Source: Martelella sp. HB161492 (GTDB taxonomy: Bacteria; Pseudomonadota; Alphaproteobacteria; Rhizobiales; Rhizobiaceae). Taken from it: 64,000 nt of DNA. Below, one piece after another: positions 1-64,000 of the stretch. Position numbers and translations under genes: made by a program. Under the pieces are notes generated by a model. It did no database searches. It saw only the letters and a program-made list of their open reading frames with translations, and was not told the origin of the DNA. Numbering within the stretch: the first letter of the stretch is position 1; the number at the start of each line of letters is the position of its first letter. Where the stretch lies: positions 62,001 to 126,000 of the forward strand of contig NZ_JAATVV010000002.1 of NCBI RefSeq assembly GCF_013184775.1, given 5' to 3'.

Positions 1-121
1 GTCGGTTTTGCCTCTTGCATTCAGGCCATGCCTGTCTCAATTGAAACAAACACCCGCGCTTTTTCTTGCAGATTGTCTGCTTACGTGACAAAAGGCCGGA
101 AACCAAAACGGGCTCTTTCAT

Positions 122-616
122 ATGGCGACAGCGTTTTATCCCGGCTCCTTCGATCCGATGACCAACGGCCATCTGGACGTCGTGCTTCAGGCGCTCAACA
201 TCGCGGACAGGCTGGTTGTCGGCATCGGCATCAATGCCGGCAAGACACCGCTTTTCACGTTTGAGGAGCGCGCCGCCTTTATCACCCGTGCGGTTACCGA
301 ACATCTTCCCGACCGCGGCGATGACGTGACGGTCGTCGCCTTCAGCGGCCTTGCGATCGATGCCGCGCGGCAGAACGCTGCGGGAATGATGATCCGCGGA
401 CTTCGTGATTCCACCGATTTCGCCTATGAGATGCAGCTTGCCGGTATGAACCAGACCATGGCGCCCGACATTCAGACGGTCTTTCTGCCGGCAATGGCGC
501 TTTCCCGTCCGATATCGGCCACATTGGTAAGGCAGGTCGCAGCCATGCGCGGCGATGTCTCCCGTTTCGTCCCGCCTTATGTCGCCGAAGCACTTGCTGC
601 GCGGTTCAGCCGCTAG
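122..616 (+). CDS. coaD: Phosphopantetheine adenylyltransferase
   Basis: This enzyme transfers AMP from ATP to 4'-phosphopantetheine, the fourth step of coenzyme A synthesis, in the cytosol. The 164-residue product has the family's usual length. Near the N terminus it carries the nucleotidyltransferase motif [10 protein letters not shown] (residues 8-17) with the ATP-binding TNGH, and near the C terminus RPISATLVR, a variant of the ISSTxxR signature. The start is the ATG giving [12 protein letters not shown], because the family begins within a few residues of that motif; the ribosome binding site before it is weak. The gene is followed 45 bases later by an exported cyclophilin. The 121 bases before it hold nothing I can assign. 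Confidence 0.96.
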
Positions 617-661
617 AAAGCGCAAGAGGCGCCCGTCATCCCTCAAATGGAGAAGAACGCG

Positions 662-1234
662 ATGAAGAAATTTGCAAGCCTTGCCGCTGCCGGACTGATG
701 TTGGCCATGGCGGGTTCCGCCTTTGCTGAGGACGCGAAGGACCTGCTCAAGCTTCAGACCAGCCAGGGCCCGGTCACGATCGAACTCTACGACAATGTTG
801 CGCCGAAGAATGTCGCTCGCGTCAAGGAACTGGCGCAAGAGGGTGCTTATAACGGCGTCGCCTTTCACCGTGTGATCGACGGCTTCATGGCCCAGACCGG
901 TGATGTACAGTATGGCAACATGGACAAGGACTTCGATGACGCCCGCGTTGGTATGGGCGGATCGAACCAGCCGGACCTTCCTGCCGAATTTTCCGACATT
1001 CACTATGAGCGCGGCATTGTCGGCATGGCCCGTGCACAGGATCCGAATTCGGCAAATTCGCAGTTCTTCATCATGTTCGCCGATGCACCATTCCTGGATA
1101 ACCAGTATACGGTGATCGGCAAGGTCGTCGACGGCATGGACAATGTCGACAAGATCAAGAAGGGCAGCCAGGCCGATAACGGCAAGGTCGAGAACCCAGA
1201 CCGTATCGTGACTGCGACGGTTGAGAGCAACTGA
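662..1234 (+). CDS. ppiA: Exported peptidyl-prolyl cis-trans isomerase (cyclophilin)
   Basis: A cyclophilin-type prolyl isomerase that should assist protein folding in the periplasm. The product of about 190 residues starts with a classical signal peptide (MKKFASLAAAGLMLAMAGSAFA, with likely cleavage after AFA). The cyclophilin core follows, with FHRVIDGFMAQTGD and the NSANSQFFIMF segment. I chose the ATG at 662 rather than the in-frame ATG at 647. The bases GGAGAA lie seven bases upstream of 662, inside what would otherwise be the first codons, and a signal peptide directly follows. A second, cytosolic cyclophilin lies 40 bases downstream, so the two probably share a transcript. Confidence 0.93.
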   Translation: MKKFASLAAAGLMLAMAGSAFAEDAKDLLKLQTSQGPVTIELYDNVAPKNVARVKELAQEGAYNGVAFHRVIDGFMAQTGDVQYGNMDKDFDDARVGMGGSNQPDLPAEFSDIHYERGIVGMARAQDPNSANSQFFIMFADAPFLDNQYTVIGKVVDGMDNVDKIKKGSQADNGKVENPDRIVTATVESN

Positions 1235-1274
1235 ATAAATCCCTATAGACCGGAAACGCCACAAGGAGAGGACA

Positions 1275-1784
1275 ATGGCTGAGACCAGAGACCCCGAAAA
1301 CACCCTGATCATGGAAACCTCGAAGGGCAAGATCGTCATCGAGACTTTGCCCGGCGTCGCGCCGCTGCACGTCGCCCGCGTCAAGGAACTGACCCGCGAA
1401 GGCGCCTATGACGGCGTCGTGTTTCACCGCGTGATTTCCGATTTCATGGCCCAGGGCGGCGATGTGCAGTTCGGCAACAAGGAATCCTCAAGCTACCATC
1501 CCGGCCGCGCTGGCATGGGCGGTTCGGACAAGCCGGACCTTGCTGCAGAATTCTCCGCCGAACGCCATGTGCGTGGCACATGCTCCATGGCCCGCTCGCA
1601 GAGCCCGAACTCGGCCAACTCCCAGTTCTTCATCTGCTTTACCGATGCACCCTGGCTCGACAAGCAGTACACCGTCTGGGGCAAGGTCGTCGAAGGCATG
1701 GATATCGTCGACAAATTCGAGCGCGGCGAACCCGTCCGCAACCCTGACCACATCATCTCGGTCAAGGTTGAAGCCGACCTCTGA
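1275..1784 (+). CDS. ppiB: Cytosolic peptidyl-prolyl cis-trans isomerase (cyclophilin)
   Basis: A 169-residue cyclophilin with no signal peptide, expected to catalyse proline isomerisation in the cytoplasm. It shows GVVFHRVISDFMAQGGDVQFG, the NSANSQFFICFTDAPWLDKQYTVWGKV block and the compact size of bacterial PpiB. An AAGGAGAGG ribosome binding site stands directly before the ATG. It is a clear paralogue of the exported cyclophilin just upstream, so the pair looks like an old tandem duplication with the two copies sent to different compartments. A strong rho-independent terminator follows, separating this unit from queA. Confidence 0.94.
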   Translation: MAETRDPENTLIMETSKGKIVIETLPGVAPLHVARVKELTREGAYDGVVFHRVISDFMAQGGDVQFGNKESSSYHPGRAGMGGSDKPDLAAEFSAERHVRGTCSMARSQSPNSANSQFFICFTDAPWLDKQYTVWGKVVEGMDIVDKFERGEPVRNPDHIISVKVEADL

Positions 1785-1815
1785 GTGGCGTACTGAACGC
1801 ACGACTATGGCCCGA

Positions 1816-1846
1816 CCGGCGCTTCAAGCAGCGCCGGCGGGTTTTT
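1816..1846 (+). terminator. Rho-independent terminator after ppiB
   Basis: A perfect 8-bp stem (CCGGCGCT at 1816-1823 with AGCGCCGG at 1830-1837) and a six-base loop are followed by CGGG and a run of five T at 1842-1846. It ends the coaD/cyclophilin group. It also overlaps the upstream in-frame TTG (1845) that could be read as a queA start, which supports the later ATG for queA. Confidence 0.85.
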
Positions 1847-1865
1847 GAATTTGAAGGACATACCC

Positions 1866-2936
1866 ATGCGCGTCGATCTGTTCGATTTCGACCTCCCGGA
1901 TGAGCGGATTGCACTTCGCCCGGCCAATCCCCGTGACAGCGCCCGGCTGCTGCTGGTCGAGCCTGACGGCGAAACAACGCTGTCCGACCATCAGGTCTTC
2001 GATCTGCCGAAATTTCTGCGGCCCGGCGATGCGCTGGTGTTCAACGACACCAAGGTCATTCCGGCGCAGCTGGAAGGCTTTCGGATCAGGGCAGGGGCTC
2101 AGGAAACGCCCGTCTCGGCGACCCTTCATCTCAGAAGCGCCGACAATGTCTGGCATGCCTTTGCCAGACCTGGCAAGCGGATCAAGCAAGGCGACCGGCT
2201 CGTGTTCCAGAAGGATGATGCACAGCTTGAAGCCGAGGTGACGGAAAAGCGCGAGGCTGGCGAAGTTGTCCTGACCTTTTCTGAACGTGGTGGCGCGTTG
2301 GACGAGGCGCTGATGGCCGTCGGCCATATTCCGCTGCCGCCCTATATTGCTTCAAAGCGTGCAGAAGACGGTCGCGATCGCGACGATTACCAGACGATCT
2401 ACGCCCGTGAACGCGGCGCCGTTGCCGCGCCGACCGCGGGGCTGCATTTCACGCCGTCGCTGTTCGAGGCGCTGGACCGGGCCGGGGTGGAGCGCCATTT
2501 CGTCACGCTGCATGTCGGCGCAGGGACGTTCCTGCCGGTCAAGGCCGATGACACCGACGATCACAAGATGCATTTCGAACGTGGCTATATCACCGACGAA
2601 ACGGCGGCGGCACTCAATGCGGTGAAGGCGCGCGGCGGACGGATTGTCTCCGTTGGCACGACATCACTGCGGCTGCTGGAAAGCGCCGCACGTGACGATG
2701 GCACGATCCCGTCATGGCATGGCGAAACCGGCATCTTCATTCAGCCCGGCTACCGCTTCAAGGCGGTGGATGCGCTGATGACCAATTTTCATCTGCCGAA
2801 ATCGACGCTTTTCATGCTGGTTTCGGCTTTTTCAGGCCTTGAAACCATGCAGGCCGCCTATGCCCATGCCATTGCATCGGGCTATCGTTTTTATTCCTAT
2901 GGCGATTCCAGCCTCCTGATGCGGAAAGACCGATGA
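1866..2936 (+). CDS. queA: S-adenosylmethionine:tRNA ribosyltransferase-isomerase
   Basis: QueA moves the ribosyl part of S-adenosylmethionine onto 7-aminomethyl-7-deazaguanine in tRNA, forming epoxyqueuosine. The 356-residue protein begins [19 protein letters not shown], the typical family N terminus. It also carries [12 protein letters not shown], the [11 protein letters not shown] block and, near the C terminus, [18 protein letters not shown] chose the ATG at 1866 over the TTG at 1845 because it matches the family start, has GAAGGAC seven bases upstream, and avoids starting inside the terminator. It overlaps tgt by four bases (ATGA), so the two queuosine genes are translationally coupled. 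Confidence 0.96.
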
Positions 2937-4066
2937 GCGAAGAATTCCAGTTTCACCTCAAGGCAACGGACGGCAAGGCGCGTCTTGGCAAAATCACCAT
3001 GCCGCGCGGCGAGATCCGCACCCCTGCCTTCATGCCCGTCGGCACAGCCGGCACAGTCAAGGCGATGTATCTCGATCAGGTGCGCGATCTTGGCGCCGAT
3101 ATCATCCTCGGCAACACCTATCACCTGATGCTCAGGCCGGGTGCCGAACGGGTGGCCAGGCTTGGCGGTCTGCATTCGCTGATCCGCTGGCCACATCCGA
3201 TCCTCACCGATTCCGGTGGTTTCCAGGTCATGTCACTGTCGGATCTGCGCAAGATCGACGAGAAGAAGGGCGTTACCTTCCGCTCCCATGTCGATGGCAG
3301 CATTCACCAGATGAGCCCGGAGCGCTCGATCGAGATTCAGGGCCTGCTCGGTTCCGATATCCAGATGCAGCTTGATGAATGCGTGCGCCTTCCGGCGGGG
3401 CCGAAGGAGATCGAGCAATCGATGGAAATGTCGCTGCGCTGGGCCGAGCGCTGCCGCGTTGCCTTCGGCACGCAGCCGGGCAAGGCCATGTTCGGCATTG
3501 TTCAGGGCGGTGATATCGGCGCACTCCGCATCCGCTCGGCACAGGGCCTCGCCGATCTGGACCTGAAGGGCTATGCCGTCGGCGGACTGGCCGTCGGCGA
3601 ACCCCAGCACGTCATGCTCGAGATGCTCGACATCACCCTGCCGGTTCTGCCAACCAGCAAGCCGCGCTATCTGATGGGCGTCGGCACGCCGGACGACATC
3701 ATCAAATCGGTTGCCCGCGGCATCGATATGTTCGATTGCGTCATGCCGACCCGGGCAGGGCGGCATGGTCTTGCCTATACGCGGCGTGGCAAGGTCAACC
3801 TGCGCAATGCCCGCCATGCCGAAGATCTGCGCCCGCTGGACGAAGAAAGCGATTGCCCGGCCGCGCGCGATTACTCCCGTGCCTATCTTCATCACCTGAT
3901 CCGCGCCAATGAATCCCTCGGCGGAATGCTGCTGACATGGACAAATCTGGCGTATTATCAGGACCTTATGAAGGGCATACGTGGTGCCATCGCCGAAGGC
4001 CGGTTTGCCGATTTCATGGCAGAAACCCAGGAAATGTGGGCGAGGGGCGATATCGACCCGGTCTGA
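2933..4066 (+). CDS. tgt: tRNA-guanine transglycosylase with degenerate zinc site
   Basis: Tgt swaps guanine-34 of Asp, Asn, His and Tyr tRNAs for preQ1. The 377-residue protein is full length, with the catalytic aspartates in [10 protein letters not shown] and FDCVMPTR and the phosphate/base region GIVQGGD. The zinc site is odd. Where well-studied bacterial Tgt has CxCxxC plus a later His (E. coli CDCYTC and TIHNL), this protein reads SDCPAA (residues 306-311) and TWTNL. Three of the four ligands are therefore Ser306, Ala311 and Thr337, and only Cys308 remains. The surrounding fold sequence ([11 protein letters not shown]) is intact, so this is not a broken gene. It overlaps queA by four bases and converges on the P-loop gene 17 bases downstream. 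Confidence 0.95.
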
Positions 4067-4083
4067 CGGGGCGACAGGCCGCC

Positions 4084-4635
4084 TCAGCGCGCGGGCTTGC
4101 CGGGCCAGGGCAGCTCCCAGTCCCGGTAAAGTTCTTTCACCGCCCGCGCCGATTGGCACTCCACCAGCGGCATTCCGGTATCACGCAGAATGGCCGCATA
4201 GCGCTTGTCGCTGTTGCGGCTTTTCACCAAGACCCACTTGATCATCGCCCATTTGATGCTGTCTTTCGCGCCATCAAGATGACCGGCGCGATCTGAACGA
4301 TTGATCAGAGTCCGCCTGAAATAGCGCCAGAGCCGCAGCCAGGGGCTGGATGTCAGCAGAATGGCACCGGTCGCCCGATCCAGCCGCTTCGGCATCAGGC
4401 GGGTATAGTTGCCCTCGATAATCCACCGATCTCCAAGAATGGCGGCATCATGCAGCCGGGCAAATTCATCGTCCGGCCGTTCCTGCCAGTCGGTATGCGG
4501 CAGATGCCTGAGCTGATCGAGATGGATGACTGGCAGAGCGAGCTTCTGTGACAGCGCCACAGACAGGGTCGACTTACCGGCATTTGAAGGCCCGAGGATA
4601 ACGATGCGCTGGCCAAGCGTCGCAAGACTGGTCAT
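4084..4635 (-). CDS. Small P-loop NTPase, topology-modulation/adenylate-kinase-like
   Basis: A 183-residue cytosolic P-loop protein. The Walker A motif GPSNAGKST lies at residues 15-23, followed by the VIHLDQLRHLP segment and WIIEGNYTRLMPKRL, an arrangement seen in proteins annotated as topology modulation or FlaR-like and related to shikimate/adenylate kinases. The substrate is unknown and no pathway neighbour suggests one. It converges on tgt with a 17-base gap. The start ATG at 4635 is the one nearest the P-loop. I am confident of the fold class but not of the function. Confidence 0.8.
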   Translation of the reverse strand: MTSLATLGQRIVILGPSNAGKSTLSVALSQKLALPVIHLDQLRHLPHTDWQERPDDEFARLHDAAILGDRWIIEGNYTRLMPKRLDRATGAILLTSSPWLRLWRYFRRTLINRSDRAGHLDGAKDSIKWAMIKWVLVKSRNSDKRYAAILRDTGMPLVECQSARAVKELYRDWELPWPGKPAR

Positions 4636-5024
4636 GATCCGATACCGCTATGATGAACTGGGGCGACAACCAATGAGGCCGTCCTGAGCGGATGTCAAAC
4701 AGTTATGATCCGACAGGAATTGCCAATGTGAAAATCACATGGAGCGACACCGGACGGTCACATGACTGGCGCTTTTGCACTCGGCGCGCCGGTGACATTT
4801 CAAAAGGGCGCCAAACAACCATCCGGGCAGGGTCAGCCTTCAGGACATCCTGGGTGAAATCAAAATCATATAATGCAGATTATGGAACTTTTGCCATAGC
4901 CAACGGCTCAGCTGCGTAAGAATGTCAGGCAGCGTGCAATTGCAGCGCGCTGCCTGAAAGGCCGGTTGCTGTCCGGCTCAGATCACTGCGAAGAAGCCCT
5001 CAAGGCGGTGATCGATTGCCAGGG
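4636..5024. other. Gene-free stretch with a 3' hairpin
   Basis: This 389-base stretch separates the P-loop gene from the ialB-like gene; both are on the minus strand. The only open frame of note (4692-4919, plus strand) has no ribosome binding site and no recognisable protein features, so I do not call it. The segment at 4840-4890 is AT-richer than its surroundings and probably holds the promoter of the P-loop gene. A hairpin at 4925-4957 is listed separately. Confidence 0.5.
4925..4957 (-). terminator. Candidate terminator after the ialB-like gene
   Basis: Perfect 10-bp arms (TCAGGCAGCG at 4925-4934 and its reverse complement at 4948-4957) flank a 13-base loop about 70 bases after the ialB stop. 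The T-run on the minus strand (ACATTCTT) is poor, so this may be a weak terminator or only an RNA-stabilising hairpin. Confidence 0.5.
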
Positions 5025-5558
5025 CTACTTCGCCGACTTCAGCACACCGAGCCGGTTCATCGCCGCAGTGAACCCGCTGAGCGACGCAGCGATCGTCACG
5101 GTCTTGCCGTTGTTCACCACAGTGCCGCTGACATTGAGTTTGGTGCCGCTCTTCATTTTGTCGATCATGTCCTTGTCGAGCGAGACCGGAACGAGGCAAC
5201 CCTGCGGCAGGCAGGTCGAGAAGTCGTATTTCTTGCCGGTGGTCTGGTCATCAATCGAAACGGTTGCACCTTGTGTCACGGCCAGACCGAACGGCATGAC
5301 GATGACGCCGCGCAGGATGCCGTCCTGTGTCGACATCAGTTCCAGCGACAATACGGTGCGGCCGGAATCCTTGTCGAGCTGCTTCTGTGTCATGGCGCAT
5401 TGCACGCCTTTTTCGCCACTGACACAGTTCACCTGCCAGTCCTGGTAGGTCTCGTTCAGGGAGTTTGCACCGCCGGGAAGCTCGGCGAAGGCGGGGACAG
5501 ACAAGGCTGCGGCAAGCGACAGGCCGGCCAGTCCGGCAGAGATATGGAGTTTCTTCAT
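5025..5558 (-). CDS. Exported IalB-family (invasion-associated locus B) protein
   Basis: A 177-residue secreted protein of the IalB family, named for a Bartonella invasion locus and widespread as periplasmic proteins in rhizobia; its molecular role there is unknown. From the ATG at 5558 it opens with a signal peptide (MKKLHISAGLAGLSLAAALSVPAFA), then the family block YQDWQVNC, four cysteines expected to form disulfides (in WQVNC, GVQC, FSTC and PQGC), and VPVSLDKDMI. The frame is open for 26 more codons upstream, but AGGGACG lies just before the 5558 ATG and the signal peptide starts there. It stands alone, divergent from the macA-like gene. Confidence 0.88.
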   Translation of the reverse strand: MKKLHISAGLAGLSLAAALSVPAFAELPGGANSLNETYQDWQVNCVSGEKGVQCAMTQKQLDKDSGRTVLSLELMSTQDGILRGVIVMPFGLAVTQGATVSIDDQTTGKKYDFSTCLPQGCLVPVSLDKDMIDKMKSGTKLNVSGTVVNNGKTVTIAASLSGFTAAMNRLGVLKSAK

Positions 5559-5826
5559 AGTCGTCCCTAAATATCCGAAATAAAATGAAAAACGCACAGG
5601 GGCAGTATTCATGGGTGAGTTTTGTGCCTGCCTCAACGTCCGGTGTCAAGTTCAGAGCCCGCCGATCAGGGAATGGTCGGCGACAAAATCCATTGCGGAA
5701 AAGATCAAACTCGGCGCTTCCATCTTGGCTGCAATTATGCGACCACCTTGGGGAGTAATTCAGGGGCGGTAGAGCTGCATTCAGCCCGTGCGGCCCGCCT
5801 GCCCGGCGTTAATGTGAGGTCTATTC

Positions 5827-7185
5827 ATGTCCGAAGTCTCGGGTGACGAAAACAAGCCTGCCGACGAACAGCCTGTTTCCCGTCCGACGCCGGCAATGCC
5901 CGATATCAATGCCATTCTCGGCAATCACAAGGCTTCGCGAAAGCGTCATTTTCCCTGGAAATCTGCGACGGCGATCGTCATCGTGCTGGCGCTCGGCGCC
6001 GGTGGCTATATGGCGTTTTCGCGCGGTGGCTCCATTCTCCCTGCCCCGGCCATCCATTACGTTACCTCCGACGTCAGGCATGGTGATCTCACCGTTTCGG
6101 TGACGGCAACCGGTTCGGTCGAACCGACGGAGCAGGTTGAGATCTCCAGCGAGCTTTCCGGTACCGTGCGCGCGGTTCTTGTCGATTATAATGACGCGGT
6201 CAAAAAAGGTGATGTTCTGCTGAGGCTCGACACCGACGAGCTGAACGCCGACGTTCTTGCAGCAAAGGCCCGGCTTGCTGCCGCCAACGCCGATGTGGCT
6301 GGCGACCAGTCCGATCTTGAGGCCAAGAAGACCACGCTGGAGCGAACGCAGAGGCTCGCCGAACGCAATGTCGCCCCGCGTCAGGACCTCGAGGACGCGC
6401 AATTTGCCGTCAACGCTGCCGAGGCAGCGCTTCAGAGCGCAGAAGCGCAGGTCGCTGTTGCACAGGCCGATGTGGAGCTCGCTCAGCTTCGCCTGTCCAA
6501 GGCCGATATTGTCAGCCCGATTGACGGTATCGTGCTCGACCGCGATGTCGATGTCGGCCAGACCGTCGCCTCCTCTCTGGAAGTACCAACCCTTTTCGTC
6601 ATCGCCGGTGATCTTCAGGATATGGAATTGCAGGTCGATATCGATGAAGCCGATGTCGGCATGGTCAGCGTTGGCCAGAAAGCCAATTTCACCGTTTCGG
6701 CCTATCCCGGCAAAAGCTTTCCCGCAGAGATCCAGTCGATCCATTTTGCCTCGTCCATCAAGAATGACGTGGTGACCTATCAGGCCGTGCTCAGCGTCGA
6801 TAACTCCGATCTGCTGTTGCGGCAGGGCATGACGGCCACGGCCAGCATATTGGTGAACCAGCTGAACGATGTGCTGCTCGTTCCCAATGCGGCGCTGCGC
6901 TTTGTGCCGGCCAGCAGAAACGGCGCTGCCGGATCGGAAACACGCACCGGTCTGCAGCTGCTGCGGCCCTCCACGCCGCTGCCCGCAGGGCAGCCCGCCT
7001 CTGAACCAGCGCAGACCGATAGCGCGGCAACGAACGGCGGCAATCACCGTATCGTCTGGATCCTCAGAAATGGCGATCCGATGCCGATCAATATCACCAT
7101 TGGCCCATCCGACGGCACCCAGACACAGGTCGTTGACGGCGATCTGAGAACCGGTGACCAGGTTATCACAGGTTCACAGCCATGA
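5827..7185 (+). CDS. MacA-like periplasmic adaptor (HlyD/RND-type membrane fusion protein)
   Basis: The 452-residue adaptor links an inner-membrane ABC exporter to the outer membrane. It has a cytoplasmic N terminus, one membrane segment (ATAIVIVLALGAGGYMAF, about residues 48-65), a biotinyl-lipoyl-like half domain (VTATGSVEPTEQVEISSELSGTV), a long alanine-rich coiled coil (about 140-230), the second lipoyl half (IVSPIDGIVLDRDVDVGQTV), and beta-barrel and membrane-proximal domains. A proline/alanine-rich linker near 385-405 is longer than in E. coli MacA. A GTGAGG ribosome binding site precedes the ATG. The ATPase and permease follow 19 bases later in one operon. The exported substrate cannot be deduced. 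Confidence 0.9.
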   Translation: MSEVSGDENKPADEQPVSRPTPAMPDINAILGNHKASRKRHFPWKSATAIVIVLALGAGGYMAFSRGGSILPAPAIHYVTSDVRHGDLTVSVTATGSVEPTEQVEISSELSGTVRAVLVDYNDAVKKGDVLLRLDTDELNADVLAAKARLAAANADVAGDQSDLEAKKTTLERTQRLAERNVAPRQDLEDAQFAVNAAEAALQSAEAQVAVAQADVELAQLRLSKADIVSPIDGIVLDRDVDVGQTVASSLEVPTLFVIAGDLQDMELQVDIDEADVGMVSVGQKANFTVSAYPGKSFPAEIQSIHFASSIKNDVVTYQAVLSVDNSDLLLRQGMTATASILVNQLNDVLLVPNAALRFVPASRNGAAGSETRTGLQLLRPSTPLPAGQPASEPAQTDSAATNGGNHRIVWILRNGDPMPINITIGPSDGTQTQVVDGDLRTGDQVITGSQP

Positions 7186-7204
7186 TGCTTGAGAGGGGGC
7201 AATC

Positions 7205-7924
7205 ATGAGTACAGCCGCGCTCATTGAATTCCGCAACGTCTACAAGTCCTATGGCATGGACGAAGCGACAGTTTCGGCGCTGAACGGTGTCAGCTTCTCG
7301 ATTGAGGCGGGCGAGTTCGTTGCCATCATGGGACCGTCCGGTTCGGGAAAATCGACGGCGATGAATATTCTCGGCTGGCTCGATGCACCGTCGAGCGGCC
7401 AATATATGTTCCAGGGGGTTTCAACCGCCGACCTCCCCTCCTCCAAGCTCACCCTGCTGCGCCGCTACCTGCTCGGTTTTGTGTTTCAGGGCTTCAACCT
7501 TCTGCCCCGGACTTCGGCGCTCGAGAATGTCGAACTTCCGCTGGTCTATCGTGGCATAGGCCGGCGGGAACGTCGTCAGATGGCGGAGGCCGCGCTCGAA
7601 AATGTCGGTCTGGGTGACCGGATGCACCATTTCACCCAGCAGCTTTCCGGCGGCCAGCAGCAGCGCGTTGCCATTGCCCGCGCCATTGTCACCGATCCGG
7701 CCGTGCTTCTGGCCGATGAGCCAACGGGCAATCTCGACACCCGGACGAGCTCGGAAATCATGGACCTGATTTCAGACCTCAATCGCAGCCGCGGCATCAC
7801 GGTCATCATGGTAACGCACGACCACGCCATTGCGAGCCATGCGGCTCGCCGGATCCGTTTCCTTGACGGCCATCTGGTTTCGGGACCGGGTTCCCGCGCC
7901 GAGGAGGGCGAACATGTTTCTTGA
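7205..7924 (+). CDS. MacB-like ABC transporter ATP-binding protein
   Basis: A 239-residue ATPase of the MacB/LolD type. It has Walker A (GPSGSGKST), a Q-loop region (FQGFNLL), the ABC signature LSGGQQQR, Walker B (VLLADEP) and the switch histidine (VTHDH). In E. coli MacB this domain is fused to the membrane part; here it is a separate polypeptide, as in many MacB-type exporters. The permease start overlaps its last 11 bases, so the two are translationally coupled. It powers the adaptor/permease complex encoded on either side. Confidence 0.94.
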   Translation: MSTAALIEFRNVYKSYGMDEATVSALNGVSFSIEAGEFVAIMGPSGSGKSTAMNILGWLDAPSSGQYMFQGVSTADLPSSKLTLLRRYLLGFVFQGFNLLPRTSALENVELPLVYRGIGRRERRQMAEAALENVGLGDRMHHFTQQLSGGQQQRVAIARAIVTDPAVLLADEPTGNLDTRTSSEIMDLISDLNRSRGITVIMVTHDHAIASHAARRIRFLDGHLVSGPGSRAEEGEHVS

Positions 7925-9119
7925 AACGCTTCGACTGGCGCTCAGGGCGATCCGCCGCAATCTTCTGCGCTCGTTTCTGACCGTGCTTGGTGTGGTCATT
8001 GGCGTTGCTGCCGTGATCGCCATGGTCACCATCGGCAACGGCACGACGGCGCAAGTGAAGGCCGAACTCACCAAACTGGGAACGAATGTGCTCTATGTCC
8101 GTCCCGGACAGCGCGACCCGGGCGGTCCGACGGCAAGTGCCAAGGGCTTCACCGAGCGCGACATTGCAGCCATTCGCGATCAGATCCGCGGCCTGCGCGG
8201 TGTTGCCCCCTATAATGTCACCACCGACACGGTCGTCGCCGGCGGCGCCAACCGTCGTACCGTGATCATCGGAACCACCAACGACTACCTGTCGACGCAG
8301 GACTGGACCATCGCCAGCGGTCGCGATTTCAACGAGGCCGAGAACAGCGGCAGCGCCACGGCCTGCATCATTGGCGAGACCGTGCGCAGCGCGCTTTACG
8401 GCGCCGCCGACCCGGTCGGCGACAGCCTGCGTGTCGGCAATGTCGCCTGCAATATCGTTGGCGTTCTCGCACCCAAGGGCGACAGCGGCATGGGGAATGA
8501 TCGCGACGATATCGTGCTGATGCCGATCGGCGTGTTTCAGCGGCGGATCGGCGGCGCCGCCTATATCGACAACATCATCCTCTCGGCGCGCGATGGTGTC
8601 TCCACTGCGACGGTACAGGCTGATGTCACCTCGTTGCTGCGGGAAAACCGGAATGTGCCTTTCGGCCGGCCGAATGATTTTGAAGTCAACGACATGGTTC
8701 AGATGGCCGAGACCATGACCGGCACAACCCGCACGCTCACCGGACTTCTCGGCGCAGTAGCCGCAGTGTCACTCCTGGTCGGCGGCATCGGCATCATGAA
8801 TATCATGCTTGTCTCCGTCACCGAGCGAACCCGCGAGATTGGCGTTCGCCTCGCCATCGGTGCGCTGGAACGTCAGGTTCTCACCCAGTTTCTGGTCGAA
8901 GCCATAGCGCTTTCGATCTCCGGCGGGATCGGCGGGATCATCATTGGGCTCGCCGTCGCCTTTGCTGTCGTGCACTATCTGGCCGTTCCCTTCGTCATCA
9001 GCCTGCCGGTCATCGCCATCGCCTTTGCCGTCTCGGCGCTGATCGGCGTCGTCTTCGGCTATTATCCGGCGCGTCGGGCAGCACGGCTGAGCCCGATTGA
9101 TGCCCTGCGCCACGAATAG
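7914..9119 (+). CDS. MacB-like ABC transporter permease (FtsX-type)
   Basis: The 401-residue permease has one N-terminal membrane helix (LLRSFLTVLGVVIGVAAVIAMVTIG), a large MacB periplasmic core domain (about residues 45-240), and three C-terminal helices of the FtsX domain (VAAVSLLVGGIGIMNIMLVSVTERTREIGVRLAIGA and beyond). I chose the ATG at 7914 (MFLETLRLALRAIRRN), preceded by GGAGGGCG. The frame stays open upstream, but that part lies within the ATPase gene and does not look like this family. This type of exporter works by coupling ATP use to periplasmic mechanical motion. A shared terminator follows. Confidence 0.93.
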   Translation: MFLETLRLALRAIRRNLLRSFLTVLGVVIGVAAVIAMVTIGNGTTAQVKAELTKLGTNVLYVRPGQRDPGGPTASAKGFTERDIAAIRDQIRGLRGVAPYNVTTDTVVAGGANRRTVIIGTTNDYLSTQDWTIASGRDFNEAENSGSATACIIGETVRSALYGAADPVGDSLRVGNVACNIVGVLAPKGDSGMGNDRDDIVLMPIGVFQRRIGGAAYIDNIILSARDGVSTATVQADVTSLLRENRNVPFGRPNDFEVNDMVQMAETMTGTTRTLTGLLGAVAAVSLLVGGIGIMNIMLVSVTERTREIGVRLAIGALERQVLTQFLVEAIALSISGGIGGIIIGLAVAFAVVHYLAVPFVISLPVIAIAFAVSALIGVVFGYYPARRAARLSPIDALRHE

Positions 9120-9136
9120 CGCGCGGACACAAACAA

Positions 9137-9170
9137 AAAGCCGCCGGCTCGGGACGGAGCAGGCGGCTTT
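9137..9170. terminator. Bidirectional terminator between the ABC permease and fpr
   Basis: Perfect 9-bp arms (AAAGCCGCC at 9137-9145, GGCGGCTTT at 9162-9170) sit between two convergent genes. A-rich and T-rich flanks on both sides suit termination in either direction. Confidence 0.75.
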
Positions 9171-9200
9171 CTCAATCTGTCAGCATTGCGCTCCGGCTGA

Positions 9201-10013
9201 TCAGCCGACGAAAGCACGCTCGATCACAAATTCCGATGGCTTGTTGTTGGCGCCTTCGGTGAGGCCCGCGGCTTCCAGCAGCGCCTTGGTGTCCTTCAGC
9301 ATTTCCGTCGAGCCGCAAATCATCGCCCGGTCGGTTTCCGGATCAAGCAACGGCACGCCGAGTTCTTCAAACAGGCGGCCGCTCGACATCAGGTCAGTGA
9401 TGCGTCCCTGCCGTTCAAAGGGTTCGCGCGTGACGCTGGCATAATGGATCAGCTTGTCACCAACGATCTCGCTCAGGATTTCGTCATTGCGGATCTCGTT
9501 GACGAGATCGAAGCCATATTGCAGCTCGGCAACTTCACGGCAGGTATGGGTCAGAATGACCTGCTCGAATTTCTCATAGGTTTCCGGTTCACGGATCAGG
9601 CTGGCGAAAGGTGCGATGCCGGTACCCGTCGAGAACATGTAAAGCCGCTTGCCGGGCGTCAGTGCATCCAGCACCAGCGTGCCGGTTGGCTTCTTGCGCA
9701 TCAGAACGGTATCACCAGGCTGAATTTTCTGCAGATGCTGAGTCAGCGGTCCGTCCGGCACCTTGATCGAAAAGAACTCCAGCTCTTCCGCCCAGGCCGG
9801 GCTTGCGACCGAATAGGCACGATAAAGCGGCTTGCCATCGACCATCAGGCCGATCATGGCAAACTCGCCAGAACGGAAACGGAAACTTGCCGGGCGGGTC
9901 ATCGAGAAACGGAACAGCCGGTCCGTATAATGGGTGACACTCAGCACGGTTTCGGCAAAGACACCAGCCGGCAGGGCGGCTGTCGTGTCTTCTGTCTTCA
10001 CTTCAACATTCAT
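9201..10013 (-). CDS. fpr: Ferredoxin--NADP(+) reductase
   Basis: This flavoprotein of 270 residues passes electrons between NADPH and ferredoxin or flavodoxin. FAD contact RAYSVAS, the pyrophosphate-binding GTGIAPFASLIREPETYEKFEQVILTHTCR block, the NADP-binding MICGSTEML and the C-terminal ERAFVG tail all fit the bacterial FPR subclass. It lies downstream of, and on the same strand as, the DUF934-cysI-DUF2849-cysG group, separated by about 270 bases that contain a palindromic repeat. I infer that it could supply electrons to the ferredoxin-type sulfite reductase, but it may have its own promoter and serve oxidative-stress defence. Confidence 0.95.
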   Translation of the reverse strand: MNVEVKTEDTTAALPAGVFAETVLSVTHYTDRLFRFSMTRPASFRFRSGEFAMIGLMVDGKPLYRAYSVASPAWAEELEFFSIKVPDGPLTQHLQKIQPGDTVLMRKKPTGTLVLDALTPGKRLYMFSTGTGIAPFASLIREPETYEKFEQVILTHTCREVAELQYGFDLVNEIRNDEILSEIVGDKLIHYASVTREPFERQGRITDLMSSGRLFEELGVPLLDPETDRAMICGSTEMLKDTKALLEAAGLTEGANNKPSEFVIERAFVG

Positions 10014-10199
10014 GTGGGTCCTGTCAGATTCTTTCTGGTTCCGGTCCGGCCACGCTTCAATTCAGCAGGTCTATTGACCTCTCCATACTACCGAAGCCCG
10101 GCGATTGCAAAACTGTCTGCTGAATTCGGCGAAAAACATGCCTTTCAGCGTCATCTTTTATATCGGCAGAAGCACCGCCCCGGCCTAGCTCACCGGCTC

Positions 10200-10290
10200 G
10201 AAAATCGGAATCGATTTTCAAAAAGAACGATGCGCAGATTCAATAAATTGGAGCGTCCTTGTGCATGCAAAAGGACGCACGGCGCTCTAG
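10200..10290. repeat. Rhizobial intergenic palindromic repeat (RPE/ABC-like)
   Basis: Two stem-loops lie in tandem. GAAAATCG (10200-10207) pairs with CGATTTTC (10212-10219). A larger cruciform pairs GAGC (10251) and CGTCCTT with AAGGACG (10271-10277) and GCTC (10284-10287). From memory, near-identical units are common between genes in Rhizobium, Sinorhizobium and Agrobacterium. Its outer edge overlaps the stop codon of the DUF934 gene (10287-10289, minus strand). Confidence 0.75.
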
Positions 10291-10784
10291 AGGCTCCGTC
10301 GCCAACTATAGCCACCTTCGCTTTTCGCATCGCGGCTTGCTGGCTGATAATAGAGCGTAACCTCGGGCAACCGCCCCTCCTCCAGCCGCCGGATTGCCGT
10401 CGGATTTGAAACAGCGAAGCTGTCAAAGCCGCAGCGCAGCATATGCACCAGTGGATCGATCAGGATATCGCCGACGGCCCTTAACTCACCTTGATAGCCG
10501 AGCCGGTCACGCAGCAGGCTGGCCTGACTGAAAGCCCGGCCGTCGCCAAATCCCGGAAAGGTCAGCGCAATGATTTCGATCCGGTCCAGCACCGGTGCGA
10601 GCAGGCGGATATCGTCGAAGGGGCCAGCGATAACGCCGAAAGAGCCATTTCCGCCGAGGGGACTTTCAACAGCCTCTTCGAAAGGCACAAGCCGGCGCTG
10701 CCCCTCGCCCGCCTTCAGGTCATCCGTCTCCACCACCCATGGATCATTCTCCGCGAATCCGCTTTGACGCCATATACGTGTCAT
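10287..10784 (-). CDS. DUF934 family protein, sulfite-reductase associated
   Basis: A 165-residue DUF934 protein, a family almost always found beside ferredoxin-type sulfite reductase (sometimes called CysX-like) but without an established activity. The conserved parts are VPFEEAV, the LLAPVLDRIEIIALTFPGFGDGRAFSQA segment, LRDRLGYQGELRAVGDILIDPLVHMLRCGFDSF and the basic WRR at the C terminus. I chose the ATG at 10784, 10 bases after cysI, with GAGGAG before it. The stop TAG lies inside a palindromic repeat, so the final two codons are probably repeat-derived. Likely cotranscribed with cysI. Confidence 0.88.
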   Translation of the reverse strand: MTRIWRQSGFAENDPWVVETDDLKAGEGQRRLVPFEEAVESPLGGNGSFGVIAGPFDDIRLLAPVLDRIEIIALTFPGFGDGRAFSQASLLRDRLGYQGELRAVGDILIDPLVHMLRCGFDSFAVSNPTAIRRLEEGRLPEVTLYYQPASRDAKSEGGYSWRRSL

Positions 10785-10794
10785 CTTTTTCTCC

Positions 10795-12450
10795 TCAGGC
10801 GGCTTTGGCATTGTCGCCGTAGAGCGCATCCTTGAAAGGCTGCGCGCCGACCCGACGATAGGCATCGATAAAGGCTTCATCGCGGCTGAGCCGCAGCCCC
10901 AGATAGGTATCGACAATCGTCTCGATTGCGTCGGTCACCTTTTCCGGTTCGAAACCGCGTCCGACAATCTCACCGATCGACGTATTTTCATCGGCAGAGC
11001 CGCCAAGCGTGATCTGGTACAGCTCCGCCCCCTTCTTCTCGACCCCCAAAAGGCCGATATGGCCGACATGATGGTGACCGCAGGCATTGATGCAGCCGGA
11101 AATCTTGATCTTCAGATCCCCGATCTCTTCCTGCCGCCGCGCACTGCCGAAACGCGCCGAAATCTCCTGCGCCAGCGGAATGGATCTGGCATTGGCGAGC
11201 GCGCAATAGTCAAGCCCGGGACAGGCGATCATATCGGTCACCAGACCGGCATTGCCGGTCGCCAGACCTGCCTCCTTCAGCGCTGCATAGACCGCCGGCA
11301 GATCTGCCCGCGCCACATGCGGCAGGATCAGGTTCTGCTCATGGCTGACACGGATCTCGTCGAACCCGTATCTTTCCGCGATCGCTGCCACGGCATCCAT
11401 CTGATGGTCGGTTGCGTCGCCCGGAATGCCGCCGATCGGCTTCAGCGAAATTGTCACCATGGCGTAGTCATCGCGCTTGTGACGGCCGGTGTTACGCGTA
11501 AGCCAGGTGATGTACTCGGCATCGGCCGTGTCATATCGGTCGCGCTCGCGCTGCGGCAGGTCGGGTGCAGCAAAATAGGAGCGAATCGCAGCAATATCGG
11601 CTGCGGGCAGTTGCAGGTTGCCGTGGCGCAGCTGGTCGAATTCCTGTTCGATCTGCCGCGTCAGTTCTTCCGTGCCCGTCTCATGAACGAGGATCTTGAT
11701 GCGCGCCTTATACTTGTTATCGCGGCGCCCACTGAGATTGTAGACGCGCAGGATAGCCGTCGCATAGGCCAGAAGATCCTGCTCCGGCAGGAAATCACGC
11801 ACCTTCTTGGCAATCATCGGCGTGCGCCCCTGGCCACCGCCGACATAGACGGCAAAGCCGAGTTCGCCGTTCTCATTGCGCTTCAGCTGCAGGCCAATGT
11901 CATGGACCTGGATCGCCGCACGGTCATGCTCCGCACCTGTCACGGCAATCTTGAACTTGCGCGGCAGGAAGGAAAATTCCGGGTGCAGCGATGACCACTG
12001 ACGCAGGATCTCGGCATAGGGCCGCGGATCATCGGCCTCATCATGGGCAGCCCCGGCAAAATGATCCGCCGTGACATTGCGGATGCAGTTGCCTGAGGTC
12101 TGGATCGCGTGCATCTCAACCGATGCCAGCTCGCGCAGGATCGCCGGAATATCTTCCAGCCGCGGCCAGTTGAACTGGATGTTCTGGCGGGTGGTGAAAT
12201 GGCCGTAGCCACGGTCATATTTGCGGGCGATATGGGCGAGCATACGCATCTGCCGGCCGTTCATCGTGCCATAGGGAACGGCGATACGCAGCATATAGGC
12301 GTGAAGCTGCAGATAGACACCATTCATCAGGCGAAGCGGCTTGAAGGCATCCTCGGTGATCTCACCCGAAAGCCGTCGCGCAACCTGATCGGCAAATTGC
12401 GCAACCCGCTGTTCAACGAAGCTGCGATCGAACTCATCGTAGCGATACAT
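10795..12450 (-). CDS. cysI: Sulfite reductase hemoprotein (nitrite/sulfite reductase family)
   Basis: The enzyme reduces sulfite to sulfide with six electrons, using siroheme and a [4Fe-4S] cluster. The 551-residue product has the two ferredoxin-like half domains and the cluster cysteines Cys410 and Cys416 (CPGLDYC) and Cys453 and Cys457 (CINAC), with GHHHVGHIGLLG after them. Neighbours CysG (siroheme maker), DUF2849 and DUF934 argue for sulfite, not nitrite, as substrate. No flavoprotein CysJ is adjacent, so electrons probably come from ferredoxin, with Fpr nearby. It starts three bases after the DUF2849 stop, within a tight operon. Confidence 0.94.
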   Translation of the reverse strand: MYRYDEFDRSFVEQRVAQFADQVARRLSGEITEDAFKPLRLMNGVYLQLHAYMLRIAVPYGTMNGRQMRMLAHIARKYDRGYGHFTTRQNIQFNWPRLEDIPAILRELASVEMHAIQTSGNCIRNVTADHFAGAAHDEADDPRPYAEILRQWSSLHPEFSFLPRKFKIAVTGAEHDRAAIQVHDIGLQLKRNENGELGFAVYVGGGQGRTPMIAKKVRDFLPEQDLLAYATAILRVYNLSGRRDNKYKARIKILVHETGTEELTRQIEQEFDQLRHGNLQLPAADIAAIRSYFAAPDLPQRERDRYDTADAEYITWLTRNTGRHKRDDYAMVTISLKPIGGIPGDATDHQMDAVAAIAERYGFDEIRVSHEQNLILPHVARADLPAVYAALKEAGLATGNAGLVTDMIACPGLDYCALANARSIPLAQEISARFGSARRQEEIGDLKIKISGCINACGHHHVGHIGLLGVEKKGAELYQITLGGSADENTSIGEIVGRGFEPEKVTDAIETIVDTYLGLRLSRDEAFIDAYRRVGAQPFKDALYGDNAKAA

Positions 12451-12453
12451 GTT

Positions 12454-12771
12454 CTAGGCCTCCACGCGCTCGGCTCGCGCCACGGGAAAGCCCGGCGCAT
12501 AGGAAATTGTCGGCCCCTCGGCGCGAATGCGCTCCCGCAGCCTCAGCGGCCATATCGAGCCATCCGGCCGCTCCTCGACATCAATCAGATTGACATCGAC
12601 AACACGGTTTTCGGAGAAATCACGCTTGCCGATCTCCTGCAGCGTAACGATTGCGGCATCGTGACGGGCAATCAGCGCGGTCTGCAGATCGGTCACCCAG
12701 CGTCCATTCACGTCGAGCCAGACAGATATGCCATCCGTGAGGCGATTGGCGGTCAAAACCTTAGCGGACAT
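12454..12771 (-). CDS. DUF2849 domain protein
   Basis: A 105-residue protein of the small DUF2849 family, of unknown function and typical of the cysG-cysI interval in rhizobia. From MSAKVLTANRLTDGISVWL it continues with NGRWVTDLQTALIARHD and ends GPTISYAPGFPVARAERVEA. The ATG at 12771 overlaps the last 11 bases of cysG, and cysI begins three bases after its stop, so it is coupled on both sides. It is probably an accessory to sulfite reductase assembly or activity; this is inferred from position only. Confidence 0.85.
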   Translation of the reverse strand: MSAKVLTANRLTDGISVWLDVNGRWVTDLQTALIARHDAAIVTLQEIGKRDFSENRVVDVNLIDVEERPDGSIWPLRLRERIRAEGPTISYAPGFPVARAERVEA

Positions 12772-14212
12772 GGGATACCTCCTTCTTCGGCAGTGCGGTC
12801 GAATTATTGTTGAGCGCCAGAGCACTCGACTGGCTGAAATCAGCACCGGCAACGGCATCACCAATGATGACCATGACCGGACCGGTCAGATCTTCCCGGT
12901 CCTCGAGCAGACCAAGCTCAGCGAGGACTCCATGAAACAGCCGCCGGTTCTTGCGGCTTGCATTCTCGACGACAGCGATCGTGGTATCAGCGGGAACGCC
13001 CGCCTCCACCAGCCGGGCACCGGTCTTGGCAGCGACGGAACGGCCCATATAGACGGCAATGGTTGCACCCCGGGCAGCAAGCTGTGCCCAGTCCGGCAGG
13101 GTTTCACCATTGAGGTCGTGGCCGGTCGTAAAAACCAGTGATGAGGCCACACCGCGCAATGTCAGCGGCAGATCAAAATCGGCGGCTGCGGCAACTGCAG
13201 ATGTGATGCCAGGCACGATCTCGTAGGAAATACCGGCAGCCCTCAGCGCCGCCATTTCCTCGCCGGCGCGGCCAAAAATCAGCGGATCACCGGATTTCAG
13301 GCGAACGATACGTTTGCCTTCTTTGGCAAGATCAACCAACAGATCATTGATTTCATTCTGTGACTTCGAGTGGCAGCCTTTACGCTTGCCAACCGCGACA
13401 CGCTGCGCGTCACGACGCCCCATATCAACAATCGCCTGCGGCACAAGCGCGTCATAGGCAATGACATCGGCTTCCATCAGCAGGCGATGGGCCCGAAGGG
13501 TCAGCAGATCCTCGGCGCCCGGCCCGGCCCCCACCAGAGCCACATGTCCGTTCTGACGATGGGCATCGGAGAGCATTTCATCGGCCAGGCACTCAGCTTC
13601 GATGTCGCGGCCCTTCTCGAGCGCACGGGCAACCGAACCGTTGAAGAAGCGCGACCAGTAGGCGCGCCGCGCGTTTCCGCGTGGCACATGCGCCTCCACC
13701 TTGCCGCGGAAATTCTGCGCCAGGCGTGCCAGACGGCCAAGCGAAGGCGGCAGTATCGTATCGATCCGCGCACGGATCAGCTGCCCCAGAACGGGGCCCG
13801 CTCCTTCCGTGCCGATGGCGATGGCAACCGGCGGCCGGACGACCAGCGCCGGTGTCAGAAAATCGCAGGCCTCCGGCTGATCGACAGCGTTGACGGGGAT
13901 TGAATGCGCCCGTGCCGTTTCGGCAATATGGGCATCCTGTGCCTGATCGCCTGTCGCGGCAAAGATCATGGCGGCATTTTCGAGCTGCCCGGCGGAGAAG
14001 GGCGCATCAATGCGCGCATAGCCGTGCTCGCTCAGAAAGGCAGCATAATCATCCTCGGGCGCGTCGCTATAGGCAACGATAGCAGCTGACGTCTTGGCCA
14101 TCAGGCGGGCCTTGGCATAGGCCTCGTCACCGTTTCCGAAAATCGCGACCTTGCGGCCGTCAACGCGGAAAAATGCCGGAAATGTCGTCAGCAATTCTTC
14201 TTTTGCGGTCAT
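12761..14212 (-). CDS. cysG: Siroheme synthase (multifunctional)
   Basis: CysG makes siroheme from uroporphyrinogen III: two methylations, oxidation of precorrin-2 and iron insertion. The 483-residue protein has the N-terminal dehydrogenase/ferrochelatase part (VAIFGNGDEAYAKARLM, residues 20-36) and the C-terminal SUMT methyltransferase part (VALVGAGPGAEDLLTLRAHRLL, then VRLKSGDPLIFGRAGEEM). I start it at the ATG at 14212 (MTAKEELLTTFPAFFRV) because further upstream codons read poorly and this start faces the intergenic promoter region. It feeds the cysI gene downstream. A perfect 20-bp palindrome lies upstream, shared with the divergent deaminase. Confidence 0.95.
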   Translation of the reverse strand: MTAKEELLTTFPAFFRVDGRKVAIFGNGDEAYAKARLMAKTSAAIVAYSDAPEDDYAAFLSEHGYARIDAPFSAGQLENAAMIFAATGDQAQDAHIAETARAHSIPVNAVDQPEACDFLTPALVVRPPVAIAIGTEGAGPVLGQLIRARIDTILPPSLGRLARLAQNFRGKVEAHVPRGNARRAYWSRFFNGSVARALEKGRDIEAECLADEMLSDAHRQNGHVALVGAGPGAEDLLTLRAHRLLMEADVIAYDALVPQAIVDMGRRDAQRVAVGKRKGCHSKSQNEINDLLVDLAKEGKRIVRLKSGDPLIFGRAGEEMAALRAAGISYEIVPGITSAVAAAADFDLPLTLRGVASSLVFTTGHDLNGETLPDWAQLAARGATIAVYMGRSVAAKTGARLVEAGVPADTTIAVVENASRKNRRLFHGVLAELGLLEDREDLTGPVMVIIGDAVAGADFSQSSALALNNNSTALPKKEVSHVR

Positions 14213-14326
14213 CGCTACAAACCTTTTTCGTTTGTGAGAATGATCGTTGTTCGGCGGCTGAAATTGAAGAAACGAAAATGCGCGGCGATAGAGGCAACGA
14301 CATTTCATTCCTCAAATTCACCGAAA

Positions 14327-14346
14327 GCGGGGCAAATTTGCCCCGC
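14327..14346. promoter_or_regulatory. Perfect 20-bp palindrome between cysG and the deaminase
   Basis: The half site GCGGGGCAAA at 14327-14336 is followed without spacer by its exact reverse complement. It lies about 115 bases from the cysG start and 65 bases from the deaminase start, between divergent genes. With no T-run and no converging gene, a dimeric regulator's operator is more likely than a terminator. I do not recognise the regulator. Confidence 0.5.
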
Positions 14347-14411
14347 ATTGCGATTTACTTGGCTCATGCGAAACGATATTTTCGCAGGCAGACGTGTTCC
14401 GGAGACCATAT

Positions 14412-14999
14412 ATGAACGAAAGCGCCCTCACCGACCGCCTGCTCGCGGTGATCGAACAGGACATCCTGCCCCTCACCATGAAGGGGGTTGAAACGGGCAA
14501 TAAGGTCTTTGGTGCGGCAATCCTGCGCAAATCCGACCTTTCACTCGTCATCGCCGGCACCAATGACGAGACCAAAAACCCGCTCTGGCATGGCGAAGTG
14601 AACACGCTGAAACAATTCTATGAGCTGGCCGACCTGCCCGCCACCAAGGACCTTCTGTTTCTGTCGACCCATGAACCCTGCACCATGTGCATGTCAGCAA
14701 TCACATGGGCCGGTTTTGACAATTATTTCTATTTCTTCAGCCACGAAGATTCCCGCGACAGCTTCGGCATTCCCCATGATCTGAAGATCATGAAGGAGCT
14801 CTACGGGCTTGAACCCGGTGGCTATCGGCGCAGCAATGCCTTCTTCACCGCCCGCTCCATCGTCGACATGGCCGCGCTGGCGAAGGCACCGGAACGCAGC
14901 GCCTTTCTGGAACGCATAGCCGCGATCAAGGCGACCTACCAGCTTGCGTCATCCACCTATCAGTCGCATAAGGGCGATACGAAGATCCCCCTGAGCTGA
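14412..14999 (+). CDS. Nucleoside/nucleobase deaminase-like zinc enzyme
   Basis: A 195-residue member of the cytidine/deoxycytidylate deaminase superfamily. The zinc ligand and proton shuttle appear as WHGE (His60, Glu62) rather than the usual HAE, and the cysteine pair as EPCTMC (Cys90, Cys93). C-terminal to the core is an unusual segment, YFYFFSHEDSRDSFGIPHDLKIMKELYG. The substrate is unknown: it is too divergent for TadA and lacks clear CDA or dCMP deaminase features. The ATG at 14412 is preceded by GGAG. It is divergent from cysG and 28 bases upstream of mazG, which would allow a nucleotide-clean-up role; that is inference. Confidence 0.82.
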   Translation: MNESALTDRLLAVIEQDILPLTMKGVETGNKVFGAAILRKSDLSLVIAGTNDETKNPLWHGEVNTLKQFYELADLPATKDLLFLSTHEPCTMCMSAITWAGFDNYFYFFSHEDSRDSFGIPHDLKIMKELYGLEPGGYRRSNAFFTARSIVDMAALAKAPERSAFLERIAAIKATYQLASSTYQSHKGDTKIPLS

Positions 15000-15027
15000 A
15001 CGCTCTGCCCAATCCCGGAGAGATGTG

Positions 15028-15861
15028 ATGGAACCGTCACGCGATATTGCGCGCCTTCTCGAAATCATGGCCGCCCTGCGCGATCCTGAAACCGGCTGCC
15101 CCTGGGATGTCCGGCAGAATTTCGAGACCATCAAGCCCTATACGATCGAAGAGGCCTATGAGGTTGCCGATGCGATCGAGCGCAACGACCTCGACGATCT
15201 CTGCGACGAGCTCGGCGATCTGCTGCTGCAGGTCGTGTTTCACGCCCGCATGGCCGAAGAGGCCGGCGAATTCTCGTTCGGCGATGTGGTTCATGCCGTG
15301 ACGTCGAAAATGATCCGCCGCCATCCGCACGTCTTCGCCCGCTCCGATGCCGATACGCCGGAGGCCGTCAAGGCAATCTGGGACGATGTCAAACGGAAGG
15401 AAAAGCAGACCCGCGCCGCGCGCCGCGCCGAACGGGGGCTGACCGAGGATTTCAAGGCCGGTCATCTCGGTGGCGTGCAGCGCTCCTTCCCGGCCCTCAC
15501 CGAAGCGCTGAAGCTGCAGGAACACGCCGCTCGTGTCGGGTTCGACTGGTCCGAGCCGGAGCCTATTCTCGACAAGTTCGAAGAAGAGATCGGCGAGCTG
15601 CGCGAGGCGCTCACGGCCGGCGATCGTGCGGCTATCGCTGACGAGCTGGGCGACCTGATTTTCGCCGCGGTCAATCTCGGCCGCCATACGGGCACCGACC
15701 CCGAACAGGCTCTGCGTGGAACCAATACAAAATTCAGGCGTCGGTTCAATTACATAGAGACGTCTCTTGAGAATGCAGGCGAAAGCCTTGACGACGCAAC
15801 GCTGGAACGTATGGAAGCGCTCTGGCAGGATGCAAAAAAGATCGAGCGCAAACTCGGCTGA
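15028..15861 (+). CDS. mazG: Nucleoside triphosphate pyrophosphohydrolase MazG
   Basis: MazG hydrolyses nucleoside triphosphates to monophosphate and pyrophosphate, cleaning the nucleotide pool. The 277-residue protein holds the two tandem MazG domains: EEAYEVADAIERNDLDDLCDELGDLLLQ near residues 41-68 and, more degenerate, FEEEIGELREALTAGDRAAIADELGDLIFAAVN near 185-217. GCPWD at residues 24-28 is also typical. I prefer the ATG at 15028 over the adjoining GTG at 15025; GGAGAG stands just upstream. It converges on hflX. Confidence 0.95.
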   Translation: MEPSRDIARLLEIMAALRDPETGCPWDVRQNFETIKPYTIEEAYEVADAIERNDLDDLCDELGDLLLQVVFHARMAEEAGEFSFGDVVHAVTSKMIRRHPHVFARSDADTPEAVKAIWDDVKRKEKQTRAARRAERGLTEDFKAGHLGGVQRSFPALTEALKLQEHAARVGFDWSEPEPILDKFEEEIGELREALTAGDRAAIADELGDLIFAAVNLGRHTGTDPEQALRGTNTKFRRRFNYIETSLENAGESLDDATLERMEALWQDAKKIERKLG

Positions 15862-15900
15862 GTTCGCGCCCGTTCAGCAAACAGCAAAGCTGTCAGACGC

Positions 15901-17178
15901 TCAGCCCTCCAGCATGCTTTCCAGCCGCTGGGCTTCGCTCGCCGGCAGACGGATATCGAGACTGACCGAGCCGTCTTCAAGATCACGCCGGTCGTCAACG
16001 ATGGCGTGCTCATAGAGCCAGGGAAGAATCTGCAGCTGCGTCACCGCGAGCGTGATGGTCGTTTCCGTCAACACCCCGGCAAGCCGCTTGGCGATCCGGT
16101 CGATCAACGCCTCGACGCCTTCGCCGGTGATGGCCGATACACCCATCACCGCATCGTCGCCGCTGGCGCGTTCCATCAGCGCATCATGCGCCTCGGGCTC
16201 GAGCAGATCGACCTTGTTCCAGATCTCGAGAATCCTGGCATCGCGATCATCTTCATCAATGCCGAGCTCGCCAAGAATGCGAAGAACATCTTCCGCCTGC
16301 GCATCCCGGTCCGGATCCGACATATCCCGCACATGCAGGATGATATCGGCCTCCAGCACCTCTTCCAGCGTCGCACGGAATGCGGCCACGAGATGTGTCG
16401 GCAGATCGGAAATAAAACCAACCGTATCGGAAAGGATGACGGTGCGCCCATGGGGAAGCTTCATCCGCCTGAGCGTGGGGTCAAGCGTGGCAAACAGCAT
16501 ATCCTCGGCCAGAACGCCTGCGCCGGTGATCCGGTTGAACAGTGTCGACTTTCCGGCGTTGGTATAGCCGACCAGGGCAACAATCGGATGCGGCACCTTC
16601 TTGCGCTTTGAACGATGCAGCTGACGCGTACGCACCACCTGCTCCAGCTCACGCTCCAGCTTGACGATACGTTCGCGCAGCAGGCGACGGTCTGCCTCGA
16701 TCTGCGTTTCACCCGGACCACCCATGAAGCCACCGCCACCGCGCTGACGCTCAAGATGGGTCCAGCTTCGTACCAGCCGGCCGCGCTGATAATTCAGATG
16801 CGCCAGTTCAACCTGAAGCCGGCCTTCCTTGGTCGACGCGCGCTCACCGAAAATTTCGAGAATGAGGCCAGTACGGTCGATGACCTTTGCCACCCAGGCT
16901 TTTTCCAGATTGCGTTGCTGCACCGGTGTCAATGGATGGTCGACGATAACAAGACCGACATCGTTGTCATCAAGGGCCTGGTCGATTTCCTCGATCTTGC
17001 CCTGACCGATCAGTGTTGCGGGACGCGGATCGTTGACCGGAACGATCACCGATCTGACCACCTCAAGCCCAATCGCGCGGGCAAGCCCTTCAGCTTCCTG
17101 CTGACGGCTCTCCGCCGAACGCGTGCTCAACGACGCTGCGGCGTCTCCGCCGCGCGCTGCTTTCAGGACCGGAACCAA
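15901..17178 (-). CDS. hflX: Ribosome-associated GTPase HflX (N terminus probably longer)
   Basis: HflX is a GTPase that binds ribosomes and splits stalled or heat-damaged ones. The protein has the HflX N-terminal domain (PATLIGQGKIEEI, VVDHPLTPVQQRNLEK, GRLQVELAHLNYQRGRLVRSWTHLERQRGGGGFMGGPGETQIE) and the G domain: G1 GYTNAGKST, G3 DTVGFISDLP, G4 NKVD. The coordinate given is the first canonical start, a TTG with no ribosome binding site. The frame stays open for 24 more codons that read like the family (ending SRALVLVPV), back to an ATT at 17248-17250 with GGGTGA six bases upstream; no ATG, GTG or TTG lies there. It follows hfq closely, as in other proteobacteria. Confidence 0.92.
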   Translation of the reverse strand: MVPVLKAARGGDAAASLSTRSAESRQQEAEGLARAIGLEVVRSVIVPVNDPRPATLIGQGKIEEIDQALDDNDVGLVIVDHPLTPVQQRNLEKAWVAKVIDRTGLILEIFGERASTKEGRLQVELAHLNYQRGRLVRSWTHLERQRGGGGFMGGPGETQIEADRRLLRERIVKLERELEQVVRTRQLHRSKRKKVPHPIVALVGYTNAGKSTLFNRITGAGVLAEDMLFATLDPTLRRMKLPHGRTVILSDTVGFISDLPTHLVAAFRATLEEVLEADIILHVRDMSDPDRDAQAEDVLRILGELGIDEDDRDARILEIWNKVDLLEPEAHDALMERASGDDAVMGVSAITGEGVEALIDRIAKRLAGVLTETTITLAVTQLQILPWLYEHAIVDDRRDLEDGSVSLDIRLPASEAQRLESMLEG

Positions 17179-17264
17179 AACGAGGGCGCGGGAGGAATCC
17201 CTGTTCTCGTATTCACTTTCCGGAAATTTCGATTTGTCTTGCTCAGAAATGTGGGTTCACCCGA

Positions 17265-17507
17265 TTACGACGAACTGTCTTCGCCCTCGAACATCTGAAC
17301 CGGCTGACCGGGCATAATGGTCGAGATTGCATGCTTGTAGACCAACTGGGAGTGGCCATCGCGACGCAACAGAACACAGAAGTTGTCGAAGGATGTCACA
17401 ACACCCGTAAGTTTGACCCCATTTATGAGAAAAATCGTCAATGAAATCTTCTGCTTACGAACTGTATTAAGAAAAAGATCTTGAAGATTTTGAGAACGTT
17501 CCGCCAT
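17265..17507 (-). CDS. hfq: RNA chaperone Hfq
   Basis: Hfq is a hexameric Sm-like protein that pairs small RNAs with mRNAs. The 80-residue product has the Sm1 region ([41 protein letters not shown]) and the Sm2 signature [10 protein letters not shown]. Its short C-terminal tail ([14 protein letters not shown]) is typical of alphaproteobacteria, where Hfq is about 80 residues long. It is transcribed leftward into hflX, with the hfq stop only about 15 bases before the ATT that may start hflX. The 176 bases between it and trkA presumably hold its promoter. Confidence 0.97.
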
Positions 17508-17683
17508 AGCGCCGCTTCTTTCTTACTTTTGCCGGAATTTCGCCGGTATCCACCTCATTGATTTCGCCATGTCCTACTGACCAAGTGAAATCTCTTTGAC
17601 GGTCGTACCAAATCGTTATGCTTTCCGCAACGGTGAAAACGATACCCGTAAACGTCGCACCGCACAAATCGTTGCATCCAGGA

Positions 17684-19060
17684 CTAGAAATACTGAATCG
17701 AGACGCGAAACAGCTGCTCGACATGGCGGACGGCCGAGGCCGCGGCAAAAAGAATCACCCGGTCACCGGTCTTGATCTTCATGTCGCCGGTCGGCCGCAG
17801 AAATGATTCGCCCCGGTAGACTGCGCCGATCCTGATGCCTTCCGGCAGTTCGAGATCGCGGAACGGCGTTCCGACCAGCGGCGACGTTGCGAGCGCCTCG
17901 GCCTCCACCACTTCCGCCGCCCCCTTCTGCACCGCATAGACCGAGCGGATACGCCCTTTGCGAACATGCTGCAGAACGCGCGAGATCGTCACCGCGCGCG
18001 GATTGATATAGGCATCGATGCCGAGCGACTTGGTCACATCGTGGAAAGAAGGATTGTTCAGCAGCGCCAGATTGGAATCACAGCCCAGCTGCTTGGCAAT
18101 CACGGAAGCCAGAATATTGGTCTGGTCGTTATTGGTCAGCGACACCATCAGATGCGCATCCGGCACATCCGCCTGGATCATCAGGTTCTGGTCGAGTGCC
18201 GAGCCCTGCAGCACGATCACATTGTGCAGCTGATCGGAGACGGCAATGGCACGCTCGCGATCATTCTCGATGATTTTCACCTTGGTCTTGGGCTGCAGCT
18301 CTTCCAGCGACTTGGCAACGAAGAAGCCGATATTGCCACCACCGGCAATCACGATCCGCCGCGCTTCCTGCTCTTCGTGGCCGAACAGCGCCAGCGTCCG
18401 GCGGATCTGATCCTGTTCGCAGACCACATAGACCATGTCGCCAACCAGGATCTGGTCGGAGGAATGCGGAATGATGATCTTGTCATGACGGTAGATGCCG
18501 GTCACCGTCGCGCTGAGATCGGGGAAAAGCTGGCTGAGCTGCTGCAGCGGCGTGTTCACCACCGGGCAGTCATCGTGGCACTCGACCGCGAGCATGGCGA
18601 TATTGCCGTCACCGAACCGTACGATGTCGGTGGCGCCGGGGAAGGAGATGCGTCGCAACACCATCCTGCCGACTTCGACTTCCGGCGAAATCGTCACATC
18701 AATGGGCATGTGATCGCGTGAGAACAGATCCGAATAATGCGCCTGAAGATAGCTCTGCGAGCGGATTCGGGCGATCTTGGTCGGAACGTTGAACAGCGAG
18801 TGGGCCACCTGGCAGGCAACCATGTTGATCTCGTCATGCAGCGTCACGGCGATGATCATGTCAGCTTGATCGGCGCCGGCCCGGGCCAGCACATCCGGGT
18901 GCGCACCGTGGCCGACATAGCCACGCACATCCAGAAGTTCGGTGATCGCGCTGATCAGCGTTGCCGATGTATCGATGACCGAGACATCGTTATATTCCTG
19001 GGAAAGTCGCTCGGCGATACCGAAGCCGACCTGCCCTGCCCCGCAGATGATGATCTTCAT
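17684..19060 (-). CDS. trkA: Trk system potassium uptake regulatory protein TrkA
   Basis: TrkA is the cytosolic NAD(H)-binding gating subunit of the Trk potassium channel. The 458-residue protein is a tandem duplication of RCK N and C domains, with two Rossmann motifs: IICGAGQVGFGIAERL at the N terminus and IVIAGGGNIGFFVAKSL in the second half. Each is followed by a TrkA-C domain. No TrkH or TrkG pore gene lies in the window. It sits between ntrX and hfq, the standard order in rhizobia. Confidence 0.95.
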   Translation of the reverse strand: MKIIICGAGQVGFGIAERLSQEYNDVSVIDTSATLISAITELLDVRGYVGHGAHPDVLARAGADQADMIIAVTLHDEINMVACQVAHSLFNVPTKIARIRSQSYLQAHYSDLFSRDHMPIDVTISPEVEVGRMVLRRISFPGATDIVRFGDGNIAMLAVECHDDCPVVNTPLQQLSQLFPDLSATVTGIYRHDKIIIPHSSDQILVGDMVYVVCEQDQIRRTLALFGHEEQEARRIVIAGGGNIGFFVAKSLEELQPKTKVKIIENDRERAIAVSDQLHNVIVLQGSALDQNLMIQADVPDAHLMVSLTNNDQTNILASVIAKQLGCDSNLALLNNPSFHDVTKSLGIDAYINPRAVTISRVLQHVRKGRIRSVYAVQKGAAEVVEAEALATSPLVGTPFRDLELPEGIRIGAVYRGESFLRPTGDMKIKTGDRVILFAAASAVRHVEQLFRVSIQYF

Positions 19061-19149
19061 GTCGTCCGTTCCGGCGCATGGCCATGTTCACGTTCAGTCG
19101 CTTGCCAGTCGAAGCAGACGCGATCGCCGCGTCTGCTTCCGGAGCATAT

Positions 19150-20514
19150 CTATATGCCAAGCGATTTCAATTTGCGATGCAAAGCAGAGCGCTCCATGCC
19201 GACAAATTCTGCCGTTCGGGAAATATTCCCGCCGAACCGGTTGATCTGCGCCATCAGATAATCCCGCTCGAATCGCTCCCGCGCCTCACGCAGCGGCAAC
19301 GTCATGATATGGGCATCGCCGGAGCCCTGGATCTGCGGCAGCACGTCGGACAGATCCGCGGGCAGGAGATCAGCCGAAATCGGCGTCTGGGCATCCTCGT
19401 CACGCGCCAGGATCATCAGCCGCTCCAGATTGTTGCGCAGCTGCCGGATATTGCCCGGCCAGTCATGCGCCTGAAGGATCGCCATTGCATCATCGCCGAT
19501 CCTGCGCTGGCGGATGCCCGCCTGATCGCAAAGCTGACGCAGGATCAGATCCACAAGAAAGGGAATATCCTCGCGCCGCTCGGCAAGGCTTGGAATGCGC
19601 ACCGGAACCACGGCAAGACGGTGATAGAGATCCTGGCGGAACAGGCCGTCATCAATGCGCTGCTGCAGGTTGAGCGCGGTCGAGGAAATGATGCGAACAT
19701 CAACCTTCACCCGCCGGCTGCCGCCGACACGTTCGAACTGCTGATCGACCAGCACACGCAGGATCTTCTTCTGGGTTTCCCGCGGCATCTCGCCGACTTC
19801 GTCAAGATAAAGCGTGCCGCGATGGGCCTGTTCCAGCGCACCGGTCCTGCGGGTATTGCCACCGCCGCCTTCGACACCGAAAAGCTCGATTTCCATATTC
19901 TCCGGCGTGATTGCTGCTGCGTTCACGGCGACAAACGGCCCTTCGGCGCGCAGTGAGCGGCTGTGCAGCAGGCGTGCGGCGACTTCCTTGCCGCTGCCCG
20001 AACCGCCAAAGATCATCACCCGGCTATTGGTCGGCCCAAGCTTCTCGATCGTCTGGCGCAGCTGAGAAATCAACAGGGAAGATCCCACCAGTTCTTCCGG
20101 GTCGCCACTCTTGCGCTTCAGTTCGGAGACTTCGCGCTTCAGCCGAGAATTCTCAAGCGCCCGCTCGGCAATCAGCACCAGCCGGTCGGCCTTGAACGGC
20201 TTTTCGATGAAATCGAAGGCCCCCCGCTTGATTGCCGATACCGCCGTTTCGATATTGCCATGGCCAGAAATCATCACGACCGGCAGATCCGGGTGACGGG
20301 CCTTGATTTCATCCAGAAGGCCGAGCCCATCGAGCCGGCTTCCCTGCATCCAGATATCCAGAAAGATAAGGCGCGGAACGCGGTCGGCAATCGCCGCTAG
20401 CGCGCTGTCGCTGTCATGAGCGACACGGGTTTCATGACCTTCATCGGAGAGAATGCCGGAAACGATGTCTCGTATATCTGCTTCGTCGTCAACGACAAGA
20501 ATATCAGACGCCAT
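19150..20514 (-). CDS. ntrX: Response regulator NtrX (AAA+ type, without GAFTGA)
   Basis: Partner of the sensor NtrY in nitrogen and redox/envelope control. Order of domains: receiver (Asp53 in FLDIWMQ), AAA+ ATPase with Walker A GGSGSGKE and Walker B TLYLDEVGEMP, and a Fis-type helix-turn-helix (GGNISRTAEFVGMERSALHRKLKSLG). The loop that contacts sigma-54, GAFTGA in NtrC, is absent: the stretch after ELFG reads VEGGGGNTRRTGALEQ. It probably does not activate sigma-54 directly. I start at the ATG giving MASDILVVDDE (20514). It overlaps ntrY by 11 bases, so the pair is coupled. Confidence 0.94.
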   Translation of the reverse strand: MASDILVVDDEADIRDIVSGILSDEGHETRVAHDSDSALAAIADRVPRLIFLDIWMQGSRLDGLGLLDEIKARHPDLPVVMISGHGNIETAVSAIKRGAFDFIEKPFKADRLVLIAERALENSRLKREVSELKRKSGDPEELVGSSLLISQLRQTIEKLGPTNSRVMIFGGSGSGKEVAARLLHSRSLRAEGPFVAVNAAAITPENMEIELFGVEGGGGNTRRTGALEQAHRGTLYLDEVGEMPRETQKKILRVLVDQQFERVGGSRRVKVDVRIISSTALNLQQRIDDGLFRQDLYHRLAVVPVRIPSLAERREDIPFLVDLILRQLCDQAGIRQRRIGDDAMAILQAHDWPGNIRQLRNNLERLMILARDEDAQTPISADLLPADLSDVLPQIQGSGDAHIMTLPLREARERFERDYLMAQINRFGGNISRTAEFVGMERSALHRKLKSLGI

Positions 20515-22813
20515 CTTGTTTTGCTTCCTTGTCTTTTTCTTCACGCCCGCCTTCCACATCCTGGATGTGGGGCAGTTCCACGCGGATCATAGCTCCTCGA
20601 CCACCGGCAAAATCGTCTGGCGCATCATGCAGGCCAAGCGTACCGCCATGCTCTTCGATAATCTTGCGGACGATGGCCAGCCCCAGCCCCGTCCCCTTCT
20701 CGCGCATGGTTATATATGGTTCGAGTATCAGATGCCGGTTTTCAACGGGCAGGCCTTTTCCGTTGTCGATAATGTCAACAACGAAACGGTCTCTCGCCGC
20801 GTCATATCCGGCGCGCACCAGTATTTTCTTTTCACCGTCGATTTCATCAGCGGGAACTGCTTCGATCGCCTCGACGGCATTCTTGATAATGTTGGCAAAG
20901 GCCTGCCCCAGCATGCGGCCATCAAAATAGCCCTTCAGCGGCTTGTCGCCCAGTTCACGGGTAAAGGTCACATCATTCTGCGCCATTTCCCTCAGAAACA
21001 CGGCATCCACCAGGATCTCACGCAGATCCACCTGCGATTTTGATGGCTTGGGCATGCGGGCAAAGGCCGAGAATTCGTCGACCATCCGGCCGATATCCCC
21101 AACCTGACGAACGATCGTGTCGGTACACTGATCGAAGACCTTGCGGTCGTCCTCACTTTCGACCTGCCGGCCGAAGCGGCGCTTCAGCCGCTCTGCCGAA
21201 AGCTGGATCGGCGTCAACGGGTTCTTAATCTCATGGGCGATGCGCCGTGCGACATCAGCCCAGGCGGAGGACCGCTGTGCGATGATGAGATCGGTAATAT
21301 CATCCAGCGTGATGACATAGGAACTGTCGACATCATTGGCCTCTTCGCGCGTCACCTGAACGGACAAGGTCCGCTCATTGCCGTGGCGCATGAGGTTGAC
21401 CTGACGCAGGAAATTCTTGCGACGCCGGCGCATCGCCGCTGTCATGACGATATCGATCTCGGGTGCCACTTCCTTGAGCTTGCGCCCCGACAATTCGCCT
21501 TCGTTGAGGGCGAGCATATCTTCCGCCGAGCGGTTCACGATGGTGATGACGCGGTTCTCGTCAACGCCGATAACGCCCGCCGTCACACCGGACAGCACGG
21601 CCTCGATGAACCGGCGGCGATCATCGATCTCGTCCTTGGCCAGCAGCACTTCGCGTTGCTGGCCGCGAATCTCGGCAACCATCTTGTTGAACGTGCGCGA
21701 CAGCCGGCCGACATCGCCGTCAATCGTGCGGACGGGAACAACCACCCGCAAATCACCGGAGGCCACCTGGTCAGCCGCGCCGATCAGCAGCCGGATCGGC
21801 AGCACGATCCGGTCGGCGACGGCGATACCGGTCCAGATCGCTGCCAGCAACACGATCAGAGCAAAACCGAGGTAAAGAACAGCAAAGGCGATCTGCAGCG
21901 ACAGCCGCCCCTTCTCCATGGTGTGATATTCGGTGAAGTTGTCCTTGATCATCCGCATCGCCCCCATGACGTTGGCGTCTACGGCGCGGATGGTGTAAAG
22001 ATAGCTGCCCGGTATCGCTTCAAGAGCGACAACGGCGCCGACGAAATTGGTCGGCCCCGAAGGAATGAGCGTCGGCTGGCCTGCAGCGGCTTTCTCAAGC
22101 GCATCCTTGGGCACATCCGGCAGTTTCGGTTCGCCCGTCCCCATATCGGCCTGGAGGATCACGCTGCCATCACTGCGTACCAGAAATGCCCCCATCATGC
22201 CGCGACCGCGTGCCTGACGCGTCACGAGATCGGTAAAGCCCTTGCGATCAAGCACATAAAGCGAGCGGTTGCGTTCCAGATCATTGGCCATCGACAATGT
22301 CTGCCCCTGAAGGATGCTGTTATTCTCCTCCATATAGGCCTCGGCAACACTGAGCGATGATTCCACGATCGCCTGCGTGCGCATCGAGAACCAGCGGTCC
22401 AGGCCGGCATTCAGCGTCAATGTCGCGAAGATCGCCACCAGGATCGCCGGCGTCACCGCAACAATCGAGAACAGCAGAACAACGCGAATGTGCAATTGCG
22501 CGGCAGCGCGGCCGCGGCGGCGGGCCTTCAGCAGGCGGATCACTTCGCTCGAGATCAGATAGATGAGCGCAAGGACCGAAAGGGAATTGGTTGCCACGAG
22601 GCCGACAACCACATGTCCGGTCGGCTTGACCGGCGTCAGCCCCAGCAAAATAAACAGCGTTGCTATCGCAATCAGCAGGGCGCCGCCAACAAGCGCCATG
22701 CCCGGAGAGCGCAGGATAGCCCGCGCCGTACCCTGGCGATAATCGAGCTCATCCGCGCGCGCGTCAGCATCCTGCTGCTGAAAATCATCACTATCACTTG
22801 CCGAAGCGGCCAT
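20504..22813 (-). CDS. ntrY: Sensor histidine kinase NtrY
   Basis: A 769-residue membrane sensor kinase. Near the N terminus are several hydrophobic helices (ALVGGALLIAIATLFILLGL, VVGLVATNSLSVLALIYLI, VVLLFSIVAVTPAILVAIFATL), then an extracytoplasmic region of about 170 residues, another helix near 320-340 (LYLGFALIVLLAAIWTGIAV), a HAMP domain, a PAS domain (VIGVDENRVITIVNRSAEDMLALN), the phosphorylated histidine in [26 protein letters not shown], and the ATPase motifs NAVEAIEA, DNGKGLP and GTGLGLAIV. It phosphorylates NtrX, encoded just downstream with overlap, and may cross-talk with NtrC. Confidence 0.95.
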   Translation of the reverse strand: MAASASDSDDFQQQDADARADELDYRQGTARAILRSPGMALVGGALLIAIATLFILLGLTPVKPTGHVVVGLVATNSLSVLALIYLISSEVIRLLKARRRGRAAAQLHIRVVLLFSIVAVTPAILVAIFATLTLNAGLDRWFSMRTQAIVESSLSVAEAYMEENNSILQGQTLSMANDLERNRSLYVLDRKGFTDLVTRQARGRGMMGAFLVRSDGSVILQADMGTGEPKLPDVPKDALEKAAAGQPTLIPSGPTNFVGAVVALEAIPGSYLYTIRAVDANVMGAMRMIKDNFTEYHTMEKGRLSLQIAFAVLYLGFALIVLLAAIWTGIAVADRIVLPIRLLIGAADQVASGDLRVVVPVRTIDGDVGRLSRTFNKMVAEIRGQQREVLLAKDEIDDRRRFIEAVLSGVTAGVIGVDENRVITIVNRSAEDMLALNEGELSGRKLKEVAPEIDIVMTAAMRRRRKNFLRQVNLMRHGNERTLSVQVTREEANDVDSSYVITLDDITDLIIAQRSSAWADVARRIAHEIKNPLTPIQLSAERLKRRFGRQVESEDDRKVFDQCTDTIVRQVGDIGRMVDEFSAFARMPKPSKSQVDLREILVDAVFLREMAQNDVTFTRELGDKPLKGYFDGRMLGQAFANIIKNAVEAIEAVPADEIDGEKKILVRAGYDAARDRFVVDIIDNGKGLPVENRHLILEPYITMREKGTGLGLAIVRKIIEEHGGTLGLHDAPDDFAGGRGAMIRVELPHIQDVEGGREEKDKEAKQDGV

Positions 22814-23014
22814 GCCCCACCGTCTGCCAGACTGAACACCAGTATCGAGCGGTGAACCGGAATCAGGCCTGCCGCGTCAACGATATATGTGGATTATATG
22901 CAACAGATTGTGGCACAAATGCAACGACCATGCCGCCGACCACGCCATTCATGACGGGAAATCCTTCCGGTTCACAACCGCAGCCACTGAATTTTTGTCG
23001 AGCCCTGCAGCGAC

Positions 23015-24472
23015 TTATGACGACGCGCTGCGCGAGCTGCGGTAAACCGAAACGCCAAGTTCACGGATCTTCTTGCGCAGGGTGTTTCTGTTCAGCCCCA
23101 GAAGATCGGCGGCGCGTATCTGATTGCCGCGTGTCGCAGTCAGTGCGGCAAGGATCAACGGATACTCGACTTCGCTCAATACCCGCTCATAAAGGCCCGA
23201 AGGTGGCAGGCTTTCGCCGAAACTGGCGAAATAACTGCGCATATTTTCCTCAACCGCCTGGGCAATTGTCGGCATGCCATTGCGGCTGCTTGCCTTGTCC
23301 ACGGGGGCTTCCGGCTGATCGGAACGCAATTCCTGTTCGACGATCTCGCGTGTGATCACATCCTGCGGATAAAGCGCCATCAGCCGCCGCACGAGGTTTT
23401 CAAGCTCGCGCACATTGCCCGGCCAGCCATAGCCCTTCATCGCATCAATCGCCTCCTGCTCGAAGCGCTTGCCGCCAAGCCCTTCAGCCTCGCCGCTCTG
23501 GACGAAATGGCGGACCAGATCACCGATGTCCTCGGTCCGCTCGCGCAGAGGCGGCAGGCGAAGCGGTACGACATTCAGGCGGTAATAGAGGTCTTCACGG
23601 AACAGGCCCTGATGAATGGACTGCTTCAGATCCTTGTTGGTGGCGGCGACGATGCGGACATCGGTGCGGATCGGCGTGCGTCCGCCGACGGTGGTATACT
23701 CGCCCTGCTGGAGCACGCGCAAAAGCCGGGTCTGGGCATCCATCGGCATGTCGCCGATCTCATCAAGAAACAGCGTGCCGCCTTCAGCCTGCTCGAACCG
23801 GCCCGAAGAACGGGTCTGGGCACCGGTAAAGGCCCCCTTTTCGTGACCGAAAAGCTCCGACTCGATCAGATCACGCGGGATGGCGGCCATGTTGATCGCA
23901 ACGAACGGACCGTTGCGGCGCTTGCCGTAGTCATGCAGCGCACGGGCCACCAGTTCCTTGCCCGTTCCCGATTCACCGGTGATCATCAGCGTCAGGTCAG
24001 TCTGCATCAGCCGCGCCAGAACCCGGTAGATTTCCTGCATCGCAGCAGAGCGCCCGACCAGCGGCATGCCATCCTGCATGTCATCATCCATGGGTGCCGG
24101 CTTGCGTTTCGGCTCCGACAGCGCCCGGCCGACAATCGCGATCAGCTCGGTCAGGTCGAAGGGCTTGGGCAGATAGTCATAGGCCCCCTTCTCCGACGCC
24201 CTGACAGCGGTCATGAAGGTGTTCTGCGCACTCATCACAATCACCGGCAGCTCGGGGCGAGACTTCTTGATCCGGGGCAGGAGATCGAACGCGTTTTCAT
24301 CCGGCATCACCACATCGGTGAGAACCAGATCGCCTTCGCCGGATGAAACCCAGCGCCACAGCGTTGCGGCATTTGATGTAATGCGAACATCATAACCGGC
24401 GCGGCTCAGTGCCTGGTTGAGAACGGTGCGAATGGCTGCATCGTCATCTGCGACAAGAATGGTAGCGGTCAT
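23015..24472 (-). CDS. ntrC: Nitrogen regulator NtrC (sigma-54 activator)
   Basis: NtrC activates sigma-54 promoters when nitrogen is scarce. The 485-residue protein has a receiver with the phosphorylatable Asp53 (LTDVVMPDE) and a central AAA+ domain with Walker A GESGTGKE, an intact [13 protein letters not shown] sigma-54 contact loop and Walker [15 protein letters not shown]-terminal Fis-type helix-turn-helix ([25 protein letters not shown]) binds DNA. The start is the ATG giving [11 protein letters not shown] (24472), 20 bases after ntrB. A sigma-54 promoter in front of glnB in this same window is a likely target. Confidence 0.96.
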
Positions 24473-24492
24473 CGGAAAATGTCCTGTCTGTC

Positions 24493-25626
24493 TTATTGTG
24501 TGATCGCGCCTGTCGAGACGTCTTTCGAAACCGGCATCAGAATACGGAATGTCGTGCGGCTGCTCTGGTTTTCGCACTCGATTATGCCACCATGGCCGCC
24601 AATGATCTTGGCAACAAGAGCAAGACCGAGCCCCGTTCCGTTCGGTTTCGTCGTGATAAAGGGATCGAAAAGATGTGCCATCAGATCTGGCGGAACACCA
24701 GGTCCATTGTCATGCACGCAAAATTCCAGCGGCAACGAAATCTTCTCGCGTGAACCGGCTACGGAAAGACGGATACCCGGCCGATAGGCCGTTGTCAGCA
24801 CGATTTCGGCATCCGGCTTGCCGGAAACGGCTTCGGCAGCATTCTTCACCAGATTCAGGAACACCTGCACCATCTGGTCGCGATTGGCATAGATCTGCGG
24901 CAGCGACGGATCGTAATTCTCGATGATCTTGATATCCCGGGCAAATCCGGCCTGAGCCAGCGCCTTCACATGGTCAAGCACCGAGTGGATGTTGAGCGGC
25001 ACCCGATCGATCGGCCGCTCGTCAGAGAAGATCTCCATCCGGTCTACAAGCGACACGATACGGTCGGTCTCGTCGCAGATCAGCCGGGTCAGCGCCCTGT
25101 CGTCATCACTGGCATTGGTTTCCAGAAGCTGTGCGGCGCCGCGTATCCCTGACAGCGGGTTCTTGATTTCATGGGCCAGCATCGCGGCAAGTCCGGTGAC
25201 CGAACGGGCAGCAGCCCGATGTACCAGCTGGCGATCAATCTTGTCGGCCATCGAGCGAACCTGAAACACCAGCGCCACCGATCCCTGGTCGCCGACCGGG
25301 GCGACATAGATATCGACCAGCTTGTCCTGACCGAGCCGCGGCGACGACAGATCGACGCGATATTCATTGACCGGCGCACGGCGCCCGCGCACCTGAGAGA
25401 TCAGCGACAGAAGCGGGCTGTCGAAGGGGATATATTTTGACAGCGGCTGACGGGCGAGATGCGCCGCGCTCGCGCCGAAAAACACTTCGGCCTCCCAGTT
25501 CGCGTAAGTGATATGCCCCTGCTCATCCACAAGCACCACCGGGTTCTGGATTGCATTCAGCACGTCGGCGGCGAGCGAATCTTCCGGCCGCACTGCGTCA
25601 CCGAGACCGTTCTTCTTCATATTCAT
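24493..25626 (-). CDS. ntrB: Nitrogen sensor histidine kinase/phosphatase NtrB
   Basis: NtrB is a cytosolic kinase and phosphatase of NtrC, governed by PII protein binding. The 377-residue protein has an N-terminal PAS domain ([22 protein letters not shown]), the phosphorylated His152 in [21 protein letters not shown], and ATPase boxes [17 protein letters not shown] and [12 protein letters not shown]. The ATG at 25626 overlaps the dusB stop as ATGA and has AGGAAGG four bases upstream, so dusB-ntrB-ntrC forms one coupled operon, as known for nifR3-ntrBC of rhizobia and Rhodobacter. Confidence 0.96.
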
Positions 25627-26636
25627 GCGGCCTTCCTGCCTTCCGTGGCGCCCTGATCGCCAAGAATATCTTCAAGCTGTCTGAGCACGAAACCGGGGTC
25701 CCGTGCCGTCATGATTTCGGCCTTCCGACCATCATCAAGCGAAGGAGCCAGGCGCTCCAGATACCACGCCACATGTTTGCGGGCATGCCGCACGCCGACG
25801 TGGGAACCGTAAAAGGCCATCATCGCCTCGTAATGTTCCAGTACAATCGCCCTCGTCTCGGCGGCATCAGGCCCTGAATGCCCGGCCAGCACCCCGGCAT
25901 GCCAGGGCCGCCCCTGGCAGCCGCGACCGAGCATTACCGCCGTCGCGCCCGATCTGCGCGCAATCTCCGATACATCTGCTTCGGTTTCGACATCGCCATT
26001 GGCAATCAGTGGCACCGTCAGCCGGTCTGCAACAGCGGCAATCGCATCCCAGTCCGCCCGGCCCTTGTAGAACTGCATCCGGGTCCGCCCGTGAACCGTG
26101 ATGGCGCGTGCACCCGCTTTTTCAGCGGCATGAGCAAGCTCAGGCGCATTCAGGCTGTCTGAATCCCAGCCAAGCCGCATCTTCACCGTCACCGGCACCT
26201 TGACGGCCTGAACGGTTGCCTCGATCAGGGCAATGGCACGCTCCGGCTCGCGCATCAGCGCCGAACCGGTGAAGCCGCCGGTGACCTTTTTCGCCGGACA
26301 GCCGATATTGATATCGATGATGTCAGCGCCCTCGCCTTCGCAGATCCGCGCCGCCTCCGCCATGAAGGCAGGCTCCCGGCCCGCAAGCTGAACCATATGC
26401 GGCTTCAGACCGGCACCCTTGAGCCTTGCCCAACTTTCGGCGGTATTAAAGGTCAGTTCCCGGCTGGCAATCATCTCGGTCACGACCAGACCGGCCCCGT
26501 AGCGCCAGGCGATCTGCCGGAAGGGAAGATCCGTCACACCGGACATGGGTGCAAGGACCACCCGGTTGCGAAGTGTCACGCCACCGATTTCAAATGTGTC
26601 GGAAGGGTTGAATTTGTGCAAATGACTATCTTTCAC
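25623..26636 (-). CDS. dusB: tRNA-dihydrouridine synthase (NifR3)
   Basis: A flavin enzyme that reduces uridines in the tRNA D-loop using NADPH. The 337-residue protein has the FMN-binding [17 protein letters not shown] start, the catalytic cysteine in [20 protein letters not shown], and [14 protein letters not shown]. It overlaps ntrB by four bases and is the first gene of the ntr operon, which gave the family its old name nifR3. The start is uncertain: the GTG at 26636 has no good ribosome binding site, and a TTG 15 bases later is an alternative. Confidence 0.94.
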
Positions 26637-26792
26637 GCAGTCAATTATTTTGCCCTATTTTTAGACAAAATGATCCGATCTGCCAAGTGAATTCGGTTGC
26701 GATACACAAATTTTAGGCAAACGCTGGAAATATGACGCTATCACTGTAACGTCGGCGCCAACAGGAATCATTTTCTCGGACTTTTATCGGCC

Positions 26793-28004
26793 ATGCAACC
26801 CGGATCAAGCTTTCAGCCCGCCGTCATCATCGTCGCCGCCGGACGCGGTGAAAGGGCCGGCGCCCCCGAGGAAGGGCCCAAACAATATCGCCCGATCGGC
26901 GGAAAACCCGTTATCTCCCACACGCTTTCAGTGTTTTCATCTTGGCGCCAGGCCAAAGGACGCATCGTCGTCGTCATCCACCCGGATGATGAGAACCTGT
27001 TTGCTGCAGCGCGCGCTATTGTCGCAGGTGCGGAAGACATCACATTTGTGCATGGCGGTACGACACGGCAGCTTTCCGTGCTCGCCGGTCTGCGCGCGCT
27101 CGAGCCGTACGGCGCGACTCATGTGCTTATTCATGATGCCGTCCGCCCCTTTTTCGACATCGCGCTGCTGGAGCGTATTGCGGATGCCTTGAAGCGCGGC
27201 GCGCCCGCCGTGCTGCCGGCGATAGCCGTCGCCGATACGCTGAAGCGCCGCGCCGAGGATGGAACGGTTGCCGAGACCGTGCCACGCAACGGGCTTTATG
27301 CGGCGCAGACACCGCAATCCTTCGCCTATCCGGCCATCCGGCAGGCCCATGAGCAAGCCTTCGCGGCCGGAAAACTGGACTTTACCGACGACGCCGGCAT
27401 TGCCGAATGGGCGGGCCTGCCGGTGACCCTGGTCGAAGGCCTTGCCGACAATGTCAAACTCACACTGAAGCGGGATATCGCCATGGCCGATGAGAAACTG
27501 TCCTCCGCAACCATTCCCGATATTCGCACCGGTAATGGCTATGATGTTCACAAACTGGTTGAAGGTGATGGCGTAACCCTCTGCGGTGTCTTTATTCCTC
27601 ACGATATGACGTTGTCCGGTCATTCGGATGCGGACGTCGCCTTTCACGCCCTGACCGACGCGCTTCTTGCCACCTGCGGTGAAGGCGATATCGGCGATCA
27701 TTTCCCGCCATCCGATCCGCAATGGCGTGGCGCGGCCTCCAGGATCTTTCTCGAACATGCGGCAGGGATCGTCCGCGCCAAAGGCGGCACCATCCTGAAT
27801 GCCGATGTTTCGCTGATTGCCGAGGCCCCGAAGATCGGCCCGCATCGCCTTGCCATGCGCGAGAACATCGCCCAATGCCTCGGCATTGCGCTCGAACGCG
27901 CTTCGGTCAAGGCAACCACCAACGAAACCATCGGCTTTGTCGGCCGGAGGGAAGGCATAGCGGCGATCGCAACCGCCTCGGTGCACTACGGAGAGCCTGA
28001 ATGA
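26793..28004 (+). CDS. ispDF: Bifunctional IspD/IspF (isoprenoid MEP pathway)
   Basis: A natural fusion of two MEP-pathway enzymes. Residues 1 to about 235 are IspD, 2-C-methyl-D-erythritol 4-phosphate cytidylyltransferase ([32 protein letters not shown]). Residues about 245-403 are IspF, the cyclodiphosphate synthase, with metal ligands in GNGYDVHKL and the [18 protein letters not shown] and [11 protein letters not shown] segments. The fusion is usual in alphaproteobacteria. The ATG is the first in the frame after the divergent region with dusB. The next gene, pncC, overlaps by four bases. Confidence 0.96.
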
Positions 28005-28501
28005 GTATTCTCGATCCAGACCTGGAGGAGCGCGCCCGCGTTCTGATCGAATATTGCAGCCGCACCGGCGCGATGATCGCAACGGCTGAATCATGCACCG
28101 GCGGCCTGATCGCTGCTGCGCTGACGGAAATCTCAGGCTCGTCCGCGGTTGTCGATCGTGGCTTCGTCACCTATTCCAACGCGGCGAAGATGGAGATGCT
28201 CGGCGTCCAGAAAGCCATTCTCGACCAATATGGTGCCGTCTCGCGTGAAACTGCGCTGCAGATGGCAAGCGGTGCGCTCTGGCGCTCCAATGCCCGGATG
28301 GCGATTGCCGTGACCGGTATTGCCGGCCCGACCGGCGGCACGGATGAAAAGCCCGTCGGCCTCGTTCACCTCGTCGCCCGGAACCGCGCCGGACATGTCC
28401 ACCATATCGAGAGCCGTTATGGCGATATCGGCCGCGCGGCGATCCGCCGGGCGACCGTCAGATCGGCGCTGGGCATGCTCGAGGCGCTCGCTCAGGCATA
28501 G
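28001..28501 (+). CDS. pncC: Nicotinamide-nucleotide amidase (CinA C-terminal domain family)
   Basis: A 166-residue stand-alone CinA C-terminal domain, the PncC amidase that converts nicotinamide mononucleotide to nicotinic acid mononucleotide in pyridine nucleotide salvage. Characteristic segments are [43 protein letters not shown] and [23 protein letters not shown]. It overlaps the end of ispDF by four bases (ATGA) and its 3' end overlaps the convergent Coq10-like gene by 10 bases. The older name cinA is often carried over for this shorter protein. Confidence 0.93.
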
Positions 28502-28938
28502 ATCTTGTCGGCCCGAACCTCAAATGCTTCGGAGAATTTGCGGAAGGCACGGTCGAACATCGACCCCATAAGCCCGCCGAGCAACCGGTTCTTGAACTCG
28601 TAATTGATGTAGAATTTCACATCGCAGGCGTTTTCGCCATTATCCTCGAACAGCCACTGGTTATCGAGAAAGCGGAACGGCCCGTCGACATATTTGACGT
28701 CGATACGCCGAATCTGCCGGTCCAGCGCCACCTGGGTGGTGAAGGTTTCGCGGATGGCCTTGTAGCCGACCGTCATGTCCGCGATCACGAGCTGCTTGCC
28801 ATCACGCTCCCGGCGGGAACGCACGATCAGCGCTTCGCAGAGCGGCACGAATTCGGGATAGCGTTCGATATCGGCAACGAGATCGAACATTCGCTCGGCC
28901 GAGTGCTTAACGTGGCGGGTGGTTTTATATTCCGGCAT
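28492..28938 (-). CDS. Coq10/RatA-family START-like protein
   Basis: A 148-residue small START-domain protein of the Coq10/RatA family, beginning MPEYKTTRHVKHSAERMFDLVADIERYPEFVPLCEA, with GPFRFLDNQWLFEDN and the C-terminal YEFKNRLLGGLMGSMFDRAFRKFSEAFEVRA. Members bind ubiquinone and help its delivery to respiration; the RatA toxin name from E. coli reflects a ribosome effect and should not be carried over here. The 3' ends of this gene and pncC overlap by 10 bases in convergent orientation. Confidence 0.9.
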   Translation of the reverse strand: MPEYKTTRHVKHSAERMFDLVADIERYPEFVPLCEALIVRSRRERDGKQLVIADMTVGYKAIRETFTTQVALDRQIRRIDVKYVDGPFRFLDNQWLFEDNGENACDVKFYINYEFKNRLLGGLMGSMFDRAFRKFSEAFEVRADKIYA

Positions 28939-29109
28939 GTCTTCCAGCTAATGATCTGTCACTCTAAACGCAAGTCCCATGCGCAAGTCTCTGGCGACGC
29001 AGCGCCTGCAAAATTGCGACACGTGACCGCAATCACAGATATAGCGCGAAATTTCAAGATCAACACATCTGCTTCCTGCCGATTGCCAGGGAAAGACATC
29101 GCCGTTTTA

Positions 29110-30573
29110 TCAAAGCGCCTCGATCGGCGGCAGGTTGGCAGCCAGATCTTCCGCAGAAAGCCCGCGACCAGCACGGTTTCCGGCCTCGCCATGCAGAAAG
29201 GCCCCCGCACAGGCTGCCTCGAAGGCGGCAACGCCCTGGGCCATGAGACCGCCGATCACCCCGGCCAGCACATCACCGGACCCCGCGGTCGCCAGAAATG
29301 GCGGTGCATTGGCGTTGATTGCTGCGCGCCCGTCCGGCGCGGCGATGACGGTGTCGGCCCCCTTATACAATAAGACCGCATTGGAAAGGGCCGCAGCCCT
29401 GAGCGCCTTCTCAACCTTGCCCGCCTCAGGGTCCGCGGCGATTTCGGGGAACATCCGCCGAAACTCGCCCTCATGCGGCGTCATGACCGTGCGCACCGCC
29501 CCGCTCTTCAGACACGTGAACAGCCGATCCCGCTCGCCGGCAAAGGCCGAGATCCCGTCGGCATCCAGAACCAGTGGCCGACCGGCCAGAACCGCGACAA
29601 AGGCGCGCGCCCTCGCCGCCTCGCCAAAGCCTGGACCGAGAACGAAGGCTGAGAGCCTTCGATCTTCCACAAAGCGCTCCAGCGCATCCACCGTATCCAT
29701 GCTGCGCAGCATGATGGCCGTCTCATGCGCGGCGGCAATATCTGCCGCCTGCGAAGGGACGGCCAGGGTCACAAGACCGGCTCCGGCCTTCAGCCCGGCA
29801 TGCGCCGCGAGCCGGGCCGCACCCGTCGCATGGCGGGGTCCGGAAAAGACGACCAGATGCCCCTTGCTGTATTTGTGGCTTTCCGCCCCCGGCCTCGGCA
29901 ACAGGCTGCACCATGCCTCTGGTCCGTTCAGAACCCAGCGTCCGGCGGCCTGATCGATGATCCGCCGGGGAATGCCGATATCGGCGATGTCGACAGCACC
30001 GCATAATGATCGACCGGGCAGCAGATAGTGACCGGGCTTCGGCGCCATGAAGCTTATCGTTCGCGTTGCCTCGAATGCTGCGCCGAGAATGATGCCACGC
30101 CGCCCGCACAGGCCCGACGGCAGATCGACGGCGAGCACCGGCGTACCGCTCGTCCGCACCGTCTCGATCAGCGCCGCAACTGCGCCGCCCAGAGGCCGCG
30201 ACAGACCCGCACCAAACAGCGCATCGATGATCAGATCCCCCGCCTCCGGCAGGAAGGCGGCAATATCACGGCTTTCAAGATTACAGCTATTGCGCGCAAT
30301 CGCAGCATCGCCCTTCAGCCGCGCCGGATCCCCCAGATGGAACAGCGCGACAGGAACGCCAGAATCCGCCAGCACACTGGCCGCGACATAGCCATCGCCG
30401 CCATTGTTGCCGGGCCCGCAGAAGACGACGGCCCGCCGAGTTGCGGGAAAGTGACGCAGAGCTGCGGCCGCGACGGCATGCCCTGCCTTGACCATCAGGC
30501 CGAAACTATCAATGCCGCTTTGCGCTGCAAGCCTATCGGCTGCCGCCATTTCCTCAGGTGTGAGAATCTGCAT
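29110..30573 (-). CDS. nnrD: Bifunctional NAD(P)H-hydrate epimerase/dehydratase
   Basis: Repairs damaged hydrated NADH and NADPH. The 487-residue protein joins a YjeF N-terminal epimerase (MQILTPEEMAAADRLAAQSGI, VVFCGPGNNGGDGYVAA) to a C-terminal ADP-dependent dehydratase of ribokinase fold (SHKYSKGHLVVFSG, FVLGPGFGE, VMTPHEGEFRRMFP and the catalytic ATAGSGDVLAGVIGGL). Bacteria often carry this fusion. The gene is divergent from glnB, across a 346-base region that carries a dyad and a sigma-54 promoter. Confidence 0.94.
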   Translation of the reverse strand: MQILTPEEMAAADRLAAQSGIDSFGLMVKAGHAVAAAALRHFPATRRAVVFCGPGNNGGDGYVAASVLADSGVPVALFHLGDPARLKGDAAIARNSCNLESRDIAAFLPEAGDLIIDALFGAGLSRPLGGAVAALIETVRTSGTPVLAVDLPSGLCGRRGIILGAAFEATRTISFMAPKPGHYLLPGRSLCGAVDIADIGIPRRIIDQAAGRWVLNGPEAWCSLLPRPGAESHKYSKGHLVVFSGPRHATGAARLAAHAGLKAGAGLVTLAVPSQAADIAAAHETAIMLRSMDTVDALERFVEDRRLSAFVLGPGFGEAARARAFVAVLAGRPLVLDADGISAFAGERDRLFTCLKSGAVRTVMTPHEGEFRRMFPEIAADPEAGKVEKALRAAALSNAVLLYKGADTVIAAPDGRAAINANAPPFLATAGSGDVLAGVIGGLMAQGVAAFEAACAGAFLHGEAGNRAGRGLSAEDLAANLPPIEAL

Positions 30574-30618
30574 CGCGATCTCCGATTTCCCTTTTCTTCA
30601 CCCCGCTTGCAAAACAGG

Positions 30619-30636
30619 CAGTCTGCACGCAGACTG
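30619..30636. promoter_or_regulatory. Dyad symmetry upstream of nnrD and glnB
   Basis: CAGTCTGC at 30619-30626 and its reverse complement at 30629-30636 are separated by two bases. The dyad lies 46 bases upstream of the nnrD start and about 225 bases before the glnB sigma-54 promoter. It could be an operator for nnrD. No T-run follows, so it is unlikely to be a terminator. It does not match the NtrC consensus. Confidence 0.4.
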
Positions 30637-30802
30637 TGAACAAGCGATAATCAGATGCTCATAATTTAGTCACGAATTTTGACATAAAAAGCCTGCCATA
30701 TCAAAGCCATGTCAATCACGCGAATGACCACTTGACGCTTACCCGCTATTTGATGATTGTTTAAGCGTCTTGAATCAACGAGGCACCGGGCTTGGGGGAT
30801 GA

Positions 30803-31258
<456 letters not shown>

Positions 31259-31327
31259 TCCGAGCCTTCCCTCCACCTTTTTCAAGGCGGGGAAATCATA
31301 TCGTCATCACATGCAAGGAAAACGTTA

Positions 31328-32737
31328 ATGACGACCGCAGCAGATATTATGAAACAAATCAAGGACAACGACGTCAAGTTCGTCGACCTGCGCTTTACCG
31401 ACCCCAAGGGCAAGCTGCAGCACGTGACGATGGACGTTTCGGCTGTCGACGAAGACATGTTCGCAGATGGCGTTATGTTCGACGGTTCGTCGATCGCTGG
31501 CTGGAAGGCCATTAACGAGTCCGACATGGTGCTGATGCCCGATACGGCAACCGCCCACATGGACCCCTTCTTCGCGCAGTCCACGCTCGTCGTATTCTGC
31601 GACGTTCTTGAGCCGCTCTCCGGCGAAGCCTATAACCGCGATCCGCGCGGCACGGCCAAGAAGGCTGAAGCCTATCTGAAGTCGACCGGCATCGGCGACA
31701 CCGCATTCTTCGGCCCCGAGCCGGAATTCTTCGTCTTCGACGACGTCAAGTTCGCCACTGACCCCTATAACACTGGCTTCAAGGTCGACAGCACCGAGCT
31801 GCCCAGCAACAACGATGCTGACTATGAAACCGGCAACCTCGGCCATCGTCCGCGCACCAAGGGCGGTTACTTCCCGGTCCCGCCGGTCGACTCCGTTCAG
31901 GACATGCGCTCGGAAATGCTCACGGTTCTGGCTGAAATGGGCATCGTCGTTGAAAAGCATCACCACGAAGTTGCTGCTGCCCAGCACGAACTCTGCATGG
32001 TCTTCGACACGCTGACCCGCATGGCCGACAAGACCCAGATCTACAAGTACGGCGTCCACCAGGTTGCCAATGCCTATGGCAAGACCGCAACCTTCATGCC
32101 GAAGCCGGTTTATGGCGACAACGGCTCGGGCATGCACGTTCACCAGTCGATCTGGAAAGACGGCAAGCCGACCTTTGCTGGTGATGAATATGCCGGCCTG
32201 TCGGAAACCTGCCTCTATTACATCGGCGGCGTTATCAAGCATGCCAAGGCCATCAACGCCTTCTCCAACCCGCTGACCAACTCCTACAAGCGTCTGGTCC
32301 CCGGCTTTGAAGCTCCGGTTCTGCTGGCCTATTCCGCCCGCAACCGTTCGGCTTCCTGCCGTATTCCGTTCGGCTCCTCGCCGAAGGCAAAGCGCGTTGA
32401 AGTCCGCTTCCCCGATCCGGGCGCGAACCCCTACCTCGCTTTCGCTGCCCTGATGATGGCTGGCCTCGACGGTATCAAGAACAAGATCCATCCTGGCGAT
32501 GCCATGGACAAGGACCTGTACGACCTGCCGAAGGAAGAACTCAAGGCAATCCCGACCGTTTCGGGCTCGCTGCGCGAAGCGCTTGAGTGCCTCGACAAGG
32601 ATCGCGAATTCCTCACCGCCGGTGGCGTATTCGACGACGACCAGATCGACGCCTATATCGACCTGAAGATGGAAGAAGTTCAGCGCTTCGAAATGACCCC
32701 GCATCCGGTCGAATACGACATGTACTATTCGGTCTGA
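31328..32737 (+). CDS. glnA: Glutamine synthetase type I
   Basis: Joins ammonia to glutamate with ATP; it forms a dodecamer and is the main ammonium-assimilating enzyme. The 469-residue protein matches GSI length, with the latch segment [18 protein letters not shown], metal and substrate residues in [29 protein letters not shown] and [16 protein letters not shown], the ATP-binding NRSASCRIP, and the adenylylation tyrosine (Tyr398 in [11 protein letters not shown]). AAGGAAAA lies before the ATG. Codon use is strongly biased toward C-ending and optimal codons, suggesting high expression. A strong terminator follows. Confidence 0.98.
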
Positions 32738-32762
32738 TCTTTCGATCAGTTCACAATTCCGG

Positions 32763-32794
32763 AAACCGGCCGCTTCAAGCGGCCGGTTTTTTTT
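32763..32794 (+). terminator. Rho-independent terminator of glnB-glnA
   Basis: Perfect 11-bp arms (32763-32773 and 32779-32789) with a TTCAA loop are followed by a run of eight T (32787-32794). This is the strongest terminator in the window. Confidence 0.92.
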
Positions 32795-32843
32795 GTTGAG
32801 CGCTTCGATCGTGCAGCAACGCGTACTGACACCGCTATCAGCT

Positions 32844-32871
32844 CTTGTTTTCGGGCTTTTCATCGCCATAT
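32844..32871 (+). promoter_or_regulatory. Candidate heat-shock (RpoH) promoter of hspQ
   Basis: CTTGTT (32844-32849) and CCATAT (32866-32871) with a 16-base spacer resemble the alphaproteobacterial sigma-32 pattern CTTG-N17/18-CYTATNT. The predicted start lies about 15 bases before the hspQ ATG. The spacer is a base short, so this is a moderate match supported by the gene's heat-shock nature. Confidence 0.4.
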
Positions 32872-32892
32872 CAATTGATGAAAGGAAAAACC

Positions 32893-33222
32893 ATGGAAAT
32901 ACGGAACGCGAAATTCTGCATTGGTGATGTTGTGTCTCACCGTTCACTTCCGCTGCGCGGCGTTGTTCTGGATGTCGATCCGGTCTTTTCCCGCACAGAG
33001 GAATGGTACCGCTCGCTGCCGCTGGAGCTTCGTCCCGACAAGAACCAGCCCTTCTATACGCTGGTCGCGGAAAATGACGAGGGAAGCTACCTCGCCTATA
33101 TTGCAGAGAGCAATATCGAAAACGACCGCAGTGGAGAGCCCTTGAGCAATCCGAGGCTTGAGGAGATGTTTCAGACGAATGAGACGGGCCACTTCACGCC
33201 CCGCCACGCGGTGGCACACTGA
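32893..33222 (+). CDS. hspQ: Heat shock protein HspQ
   Basis: A 109-residue protein of the HspQ/YccV-like family (hemimethylated-DNA-binding domain). In enterobacteria HspQ is a heat-induced specificity enhancer of the Lon protease. The family markers are KFCIGDVVSHRSLPLRGVVLDVDPVF, EEWYRS and PFYTLVAENDEGSYLAYIAESNIENDRSGEPLSNPRLEEMF. I start at the ATG at 32893 with AAAGGA just upstream, which matches the family N terminus. The lon gene is in the same window, 25 kb away. A terminator follows. Confidence 0.92.
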   Translation: MEIRNAKFCIGDVVSHRSLPLRGVVLDVDPVFSRTEEWYRSLPLELRPDKNQPFYTLVAENDEGSYLAYIAESNIENDRSGEPLSNPRLEEMFQTNETGHFTPRHAVAH

Positions 33223-33233
33223 CAAACTGGATC

Positions 33234-33261
33234 AGAGCCGGCCTAGACCGGCTCTTTTTTT
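33234..33261 (+). terminator. Rho-independent terminator after hspQ
   Basis: Perfect 8-bp arms (AGAGCCGG at 33234-33241 and CCGGCTCT at 33248-33255) with a six-base loop are followed by a T-run to 33261. lpxB converges 15 bases further on, so the site could also reduce read-through from that side. Confidence 0.85.
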
Positions 33262-33275
33262 AGCAGGAAGCAGCG

Positions 33276-34427
33276 TCAGGCTTTCACATATTCAAGCAGG
33301 ATCTCCGCCGCCCTGCGGCCAGGCGCCACATCGGTCAGCATGGTCTTCCAGACCGTGGCAAAGCCATCCAGCATCACGCGTCGTTGCGCCGTCTCGGCAG
33401 CGAGCAATTCCATCCAGCGGGCCAGTGCGCCGGCGCGCATTGTGTCGTCGAAATATTCCGGCACCAGCGGACGATCTGCGATAATGTTCGGCAGCGAGGC
33501 CGACCATATGACGATTTTCTTGAGCAGGAACCGGCCGATGAAATCTGCCTTATAGGCGGAAACGACTGGAACACCGGCGAGCGCCAGCTCCAGCACCACA
33601 GTGCCGGAGGCCGCCACAGCTGCATCGGCAACGGCAAATGCCTGCCATTTGGCCTCCTCGCCGACAACGATGTCCGGCTTTACCGGCCAGCTTTCGATGG
33701 CAGCGCGCACCTGGCTCTCACGATGGCGAACGGTCGGCGTGATGAAGCGGTAGTTGCCGCCTCGCTCAGAAAGGATAGAAGCCACATCTGCAAACACCGG
33801 TGACAGGCTTTTGATTTCGCCGCTGCGCGAACCTGGCAAAATCAGAATGGTCCTGCGCCCCTCCGCATCGGTGCCACGGATGGTCTGGCGCGCCCTGACA
33901 ACCTGCGGATTCGCCGTCAGCCGGTGTCCGACAAAGGTCGTCGGCGGCCCGCCGAGCCGCGCCATGGCCTCCGGCTCGAACGGCAGAACAGCCAGAACAT
34001 GATCGACATAGGCCGTCATTTCGCGTGCGCGATATTCCTTCCAGGCCCAGACACTGGGACAGACATACTGAACGATCGGAAGGTCGGGCAGCGCCTTGCG
34101 CACGCGCCGGGCAACGCGGTGGGTGAAATCGGGGCTGTCGACGATAAACAAGATGTCCGGCCGCGCCTTGATCACGGCACTGGCAGTCTCGGAAATCCGC
34201 CGCAGCAGCCGCGGCAGGTTGGCGATCACCTGCGTAAATCCCATGACCGACAATTCCGAATAGTCATAGAGCGACTGCAGACCCTGGGCTGCCAGTTGAT
34301 CGCCACCAACCCCCATCAGTGCTATTGGTCGGTCGCTGAGCTGTTTCATCTCGGCGATCGCATCGGCCGCCAGAAGGTCGCCCGACGCTTCCCCGGCGAT
34401 AACGGCTATTTTCAACGGCGCGGACAT
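33276..34427 (-). CDS. lpxB: Lipid-A-disaccharide synthase
   Basis: A peripheral membrane glycosyltransferase that joins lipid X to UDP-2,3-diacylglucosamine to form the lipid A disaccharide. The 383-residue protein has the family start IAVIAGEASGDLLAADAI, GVGGDQLAAQGL, VQYVCPSVWAWKEYRA, LPGSRSGEI and the C-terminal VPEYFDD region. It is the last gene of the leftward lpxD-fabZ-lpxA-lpxI-lpxB run, 34 bases after lpxI, with GAGGTGAG before the ATG. Confidence 0.96.
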   Translation of the reverse strand: MSAPLKIAVIAGEASGDLLAADAIAEMKQLSDRPIALMGVGGDQLAAQGLQSLYDYSELSVMGFTQVIANLPRLLRRISETASAVIKARPDILFIVDSPDFTHRVARRVRKALPDLPIVQYVCPSVWAWKEYRAREMTAYVDHVLAVLPFEPEAMARLGGPPTTFVGHRLTANPQVVRARQTIRGTDAEGRRTILILPGSRSGEIKSLSPVFADVASILSERGGNYRFITPTVRHRESQVRAAIESWPVKPDIVVGEEAKWQAFAVADAAVAASGTVVLELALAGVPVVSAYKADFIGRFLLKKIVIWSASLPNIIADRPLVPEYFDDTMRAGALARWMELLAAETAQRRVMLDGFATVWKTMLTDVAPGRRAAEILLEYVKA

Positions 34428-34461
34428 ATCTGCTCACCTCATGAATGAGATTGGTACGGCG

Positions 34462-35325
34462 TCAGTCAGATTCCGGTTCAAGCCCGTAAATGAAAAGCCC
34501 GGCCTGATCAGCTGCGGCAATGGTTTCGCCACGATCGAGAATAAAGGCCTTCCCCGCTTCCACCGCGACCCCGTTCAGACCAGCGTCCTGAAGGCGCCTG
34601 ACCGTGTCAACACCGATTGAAGGCAGATCGGCACGCATGTCCTGCGACGGCTTGCACATCTTCACCAAGACGCCGGGCCGCGTTGGTGAAATCCGTCGCG
34701 TCTGGCGCATGCCCGCCACGCGGGCGAGCATCTCGTCCGTCCCCTCCGGCCCCTCAACGGCAACCACGCGTCCGCCAATGGCGACAGCGCCCTGCCCGAT
34801 ATCGAGCGCTCCGAGCGCGTGCGCCGCATCCGCCGCCACCTTGATATCCGAAAGCGCCGTCGAATCAGGAGCGTACCGGCCGAGTACGCCAGAGGTGACC
34901 AGAAGATCATCGGCGAGATCCTGCGCGGCAACAACCTCGAATCCGTGCCGCTCAAACAGGCTGATCACCATTCTGAGCACGCGATCGTCACCGCCGCCGC
35001 GAAGATCTGCCAGGATCGAAGGAAGTGAGAAAATCAGCCGCAGCGTTGGCCTGAGTGAACGCAGCTCCGGCCGACGGCGCACGCCACCCGACAGGACAAT
35101 CTTGCGCACACCACGCGCCTTCAACGCGCCAACAACGGCTGAAAAGGCGCCGAGATCGACCTCGATGAGGTCATCATAGCCATCCCAGGGCAGGCTGTTT
35201 TCGCCAGCAAGCTGCACGATCAGAAGCGAAAATCCGCGATCCCTGGCCGCCTTGGCGACCAGATGCGGCAAGCGCCCGTTTCCGGCGATGATCGCAACCG
35301 TTTCGCCTGCTGGCAACGTCGTCAA
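34462..35325 (-). CDS. lpxI: UDP-2,3-diacylglucosamine pyrophosphatase LpxI
   Basis: LpxI hydrolyses UDP-2,3-diacylglucosamine to lipid X and UMP. It replaces LpxH in alphaproteobacteria and is unrelated to it. The 287-residue product (formerly DUF1009) shows [64 protein letters not shown] and [21 protein letters not shown]. It starts at a TTG (35325) that overlaps the lpxA stop as TTGA, with AGGGAAG eight bases upstream. Its place between lpxA and lpxB is the standard alphaproteobacterial order. Confidence 0.95.
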
Positions 35326-36146
35326 TCGTCGCTTCCCTTGCGCCGCGACCCCGGCGTCGTCAGACCACGTTCGCCGCGGTTGAGGACAAAGTCGATCAAC
35401 TCGAGCGCTGGCACACAGTCTTCAAAGTCTGCTCGGATGGCACTGGCATTCTCATTGATGCGGCCATCGGCAAAAATCGCCTTATAGGCGCGACGCACAG
35501 CGTGTACATCAGCGCGCGCAATGCCGGAACGGGTCATGCCAACGACATTCAGCCCACCCATGAAAGCCGGATTGTCGACAATCATGGCATAAGGGATCAC
35601 GTCGTTCACCACACCGGCGAGGCCGCCGACAAAGGCCTGTCGACCGATGCGGACAAACTGGTGAATTGCCGCTCCGCCGCTGAGGATCACCCGGTCCGCA
35701 ATCTCGACATGACCGCCGACCATGACATTATTCGACAGAATGATCTGGTTTCCGAGAATGCAGTCATGTCCGACATGCGAATTGGCGAGAAACAGATTGT
35801 TGTCGCCGACAACGGTCTTGCAGCCGCCATGAGACGAGCCGGTATTCATCGTCACGCCTTCGCGCATGATGCAGTTCGCGCCAACCTCAAGGGTCGTCTC
35901 GCTGCCATCATGACGCACGCTCTGCGGATCCCCGCCGATAACCGCCATCGGGAAGACGCTGGAATTCGGGCCGATCGTCGTCGCACCCGAAACCACCGCA
36001 TGATGCATCAGTGTCACGCCATCACCCAGCCGAACTTTCGCACCGACATAAGCAAACGGGCCGATCGAGACGTTCTCGCCAACCACAGCACCATCTTCGA
36101 CACATGCCCGGGGGTCGATCCGCGCCGAGCTGGCTATCGCACTCAT
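35322..36146 (-). CDS. lpxA: UDP-N-acetylglucosamine acyltransferase
   Basis: Adds the first 3-hydroxyacyl chain from acyl carrier protein to UDP-GlcNAc, committing it to lipid A. The 274-residue protein is a left-handed beta helix of hexapeptide repeats ([39 protein letters not shown]). The catalytic histidine lies in the [13 protein letters not shown] segment, and a C-terminal helical domain follows. The ATG at 36146 overlaps the fabZ stop (ATGA), and the lpxI start overlaps its own stop, so the three are coupled. Confidence 0.96.
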
Positions 36147-36610
36147 TCGTCTTCCTTATGCACCATCATCGCGCCGATATCAGCCTCGGCAACGAGCATA
36201 CCATCCACCTTCGCTTCGCAGTGGAATTTCCAGACATTGCGGCGCTGCTTCTGCTTCTCGACGTGGAAGCGCACCTGATCACCGGGCACGACCGGCTTAC
36301 GGAAGCGGGCGTTATCGATGGTCATGAAATATACGAGATTGCCCGTCTCGCCAGCCTGGCGCGCACAGATGGCACCTGCCGTCTGCGCCATGCCCTCAAC
36401 CAGAAGCACGCCCGGCATGATCGGCATTTCGGGGAAATGGCCAACAAAATGCGGCTCGTTCGCCGTCACATTCTTGATGCCGACCGCACTGTGATCGCTG
36501 TTGATCTCAACGATCCGATCGACCAGCAAAAAGGGATAACGATGCGGGAGAAACTTCATGATCTCCAGAAGTTCCATGGCTCCCAACGTCTCTGTCGCTG
36601 CGTCTGTCAA
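36143..36610 (-). CDS. fabZ: 3-hydroxyacyl-ACP dehydratase FabZ
   Basis: Dehydrates 3-hydroxyacyl-ACP in fatty acid elongation and so competes with LpxA and LpxD for the same acyl-ACP, which explains its place here. The 155-residue hotdog-fold protein has [14 protein letters not shown], the catalytic histidine in [16 protein letters not shown] and the catalytic glutamate in [12 protein letters not shown] accept the TTG at 36610 as start because rhizobial FabZ proteins carry this 10-residue leader and GGGGAG lies upstream. The lpxD stop ends one base before. An ATG 33 bases later would shorten it. Confidence 0.93.
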
Positions 36611-36611
36611 G

Positions 36612-37670
36612 CTATTTTTCTCCCCGCTTACGCTCTCGGCCCGCAGAGCGCGCCATGATCTCCGCTACATGCCGCAAGTGATCCCGGATCGATATCGCCG
36701 GAATACCGCCAATGCGCCGGCCCGCTTCCACATCGGTAAACACACCGCTCTTGGCGGCAATCTGAACGCCATCGCCAATGCGGATATGTCCGTTGATGCC
36801 AACCTGGCCGCCAATCATCACGCCATCGCCGATCTCGGTACTGCCGGCAATACCGACCTGACTGACGACGCCGCAATGGCGTCCGATCCGGACATTATGG
36901 CCGATCTGAACGAGATTATCGATCTTGGTGCCTTCACCGATCACCGTGTCATCCATGGCACCGCGATCGATGGTCGTATTGGCACCGATCTCGACCTTGT
37001 CCTGGATGATGACGCGTCCGGTCTGGACGATCTTGAACAGGCCCGTCGGCGACCCTGAATAGCCGAAGCCATCCTGGCCGATGCGCACACCGGGATGAAG
37101 GATCACGTCATTGCCGATCAGGGCATAATAGACCGAGGCGTTGGCGCTGACGGTGGTATTGCGGCCGATCTTCACATCCGCACCGATAACCGCGCCGCAC
37201 TGGATTGATGAGCCGCGACCGATCTGCGCCCGTGCGCCGATAACGGCGTTCGGACCAACTTCGACGCTTTCTTCCAGCACCGCCGTCGGATCAATAGAGG
37301 CAAAGGGCGAGATACGGTCACTGCCCTCGATCGCAATCTGCGGCCGCACCGCCAAGGGATACAGCAGAGCTGCAGCACGGGCGAATGCAAATTGCGGGTT
37401 CTTCGCCACAAGCGCCGGGATCGACGCAGGGATCGAATCCCGCATCTCCGGCGAACAGAAAATTCCGCCCGCATGACAGGTTGTCAGTTCGGAAAGACTT
37501 CCACGCGAGAGGATATAGCAAACATCGAATGCGCCAGCCCGATAAATCGGGGCGACCGACTCGACGAGCCTTTCGCTCGCGGACCGGTCGCTCAATTCAG
37601 CTCCGACACGCTCAGCAAGTTCGCCGAGACGAACCGCATTACGCGTGCCGAAGAATTTGGTGTTTTCCAT
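36612..37670 (-). CDS. lpxD: UDP-3-O-(3-hydroxyacyl)glucosamine N-acyltransferase
   Basis: Attaches the second hydroxyacyl chain to the 2-amino group of UDP-acyl-glucosamine. The 352-residue protein has the N-terminal uridine-binding domain ([26 protein letters not shown]) and then a long hexapeptide-repeat beta helix ([34 protein letters not shown] and on). The catalytic histidine is probably in [24 protein letters not shown]. It follows bamA by 45 bases and leads into fabZ with a one-base gap. Confidence 0.96.
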
Positions 37671-37715
37671 CAGCCAAAGCTCCAGAACAAAATATCCAGG
37701 TTCTGGATGACGAAA

Positions 37716-40052
37716 TCAGAACGTGTTTGCAATACCGAAACGGAAATTCTCGACGTCGTCGTAGCTCTGCTTCATGAACGGCACAGCATAGTCGAAGCGC
37801 AGATCACCGAAGGGCGAGTTCCAGATCAGACCGATACCAACCGAAGCACGCATCGCTGCCGTTGCACCGTTGATCGAGTAACCCTGGGTGTCGACCTTGT
37901 TGCCAAACAGCGTACCTGCATCAACATAGGCCGCGCCGCGCAGGCTGATATCCTGCGGAATAAACGGAACCGGGAAGTTCGCCTCTGCAGAAATCGTCGC
38001 ATAGGTCGTACCGCCAAGCGCATCGCCCTGAGTCGTGCGCGGACCGATACCGTTGGACTTGAAGCCGCGGATTTCATTGCCGCCGATGACGAACTGGTCA
38101 AACACATTCAGATCGCCATCGGTCGGAACGACGTAACCACCACGCACCGTCAACGAACCGATGATATCGGCCTCGTCAGAAAGCATCTGGTAGGCACGCG
38201 CCTTACCGGAAATCTTGTAGTAGTGCGAGTCGCCACCGATACCGGCGAATTCGTTTGTCAGAGACGCCAGAATGCCTTCGCGCGGCAGCTGCGGATTGTC
38301 GATATCCGAATAGTCGAAGCTCTGCGAGAGCGATGAAACCGTCCACGGACCATTGGTGATCAGGTTCTGATAGATCGGCGACAGATTGCTGTCGTTCTCC
38401 CAGTCACCCGAACCGGTATAATCGAAGTGCTGCAGATTATACTGGAACGTCGATGACAGATTATTCGTCAGCGGAGCCGTAAAGCGGATATCGCCTGCGG
38501 TCTCGGCATAATCGTAATAATCGTTCGAAGACGACACGGCGCGATAGAGATCAAAGCCCGCAGCGATATGATAACCGAGGAAGTAAGGCTCGGTGAAGTT
38601 GAAATTATAGATCTGCGAGTTGTCGGCGCCTGCACCAACCGATGCACGGATGAACTGGCCACGACCAAGGAAGTTCTTTTCCTGGATCGAAAGTTCGAGC
38701 ACCAGCGAATCGCCTTCGGCGTCATAACCTGCACCGATTGCAAATGAGCCGGTCGGTTCGTCCGTCACGTTCACCGTCACGATCACGCGGTCAGGCGTGC
38801 TACCCTGCCGGGTCGTCACGTCGACCTTGCTGAAATAGCCCAGTGCTTCGAGCCGGCGCTTGGCGCGATTGATCATCTCGATGTTATAGGCATCGCCTTC
38901 GGCGAGATCGAACTCGCGACGGATGACATAATCACGCGTGCGGGTATTACCGACGATATCGATACGCTCGATATAGGCATGCGGACCGGGATCGATCGAA
39001 TATTTCAGCGACACGGTATTGTCCGTGAAATTACGCGTCCCGCGCGGCGTCACCTGCGCGAAAGGATATCCCTGCGACGATACCGAAGCGGTCACCGATT
39101 CGGCAGACTCCTGAATGTTGTCTGCATCATAGGTCTTGCCAGCCTTGGTCTTGATCTGCTTCTGCAGCTTGGCAACATCGACACCCGAAACCGAATTATC
39201 AATGGCAACATCACCAAAGGAATATTTGTCGCCCTCATCGAGATTGAAGGTGATCGTGTAGCTGTTGCTGTCTTCATCGTAATCGACATCGGTCGATTTA
39301 ACGATGAAATCAGGATAACCGTGATTGTTGTAGAAGGTCTTCAACAGATCTTCGTCGTGACGCACCTTGTCGGGATTATAGATATCCGCGCGGGTCAGGA
39401 AGGACAGCGGCGTCGACTTCCGCGTTGCGATCACGCCGGCAAGGCGCGCGTCAGCGAAAGCGGAGTTGCCGTTGAAGATGATCTTCTTGGTCTTGGTGCG
39501 ACCGCCCTCATTGATCACGAAGGCTACGTTGACGCGATTGTCCTGAACCGTCGCGGTATCGATCGTCACCTCAACATCGGAACGGCCGATCTGCGCATAG
39601 GCATCCTTGATGTGCTGCGCATCAAGCTCTGCCTGTGCCTTGTTGTAGGGACCCATCGACTTCAGCTGGACAACGCCCTTCAGCTTCTCGTCGTTGACCT
39701 TCTTGTTTCCGTTGAAGACGACCTGGTTGATCATCTGATTCTCGGAAACATTGACCACGAGCGTCGAGCCGGAAACCGACATGCTCACGTCAGAGAAATA
39801 GCCCGAGCTGTAGAGATTGCGAATCGACTGATTGATGTCGGCATCGGTAAAGCTCTTTCCGGGAACGATCGTGAGCTTCGACTTCACCGCATCGGTACCG
39901 GCATTGCCCGTTCCGTTGACGACGATCTTGCTGACCACGGCGGCCAACGCTTCTCCCGGCAAGGCGACAGCGGAGACAACGCCACCTGTAACAGCCAAAG
40001 CTATGGAAAGTGCCGCACCAGAAACTGTGTTCAAGAACTTTGAACCGGCCAT
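37716..40052 (-). CDS. bamA: Outer membrane protein assembly factor BamA
   Basis: BamA is the outer-membrane beta barrel that inserts other barrel proteins. From the ATG at 40052 the 778-residue product has a signal peptide (MAGSKFLNTVSGAALSIALAVTGGVVSAVALPGEALA), five POTRA domains (about residues 40-410, opening VVSKIVVNGTGNAGTDAVKSKL) and a 16-stranded barrel. The barrel includes FVIGGNEIRGF, and the chain ends in the C-terminal phenylalanine needed for barrel recognition. The frame also opens at a TTG 54 bases upstream, but the later ATG matches the signal peptide and has AAGGTAG before it. A 374-base gap separates it from rseP. Confidence 0.94.
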   Translation of the reverse strand: MAGSKFLNTVSGAALSIALAVTGGVVSAVALPGEALAAVVSKIVVNGTGNAGTDAVKSKLTIVPGKSFTDADINQSIRNLYSSGYFSDVSMSVSGSTLVVNVSENQMINQVVFNGNKKVNDEKLKGVVQLKSMGPYNKAQAELDAQHIKDAYAQIGRSDVEVTIDTATVQDNRVNVAFVINEGGRTKTKKIIFNGNSAFADARLAGVIATRKSTPLSFLTRADIYNPDKVRHDEDLLKTFYNNHGYPDFIVKSTDVDYDEDSNSYTITFNLDEGDKYSFGDVAIDNSVSGVDVAKLQKQIKTKAGKTYDADNIQESAESVTASVSSQGYPFAQVTPRGTRNFTDNTVSLKYSIDPGPHAYIERIDIVGNTRTRDYVIRREFDLAEGDAYNIEMINRAKRRLEALGYFSKVDVTTRQGSTPDRVIVTVNVTDEPTGSFAIGAGYDAEGDSLVLELSIQEKNFLGRGQFIRASVGAGADNSQIYNFNFTEPYFLGYHIAAGFDLYRAVSSSNDYYDYAETAGDIRFTAPLTNNLSSTFQYNLQHFDYTGSGDWENDSNLSPIYQNLITNGPWTVSSLSQSFDYSDIDNPQLPREGILASLTNEFAGIGGDSHYYKISGKARAYQMLSDEADIIGSLTVRGGYVVPTDGDLNVFDQFVIGGNEIRGFKSNGIGPRTTQGDALGGTTYATISAEANFPVPFIPQDISLRGAAYVDAGTLFGNKVDTQGYSINGATAAMRASVGIGLIWNSPFGDLRFDYAVPFMKQSYDDVENFRFGIANTF

Positions 40053-40426
40053 GCTAAAATCTACCTTTGTACTCGCTCGGAATCTCTGCCCAGACTTCAT
40101 CAGCATTTTTGCAATGAACCGGCCCCGGATCGCAAGATGCCTTGTGCCAGAAATACCTAATACACCGCAAGAGTGACCAAATCGCCACTATCTCTTTGAA
40201 TTATCGTAAATGAACCGTAACCTGAGCACACAAGTGGCTGTTTACGCATCATTAACCCGTTCGTAACATGTCCCCGCACAAACGCAAGCGCACATTTGCA
40301 TAGCTTTGCCGCCGGAGCAAGCGCAGCGACGTCGCATCCCGACGCAGACCGCATACTGAATCATCAATCCCAAATATCAATCGTTAGTCGTAAATTGATG
40401 ATATATCAACTCTGAATTGAATATAT
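40053..40426. promoter_or_regulatory. Gene-free region upstream of bamA
   Basis: This 374-base stretch between rseP and bamA has no plausible gene on either strand and is AT-richer than the flanks, notably at 40190-40270 and 40350-40430. An inverted repeat (ATCATCAAT at 40360-40368 and its complement at 40394-40402) lies close to the rseP stop. It probably contains a separate bamA promoter. I see no convincing -35/-10 pair that I could name. Confidence 0.5.
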
Positions 40427-41554
40427 TCAGCCCGCCATCCTGCCGATCGTGTCATTCCAGGTGGCAAAAATCATCAGTGAGACAACCAGCGCCAACCCTA
40501 TCCTGAACGCAATCGCCTGCGAACGCTCCGAGAGCGGGCGGCCGCGCACGGCCTCGATCGCATAAAACAGAAGGTGCCCGCCATCGAGCATTGGCACCGG
40601 AAGCAGATTGAACAGGCCAACGGAAACCGAAAGCACTGCGGCAAAGTTCAGGAAGGTGGCAAAGCCGAGCGAAGCCATCTGCCCGGCCATCTCCGCGACC
40701 CGGACAGGCCCACCGATCTGATCGGCCGCCATCCGCCCGGCAAAGACGCTGACCAGGTAATCATAGGTACCGGAAACGATATGCCAGCACTGGATCACGC
40801 CCTGCCAGATCGCTTCAAGCGGGCCGTAGGCCTGAACCCGGAAATTGCCGGCCTTGCTGTTGGTAACCACGCCGATCCGGCCGAGCTCGACGCTGTTGCC
40901 AAACTGATCCTTGATATCGACGCGCTCGGGCACCAGCTTGATGTCCAGAAGCTTGCCATCACGATCGACCGTTACCGTGATCGGCGTCTCCGGCCGGACA
41001 CTGACATAGCGGCTGACGTCGTCGAAGGTCGAAACCGGATGCCCGTCGAGCGCCTTCATCACATCGCCAGCGACGATTCCCGCTGTTGCAGCTGGGCTGT
41101 CCGGCTGCACCTGCGCGACAACCGGATCGGCAACCTGACGACCATAGACTGAAAAGAGTATGGCAAAGATCACGATTGCCAGAAGGAAATTGGCGATCGG
41201 GCCGGCAGCAGCGGTGGCAGCACGTTTCCACAATCGCGCGCCATTGAACGTCGTTTCCCGCTCCTCCGGCGAAAGCGCGGCCAGCGATTCGAAATCCGGC
41301 TGGCTCGCCGCATCCTCATCCCCATAGAAGCGAACATAGCCGCCAAGCGGAATCGCCGACACCTTCCAGCGCGTACCATGCTTGTCAGTCCTGCCGAAGA
41401 TCTCCGGACCGAAGCCGATCGAAAAGGCAAGAATGCGAATGCCCGACCAGCGCGCAACGAGGTAGTGCCCCAGCTCATGAAAAAAGACCAGAAACGAGAC
41501 CGCGACGATAAACGCCACAATGCGTCCGATTACACTGGTGAAGATCAGATCCAT
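40427..41554 (-). CDS. rseP: Site-2 intramembrane zinc metalloprotease RseP
   Basis: An inner-membrane protease that cuts anti-sigma factors and signal-peptide remnants within the membrane. The 375-residue protein has the zinc motif HELGH (residues 26-30) in the first helix, one PDZ domain (VVAQVQPDSPAATAGIVAGDVMKALDGHPVSTFDDV) and the second metal motif in PVPMLDGGHLLFY, with four membrane segments. E. coli RseP has two PDZ domains; one is usual in alphaproteobacteria. I chose the ATG at 41554, overlapping the cdsA stop by one base (TGATG), over the TTG one codon before. Confidence 0.95.
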   Translation of the reverse strand: MDLIFTSVIGRIVAFIVAVSFLVFFHELGHYLVARWSGIRILAFSIGFGPEIFGRTDKHGTRWKVSAIPLGGYVRFYGDEDAASQPDFESLAALSPEERETTFNGARLWKRAATAAAGPIANFLLAIVIFAILFSVYGRQVADPVVAQVQPDSPAATAGIVAGDVMKALDGHPVSTFDDVSRYVSVRPETPITVTVDRDGKLLDIKLVPERVDIKDQFGNSVELGRIGVVTNSKAGNFRVQAYGPLEAIWQGVIQCWHIVSGTYDYLVSVFAGRMAADQIGGPVRVAEMAGQMASLGFATFLNFAAVLSVSVGLFNLLPVPMLDGGHLLFYAIEAVRGRPLSERSQAIAFRIGLALVVSLMIFATWNDTIGRMAG

Positions 41555-42426
41555 CAATCAGTTCCCATCGGTTGCTGGAGCACAGTATCAGCACCGAACA
41601 GCATATGACCTGCCGATTGCAGCGATGTTGCGCCGCTGAAGCCGACGAGAATCGCCGCAACAGCAAACAGCAGGAATGCGGCGACGGCGAGTCCGTCGAC
41701 CCGGTCCATGACCCCACCGTGACCCGGAATGAGATGACTGGAATCCTTGACGCCGAAGTGACGCTTCATCGCTGATTCAGCAAGATCGCCAATCTGACTG
41801 ACAATCGAAAGCACAAGGCTGAGCACGACGAAAGCCGGCCCGACAGAGCCGAGCGCGATCAGCACCACGACAAGCCCTGCAATCACACCACCGATCGTGC
41901 CGCCAATCGCGCCCGACCAGGTCTTGCCAGGTGAAATCGACGGCGCAAGCTTCGCGCCGCCGACCGCACGGCCGACGAAATAGGCAGTGATATCCGTGGC
42001 CCAGACCACAGCAAACAGAAAGAGCAGCGCAAACAGCCCGCCCTGCCCCTCGCCGCGCAGCGATGCCAGCGCAATGGCGATGAGACCGGCATAGACCAGC
42101 CCGCCGGCCGCGAACATGCGCTGCATCCGCCCGACAATGCCCGTCGCCACGACCACGCCGGCGACCAGCAACACCAGCAATGCAAAACCATAGACATCCG
42201 CGAGAACGAGTGCACAGACCAGCAGCAGCCCGGCCCAGCCGATCAGGAATTCCGAGCGAAACCGGCCCTTGCTGCCGCCAGCCATTGTCGACCATTCATA
42301 ATAGGCCAGCAGGCCGATCAGCACCGACAGCAGCCTGAAGGACAGGCCGCCAAACCAGGTGGCCGCCAGCACGACAACGGCCATGACGATCCCCGAAAGG
42401 ATGCGAAGTTTCAGTTCTCGCTGCAT
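41554..42426 (-). CDS. cdsA: Phosphatidate cytidylyltransferase
   Basis: Makes CDP-diacylglycerol, the precursor of all phospholipids, at the inner membrane. The 290-residue protein is almost entirely membrane helices and carries the family signature near the C terminus (IVSQIGDLAESAMKRHFGVKDSSHLIPGHGGVMDRVDGL), with the preceding KLAPSISPGKTWSGAIGG. It overlaps uppS upstream and rseP downstream by one base each, so the three are coupled. Confidence 0.96.
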   Translation of the reverse strand: MQRELKLRILSGIVMAVVVLAATWFGGLSFRLLSVLIGLLAYYEWSTMAGGSKGRFRSEFLIGWAGLLLVCALVLADVYGFALLVLLVAGVVVATGIVGRMQRMFAAGGLVYAGLIAIALASLRGEGQGGLFALLFLFAVVWATDITAYFVGRAVGGAKLAPSISPGKTWSGAIGGTIGGVIAGLVVVLIALGSVGPAFVVLSLVLSIVSQIGDLAESAMKRHFGVKDSSHLIPGHGGVMDRVDGLAVAAFLLFAVAAILVGFSGATSLQSAGHMLFGADTVLQQPMGTD

Positions 42427-43169
42427 CAGATACCCGTCAATGCGGCCCGCTCGACCACGCCACCGAAACGTCGGTCACGACGGGCATATGTTTCCAGTGC
42501 GGACAAGAAGGTCTCTTTCGAGAAGTCCGGCCAGTGGCCCGGAAGGAACAGGAATTCCGAATATGCCGCCTGCCAGAGCATGAAATTGGAGAGGCGCTGC
42601 TCACCGCTTGTGCGAATGATAAGGTCCGGATCGGGGATGCCAAATGTGTCGAGCCTGGCCGCGATTGCGTCCTCGCCGACATCTTCTGGATCAAGCCGCC
42701 CCGCCGCCACATCCCGGGCAATATCGGCAACGGCACGGGCAATCTCTGCCCGACCACCGTAATTGACGGCGACAATCACGGTCAGTCCGGTATTGTCGCG
42801 CGTCGTCTCTTCAGCGTCATTCAGGGCCGCCACGACCACATCCGACAGGCCGTTCTTGTCGCCAATCATGCGAAACCGGATATTCTGACGATGATAATTG
42901 GCAAGCTCGCGCCGGATGAAAATCGTGATCAGCCCCATCAGGCTGTCAACCTCATCCTTGGGCCGCTTCCAGTTCTCCGAAGAAAACGCAAACAGAGACA
43001 GGTAACCGACACCCGCATCTCTGGCCGATTCGACAGCCACCTTGACAGCATCGACACCCTTGCGATGACCAAAGATGCGCTTGAGACCACGCCCATTGGC
43101 CCACCGTCCGTTGCCATCCATGATGATGGCTACGTGTTCAGGCACCGTATCATTGGGATACTTTGTCAT
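42426..43169 (-). CDS. uppS: Isoprenyl transferase / undecaprenyl diphosphate synthase
   Basis: Condenses isopentenyl diphosphate onto farnesyl diphosphate to make the C55 carrier for cell-wall and lipopolysaccharide synthesis. The 247-residue protein has the cis-prenyltransferase motifs HVAIIMDGNGRWANGRG, the FAFSSENWKRP region, VNYGGRAEI and PDLIIRTSGEQRLSNFMLWQAAYSE. The start is either the ATG at 43169 or a GTG 15 bases upstream; neither has a strong ribosome binding site and I take the ATG. It lies 32 bases after frr. Confidence 0.95.
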   Translation of the reverse strand: MTKYPNDTVPEHVAIIMDGNGRWANGRGLKRIFGHRKGVDAVKVAVESARDAGVGYLSLFAFSSENWKRPKDEVDSLMGLITIFIRRELANYHRQNIRFRMIGDKNGLSDVVVAALNDAEETTRDNTGLTVIVAVNYGGRAEIARAVADIARDVAAGRLDPEDVGEDAIAARLDTFGIPDPDLIIRTSGEQRLSNFMLWQAAYSEFLFLPGHWPDFSKETFLSALETYARRDRRFGGVVERAALTGI

Positions 43170-43201
43170 TCGAACACTCGACACTTCAGACCAAAGGAAG
43201 G

Positions 43202-43762
43202 CTAAACCTGCATGATTTCCTTTTCTTTGTCAGCAAGCAATTCATCTACCCGTGAAATAGCCGCATCGGTGAGCTGCTGAACCCTGTCGGAAAGTGCACG
43301 GCTCTCGTCCTGACCGAGGTCGCCGTTCTTCTCCGCTTTCTTGAGGTCATCCATACCATCGCGGCGGACATGGCGCACGGCCACACGCGCCTTTTCGGCA
43401 TATTCGTGGGCGACCTTGACCAGTGAGCGACGGCGCTCTTCATTGAGCTCAGGCAGCGGAATGCGCAGCGTCTGGCCATCCATAATCGGGTTCAGGCCGA
43501 GATGCGATTCACGAATCGCTCGGTCGACGGCGTTCACCATCGACTTGTCCCAGATATTGACCGCCAGCATGCGCGATTCCGGTACGGTGATATTGCCGAC
43601 CTGATTCAGCGGCACGCGCGAACCATAGGCTTCAACCATCACCGGATCGAGAATATTGGCCGAAGCGCGGCCGGTACGAAGCGAATTGATATCACTGATG
43701 AAAGCGCTGACTGCGCCCTCCATACGGCGATTCAGATCACTGAGATCGTTAGCGTCACTCAT
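43202..43762 (-). CDS. frr: Ribosome recycling factor
   Basis: With EF-G, RRF splits post-termination ribosomes. The 186-residue protein has the expected length. Family segments are [66 protein letters not shown] and the C-terminal helix [55 protein letters not shown]. It lies 68 bases downstream of pyrH in the usual translation-factor cluster. Confidence 0.97.
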
Positions 43763-43830
43763 GTAATTTCTCCCGTTCCAGCACGCGGGGCTCTCTTCTC
43801 GCGGCGCCCGGCGCGTGCCTGCGTTCCATA

Positions 43831-44550
43831 TCAGACGTCGGCAACGATCGTCTTCAAGCCGCTGCCCGTCATGATCTGCCCAAAACCGCCCTTTTCATGA
43901 ATCGAGAAGACGACGATCGGTATATTGTTTTCCCGCGCAATCGCAACAGCGGCCACATCCATGACCTGCAATCCGCGTTCGAGCACCTCGGCGTGACTGA
44001 TTTCGTCAAAGCGCACGGCATCAGGATCCTTCTTCGGATCGGCCGAATAGATACCATCAACCTGCGTACCCTTGAAGATCGCCTCGGCACCCATCTCCGC
44101 AGCCCTGAGAGCAGCGGCCGAATCGGTGGTGAAGAAGGGATTGCCGGTACCGCCGGCGAAAATAACCACGCGGCCTGCTGCAAGATGCGCAAGACCCGCA
44201 CGCTGGGAAAAGGATTCGCAGATTTCCGGCATGGCAATCGCCGACAGCACAGCAGTCTCAATACCGATCTTGCGCAAGGATGTCGCCAGAGCCAGTGCGT
44301 TGATCACAGTGGCAAGCATGCCCATGTGGTCGCCAGTCACGCGATCGCCTCCCTTGGAGGCAACGGCGACGCCGCGAAAAATATTGCCGCCACCGACAAC
44401 CAGGCCGATCTCGACGCCCATCGCCCGCACTTCTGCAATATCTGCAGCAATCCGGTCAGCGATCGCGACGTCGATCCCGAACCCCTGATTACCCATCAGC
44501 GCTTCGCCGGAGACTTTCAGAAGAACACGATTAAAAATAGGTTTAGCCAA
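43831..44550 (-). CDS. pyrH: UMP kinase (TTG start)
   Basis: Phosphorylates UMP to UDP; a hexamer regulated by GTP and UTP. The 239-residue product matches the family from the TTG start: [20 protein letters not shown], then [11 protein letters not shown], the [16 protein letters not shown] block and [38 protein letters not shown]. No ATG exists near the conserved N terminus. The TTG at 44550 has GGGAGTGG with a suitable spacer, while earlier in-frame starts would add an unrelated leader. A hairpin between tsf and pyrH may reduce read-through. Confidence 0.93.
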
Positions 44551-44589
44551 AAATCCACTCCCGAAATGCAATAAAACCCGGATACACGA

Positions 44590-44617
44590 AGGGCACCGCA
44601 TTGTCACGCGGTGCCCT
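44590..44617 (-). terminator. Candidate terminator/attenuator between tsf and pyrH
   Basis: Perfect 10-bp arms (AGGGCACCGC at 44590-44599 and its complement at 44608-44617) with an eight-base loop lie 26 bases after the tsf stop. No good T-run follows on the minus strand, so it may attenuate or stabilise rather than fully terminate rpsB-tsf. Confidence 0.55.
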
Positions 44618-44642
44618 ACGGTTTTACAGATCTAAAGCGAAA

Positions 44643-45569
44643 TCAGCCCTTGGCCGTCGCAGCAACTTCAGCAGCAAAGTCGCTTTCTTCCTTCTCGACG
44701 CCTTCGCCAAGCGCGAGGCGGGCAATCGCAGCAACCTTGATCGGTGCGCCGACTTCCTTTTCCGCTTCCTTGACGGCAGCAGCGACCGTCAGATCAGGGT
44801 TGATGACGAAAGCCTGCGACAAAAGCGCGACTTCCTGGAAGAACTTGCGCATGCGGCCTTCGACCATCTTTTCGGCGATCTCAGCGGGCTTGCCCGATTC
44901 CTTGGCCTGTTCCAGGAACACGGCGCGTTCGCGGGCGGCAATTTCCGGATCAACATCGTCCGGCGTCACGGCCAGCGGGTTGGTGGCGGCAACATGCATA
45001 GCAACCTGGCGGCCGATGGCGACCAGAGCGTCCTTGTCACCGGTCGATTCGAGCGCGACGAGAACGCCGAGCTTGCCCAGACCATCCGAAACGGAGTTGT
45101 GAACATAGGTCGCGACAACACCGTCGGCAACCGACAGCTTGGTCGCGCGGCGCAGATGCATGTTCTCACCGATGGTGGCAACCGCATCCTTGATGCTTTC
45201 GTCAACCGACTTGCCGGTCTTGGCATAGGTCGCAGCAGCAATGCCTTCAGCAGTACCGTCGGTGCCGAGTGCAACATCGGCGATGCCGGCAACCAGTTCC
45301 TGGAAAGCGTCATTGCGCGCAACGAAGTCGGTTTCGGAGTTGACTTCAACGACAACGGCGTCCGTGCCATTGCTGGCGATACCGACGAGACCTTCGGCAG
45401 CGGTACGGCCGGACTTCTTGTCCGCCTTGGCGATGCCCTTGGCCCGCAGCCAGTCGATCGCGGCTTCCATGTCGCCGTCAGTTTCGGCCAGAGCCTTCTT
45501 GCAATCCATCATGCCTGCGCCGGTCTTTTCGCGCAGCTCTTTCACCATAGCAGCCGTAATCGTGCTCAT
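44643..45569 (-). CDS. tsf: Elongation factor Ts
   Basis: EF-Ts recharges EF-Tu with GTP. The 308-residue protein starts [42 protein letters not shown] (the UBA-like domain), followed by the core [26 protein letters not shown] and the later [23 protein letters not shown] chose the ATG at 45569 because it gives the family N terminus exactly; the frame continues upstream without similarity. It is transcribed from rpsB with 278 bases between, which include a hairpin. Confidence 0.97.
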
Positions 45570-45786
45570 ATCTTGCCTCTTGTCCATTCGCTCAGGGCGC
45601 AGCACCGTCTGGCCAGCGCCGCATTTGGGCAACGAAATGTACCCTTAACTGTGACAGGGTGATGAAACACCGCCGTCACCACCCGCAATCCGCGCCATGC
45701 GCGTCCGGATGGTCGAAAACCGATGAAAGGCCGCTTGCGGCCCTTGCATCTCGATGGTGCAGCGCCTTGCAGCGCCCGGCCATCCC

Positions 45787-45805
45787 TCCTCCAGAAACTG
45801 GAGGA
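45787..45805. promoter_or_regulatory. Hairpin in the rpsB-tsf spacer
   Basis: Perfect 8-bp arms (TCCTCCAG at 45787-45794 and CTGGAGGA at 45798-45805) with a three-base loop lie 43 bases after the rpsB stop. There is no T-run. Such hairpins between rpsB and tsf can tune the ratio of the two proteins or protect the mRNA end; this is inference from position. The rest of the spacer holds no gene. Confidence 0.45.
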
Positions 45806-45847
45806 TCGGCGACCGCGCCTCAGCCCGGCCGCCACATCATTTTAGCC

Positions 45848-46633
45848 TTACTCGGCCTTGCCTTCGGCATCGTCGGCAGCATCGTCAAGCGCCGGCTCAG
45901 CCGGTGCTTCAACGGCTGCACCGAGATCGATGCCTGCAGCGCCCTGCTGGCGGGCAATACCGTCGATGGCAGCGCGCGCGATCAGGTCGCAGTAGAGCGA
46001 GATGGCGCGCGAAGCGTCGTCATTGCCGGGGATCGGGTAATCGACTTCATCCGGATCGCAGTTGGAGTCAACAACGGCCACGACCGGAATGCCAAGACGC
46101 TTGGCTTCTTCGATCGCGATCTTTTCCTTGTTGGTGTCGATGATGAAGATCAGGTCCGGAACGCCGCCCATGTCGCGGATACCGCCGAGAGCACGGTCAA
46201 GCTTTTCACGCTCGCGCTCCAGGTTGAGGCGTTCCTTCTTGGTGAAGCCCTGAGCTTCGTTGGACAGGATTTCGTCGAGCTTGCGCAGGCGCTGGATCGA
46301 GTTCGAAATCGTGCGCCAGTTGGTCAGCATGCCGCCGAGCCAGCGGGAGTTGACGTAATACTGGGCCGAACGCTGAGCGCTGTCGGCGATGATTTCCGAA
46401 GCCTGGCGCTTGGTGCCGACCATCAGAACGCGGCCATTGCGGGCAACGGTGTCAGAGACAACCTGCAGCGCACGGCTCAGCATCGGAACGGTCTGGGCCA
46501 GGTCCATGATGTGAATGTTGTTGCGTTCGCCAAAGATGAAGGGCTTCATCTTCGGGTTCCAGCGGTGGGTCTGGTGACCAAAATGCACACCAGCCTCAAG
46601 CAGCTGACGCATGGTAAAATCAGGCAATGCCAT
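45848..46633 (-). CDS. rpsB: 30S ribosomal protein S2
   Basis: The S2 protein of the small subunit. The 261-residue product starts [45 protein letters not shown] and contains [27 protein letters not shown] and [30 protein letters not shown]. An acidic/alanine-rich tail ([23 protein letters not shown]), common in rhizobia, extends it. The ATG at 46633 has AAAAGGAG just upstream; the frame is open 13 codons further without similarity. It heads the leftward translation-factor cluster. Confidence 0.97.
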
Positions 46634-46822
46634 GCCTTTTCTCCTTTTCCGGTTTAACCTCCGCAGGCCCATGAATGAACGCCCAAGGGGCGGACATCAC
46701 CGGCGGAACCAGCCGGATTTCTCCCGGAAGATCCCAAAGCCTGCGTGTGGAATGGCTGGCCGATACCTGCTTTCACCGCCAAATGCAAGGCGAAAGCGCG
46801 TCTTTTCGCGCCAAGGCTGCGG

Positions 46823-46846
46823 AAAATGCGCCTTTCGGGGCGTTTT
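46823..46846 (-). terminator. Candidate terminator of eipB
   Basis: Right after the eipB stop codon, on the minus strand, AAAACGCCCC pairs with GGCGCATTTT (8 of 10 pairs) around a GAAA tetraloop, and the arm ends in a T-run. It is a short but plausible rho-independent terminator. Confidence 0.55.
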
Positions 46847-46848
46847 GA

Positions 46849-47673
46849 TCAGCCGTCTTTCTTGGCGGTGCAGGCAACAGGCTGCAACAGGTCAAGCGCC
46901 TTCATTTCCGCCGAAATGCGGAAATCACCGAAATCCATCAGCAGATCGTGACTGATTCCGTCTTCGCCAAGCAGCATCGACATGGTGTAGCTCGGCATCT
47001 CGTCGCTCGTCGCATCGCCGGTCGGATAATAGGCGGTGGTGACCGGCCAGGCGCGCTCACGCGGCCCGCTCACGGCCTTGAGATCTGCAGCCTTCGGCAC
47101 ATCCACCGCATGACCGATCATCGTCACCGCAAGCATGATCTCGTTGCCGGAGCCATCAAAGGTCCTGGCTTGATAGACCGTTTTTCCGTTCGCCGCCGCC
47201 CTGATGATGCCTTCCATATATTCGGTCGGGAATTCCGCCTCCGGAAGCTTGGCGCCGTCACCGTCTTCAACGGTCACGTCAATCGCCTTGTCGCTCTGGC
47301 GGACGGCCTCCCCCTTGCGCTCCGACTGCAGATCGGCGTTGGAAAAGACCTTGGACGAAAATGAAAATGTACCGGCGCCCAGATCCTCGAAGCTGGAGGA
47401 GCTCTGGTCGGAATTCACCGTCTCGAATTCCTTCAGTATATCGGTCACCATGCGCATATTGGTGATGTAGCCGGAACAGAGGCCGCCGGTGAATTCATAG
47501 ACGAAACGACCGTCAATGCCTTCAATGCCCGACTGTTTGGAAGCCCATTCCAGCGAAAGATCGTAGATTGCGCGGTGGGGTGCAAGCGCTGCAGCCATGC
47601 CGGCTGCCGGCAGGGCTGTCACACCCAGGCCAACAGAAAGGGTTATGGTTTTTACGGCGGCAACGACCCGCAT
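46849..47673 (-). CDS. eipB: Periplasmic cell-envelope integrity protein EipB (DUF1849)
   Basis: EipB is a conserved alphaproteobacterial periplasmic protein, shown in Brucella to maintain envelope integrity; it folds as a beta spiral. The 274-residue product from the ATG at 47673 has a signal sequence (VVAAVKTITLSVGLGVTALPAAGMAAA), then APHRAIYDLSLEWASKQSGIEGIDGRFVYEF, and just two cysteines in the mature part (Cys66 in GGLCSGY and Cys268 near the end). These correspond to the disulfide described for the family. The frame extends 23 codons upstream of that ATG without signal-peptide character. It is divergent from ridA. Confidence 0.9.
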   Translation of the reverse strand: MRVVAAVKTITLSVGLGVTALPAAGMAAALAPHRAIYDLSLEWASKQSGIEGIDGRFVYEFTGGLCSGYITNMRMVTDILKEFETVNSDQSSSSFEDLGAGTFSFSSKVFSNADLQSERKGEAVRQSDKAIDVTVEDGDGAKLPEAEFPTEYMEGIIRAAANGKTVYQARTFDGSGNEIMLAVTMIGHAVDVPKAADLKAVSGPRERAWPVTTAYYPTGDATSDEMPSYTMSMLLGEDGISHDLLMDFGDFRISAEMKALDLLQPVACTAKKDG

Positions 47674-47769
47674 TGGCAAACTCCCCTTGGCTTTGAAACA
47701 TGATCGTATAGAAAAGCCTAGGCTCTGCCAATTCTCTTTCAATTTTCATACAAGTCCATCAGGTGTGCC

Positions 47770-48243
47770 ATGACTGCAAGTTCCATTGACGACCGTCTGA
47801 AAGCCCTTTCCATCACGCTGCCTTCGCCGGCGGCACCCGCAGCGAACTATGTTCCCTTTGTCATCTCAGGCAATCAGCTCATCATTTCCGGGCAATTGCC
47901 GACGGAAAACGGCGCCATGGTCGCCTCAGGCCGGCTCGGTGACGGCGTATCGCTCGAGGACGGCCAGAAGGCCGCGCGGGCCTGCGCCATCAATCTCATC
48001 GCTCAGGCCAATGCTGCACTCGGCGGCGATCTTTCCCGCATCGTCCGGGTCGTCAAGCTGAATGGCTTCGTCGCCTCGACGCCGGATTTCACCGATCAGC
48101 ACCTCGTCATCAATGCCGCGTCGAACCTGTTCGGCGATGTCTTCGGTGATGCCGGCAAGCATGCGCGCGCCGCCGTTGGCATGGCCTCGCTGCCGCTCAA
48201 CGCAGCGGTCGAGATCGACGCCATCATGGAAATCGCTCTGTGA
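47770..48243 (+). CDS. RidA-family protein
   Basis: A 157-residue member of the RidA/YjgF family, which hydrolyses reactive enamines and imines made by PLP enzymes. The substrate-binding arginine appears as Arg133 in HARAAVGMASLPLNAAVEIDAI. FVISGNQLIISGQLP near the N terminus and VVKLNGFVASTPDF are also typical. It is longer than archetypal RidA (about 130 residues) and belongs to a separate subgroup, so activity on 2-aminoacrylate is not certain. Its stop overlaps the GTG start of the next gene (GTGA). Confidence 0.9.
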   Translation: MTASSIDDRLKALSITLPSPAAPAANYVPFVISGNQLIISGQLPTENGAMVASGRLGDGVSLEDGQKAARACAINLIAQANAALGGDLSRIVRVVKLNGFVASTPDFTDQHLVINAASNLFGDVFGDAGKHARAAVGMASLPLNAAVEIDAIMEIAL

Positions 48244-48953
48244 GCGATTTTCCGTTCCTGACAGCCCGGCCAATCGCGCATCGCGGCTATCACGACATGA
48301 ACAAGGCGGTGTGGGAGAATTCTCTGCCCGCCTTCAGTCGTGCGATCGATGCCGGTTTTGCCATTGAATGCGACCTGCATCTTTCCGCAGACGGCATTCC
48401 CATGGTGTTTCATGACGATGACCTGAAACGCCTGTGCGGCCTTGATCTCATCCCCGAAAACGAGACCGCAGACCGTCTCGCCGCCATCCGCATCGGCACC
48501 ACGCAAGCGACCATTCCGCGCTTCACCGATCTGCTGGCGCTGACCGACGGTCGCGTTCCGCTGGTGGTGGAACTGAAAACGGCGCCGACGCATAACCCGC
48601 TCTTTGCCACCGCCGTGCTTGATTGCCTGGCAGGCTACAAGGGGCCGGTCGCCTTGATGAGCTTCGACGCCCAGCTCCTGCGTGACCTCAAAAGCGCAGG
48701 CGCCCCCAAACCGCTGGGTCTGACCGCGATGGGTGATACCGAAGAAGCTTTCGACGCGCATCGCAAGGCCATGTCGATCGGCCTTGATTTTATCTCTTAT
48801 TATTATGATCATCTCCCCAATGCGTTCATCGCCGGCCTCAGGTCGGATGGCAAGACGATCATCACCTGGACCGTACGGGACGAGCGCGCACGAGACATCA
48901 CCTTTGCCAACGCCGATCAGATGACCTTTGAAGGCTTTGATCCGCGCGTCTGA
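48240..48953 (+). CDS. Glycerophosphodiester phosphodiesterase
   Basis: A cytosolic GDPD-family TIM barrel of 237 residues, expected to release glycerol 3-phosphate from glycerophosphodiesters. The catalytic motifs are IAHRGYHDMNKAVWENSLPAF and ECDLHLSADGIPMVFHDDDLKRL, with the later VELKT and ITWTVRDE. It starts at a GTG overlapping the ridA stop codon, so it is coupled to it. No signal peptide is seen, so the substrate must be inside the cell. Confidence 0.92.
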   Translation: MSDFPFLTARPIAHRGYHDMNKAVWENSLPAFSRAIDAGFAIECDLHLSADGIPMVFHDDDLKRLCGLDLIPENETADRLAAIRIGTTQATIPRFTDLLALTDGRVPLVVELKTAPTHNPLFATAVLDCLAGYKGPVALMSFDAQLLRDLKSAGAPKPLGLTAMGDTEEAFDAHRKAMSIGLDFISYYYDHLPNAFIAGLRSDGKTIITWTVRDERARDITFANADQMTFEGFDPRV

Positions 48954-49030
48954 CGCCCCTTCATCCTGCGGCTCCGGGCCGGCTTGTGCTCAGCGCATCG
49001 CCCCGGATCCGCCCCAGTCATGAGTCGATC

Positions 49031-50209
49031 TTGAGCGAAAACCTGCAAATCCGTATCGAAAACGCGTTTGCCGACATCGCACCGGAACAGTGGGCGGCGC
49101 TGCCGCATGTCACACGCGGCGGTGCGGCGCCTTACAATCCCTTTCTGTCGCACGCGTTTCTGTCCGCCCTTGAAGAATCAGGCTCGGCGACCGCCGATAC
49201 CGGCTGGCTCGGGCATCACCTGCTCCTGGAAACCGAGGGCGGGACGCTGGTTGGCGCACTGCCCTGCTATCTGAAGAATCACAGTCAGGGCGAATATGTC
49301 TTCGACCATGGCTGGGCCGATGCCTTTGAGCGCGCGGGCGGACGCTATTATCCGAAACTGCAGGCCTCCCTGCCGTTCACGCCCGCAACCGCGCCTCATC
49401 TCCTGATCGCCGACGGCCTCAATCTGAGCGCGGGTCAGGCTCTCCTGGCCGACGCGCTGAAAGAGGTGACCCAGCGGCTCGGCGTCTCTTCGGCCCATGT
49501 CACCTTTGTGCCGGAAGACGAGATCGGCATTTACGAAGAGGCCGATTTTCTTCACCGCACCGATCAGCAGTTCCATTTTTTCAACGAGGGCTATGCCAGC
49601 CACGCGGATTTTCTGGAAACGCTGGCCTCGCGCAAGCGCAAGACGCTGCGCAAGGAACGCCGCGCCGCTCTTGAGAACGGCATTACCATCGACTGGCTGA
49701 CCGGTTCTGACCTGACCGAAGACATCTGGGACCAGTTCTTTGCCTTCTATATGGATACCGGCAGCCGCAAATGGGGACGGCCCTATCTTACCCGCGCTTT
49801 CTATTCGCTGATCGGCGAGCGCATGGCCGACGATATTCTGCTGGTGATGGCAAAGCGGGATGGCCGCTATATCGCCGGCGCCATCAATTTCATTGGCTCG
49901 GAGGCGCTGTTCGGGCGTCACTGGGGCTGTATCGAGGACCACCCCTTTCTGCATTTCGAGGTCTGCTATCATCAGGCGATCGATTTCGCCATTGCGCGCG
50001 GTCTCAAGCGGGTCGAAGCCGGCGCCCAGGGCGAGCACAAGCTGGCCCGCGGCTATCTGCCCGTCACCACCCATTCCGCGCATTACATCGCCCATGCCGG
50101 GCTGCGCCGTGCCATCGCCGATTATCTCGAACATGAACGTGAAGGCGTGGCGGACACCAAGGCCTATCTTTCCGAACATACGCCATTCAGAAAAACCGAT
50201 GCGGACTAA
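49031..50209 (+). CDS. COG3146 GNAT-like (FemAB-related) acyltransferase
   Basis: A protein of about 392 residues of the COG3146/DUF482 family, related to FemAB peptidyltransferases and the GNAT fold; its acceptor is unknown. Conserved segments are YNPFLSHAFLSALEESGSA, GALPCYLKNHSQGEYVFDHGWADAFERAGGRYYPKLQ, SRKRKTLRKERRA, FYMDTGSRKWGRPYLTRAFY and GAQGEHKLARGYLPVTTHSAHYI. The start is uncertain: I use the TTG at 49031 (MSENLQIRIENAF), but a GTG at 48986 is in frame and neither has a strong ribosome binding site. It lies between the GDPD and HIT genes, likely one transcript. Confidence 0.87.
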   Translation: MSENLQIRIENAFADIAPEQWAALPHVTRGGAAPYNPFLSHAFLSALEESGSATADTGWLGHHLLLETEGGTLVGALPCYLKNHSQGEYVFDHGWADAFERAGGRYYPKLQASLPFTPATAPHLLIADGLNLSAGQALLADALKEVTQRLGVSSAHVTFVPEDEIGIYEEADFLHRTDQQFHFFNEGYASHADFLETLASRKRKTLRKERRAALENGITIDWLTGSDLTEDIWDQFFAFYMDTGSRKWGRPYLTRAFYSLIGERMADDILLVMAKRDGRYIAGAINFIGSEALFGRHWGCIEDHPFLHFEVCYHQAIDFAIARGLKRVEAGAQGEHKLARGYLPVTTHSAHYIAHAGLRRAIADYLEHEREGVADTKAYLSEHTPFRKTDAD

Positions 50210-50229
50210 CCGCAGCTCTGGAGGAAATC

Positions 50230-50655
50230 ATGACGACACAAGCCTATGATGACAGCAATATCTTTGCCCTGATCTTGAAAGGCGATATCCCTTCCGTCCG
50301 CGTCTATGAAGACGAGCATGCCATCGCGGTCATGGATGTGATGCCGCAGGCGCCCGGCCATGTTCTGGTGATCCCGCGCGCACCGTCCCGCAACATTCTC
50401 GATGCCGATCCGGCGGTGTTGTCGGCCATCATCCCGACCGTTCAGAAGATCGCGGTGGCGGTGAAGAAGGCCTTTGCAGCGGACGGCGTATTCGTCTGCC
50501 AGTTCAACGAGCCCGCCGCAGGACAGACGGTGTTTCACCTGCATTTCCATGTCATTCCGCGGCACGAGGGCATCGAACTGAAGCGCCATCACGACAAGAT
50601 GGAAGACAGTGCCGTGCTGGCAGCCAATGCCGAAAAGATCCGCGCCGCGCTTTGA
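50230..50655 (+). CDS. HIT family hydrolase
   Basis: A 141-residue histidine-triad protein with the catalytic HLHFHVIPR motif and the Hint-like N terminus NIFALILKGDIPSVRVYEDEHAIAVMDVMPQAPGHVLVIPRAPSRNILD. HIT proteins of this branch act on AMP-lysine, AMP-amidates or dinucleoside polyphosphates; the natural substrate here is unknown. GGAGG precedes the ATG. After its stop a GC-rich perfect dyad (50674-50692, one central base) lies between this gene and the convergent yhaN. Confidence 0.93.
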   Translation: MTTQAYDDSNIFALILKGDIPSVRVYEDEHAIAVMDVMPQAPGHVLVIPRAPSRNILDADPAVLSAIIPTVQKIAVAVKKAFAADGVFVCQFNEPAAGQTVFHLHFHVIPRHEGIELKRHHDKMEDSAVLAANAEKIRAAL

Positions 50656-50693
50656 ACGCGGCGCCCGGCGAGACGGGGCCGGGCCGGCCCCGC

Positions 50694-53600
50694 TCACAGC
50701 ATGATCATGTCAACAGCATCGCCCAGCGCCTCGCCCGCCATGTCGGCCAGCGCGCGTTCATGGGTGAAGAGGATCGTCTGCACACCGCCAAGCCCGGCAA
50801 GCGTCCGCAATCCGGCAAGGCTGCGCTGATCGTCAAAGGTCTGGAAAATATCGTCGACGATCAGCGGTGACGGCTCGTTGCGCCGGGCATAATCCTCGAC
50901 AAAGGCCAGCCGCAGCGCCAGATAAAGCTGATCGCGCGTGCCATCGCTGAGCCCCGCAATGCCAACCTCGGAACCGTCGATGCGCTTTGCCGTCACGATG
51001 GTATTATCCTGATCATCAAAGCTCTGTCCAAGGCCTGAAAAGCCATTGCAGGTCAGTGTCGCGAAATGCCGCCCGGCGGCAGTGATAACGGGATCGGCGC
51101 GGCTCTGCCGGTACCGCTCAGAGGCCTGGTCGAGAAGATCGGCGGCAAGCCTGGTCACCAGCCATTCGCGGGCCGCTTCCAGTGCCTCTGCTTCGGCGGA
51201 CATCCGGGTGAAGGCGGCCATTTCCGCGCTCTCGCCCTCCTCCAGCGCGTCACGGCGCTGACGCAGCAGCGAGCGTTCCTCAATCAGCCCGTCCCAGCGG
51301 CGTCGCAGATCGCCAAGATCAGCCTCGCGACCGGCAATCTCACGCGCCATCGCATCGGCATCCTTTTCGCCGATCGCGGCCCGGATCGCGGGCTCGTCCG
51401 CATCACCGGCAATCGCGGCAAAATGGCGCCTCTCTGCCGAAAGCTTGTCGGCAAGATCCGCCCGCTGCAACAGCCGTGCAACAAGATCGTTCGCGACGAC
51501 CCCCGCCTCCAGCGCGGCAATGAGTGTGGCAAATTCCGCGCGCAGCACCGCCTCATGCGTCTCAAGCGCTTCAAGCTTCGCCGCCACCGACCGCGCCTGC
51601 TCACGGCCGGATCTAAGCCGCTCCTCGGCTGCACGGTTCTCACCGAGCCGTTTCTTCAGCGTGGCCGCGATGGTGAGCGGATGGCCAGCCAGAAGCGTCC
51701 TGTCTGCGGCTTCGCCAAGAGCACGGGCGCGGGCCTCAAAGCTTTCGGTTATCCCGAGGCTGCGCGCCTTGCGGGCGGTCTGGCGCTGGTGATCGTCGAG
51801 CTGCGCCGGCAGCTGTTTCAGCACCTCCAGCGCCGCCTCGCCGCCCTCGATCACGGTATCGGCGCTCAGGTGACAGGCGGCAAGTGCTGCGGCAAAGCCG
51901 TCACGCCAGTCCGCCTCAACCGCGGCGAGCCTTGCGCCTGCCGCCATGTGACGGTCAATCTCGCCGCGCAGCGCCTTCAGATCACTTTCGCGGCCACGCT
52001 GACGCTCGAAAGTGTCGCCAATCTCCCTGATCCGGTCCGCCACCAGCCGCGCCAGCGGCCCAAGCGGCAGGCTGTCGCCGCCGGAAAGCAGCATGGAGCC
52101 GGCAAGCGCCTCCAGCGCCGCATGCAGCCCAGCCGCCGCGCGCTCAAGACCGGAAAGCCTGTCGCGCTCGTCACGTAACTGGGCCCGTCGCTTCAACAGG
52201 TGACCGGCGTCCTGCCGCCAGACCAGCATGTCGCCCGGTTCAGGCGCCGAACCAAGTGCCGCAAACAAGGCGGCTATGGCCGATTTGACGGCGCTAAATC
52301 TTGTCTCACACCGCTGGACGTCTTCCATTGATTTCTCAATATTAGCATCCAGTCTTCTGATATTACGTACTTTTTCTTCTCGAATGGCTACACGGTCGGC
52401 TTCATCAAGAAGCTGATCGGCCAGTCTGTCGGTTCTGGAAACGAGATCGACAAAGCCAAGCCTGAGGCTCTGATCGTCGGGTTGTGCAGTGGCCTCCCGC
52501 CAGATCCTGTCGCGCTCACGGCGTGCTTCGGTCAGCATTTCGCGGCTCGGGACCATGTCCTTGCCGGTAATCTCCGCCAGCTGGCTTTCGAGCGCCGCCC
52601 TTTCGCTGCGCAGCCTCAGCAATCCGGCTTCGGCCTCACGCAAGGCCTGGGCTGCATCGCGATGCTGCCGCTCGGCCTCTGCCAGCGCATCCATATCCGG
52701 CAGATCGGCGGGCGAAACCGTCATGACCGCGCCAAGCGGCGGCCGCAGGGCTGCAGCTTCATCGGCCAGCTCGCGCTCCGCCCTGGCCAGCGTCCGGGCG
52801 AGCTGGTCGGCTTCGAGGGCCTGCCGCAAATCCTCGCTCAGGCTGTCAAAACGCTGCCGCAGCGGCGCCGGATCGATAACCCGTTCACCGGGAGCGTCCG
52901 CTTCAAGCAGCTGCAGACGGTCCTGCGCCCGCTGCAACTCCTCGCCATGGCGCTTGCGGTTACCGGCAAGCTCCTTGCCGTCACGCAATGCCTGCGCCAG
53001 CCGTGCCAGCGCCATGTCATCGGCCAGGCGGTGCGGCAAAGCCGATGCGTCCGCCTCGCCGATCCGCCGCGCGCTCTCGGCAAGCAGCGCTTCCGAGCGC
53101 AGCAAAAGCCCGTCAATCTCGCCAAGATCCTCGACGGCCTGACGATAAACGGCCTCATCGAGCGTCAGCGCATCGATTTCAGCACCGTGGGCCAGCAGGG
53201 TCTCATCGACCGCAACCGCCTGCAGCGCCTCATGCAGGGTTCCGGCGTCCTGGCGGCGCTCCGCAAGTGCTGTGGCATTGTCGTCGATCTCGCTGGCAAG
53301 CACGCCAATGCGCCGCGCCATTTCCGGCGAAATCGGCGCGAGATCGCTAAAGCCGGCGAGTGCGCTCTCAAGCCGGTCGATCTCTTCGACAACGGCGCGC
53401 AGCCCTGCCATCTGCCGCAGCGCCTGCAACGCCTTTTCGGCCTGCTTTTGCGCGTCGTCCAGCCCGTCAAGCGCCTCGGCATTGTCCCGGACCTCGCGAT
53501 TGAGCTTTTCCCAGTCCGATGCCTTCAGACCGAGATCGCGCTCACGCTTTCCCGCCTCGTCAAAGACCTTGCGGATCTGGTTGATCCGTCGGGACCGGCC

Positions 53601-54134
53601 GCTCGGCTCGAAGATCTGCGCTGCCGCATCACTGAGCCCGCGGCCGACACTGCGCAACCCCTTCAGGCCGGATGCCGCCGAAAACAGCAGGCTGCCGATC
53701 TCGCCGCCATCGGCCAGCATGGCATCACCACCAGCCCGCAGACGCTGCGAATCGAGCCCGAAGGCGCGCTCGAAGACATCACGGGTCAGATTGCCGAGAT
53801 AGGGCGACAGCGCGTCGTCATGAAGCGGTGTTTCCTTGTCATCGGCCATCAGCAGCGTGTTCTTGCGCCCCTTGCGGCGGCGAAAAGCCAGACTGTCGCC
53901 GTGGCGTGCCTCAAGCGACGCTCCAAGCCTCAGTTCGCGGGCATCATGCAGGAAATCGTAACGCACATCCCGCTCGGGGAAGCCGAACAGCAGATCCGAA
54001 AGCGCCGACAGCGTCGAAGACTTCCCGGCCTCGTTGGGCCCGTAGACAATGTGAAGCGCCGCATCCGGCCTGAAGGCAATGCTGCGTTCGGTAAAAGCGC
54101 CATAGCGCAGGAGATCGAGCGAGAGGAACCGCAT
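50694..54134 (-). CDS. SMC-like ATPase, YhaN/SbcC type
   Basis: A 1146-residue ABC-type ATPase that works with the nuclease encoded just upstream. The Walker A motif is at the N terminus (VYGPNEAGKSSTLSALSDLLFG). Long alanine-, leucine-, arginine- and glutamate-rich coiled coils fill the middle, and the C-terminal half site holds the signature-like ISDGTRDQLYLALRLAFVEDYA and Walker B PLIVDDIFQTFDDQRS, with a GVQTILFTHE switch. This fits AAA_27/YhaN, a Rad50/SbcC relative lacking the central zinc hook CxxC. It overlaps yhaO by one base (TGATG). The role is probably DNA end processing or repair, inferred from family. Confidence 0.9.
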   Translation of the reverse strand: MRFLSLDLLRYGAFTERSIAFRPDAALHIVYGPNEAGKSSTLSALSDLLFGFPERDVRYDFLHDARELRLGASLEARHGDSLAFRRRKGRKNTLLMADDKETPLHDDALSPYLGNLTRDVFERAFGLDSQRLRAGGDAMLADGGEIGSLLFSAASGLKGLRSVGRGLSDAAAQIFEPSGRSRRINQIRKVFDEAGKRERDLGLKASDWEKLNREVRDNAEALDGLDDAQKQAEKALQALRQMAGLRAVVEEIDRLESALAGFSDLAPISPEMARRIGVLASEIDDNATALAERRQDAGTLHEALQAVAVDETLLAHGAEIDALTLDEAVYRQAVEDLGEIDGLLLRSEALLAESARRIGEADASALPHRLADDMALARLAQALRDGKELAGNRKRHGEELQRAQDRLQLLEADAPGERVIDPAPLRQRFDSLSEDLRQALEADQLARTLARAERELADEAAALRPPLGAVMTVSPADLPDMDALAEAERQHRDAAQALREAEAGLLRLRSERAALESQLAEITGKDMVPSREMLTEARRERDRIWREATAQPDDQSLRLGFVDLVSRTDRLADQLLDEADRVAIREEKVRNIRRLDANIEKSMEDVQRCETRFSAVKSAIAALFAALGSAPEPGDMLVWRQDAGHLLKRRAQLRDERDRLSGLERAAAGLHAALEALAGSMLLSGGDSLPLGPLARLVADRIREIGDTFERQRGRESDLKALRGEIDRHMAAGARLAAVEADWRDGFAAALAACHLSADTVIEGGEAALEVLKQLPAQLDDHQRQTARKARSLGITESFEARARALGEAADRTLLAGHPLTIAATLKKRLGENRAAEERLRSGREQARSVAAKLEALETHEAVLRAEFATLIAALEAGVVANDLVARLLQRADLADKLSAERRHFAAIAGDADEPAIRAAIGEKDADAMAREIAGREADLGDLRRRWDGLIEERSLLRQRRDALEEGESAEMAAFTRMSAEAEALEAAREWLVTRLAADLLDQASERYRQSRADPVITAAGRHFATLTCNGFSGLGQSFDDQDNTIVTAKRIDGSEVGIAGLSDGTRDQLYLALRLAFVEDYARRNEPSPLIVDDIFQTFDDQRSLAGLRTLAGLGGVQTILFTHERALADMAGEALGDAVDMIML

Positions 54135-55384
54135 CAGCTTTCCTCTGCCATGTCGAGCCGGGCCAGAAGCAGGCTCTCAGCCTCGGCGACAAGGCTTTCT
54201 GCGTCGACGCCGGGAAATGTCTGCGCATCGGCGACGGAAGCGGGAAGCCGGGCCCTTATTTCATCGGCCAGCACAGCCACATGGGCTGCAAAGTCCGGTG
54301 CGGCGGCAACGGCATCGATCAGCGCCCGGAAATCCAAAGCCGCCTCGGCATCGGCGATGACCGGACGCATGGCTTGCGGAGCGGCAAGATCGAATTCCAG
54401 TTTCTCCAGCCACAGATCGCCATGGCCACGCTGAAGGGCGGCCTCCGCCTCATCATGCCAGAGCTGCCGCTCGGCCAGCATCCGCCCTGCCCGCGGATGC
54501 GTGCCGCTCAGGACCAGCCTGAGCGCGATCGGTCGCTCGGAGGCGATCTCGGATAATTCGGCGGCTCTGATCTCAATGGCGGACAGGATCGCATCCTCAG
54601 CCATCTCCGGCGTTACGGCGATGTCCAGCCGCTCAAACCGTGCCCGGTCGACGATCAGCCGCTGATGGCGGATCTCCCCATCCTCAACCGACACCAGAAC
54701 GACACCCTTCTCACCCGTTTCGCGGATGCTGCGCCCCTGTATGTTGCCCGGATAGATCACCGGCGGCATATCCGCCACCTGCTCATAGGCATGGACATGG
54801 CCAAGCGCCCAGTAGTCATAGCCGCGCGCCAGAAGGTCATCCACCGTGCAGGGCGCATAAGGGGCATGCGGCGGACGGCCGGACAGGGACGTGTGCAGCA
54901 TGCCGATATTGAACCAGCCGGGCATGGCCGGCGGATAGCTGGCAGCGAGGTTGTCGTTGACCGAACGCGTGGCAAACCCCTGACCGTGGATCGCGACCTT
55001 CAGAGTATCGATCCGCATCGTTTCCGGCGCCTTGACGGAAAATTCGCGGACATTGGCGGGCATGGTGATCGTCTTCGTTACCACGCTTTCAGCGTCATGG
55101 TTTCCGCGCAGGATGAAGACCGGGATATCGGCACGATCGAGCCGGGCAATCTCGCGATTGAAGAACAGGCCGATACGGTTGTCTTTCCAGGCGCCATCAT
55201 AGATGTCGCCGGCGATCAGCAGAAAATCGACACCTTCGGCAAGCGCTGCATCAATCAGTCCGGAGAATGCATCGCGCGAGGCCTCGGCAAAGCGGCGGGC
55301 CAGCGCCTCATCCTTCATCGCCAGCCCCGACAAAGGACTTCCCAGATGCAGGTCTGCGGCATGAATGAAACGAAATCGCGCCAA
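54134..55384 (-). CDS. DNA repair exonuclease, YhaO/SbcD type
   Basis: A 416-residue metallophosphoesterase-type nuclease. The phosphoesterase motifs are in order: FIHAADLHLGSPL (D-x-H), LLIAGDIYDGAWKDNR (GD), ILRGNHDAES (GNHD), with the later GYDYWALGHVHAYEQVADMPPVIYPGNIQGRS (GHVH). It is the usual partner of the YhaN-type ATPase, resembling SbcD/Mre11 with SbcC/Rad50. The start is a TTG at 55384 with GAGGG upstream; no ATG lies near the conserved N terminus. It is divergent from the aldo/keto reductase. Confidence 0.92.
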   Translation of the reverse strand: MARFRFIHAADLHLGSPLSGLAMKDEALARRFAEASRDAFSGLIDAALAEGVDFLLIAGDIYDGAWKDNRIGLFFNREIARLDRADIPVFILRGNHDAESVVTKTITMPANVREFSVKAPETMRIDTLKVAIHGQGFATRSVNDNLAASYPPAMPGWFNIGMLHTSLSGRPPHAPYAPCTVDDLLARGYDYWALGHVHAYEQVADMPPVIYPGNIQGRSIRETGEKGVVLVSVEDGEIRHQRLIVDRARFERLDIAVTPEMAEDAILSAIEIRAAELSEIASERPIALRLVLSGTHPRAGRMLAERQLWHDEAEAALQRGHGDLWLEKLEFDLAAPQAMRPVIADAEAALDFRALIDAVAAAPDFAAHVAVLADEIRARLPASVADAQTFPGVDAESLVAEAESLLLARLDMAEES

Positions 55385-55524
55385 GTTTTACGTCCCTCGC
55401 TTTTATCTTCGCCTATGGAGGGGTAAAAGATCACCCGAGACAACTTCAAGCCAAAAGCGCGGGTTCCACGCGTTTTTTGACAAAAGGCGGCCGTTCTGGC
55501 CCCGGTCCCATCATGGAGGAGAGG

Positions 55525-56511
55525 ATGCACTATCACAGTTTCGGCCGCATCGGCCGCCCGGTTTCCAATATCGGCTTCGGTGCCTGGCAGATTGGCGGCT
55601 CCTGGGGATCCGTCAGTGAGGAAGACGGCCGCAAGGCGCTGAATGCAGCGCTTGATTCGGGGATCAATTTCATCGACACCGCCGATGTCTATGGCGATGG
55701 CCGTTCGGAAAAGATCATCGCCGATGTGCTGGCGGAACGCGGCGGTGCCCGTCCCTTCGTCGCCACCAAGGCCGGCCGACGGCTCGACCCGCATGTGGCA
55801 GAAGGCTATAATTTCGAAAATCTCGAAGCCTTCATCGACCGCAGCCTGAAGAATCTGCGGCTCGAATGTCTGGACCTCGTGCAGCTTCATTGCCCGCCGA
55901 CCGAGGCCCTCTACCAGCCGGAAACCTTCGCCGCACTCGACCGGATCAAGGCCAAGGGCAAGATCGCCCATTATGGCGTCAGCGTCGAAAAGGTCGAAGA
56001 GGCACTGAAGGCAATCGAATTTCCGGGCGTGGAAAGCGTGCAGATCATCTACAACATCTTCCGCCAGCGCCCGGCATCGCTGTTCCTGCCGGAAGCAAAG
56101 CGCAAGAATATCGCCGTCATCGCCCGCGTGCCCCTGGCAAGTGGCCTGCTGTCCGGCAAGATCACCCGCGATACCGCCTTCGCCGCCGATGATCACCGTA
56201 ATTTCAACCGTGCAGGCGACGCCTTCGATGTCGGCGAAACCTTTGCCGGCGTTCCCTTCGATATCGCGCTCGAAGCGGTCGAGGAAGTCCGCAAACATGT
56301 GCCGGCCGGCGAAACCATGGCAGCCTTCGCACTGCGCTGGATCGTCATGAACGACGCCGTCACGGTCGCCATCCCTGGCGCGCGCAATGCGCAACAGGCC
56401 AAGGCGAATGCCGCTGCCTCCGATCTGCCGGTGATTGGCGCAGAAGTCATGGAGGCGATGGCGGAGATCTATCGCAACCGCATCGCCCCCCATGTGCATC
56501 AGCGCTGGTAG
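55525..56511 (+). CDS. Aldo/keto reductase
   Basis: A 328-residue NADPH-dependent aldo/keto reductase. The catalytic tetrad is visible: Asp and Tyr in NFIDTADVYGDGRSEKIIADVL, Lys in FVATKAGRR and His in LDLVQLHCPPTEA, and a C-terminal VTVAIPGARNAQQAKANAAAS nucleotide-binding segment follows. The N terminus MHYHSFGRIGRPVSNIGFGAWQIGG is standard. I chose the ATG at 55525 because GGAGGAGAGG stands just before it. The substrate is unknown. The inverted-repeat element lies directly downstream. Confidence 0.92.
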   Translation: MHYHSFGRIGRPVSNIGFGAWQIGGSWGSVSEEDGRKALNAALDSGINFIDTADVYGDGRSEKIIADVLAERGGARPFVATKAGRRLDPHVAEGYNFENLEAFIDRSLKNLRLECLDLVQLHCPPTEALYQPETFAALDRIKAKGKIAHYGVSVEKVEEALKAIEFPGVESVQIIYNIFRQRPASLFLPEAKRKNIAVIARVPLASGLLSGKITRDTAFAADDHRNFNRAGDAFDVGETFAGVPFDIALEAVEEVRKHVPAGETMAAFALRWIVMNDAVTVAIPGARNAQQAKANAAASDLPVIGAEVMEAMAEIYRNRIAPHVHQRW

Positions 56512-56528
56512 GCGTCATCGACAGTAAA

Positions 56529-56780
56529 AGGCCGGGTGATCACCCGGCCTCAGATTGCTGACAAACCCTAGCCTCTTCCCTAACGTCATGCCTGTGCTTG
56601 TCACAGGCATCCAGCCGACGCGCGTCCGCGCGGCGAAAGACTCTGCTTATTCAAATCCTTAAGAGTATGGATCCCCGTGACAAGCACGGGGATGACGACG
56701 GAGGGGGGCGGCCATTCCACCCCGAACAGGCAATCTGAACGACTTTCTCAGCAGTCTGAGGCCGGGTGATCGCCCGGCCT
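56529..56780. repeat. 252-base element with 33-base imperfect terminal inverted repeats
   Basis: The left end (56529-56561) and right end (56748-56780) are inverted copies of each other over 33 bases with two mismatches. Each end itself holds a hairpin: the left 22 bases are a perfect palindrome (AGGCCGGGTGA joined to its complement), and the right one, AGGCCGGG/CCCGGCCT, reads into TTT and suits termination. A rhizobial mosaic repeat fills the centre. No transposase is present. It occupies the gap between the convergent aldo/keto reductase and ribN genes. Confidence 0.7.
56584..56697. repeat. RIME-like rhizobial intergenic mosaic element
   Basis: Two hairpins with the same plan, TGCCTGTG-CTTGT-CACAGGCA (56589-56609) and CCCCGTG-ACAAG-CACGGGG (56673-56691), sit as an imperfect inverted pair. 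The arms differ between the two but stay paired within each, that is, by compensating changes. The outer ends CGTCAT and ATGACG are also complementary. From memory, this layout is like RIME repeats scattered between genes in Rhizobiaceae. Confidence 0.75.
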
Positions 56781-56806
56781 TTCCTATCCTGCTCTGTGCT
56801 TTCCAC

Positions 56807-57694
56807 TCAGGCGGCAGCCTCACGCCGCCGCTCGATCAACATGATCGACAGCGACGCGCAGAGGATCAGCACGGCGCCGAACCAGAACAGAAGATTGGGC
56901 GCAAACCCGAACACCAGCCAGCCGCCGAGCACGTTAAGCGGCAGCTTGAGATCGTCGAAAGGCTGGACATAGGCAGCATCGGCGCTGGCATAGGCCAGGG
57001 TGAGAAAATACTGCGCCATGAAGGTGACGACGCCGAGCGCCACGACAATCCAGATCATGCTGCCCGTTGGCACCGCAAATCCGCCGCCCAGCGCAACAAC
57101 CAGATTGATCGGCGTCAGCAGCATCAACAGCCAGACCGTGATCGATTCAGGCCGTTCATCCGCCGTCAGCTGTTTGGTAATCAGCGAGGCCCCGCCCCAC
57201 AGAAGCGCAGACAGGATCGGCAGCAGCGCCGCCCAGGAGAAGGCACCCGACCAGGGCTCCAGGATCAGCGCCGCGCCGACAAAGCCGACGGCTGTCGCCA
57301 CCCAGCGCGACGGCCCGACCTTTTCGCCGAGGAATATGCGCGCGCCGAGGATGATGAAGAAAGGCGAGGTCATGACAAGCGCGATGGCCTGACTGATCGG
57401 CACTGTGGCAAGCCCGAATGTCCAGGCCTGAACCCCAAGCGCCGACAGCACTACCCGCAGGATATGGCGGCCGGGATGGCTGGTGCGCATGACGCCAAGG
57501 CCGATGCGAAACAGATAGGGCAGCGAAAACAGGAAGGCGATGCCATACTGCCAGAAGGCGACCGACGATGAGGCAAAGCCCATGCTCATGGTCAGGCGCT
57601 GCACAAGGATATTGCCCGCAGCATAGGTGACGCCTGCCAGAACCATCCAGAAGGCGCCTACAAGCGCAGGAGAGCGATATAAAACGGAATTCAT
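56807..57694 (-). CDS. ribN: Riboflavin transporter RibN (EamA/DMT family)
   Basis: A 295-residue drug/metabolite transporter-family permease with about ten membrane helices in two EamA repeats (GAFWMVLAGVTYAAGNILVQRL; AWTFGLATVPISQAIALVMTSPFFIILGARIFLGE; the second EamA unit from WAALLPILSALLWGGASLI). The family alone does not give the substrate. The assignment rests on the FMN riboswitch in its leader: rhizobial RibN transporters, shown to import riboflavin, have exactly this layout. The ATG at 57694 has GGGGAC close upstream. It should be repressed when FMN is plentiful. Confidence 0.87.
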   Translation of the reverse strand: MNSVLYRSPALVGAFWMVLAGVTYAAGNILVQRLTMSMGFASSSVAFWQYGIAFLFSLPYLFRIGLGVMRTSHPGRHILRVVLSALGVQAWTFGLATVPISQAIALVMTSPFFIILGARIFLGEKVGPSRWVATAVGFVGAALILEPWSGAFSWAALLPILSALLWGGASLITKQLTADERPESITVWLLMLLTPINLVVALGGGFAVPTGSMIWIVVALGVVTFMAQYFLTLAYASADAAYVQPFDDLKLPLNVLGGWLVFGFAPNLLFWFGAVLILCASLSIMLIERRREAAA

Positions 57695-57796
57695 GTCCCC
57701 ACGATCCTTTTCTCAGCAAATGGAACCGGGACAAACGTCAGGAATGCCACGGCGCCTCCTTTCAAGAAAGGAGCCACCCGGCCATTGCCTGCTGTT

Positions 57797-57931
57797 CTCT
57801 CACATCCGGACTTTAACCGTCGGCTCCGGAATCACACCGGATCTGCTGACCCCGGCAAAACTGCCGGGCGCTCGCGGGCTTTGTGTAAATTTACACTTAC
57901 CGCCGGTGGGGAGTTTCACCCCGCCCCGAGA
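57797..57931 (-). promoter_or_regulatory. FMN riboswitch (RFN element) upstream of ribN
   Basis: Read on the minus strand, the region opens with GGGGCGGGGTGAAACTCCCC and ACCGGCGGT. It continues with CCCGCGAGCG, a variable GC-rich hairpin (CCGGCAGTTTTGCCGG), GTCAGCAGATCCGGTG, ATTCCGGAGCCGACGG and TTAAAGTCCGGATG. These are the conserved blocks of the six-helix FMN aptamer in the right order. Between aptamer and ATG lies a hairpin (CTCCTTTC at 57756-57763 with its complement at 57766-57773) that may be part of the expression switch. FMN binding should turn ribN off. Confidence 0.93.
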
Positions 57932-58024
57932 ACATGGCCAGCCTTGCCGACCATATCTGACACATAAGGGAATTGGGCACGGGCGACAAGATGATTGTAG
58001 GTGACGCAGCGTTCACGCGAACGG

Positions 58025-58056
58025 CAAAAAAAAGCCCGGGGCAAAAAGCCCCGGGC
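58025..58056 (-). terminator. Rho-independent terminator of hupB
   Basis: Perfect 9-bp arms (GCCCGGGGC and GCCCCGGGC, 58034-58042 and 58048-58056) with a five-base loop are followed, on the minus strand, by nine T (58033-58025). It is a very strong terminator 29 bases after the hupB stop and insulates the ribN riboswitch transcript. Confidence 0.92.
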
Positions 58057-58085
58057 CAGTCTACGGCAATTCTGCCGGAAACATT

Positions 58086-58361
58086 TTAGCTGTTGCAGGC
58101 GTCCTTCAGACCCTTGCCAGCTGCAAATTTCGGAACATTGCGTGCCGGAATGTCGACTTCAGCGCCGGTGGAGGGGTTACGACCCTTACGAGCTGCGCTG
58201 TGGGAGACAGTGAACGCGCCGAAACCAGCGAGACGGACTTCGCCGCCATTCTTCAATTCGCCTTGAACAGCGTCGAAAACCGCATCGACTGCAGAGGCAG
58301 CATCGGTCTTGGAGAGGCCGGTCTTTTCGGCAACAGAGGTTACGAGTTCACTCTTGTTCAT
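58086..58361 (-). CDS. hupB: DNA-binding protein HU
   Basis: A 91-residue histone-like dimeric nucleoid protein. It starts MNKSELVTSVAEKTGLSKTDAASAVDAVFDAVQ and carries the beta-arm signature GFGAFTVSHSAARKGRNPSTGAEVDIPARNVPKFAAGKGLKDA. I chose the ATG at 58361, which gives the exact family start and has AAGGGTGG upstream. It lies 204 bases after lon, with a lon terminator between, so it probably has its own promoter; the lon-hupB order is typical across proteobacteria. Confidence 0.97.
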   Translation of the reverse strand: MNKSELVTSVAEKTGLSKTDAASAVDAVFDAVQGELKNGGEVRLAGFGAFTVSHSAARKGRNPSTGAEVDIPARNVPKFAAGKGLKDACNS

Positions 58362-58490
58362 GTTTCCACCCTTTCTAAATGGTTCGAAACGACTCAATGT
58401 TCTTGGGGTGCAGATTATTCATGCCGCCGCCCGCTGCAAATCAAAAGCCTTGGCTTTAGGCGAAATGCAAGAGTCTTCACCCGATTTCTA

Positions 58491-58523
58491 TGGAAAAGGC
58501 CGGCGAATGACCGGCCTTTTCCA
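58491..58523 (-). terminator. Rho-independent terminator of lon
   Basis: Perfect 13-bp arms (58491-58503 and 58511-58523) with a seven-base loop. The arm ends include AAAA and TTTT, so the hairpin alone resembles an intrinsic terminator, about 43 bases after the lon stop. It separates lon from hupB. Confidence 0.8.
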
Positions 58524-58565
58524 TCATTTTCCACAACACTGCTGAAAAACAGGCCAATTACGGCA

Positions 58566-60983
58566 TCAGTGCGGCATGGTCTTGGAGGAATCATCTTCCG
58601 CCTCTTTGGCGGAAATTGCAGCTGCTTCAGCGGCTGCATCCCACTCGATCGGCTCCGGCATCCGCGTCAGCGCATGCTGCAGAACCTCACCGATCCGGCT
58701 CACCGGAATGATCTCCATACCGTTCTTCACATTGTCCGGGATGTCCGCCAGATCCTTGGCGTTCTCCTCCGGGATCAGCACCGTCTTGATGCCGCCACGC
58801 AGCGCCGCCAGAAGCTTCTCCTTCAGTCCGCCGATCGGCAGGACACGGCCGCGCAGGGTGATCTCGCCCGTCATCGCCACGTCCTTGTTGACCGGAATGC
58901 CGGTCATGATCGAGACAATCGCCGTGGTCATCGCGACACCGGCCGACGGCCCGTCCTTCGGCGTTGCCCCTTCCGGAACGTGAACATGGATATCCGTCTT
59001 GTCGAAGACCGGCGGCTTGATGCCGAAATCTACCGCGCGCGAGCGGACATAGGATGCCGCAGCCGAAATCGATTCCTTCATCACATCACGTAAGTTACCG
59101 GTTACGGTCATACGACCCTTACCCGGCATCATCACGCCTTCAATGGTCAGCAATTCGCCACCAACCTCGGTCCAGGCCAATCCGGTAACGACACCGATCT
59201 GATCCTCGCCTTCGGCCTCGCCATGGCGGAAACGCTGAACGCCGAGATAGTCCTCGAGGTTTTCCGCGGTCACATCGACGGCGGTGCGGTCACCCTTGAC
59301 GATTTCAGTCACGGCCTTGCGGGCAAGCTTCATCAGCTCGCGCTCGAAGGAACGGACACCGGCCTCACGGGTATATTGCTGAATGATCCGCATCAGGGCA
59401 GCGTCGCTGACTGAAAATTCCGCCGGCTTCAGCGCATGCTCCTCGATCGCCTTGGGCAGAAGATGCCGCTTGGCGATTTCCAGCTTCTCCTCTTCCGTGT
59501 AACCGGCAATGCGGATGATCTCCATGCGGTCCATCAGCGGCGCCGGAATGTTCAGCGTATTGGCCGTGGTGATGAACATCACATTGGACAGATCATATTC
59601 GACCTCGAGGTAGTGATCCATGAAGGTCGAGTTCTGTTCCGGATCCAGCACCTCGAGCAGGGCCGAAGACGGGTCGCCGCGGAAATCGGCGCCCATCTTG
59701 TCAATCTCGTCGAGCAGGAACAGCGGATTGTTCTTGCCGATCTTCTTCATCGACTGAACGATCTTGCCCGGCATCGAACCGATATAGGTGCGGCGGTGCC
59801 CGCGAATTTCAGCCTCGTCACGCACGCCACCAAGGGCCATGCGCACATATTCGCGGCCGGTCGCCTTGGCGATCGAGCGGGCAAGCGAGGTCTTGCCGAC
59901 GCCGGGCGGTCCGACGAGGCAGAGAATCGGCCCCTTGATCTTCTTGGCGCGCGCCTGAACGGCCAGATATTCAACGACACGTTCCTTGACCTTCTCCAGC
60001 CCGAAATGATCCTCGTCGAGGATCTTCTCGGCCAGCTTCAGGTCGGTTTTGATCTTCGACTTGCGGTTCCACGGCAGGCCGACCAGCCAGTCGAGATAGT
60101 TGCGCACGACCGTTGCCTCGGCAGACATCGGGCTCATATTGCGCAGCTTCTTCACCTCGGCATCGGCCTTTTCACGGGCCTCCTTGGACAGCTTGGTCTT
60201 CTTGATGCGATCTTCCAGCTCGGCCATCTCGTCGCGGCCGTCCTCGCCTTCACCAAGCTCCTTCTGGATCGCCTTCATCTGCTCGTTGAGGTAATATTCG
60301 CGCTGTGTCTTCTCCATCTGCCGCTTGACGCGGGTGCGGATGCGCTTCTCGACCTGCAGAACCGAAATCTCGCCTTCCATGAAGCCGAGCGCCTTTTCAA
60401 GCCGCTCCTTGACGCTGGTGGTCTCCAGCATTTCCTGCTTCTCGGTCAGCTTGATCGAAAGATGCGAGGCAACCGTATCGGCCAGCTTCGAATAGTCCTC
60501 GATCTGACCGGCAGCGCCGACAACTTCGGGCGAAACCTTCTTGTTGAGCTTGACGTAGTTTTCAAACTCGGAAACGACCGAGCGCGACAGCGCCTCGATT
60601 TCAACGGCATCTTCATCCGGCTCGGCCAGAACCTCGGCCTGAGCCTCGTAATAGTCCTTGTGCGCAGCAATGTCCTCGACGGCAGCACGTGCCTTGCCTT
60701 CGACCAGAACTTTGACGGTTCCGTCGGGAAGCTTCAGCAGCTGCAGGACATTGGCGATCGTGCCGACACGATAGAGGTTTTCCGGCGACGGATCGTCGTC
60801 ACTGGCATTCACCTGGGTGATCAGCATGATCTGCTTGTCGGAAGCCATGACCTCCTCAAGCGCCCGGATGGATTTCTCGCGACCGACAAACAGCGGCACG
60901 ATCATGTGCGGGAAAACCACAATGTCACGCAAGGGCAACACCGGGAAGGCAGCGCGCGTCGCTGCGGGCGTGTTCTGCGTCAT
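58566..60983 (-). CDS. lon: ATP-dependent protease Lon
   Basis: Degrades misfolded and regulatory proteins in the cytosol. The 805-residue protein has the N-terminal substrate domain ([30 protein letters not shown]), coiled coils, the AAA+ domain with Walker [10 protein letters not shown] and Walker [12 protein letters not shown], and the protease domain with the Ser680/Lys723 dyad in DGPSAGV and [11 protein letters not shown] chose the ATG at 60983 with AAGGAA upstream over the GTG 18 bases before it. The gene lies in the usual clpP-clpX-lon-hupB order; HspQ, which modulates Lon in enterobacteria, is also encoded in the window. Confidence 0.98.
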
Positions 60984-61149
60984 ATATTCGTTCCTTTTCA
61001 CTCATCCGGCGGAGTACCGGAGGATCGGCGGGAGGATGCCGATCAATATTTTTTGTGTCCGTGGCGAAACAAGTGGAGCTTGGGAAGGTGCATTTCAATA
61101 TTGCCTTGCGTTTTCCTGCGCTCGATCATCCGCCACCAAGGCCTAAGCC

Positions 61150-61194
61150 AAAACGAAGAGGGCCGGACGCAGGTGTTTCCACCGCGCCCGGCCC
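61150..61194 (-). terminator. Candidate terminator of clpX
   Basis: GGGCCGG (61160-61166) pairs with CCGGCCC (61188-61194), and an inner GGTG/CACC pair with a TTTC tetraloop stacks within. On the minus strand the tail CTCTTCGTTTT follows. It lies just after the clpX stop and before lon. The partial T-run lowers confidence. Confidence 0.6.
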
Positions 61195-61215
61195 GACAGC
61201 TGGTAAGCTTCAGCC

Positions 61216-62493
61216 TCAGGCCGAAGCATTGGCCTTGTCATCGGGCCGGTTCGCATAGATGTAGAGCGGACGGGATGTGCCCGCCACCACCTCATCGGAG
61301 ATCACGACCTCACGCACGCCTTTCAGCGTCGGCAGTTCGAACATGGTATCCAGCAGGATCTTCTCCATGATCGAGCGCAGACCACGTGCACCGGTCTTGC
61401 GTTCAATCGCCCGGGCGGCGATCGCACGCAGCGCATCCTCATGGAATGACAGTTCGACATCTTCCATCTCGAACAGGCGCTGATACTGCTTGATCAGGGC
61501 GTTCTTCGGCTCGGTCAGAATCTGGATCAGCGCATCCTCATCAAGATCCTCAAGCGTCGCGATCACCGGCAGACGGCCGATGAATTCCGGGATAAGTCCG
61601 AACTTCACCAGATCCTCGGGCTCGAGATCGCGCAGCACATCACCGACACGCCGGTCATCGGGTGCCGAAACAGAAGCGCCGAAACCAATCGACGTTTTCT
61701 CGCCGCGCGCAGAAATGATCTTGTCGAGGCCTGCGAAAGCGCCGCCGCACAGGAACAGGATATTGGTCGTATCCACCTGCAGGAACTCCTGCTGCGGATG
61801 CTTGCGCCCACCCTGCGGCGGCACGGAGGCAACCGTGCCTTCCATGATCTTCAGCAGTGCCTGCTGCACGCCCTCGCCCGACACGTCACGCGTGATCGAC
61901 GGATTGTCGGACTTGCGCGAGATCTTGTCGACCTCGTCAATATAGACGATGCCGCGCTGGGCGCGTTCGACATTATAATCGGCAGCCTGCAACAGCTTCA
62001 GAATGATGTTTTCAACATCCTCACCGACATAACCGGCCTCCGTCAGCGTCGTGGCATCTGCCATCGTGAAGGGAACATCGATGATCCGTGCCAGCGTCTG
62101 CGCAAGATAGGTCTTGCCGCAGCCCGTCGGACCGACCAGCAGAATGTTGGATTTCGCCAGTTCGATATCATTACCCTTGGAGGCATGCGCCAGGCGCTTG
62201 TAATGATTGTGGACCGCTACGGAGAGAATGCGCTTGGCCTGTCCCTGACCGATGACATATTCATCCAGAACGCCCATGATTTCCTGCGGCGTCGGCACAC
62301 CATCGCGGGACTTCACCATCGAGGTCTTGTTTTCCTCGCGGATGATGTCCATGCACAACTCGACACATTCATCGCAGATGAAAACTGTCGGCCCAGCGAT
62401 CAGTTTGCGGACTTCATGCTGACTCTTGCCGCAGAACGAACAATAGAGCGTATTCTTGGAGTCACCGCCGCCGCTACCGCTGACTTTGCTCAT
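61216..62493 (-). CDS. clpX: ATP-dependent Clp protease ATP-binding subunit ClpX
   Basis: Unfolds proteins and feeds them to ClpP. The 425-residue product has the N-terminal C4 zinc finger ([32 protein letters not shown]), the AAA+ Walker A GPTGCGKT and Walker [11 protein letters not shown], and the ClpP-binding IGF loop (KTSIGFGAS). It ends with the [19 protein letters not shown] tail typical of rhizobia. I chose the ATG at 62493 ([14 protein letters not shown]) with GGAAGG upstream. It lies 327 bases after clpP. Confidence 0.98.
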
Positions 62494-62820
62494 AATCACT
62501 TCCTTCCAGCACGTCGCTCCTTAACCGGAACGGAATTCTTCTTAACCGCCTGCCCCGCCTTTTTCCGTTCCTCGGAAAGTGCACGACCGTGCGCAACAGA
62601 CAATTCATCCAGAGACCCAAAGGTTACGAATGATCAGCCTCGCCGATCATAGATTTCCATCTCTAGAACTCGATATCGAGCCTGAACTGTCAATACTAAT
62701 AATCAGTTCATGGCCCGATTAAACCCAAAACCGTACACAATTATGTGCAGCGGCCAATTTCACGATCCGGCAGCCGGGCCCGAATGGATGATCAGCATCC
62801 CGCCGGGCCGGCTGTCGCAA
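62494..62820. other. Gene-free spacer between clpP and clpX
   Basis: No gene is supported in this 327-base stretch. A 9-bp inverted repeat (GGAACGGAA at 62527-62535, complement at 62563-62571, 27 bases apart) lies 34 bases before the clpX start and could fold in its leader. Near clpP, a GC-rich imperfect hairpin (about 62770-62817) could end clpP transcripts, though without a T-run. An AT-rich stretch (62640-62760) probably carries the clpX promoter. Confidence 0.5.
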
Positions 62821-63450
62821 TCAGGACGCCGTATTCTCGACTTCCGAACGTGAGGTCATCACCTTGTCGATGATTCCCCAGTCGCGCGCCTCATCGGGAT
62901 CCATGAAATGGTCCCTGTCGAGGGTTTTTTCAACTTCTTCGTAGCTCTGGCCGCAATGCTTGACATAAACCTCGTTCAGGCGACGCTTCATCTTCAGAAT
63001 GTCGCGTGCATGACGTTCGATGTCGGAGGCCTGCCCCTGAAAGCCGCCCGAAGGCTGATGCACCATGATCCGCGCATTCGGCGTTGCAAAACGCATGCCC
63101 TTGTCGCCGGCGGCAAGAAGCAGCGAGCCCATGGAGGCAGCCTGACCAATGCACAGCGTCGAAACTGCCGGGCGAATGAACTGCATCGTATCGTAGATCG
63201 CCATGCCGGCCGTCACGACCCCGCCTGGCGAGTTGATGTAAAGGGCAATCTCCTTTTTCGGATTCTCGGCCTCGAGAAACAGGAGCTGCGCGCAAACCAG
63301 AGAAGCAATCTGGTCTTCGACCGGACCGGTGAGGAAGATAATTCTTTCTTTCAGCAGGCGCGAATAAATGTCGTAGGAACGTTCGCCACGATTGGTCTGC
63401 TCAACGACCATGGGAACCAGGGCCATAGCGGTATCTACGGGATTTTTCAT
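62821..63450 (-). CDS. clpP: ATP-dependent Clp protease proteolytic subunit
   Basis: Forms the tetradecameric serine-protease chamber used by ClpX and ClpA. The 209-residue protein from the ATG at 63450 has the full catalytic triad: Ser106 (IGQAASMGS), His131 (IMVHQPSGG) and Asp180 (DRDHF), at the same spacing as E. coli Ser97/His122/Asp171. The start [33 protein letters not shown] matches rhizobial proteins. AAGGA lies five bases upstream, whereas the in-frame ATG six bases earlier would be too close to it. Confidence 0.97.
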
Positions 63451-63505
63451 GTCCATCCTTTTTCCGGCGGTGCCGGAACCGTCCGATTCACTCAATTCCC
63501 CTTTT

Positions 63506-63535
63506 ACATAGAGCGCCGGTGCATGTCACTTCAAG
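63506..63535 (-). promoter_or_regulatory. Candidate heat-shock (RpoH) promoter of clpP
   Basis: On the minus strand, CTTGAA (63535-63530) and CTATGT (63511-63506) with an 18-base spacer closely fit the alphaproteobacterial sigma-32 pattern CTTG-N17/18-CYTATNT. The start would fall near 63499, about 50 bases before the clpP ATG. ClpP is heat-induced through RpoH in related bacteria. Confidence 0.6.
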
Positions 63536-63789
63536 ACATAGCCTGACGGATGTCGGCAGGGATCATCCATTTGGCGCCTTCTCTGGCCAAAAAAGTCAGC
63601 GCCGATTCGCCGCTTTATCCCGAATTCTCCCTTCAACCACAACCCTGAAGTTGCACCACCGCAACGATAATATGAAAAATTGCACTTTAAATCGGTTTAC
63701 AGACGCCATGGACGGTTTTGCTGATGGAGTAGCACTACCGGCCGAGCTATGACGTTTGCGTAACGCTCGCTACATACGAGGACCTTGGC
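63536..63789. other. Gene-free region between clpP and a divergent membrane protein gene
   Basis: These 254 bases lie between divergent genes. The AT-rich segment 63655-63705 may contain the promoter of the rightward gene. I see no tRNA, repeat or convincing small gene; a leftward frame at 63747-63983 is the shadow of the rightward one. Confidence 0.4.
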
Positions 63790-64000
63790 GTGCATGTTTT
63801 TGACAACTCCACCGCGATCATTGCCTGGGCTGCGGACTGTGTTCTCATGGCGGCACTGCTTTTGCCGATCACGTTTGGCAGGCGGGAACGCCCGTTCATC
63901 GCCTGGTGGACAGCCGGCCTTCTGATCAAGGGCGCCGGACTGGCCGGGATCGTGCTGACCGGCGTGATCAATATCTCAGGCACAGGCGCCCTCTCCTTTG
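63790..64000 (+). CDS. Membrane protein, N terminus only (cut by window edge)
   Basis: The first 70 codons of a gene that runs off the window. From a GTG with GAGGA seven bases upstream, the translation begins MHVFDNSTAIIAWAADCVLMAALLLPITF, continues with basic residues (GRRERPF) and a second hydrophobic helix (IAWWTAGLLIKGAGLAGIVLTGVINI). At least two membrane segments are clear. The pattern resembles membrane-anchored N termini of diguanylate cyclases in rhizobia, but the catalytic part is outside the window, so I do not assign a function. Confidence 0.6.
   Translation, partial: MHVFDNSTAIIAWAADCVLMAALLLPITFGRRERPFIAWWTAGLLIKGAGLAGIVLTGVINISGTGALSF

Follow-up and report, generated by a model that had tools for sequence, protein, structure and literature searches.

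Gene content of the hflX locus

The window, by which we mean the whole stretch of 64,000 nucleotides from Martelella sp. HB161492 that was analysed, carries directly behind hfq a gene whose product scored 453.4 bits against the HflX model TIGR03156 (cut-off 216.75), contains the Pfam domains GTP-bdg_N, GTP-bdg_M, MMR_HSR1 and HflX_C, and matches the structure of Escherichia coli HflX (5ady, 8e-93). The gene can therefore be identified as hflX, as had been proposed in a sequence-only reading of the window, and its closest named match is the HflX of Martelella lutilitoris (85% identity). The same reading had suggested that hflX starts at a non-canonical ATT, with GGGTGA six bases upstream and a TGA that closes the frame; on the minus strand all three elements were recovered at the positions it gave (Table 1). 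The distance to the hfq stop, estimated at about 15 bases, is 14 nt, and the frame is indeed open for 24 codons ahead of the TTG at 17178 and encodes the peptide that was quoted. In the HflX of the window, the N-terminal domain runs from residue 49 on.

The flanking genes were assigned by their look only: the ORF at 15025-15861 (+), presumably mazG, is convergent with hflX and lies about 40 nt from its end, and the ORF at 17507-19060 (-), which we take to be trkA, lies immediately upstream of hfq. A D-amino-acid transaminase gene is found ahead of hfq in Sinorhizobium meliloti Ak57 and is absent at that place in the window.

Table 1. Features of the hfq-hflX junction and of hflX in the window
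Feature	Position	Strand	Remarks
hfq	17265..17507	-	Upstream neighbour of hflX; Hfq models matched
hfq stop codon TAA	17267-17265	-	14 nt ahead of the ATT
GGGTGA, predicted Shine-Dalgarno sequence of hflX	17257..17262	-	Six bases before the ATT; computed pairing
In-frame TGA, closing the frame	17257..17259	-	Two codons (ACC CAC) ahead of the ATT
ATT, proposed start codon of hflX	17248..17250	-	Conservation and onset of protein constraint
N-terminal extension, 24 codons, ISEQDKSKFPESEYENRDSSRALV	17179..17250	-	pN/pS
First canonical codon in frame (TTG), dismissed as start	17176..17178	-	24 codons after the ATT
hflX, 449 codons if started at the ATT	15901..17250	-	TIGR03156 and Pfam domains; frame ends at 15901

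Conservation of the ATT within Martelella

We compared the window genome with 12 congeners, and the order hfq stop, GGTGA, in-frame TGA, two codons and ATT was found in all 13 genomes. The recurrence of ATT, TGA and GGTGA makes a sequencing error very unlikely, and the misread ATG that the sequence-only reading had kept as an alternative is disfavoured accordingly. None of the 13 genomes contains a canonical start that would give the same protein: the first in-frame ATG, GTG or TTG lies 21-24 codons past the ATT in nine of them, and 36 (L014), 61 (L005), 95 (L009) and 114 (L015) codons past it in the other four. In L005, L009 and L015 no canonical start could yield the whole N-terminal domain of HflX, and in L014 the ATG at 36 codons is preceded by a comparable Shine-Dalgarno sequence (computed pairing -7.0 kcal/mol). 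By its length alone a run of 24 codons free of ATG, GTG and TTG is unremarkable; it is the conservation that raises it above chance.

The extension behaves as coding sequence, with a pN/pS over the 13 genomes of 0.21 overall and of 0.056 over its conserved block, for which the other two frames give 2.2 and 4.1, and such constraint is absent from the two codons that precede the ATT (pN 0.395, pS 0.352). The start codon column contains no change at all, at about 0.5-0.6 synonymous differences per site elsewhere in hflX, and it is the only one of 19 invariant isoleucine columns that is fixed as ATT, a codon that makes up 25% of the isoleucine codons of the gene. The computed Shine-Dalgarno pairing at the ATT amounts to -7.2 to -8.4 kcal/mol in all 13 genomes (-8.4 in the window), and since 1-14% of the in-frame positions further along these genes pair equally well, this counts as support and not as proof. 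RNA structure that would mask the start was looked for in the computed unpaired probabilities, which range from 0.05 to 0.79 at the start codon, and no shared pattern was found.

The same codon position in other Rhizobiaceae

Related loci were collected from a family sample (116 genomes with a match, hflX DNA obtained from 111, i.e. all but G017, G068, G088, G121 and G122), an order sample (146 genomes with a match, 27 further loci read, two of them from Rhizobiaceae) and a class sample (116 genomes with a match, 29 loci inspected and left uncounted). For the start codon 68 loci were entered, of which 59, including one duplicate, could be placed by rule, leaving L033, L041, L050, L054, L057, L058, L059, L088 and L139 unplaced. 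One of the 58 unique loci, L103, is itself near Martelella, and some record names (e.g. that of L111) look wrong.

An isoleucine codon occupies the same position in Rhizobium, Agrobacterium, Sinorhizobium, Neorhizobium, Shinella, Mycoplana and further genera, and over the 58 loci it reads ATT (41), ATC (13) or ATA (4); ATT thus fills 41 of 58 places in this column against 19% gene-wide and at most 21 of 58 in other conserved isoleucine columns. No canonical start occurs between the hfq stop and this AUH codon (AUU, AUC or AUA) in 49 of the 58 loci, the other nine having one, and in 25 of the 58 this absence is combined with an in-frame stop at most 12 codons upstream. The pN/pS is 0.345 over the 20 codons behind the isoleucine and 0.96 over the four codons ahead of it (54 loci), and the coding constraint therefore starts at the isoleucine codon itself. 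Both this analysis and that of the isoleucine columns were made with hand-picked exclusions (L033, L041, L103, L106 and L122), and the pN/pS analysis additionally without L053, L055, L123 and L124. In 44 of 59 rows four or more letters match the Shine-Dalgarno sequence 5-10 nt ahead; 14 rows lack such a match. The relatives share the codon site, with constraint from there on, as expected of a conserved AUU-type start.

History of the proposed AUH start

A quick tree was made from 140 HflX proteins after removal of the N-terminal extension, with SH-aLRT values as the only support measure. The 41 rows that were assigned an AUH start require five changes on this tree, compared to 35.8 with shuffled labels, and all belong to a single clade that comprises 48 rows (support 98), the core of which contains 37 AUH among 38 rows (support 97). 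The labels were partly set by hand, as the automatic start rule did not classify 13 rows and anchored some wrongly: six rows were set to AUH (L036, L041, L049, L052, L054 and L056, with a TTG upstream in L049 and L052), seven were taken from the codon behind an in-frame stop, and L241, L245, L257, L265, L271, L274, L285, L287 and L291 were dropped, a canonical start being absent from the scanned stretch in L265, L274 and L287.

The start called by rule in the 99 rows without AUH assignment is TTG in 86, GTG in eight and ATG in five, and of the 79 rows to which the rule itself gave a TTG, 50 have it directly abutting the hfq stop (TGATTG). An ATG start of hflX is rare outside the AUH clade (L060-L087, L213-L291), where TTG prevails; TTG is the start in E. 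coli K-12 as well. Weak starts may be common to this gene at large. Within the 80 rows that could be assigned a codon at the AUH position (nine of them by hand) we counted ATT 57, ATC 16, ATA 6 and ATG 1, with at least 12 codon changes on the tree. As methionine would be supplied by the initiator tRNA whichever AUN codon is present, the near absence of AUG, i.e. a codon drift that is nearly confined to AUU, AUC and AUA, reads as selection for a weak and against a strong start, which we infer from the scarcity of AUG.

The infC gene of the same genomes

The gene encoding IF3 was inspected in 43 loci, 13 from Martelella and 30 from other members of the family and order. An ATT was found at the first codon of IRRP, behind a GGAG-type Shine-Dalgarno sequence, in all 43; no canonical start lies upstream in frame in 20 of them, and in the remaining loci the start was derived from the conservation of its position. 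It is thus very probable that IF3 itself is started from AUU in this lineage, as has been reported for E. coli (PMC5472188).

Proposed role of the start codon

The non-canonical start that was suspected in the window has gained strong support from its conservation in all 13 Martelella genomes, the onset of constraint and the tree. On the strength of these comparisons, hflX in Martelella very probably does start at the AUU, an old, maintained trait. We consider it likely (probability about 0.82) that hflX of Martelella starts at an AUU preceded by GGTGA just behind hfq and that an AUH start was inherited and selected across a clade of the Rhizobiaceae; this start may also keep HflX low, at a level set by IF3. 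Within this reading, the start position in Martelella and the persistence of AUH are what genome comparison shows, and control of HflX by IF3 through AUU is plausible, since an identical AUU is found in infC of these genomes.

The mechanism that we propose is as follows. The initiator tRNA would read the AUU, so that HflX would begin with methionine, and the codon mismatch would keep the output of HflX below that of Hfq. IF3, by its rejection of AUH codons, would set the output of HflX; when free IF3 falls, HflX would rise, alongside IF3 from the AUU-started infC. HflX is described as splitting 70S ribosomes under stress and IF3 as keeping free 30S subunits from rejoining 50S subunits (PMC9067457), so that a shared sensor would tie the splitting of 70S ribosomes to how much anti-association factor is available. 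Repression by IF3 through non-canonical starts has been demonstrated for infC and sigR (PMC5472188). In a proteome of S. meliloti (PMC3484140), quantitative values for HflX came from a single replicate of one fraction only; this fits weakly with a low abundance of HflX, the start in S. meliloti being possibly a different one. That HflX in the Rhizobiaceae serves as a readout of free IF3, rising together with infC when IF3 is short, with UUG acting as a brake elsewhere, is a tentative proposal to which we give somewhat less than an even chance.

More simply, the AUU could be a real start that acts as a fixed brake, keeping HflX below Hfq from one message without any signalling by IF3, and we regard this as nearly an even proposition. 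TTG would do the same job in the 86 of 99 rows without AUH and in E. coli K-12, and because TTG, the choice of the rest of the family, is tolerated by IF3, selection may act on low output alone; pcnB is limited likewise, as cited in PMC1780047. Against a purely fixed brake it can be argued that IF3 disfavours AUU by nature, which makes some sensitivity hard to avoid, and that infC has the same AUU codon.

Starts of the AUU type are known as a kind, to which hflX would add a new case of unusually wide distribution. The closest parallel is infC of E. coli, likewise an AUU behind a Shine-Dalgarno sequence in a gene for a factor acting on ribosomal subunits; there IF3 demonstrably controls itself, whereas in hflX it would control another protein. 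E. coli pcnB (cited in PMC1780047 and PMC13009471) resembles hflX in having a weak AUU start in a gene that does not encode an initiation factor, but it is unrelated to HflX and has experimental support, while the hflX start is proposed from sequence comparison. In Streptomyces, sigR shares the clade-wide non-canonical start and its misannotation, the codon being GTC and not AUH and the effect of IF3 having been demonstrated (PMC5472188). The Staphylococcus aureus genes cvfC1 (AUU) and ccpN (AUA) have such codons behind an extended Shine-Dalgarno sequence, and conservation among staphylococci is reported for cvfC1; these are other genes in another phylum, and their starts were established by ribosome trapping and reporters (PMC13009471). 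A leader-peptide element upstream of hflX, described in Bacillales (PMC8632094), is a different arrangement. A search of open-licence PMC papers brought up none that names an AUU-type start for hflX.

The AUU-type starts of bacteria that are described experimentally are few, infC, pcnB, cvfC1 and ccpN being those named in PMC1780047 and PMC13009471, and hflX, which encodes a ribosome factor of wide distribution, is a strong candidate for a further one, with conservation across many genera. The start codon is predicted to keep HflX scarce, and IF3 may regulate ribosome splitting; gene finders, which accept ATG, GTG and TTG only, are predicted to misplace the hflX start in much of the clade.

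Alternative start sites and exceptions

A start at a downstream canonical codon, i.e. the TTG at 17178 or the ATG at codon 22 (RDDM) in Rhizobium, with the frame ahead untranslated, would suit gene finders with their three accepted codons, and that ATG occurs in 49 of 54 loci outside Martelella. We consider it very improbable given the protein constraint on the codons ahead, including the extension in front of the TTG, and the three Martelella genomes that lack a canonical codon for 61, 95 and 114 codons. The TTG is moreover without a Shine-Dalgarno sequence (computed pairing +1.9 against -8.4 kcal/mol at the ATT) and is the first canonical codon in only one of the 12 congeners (L004). The sequence-only reading had named, as an observation that would speak against the ATT, relatives with an ATG at the position of the TTG and no conservation upstream: an ATG is indeed found near that position in the 49 loci, but the upstream codons are constrained and none of the 13 Martelella genomes has this ATG. 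In Rhizobium and relatives the codon-22 ATG could, judging from the sequence, give rise to a second, shorter form of HflX.

Synthesis of HflX by readthrough or frameshifting from hfq, or from an upstream canonical start, with the isoleucine as an internal residue, is the least credible alternative: it could draw on relatives whose frame continues uninterrupted into hfq or has its stop in common with hfq, and on the nine of 58 loci with a canonical codon in between, but in all 13 Martelella genomes the in-frame TGA between the hfq stop and the ATT excludes it, and with it an Hfq-HflX fusion, unless this TGA is itself read through, and it is at odds with the 25 of 58 relatives that have a nearby in-frame stop and no canonical start between, and with the four codons ahead of the isoleucine, which evolve as if unconstrained (0.96).

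The nine loci comprise three with GTG three codons ahead of the isoleucine (L118, L121 and L157), three from Agrobacterium with ATG 14 codons ahead (L092, L093 and L097) and three with an upstream TTG (L049, L052 and L108). The GTG was found in all five named Sinorhizobium loci, ahead of the ATT (L118, L121, L157, L321 and L323), and hflX is annotated from it in the record of S. meliloti Ak57; in other loci with the same junction its place is taken by GTA, GTT or ACA, which argues against an upstream start. For Sinorhizobium and some Agrobacterium an upstream start of hflX, at the GTG and the ATG respectively, is a live possibility. The GTG and the conserved ATT of Sinorhizobium may compete.

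Two loci are unusual at the start itself. L033 reads ATC-ATG, and in L103 (recorded as Marinicella sp. W31) the extension just behind the ATT reads FLKANTRTG where the genus has FPESEYENR, a difference such as two shifts of one base that compensate each other would leave, whether real or an assembly error.
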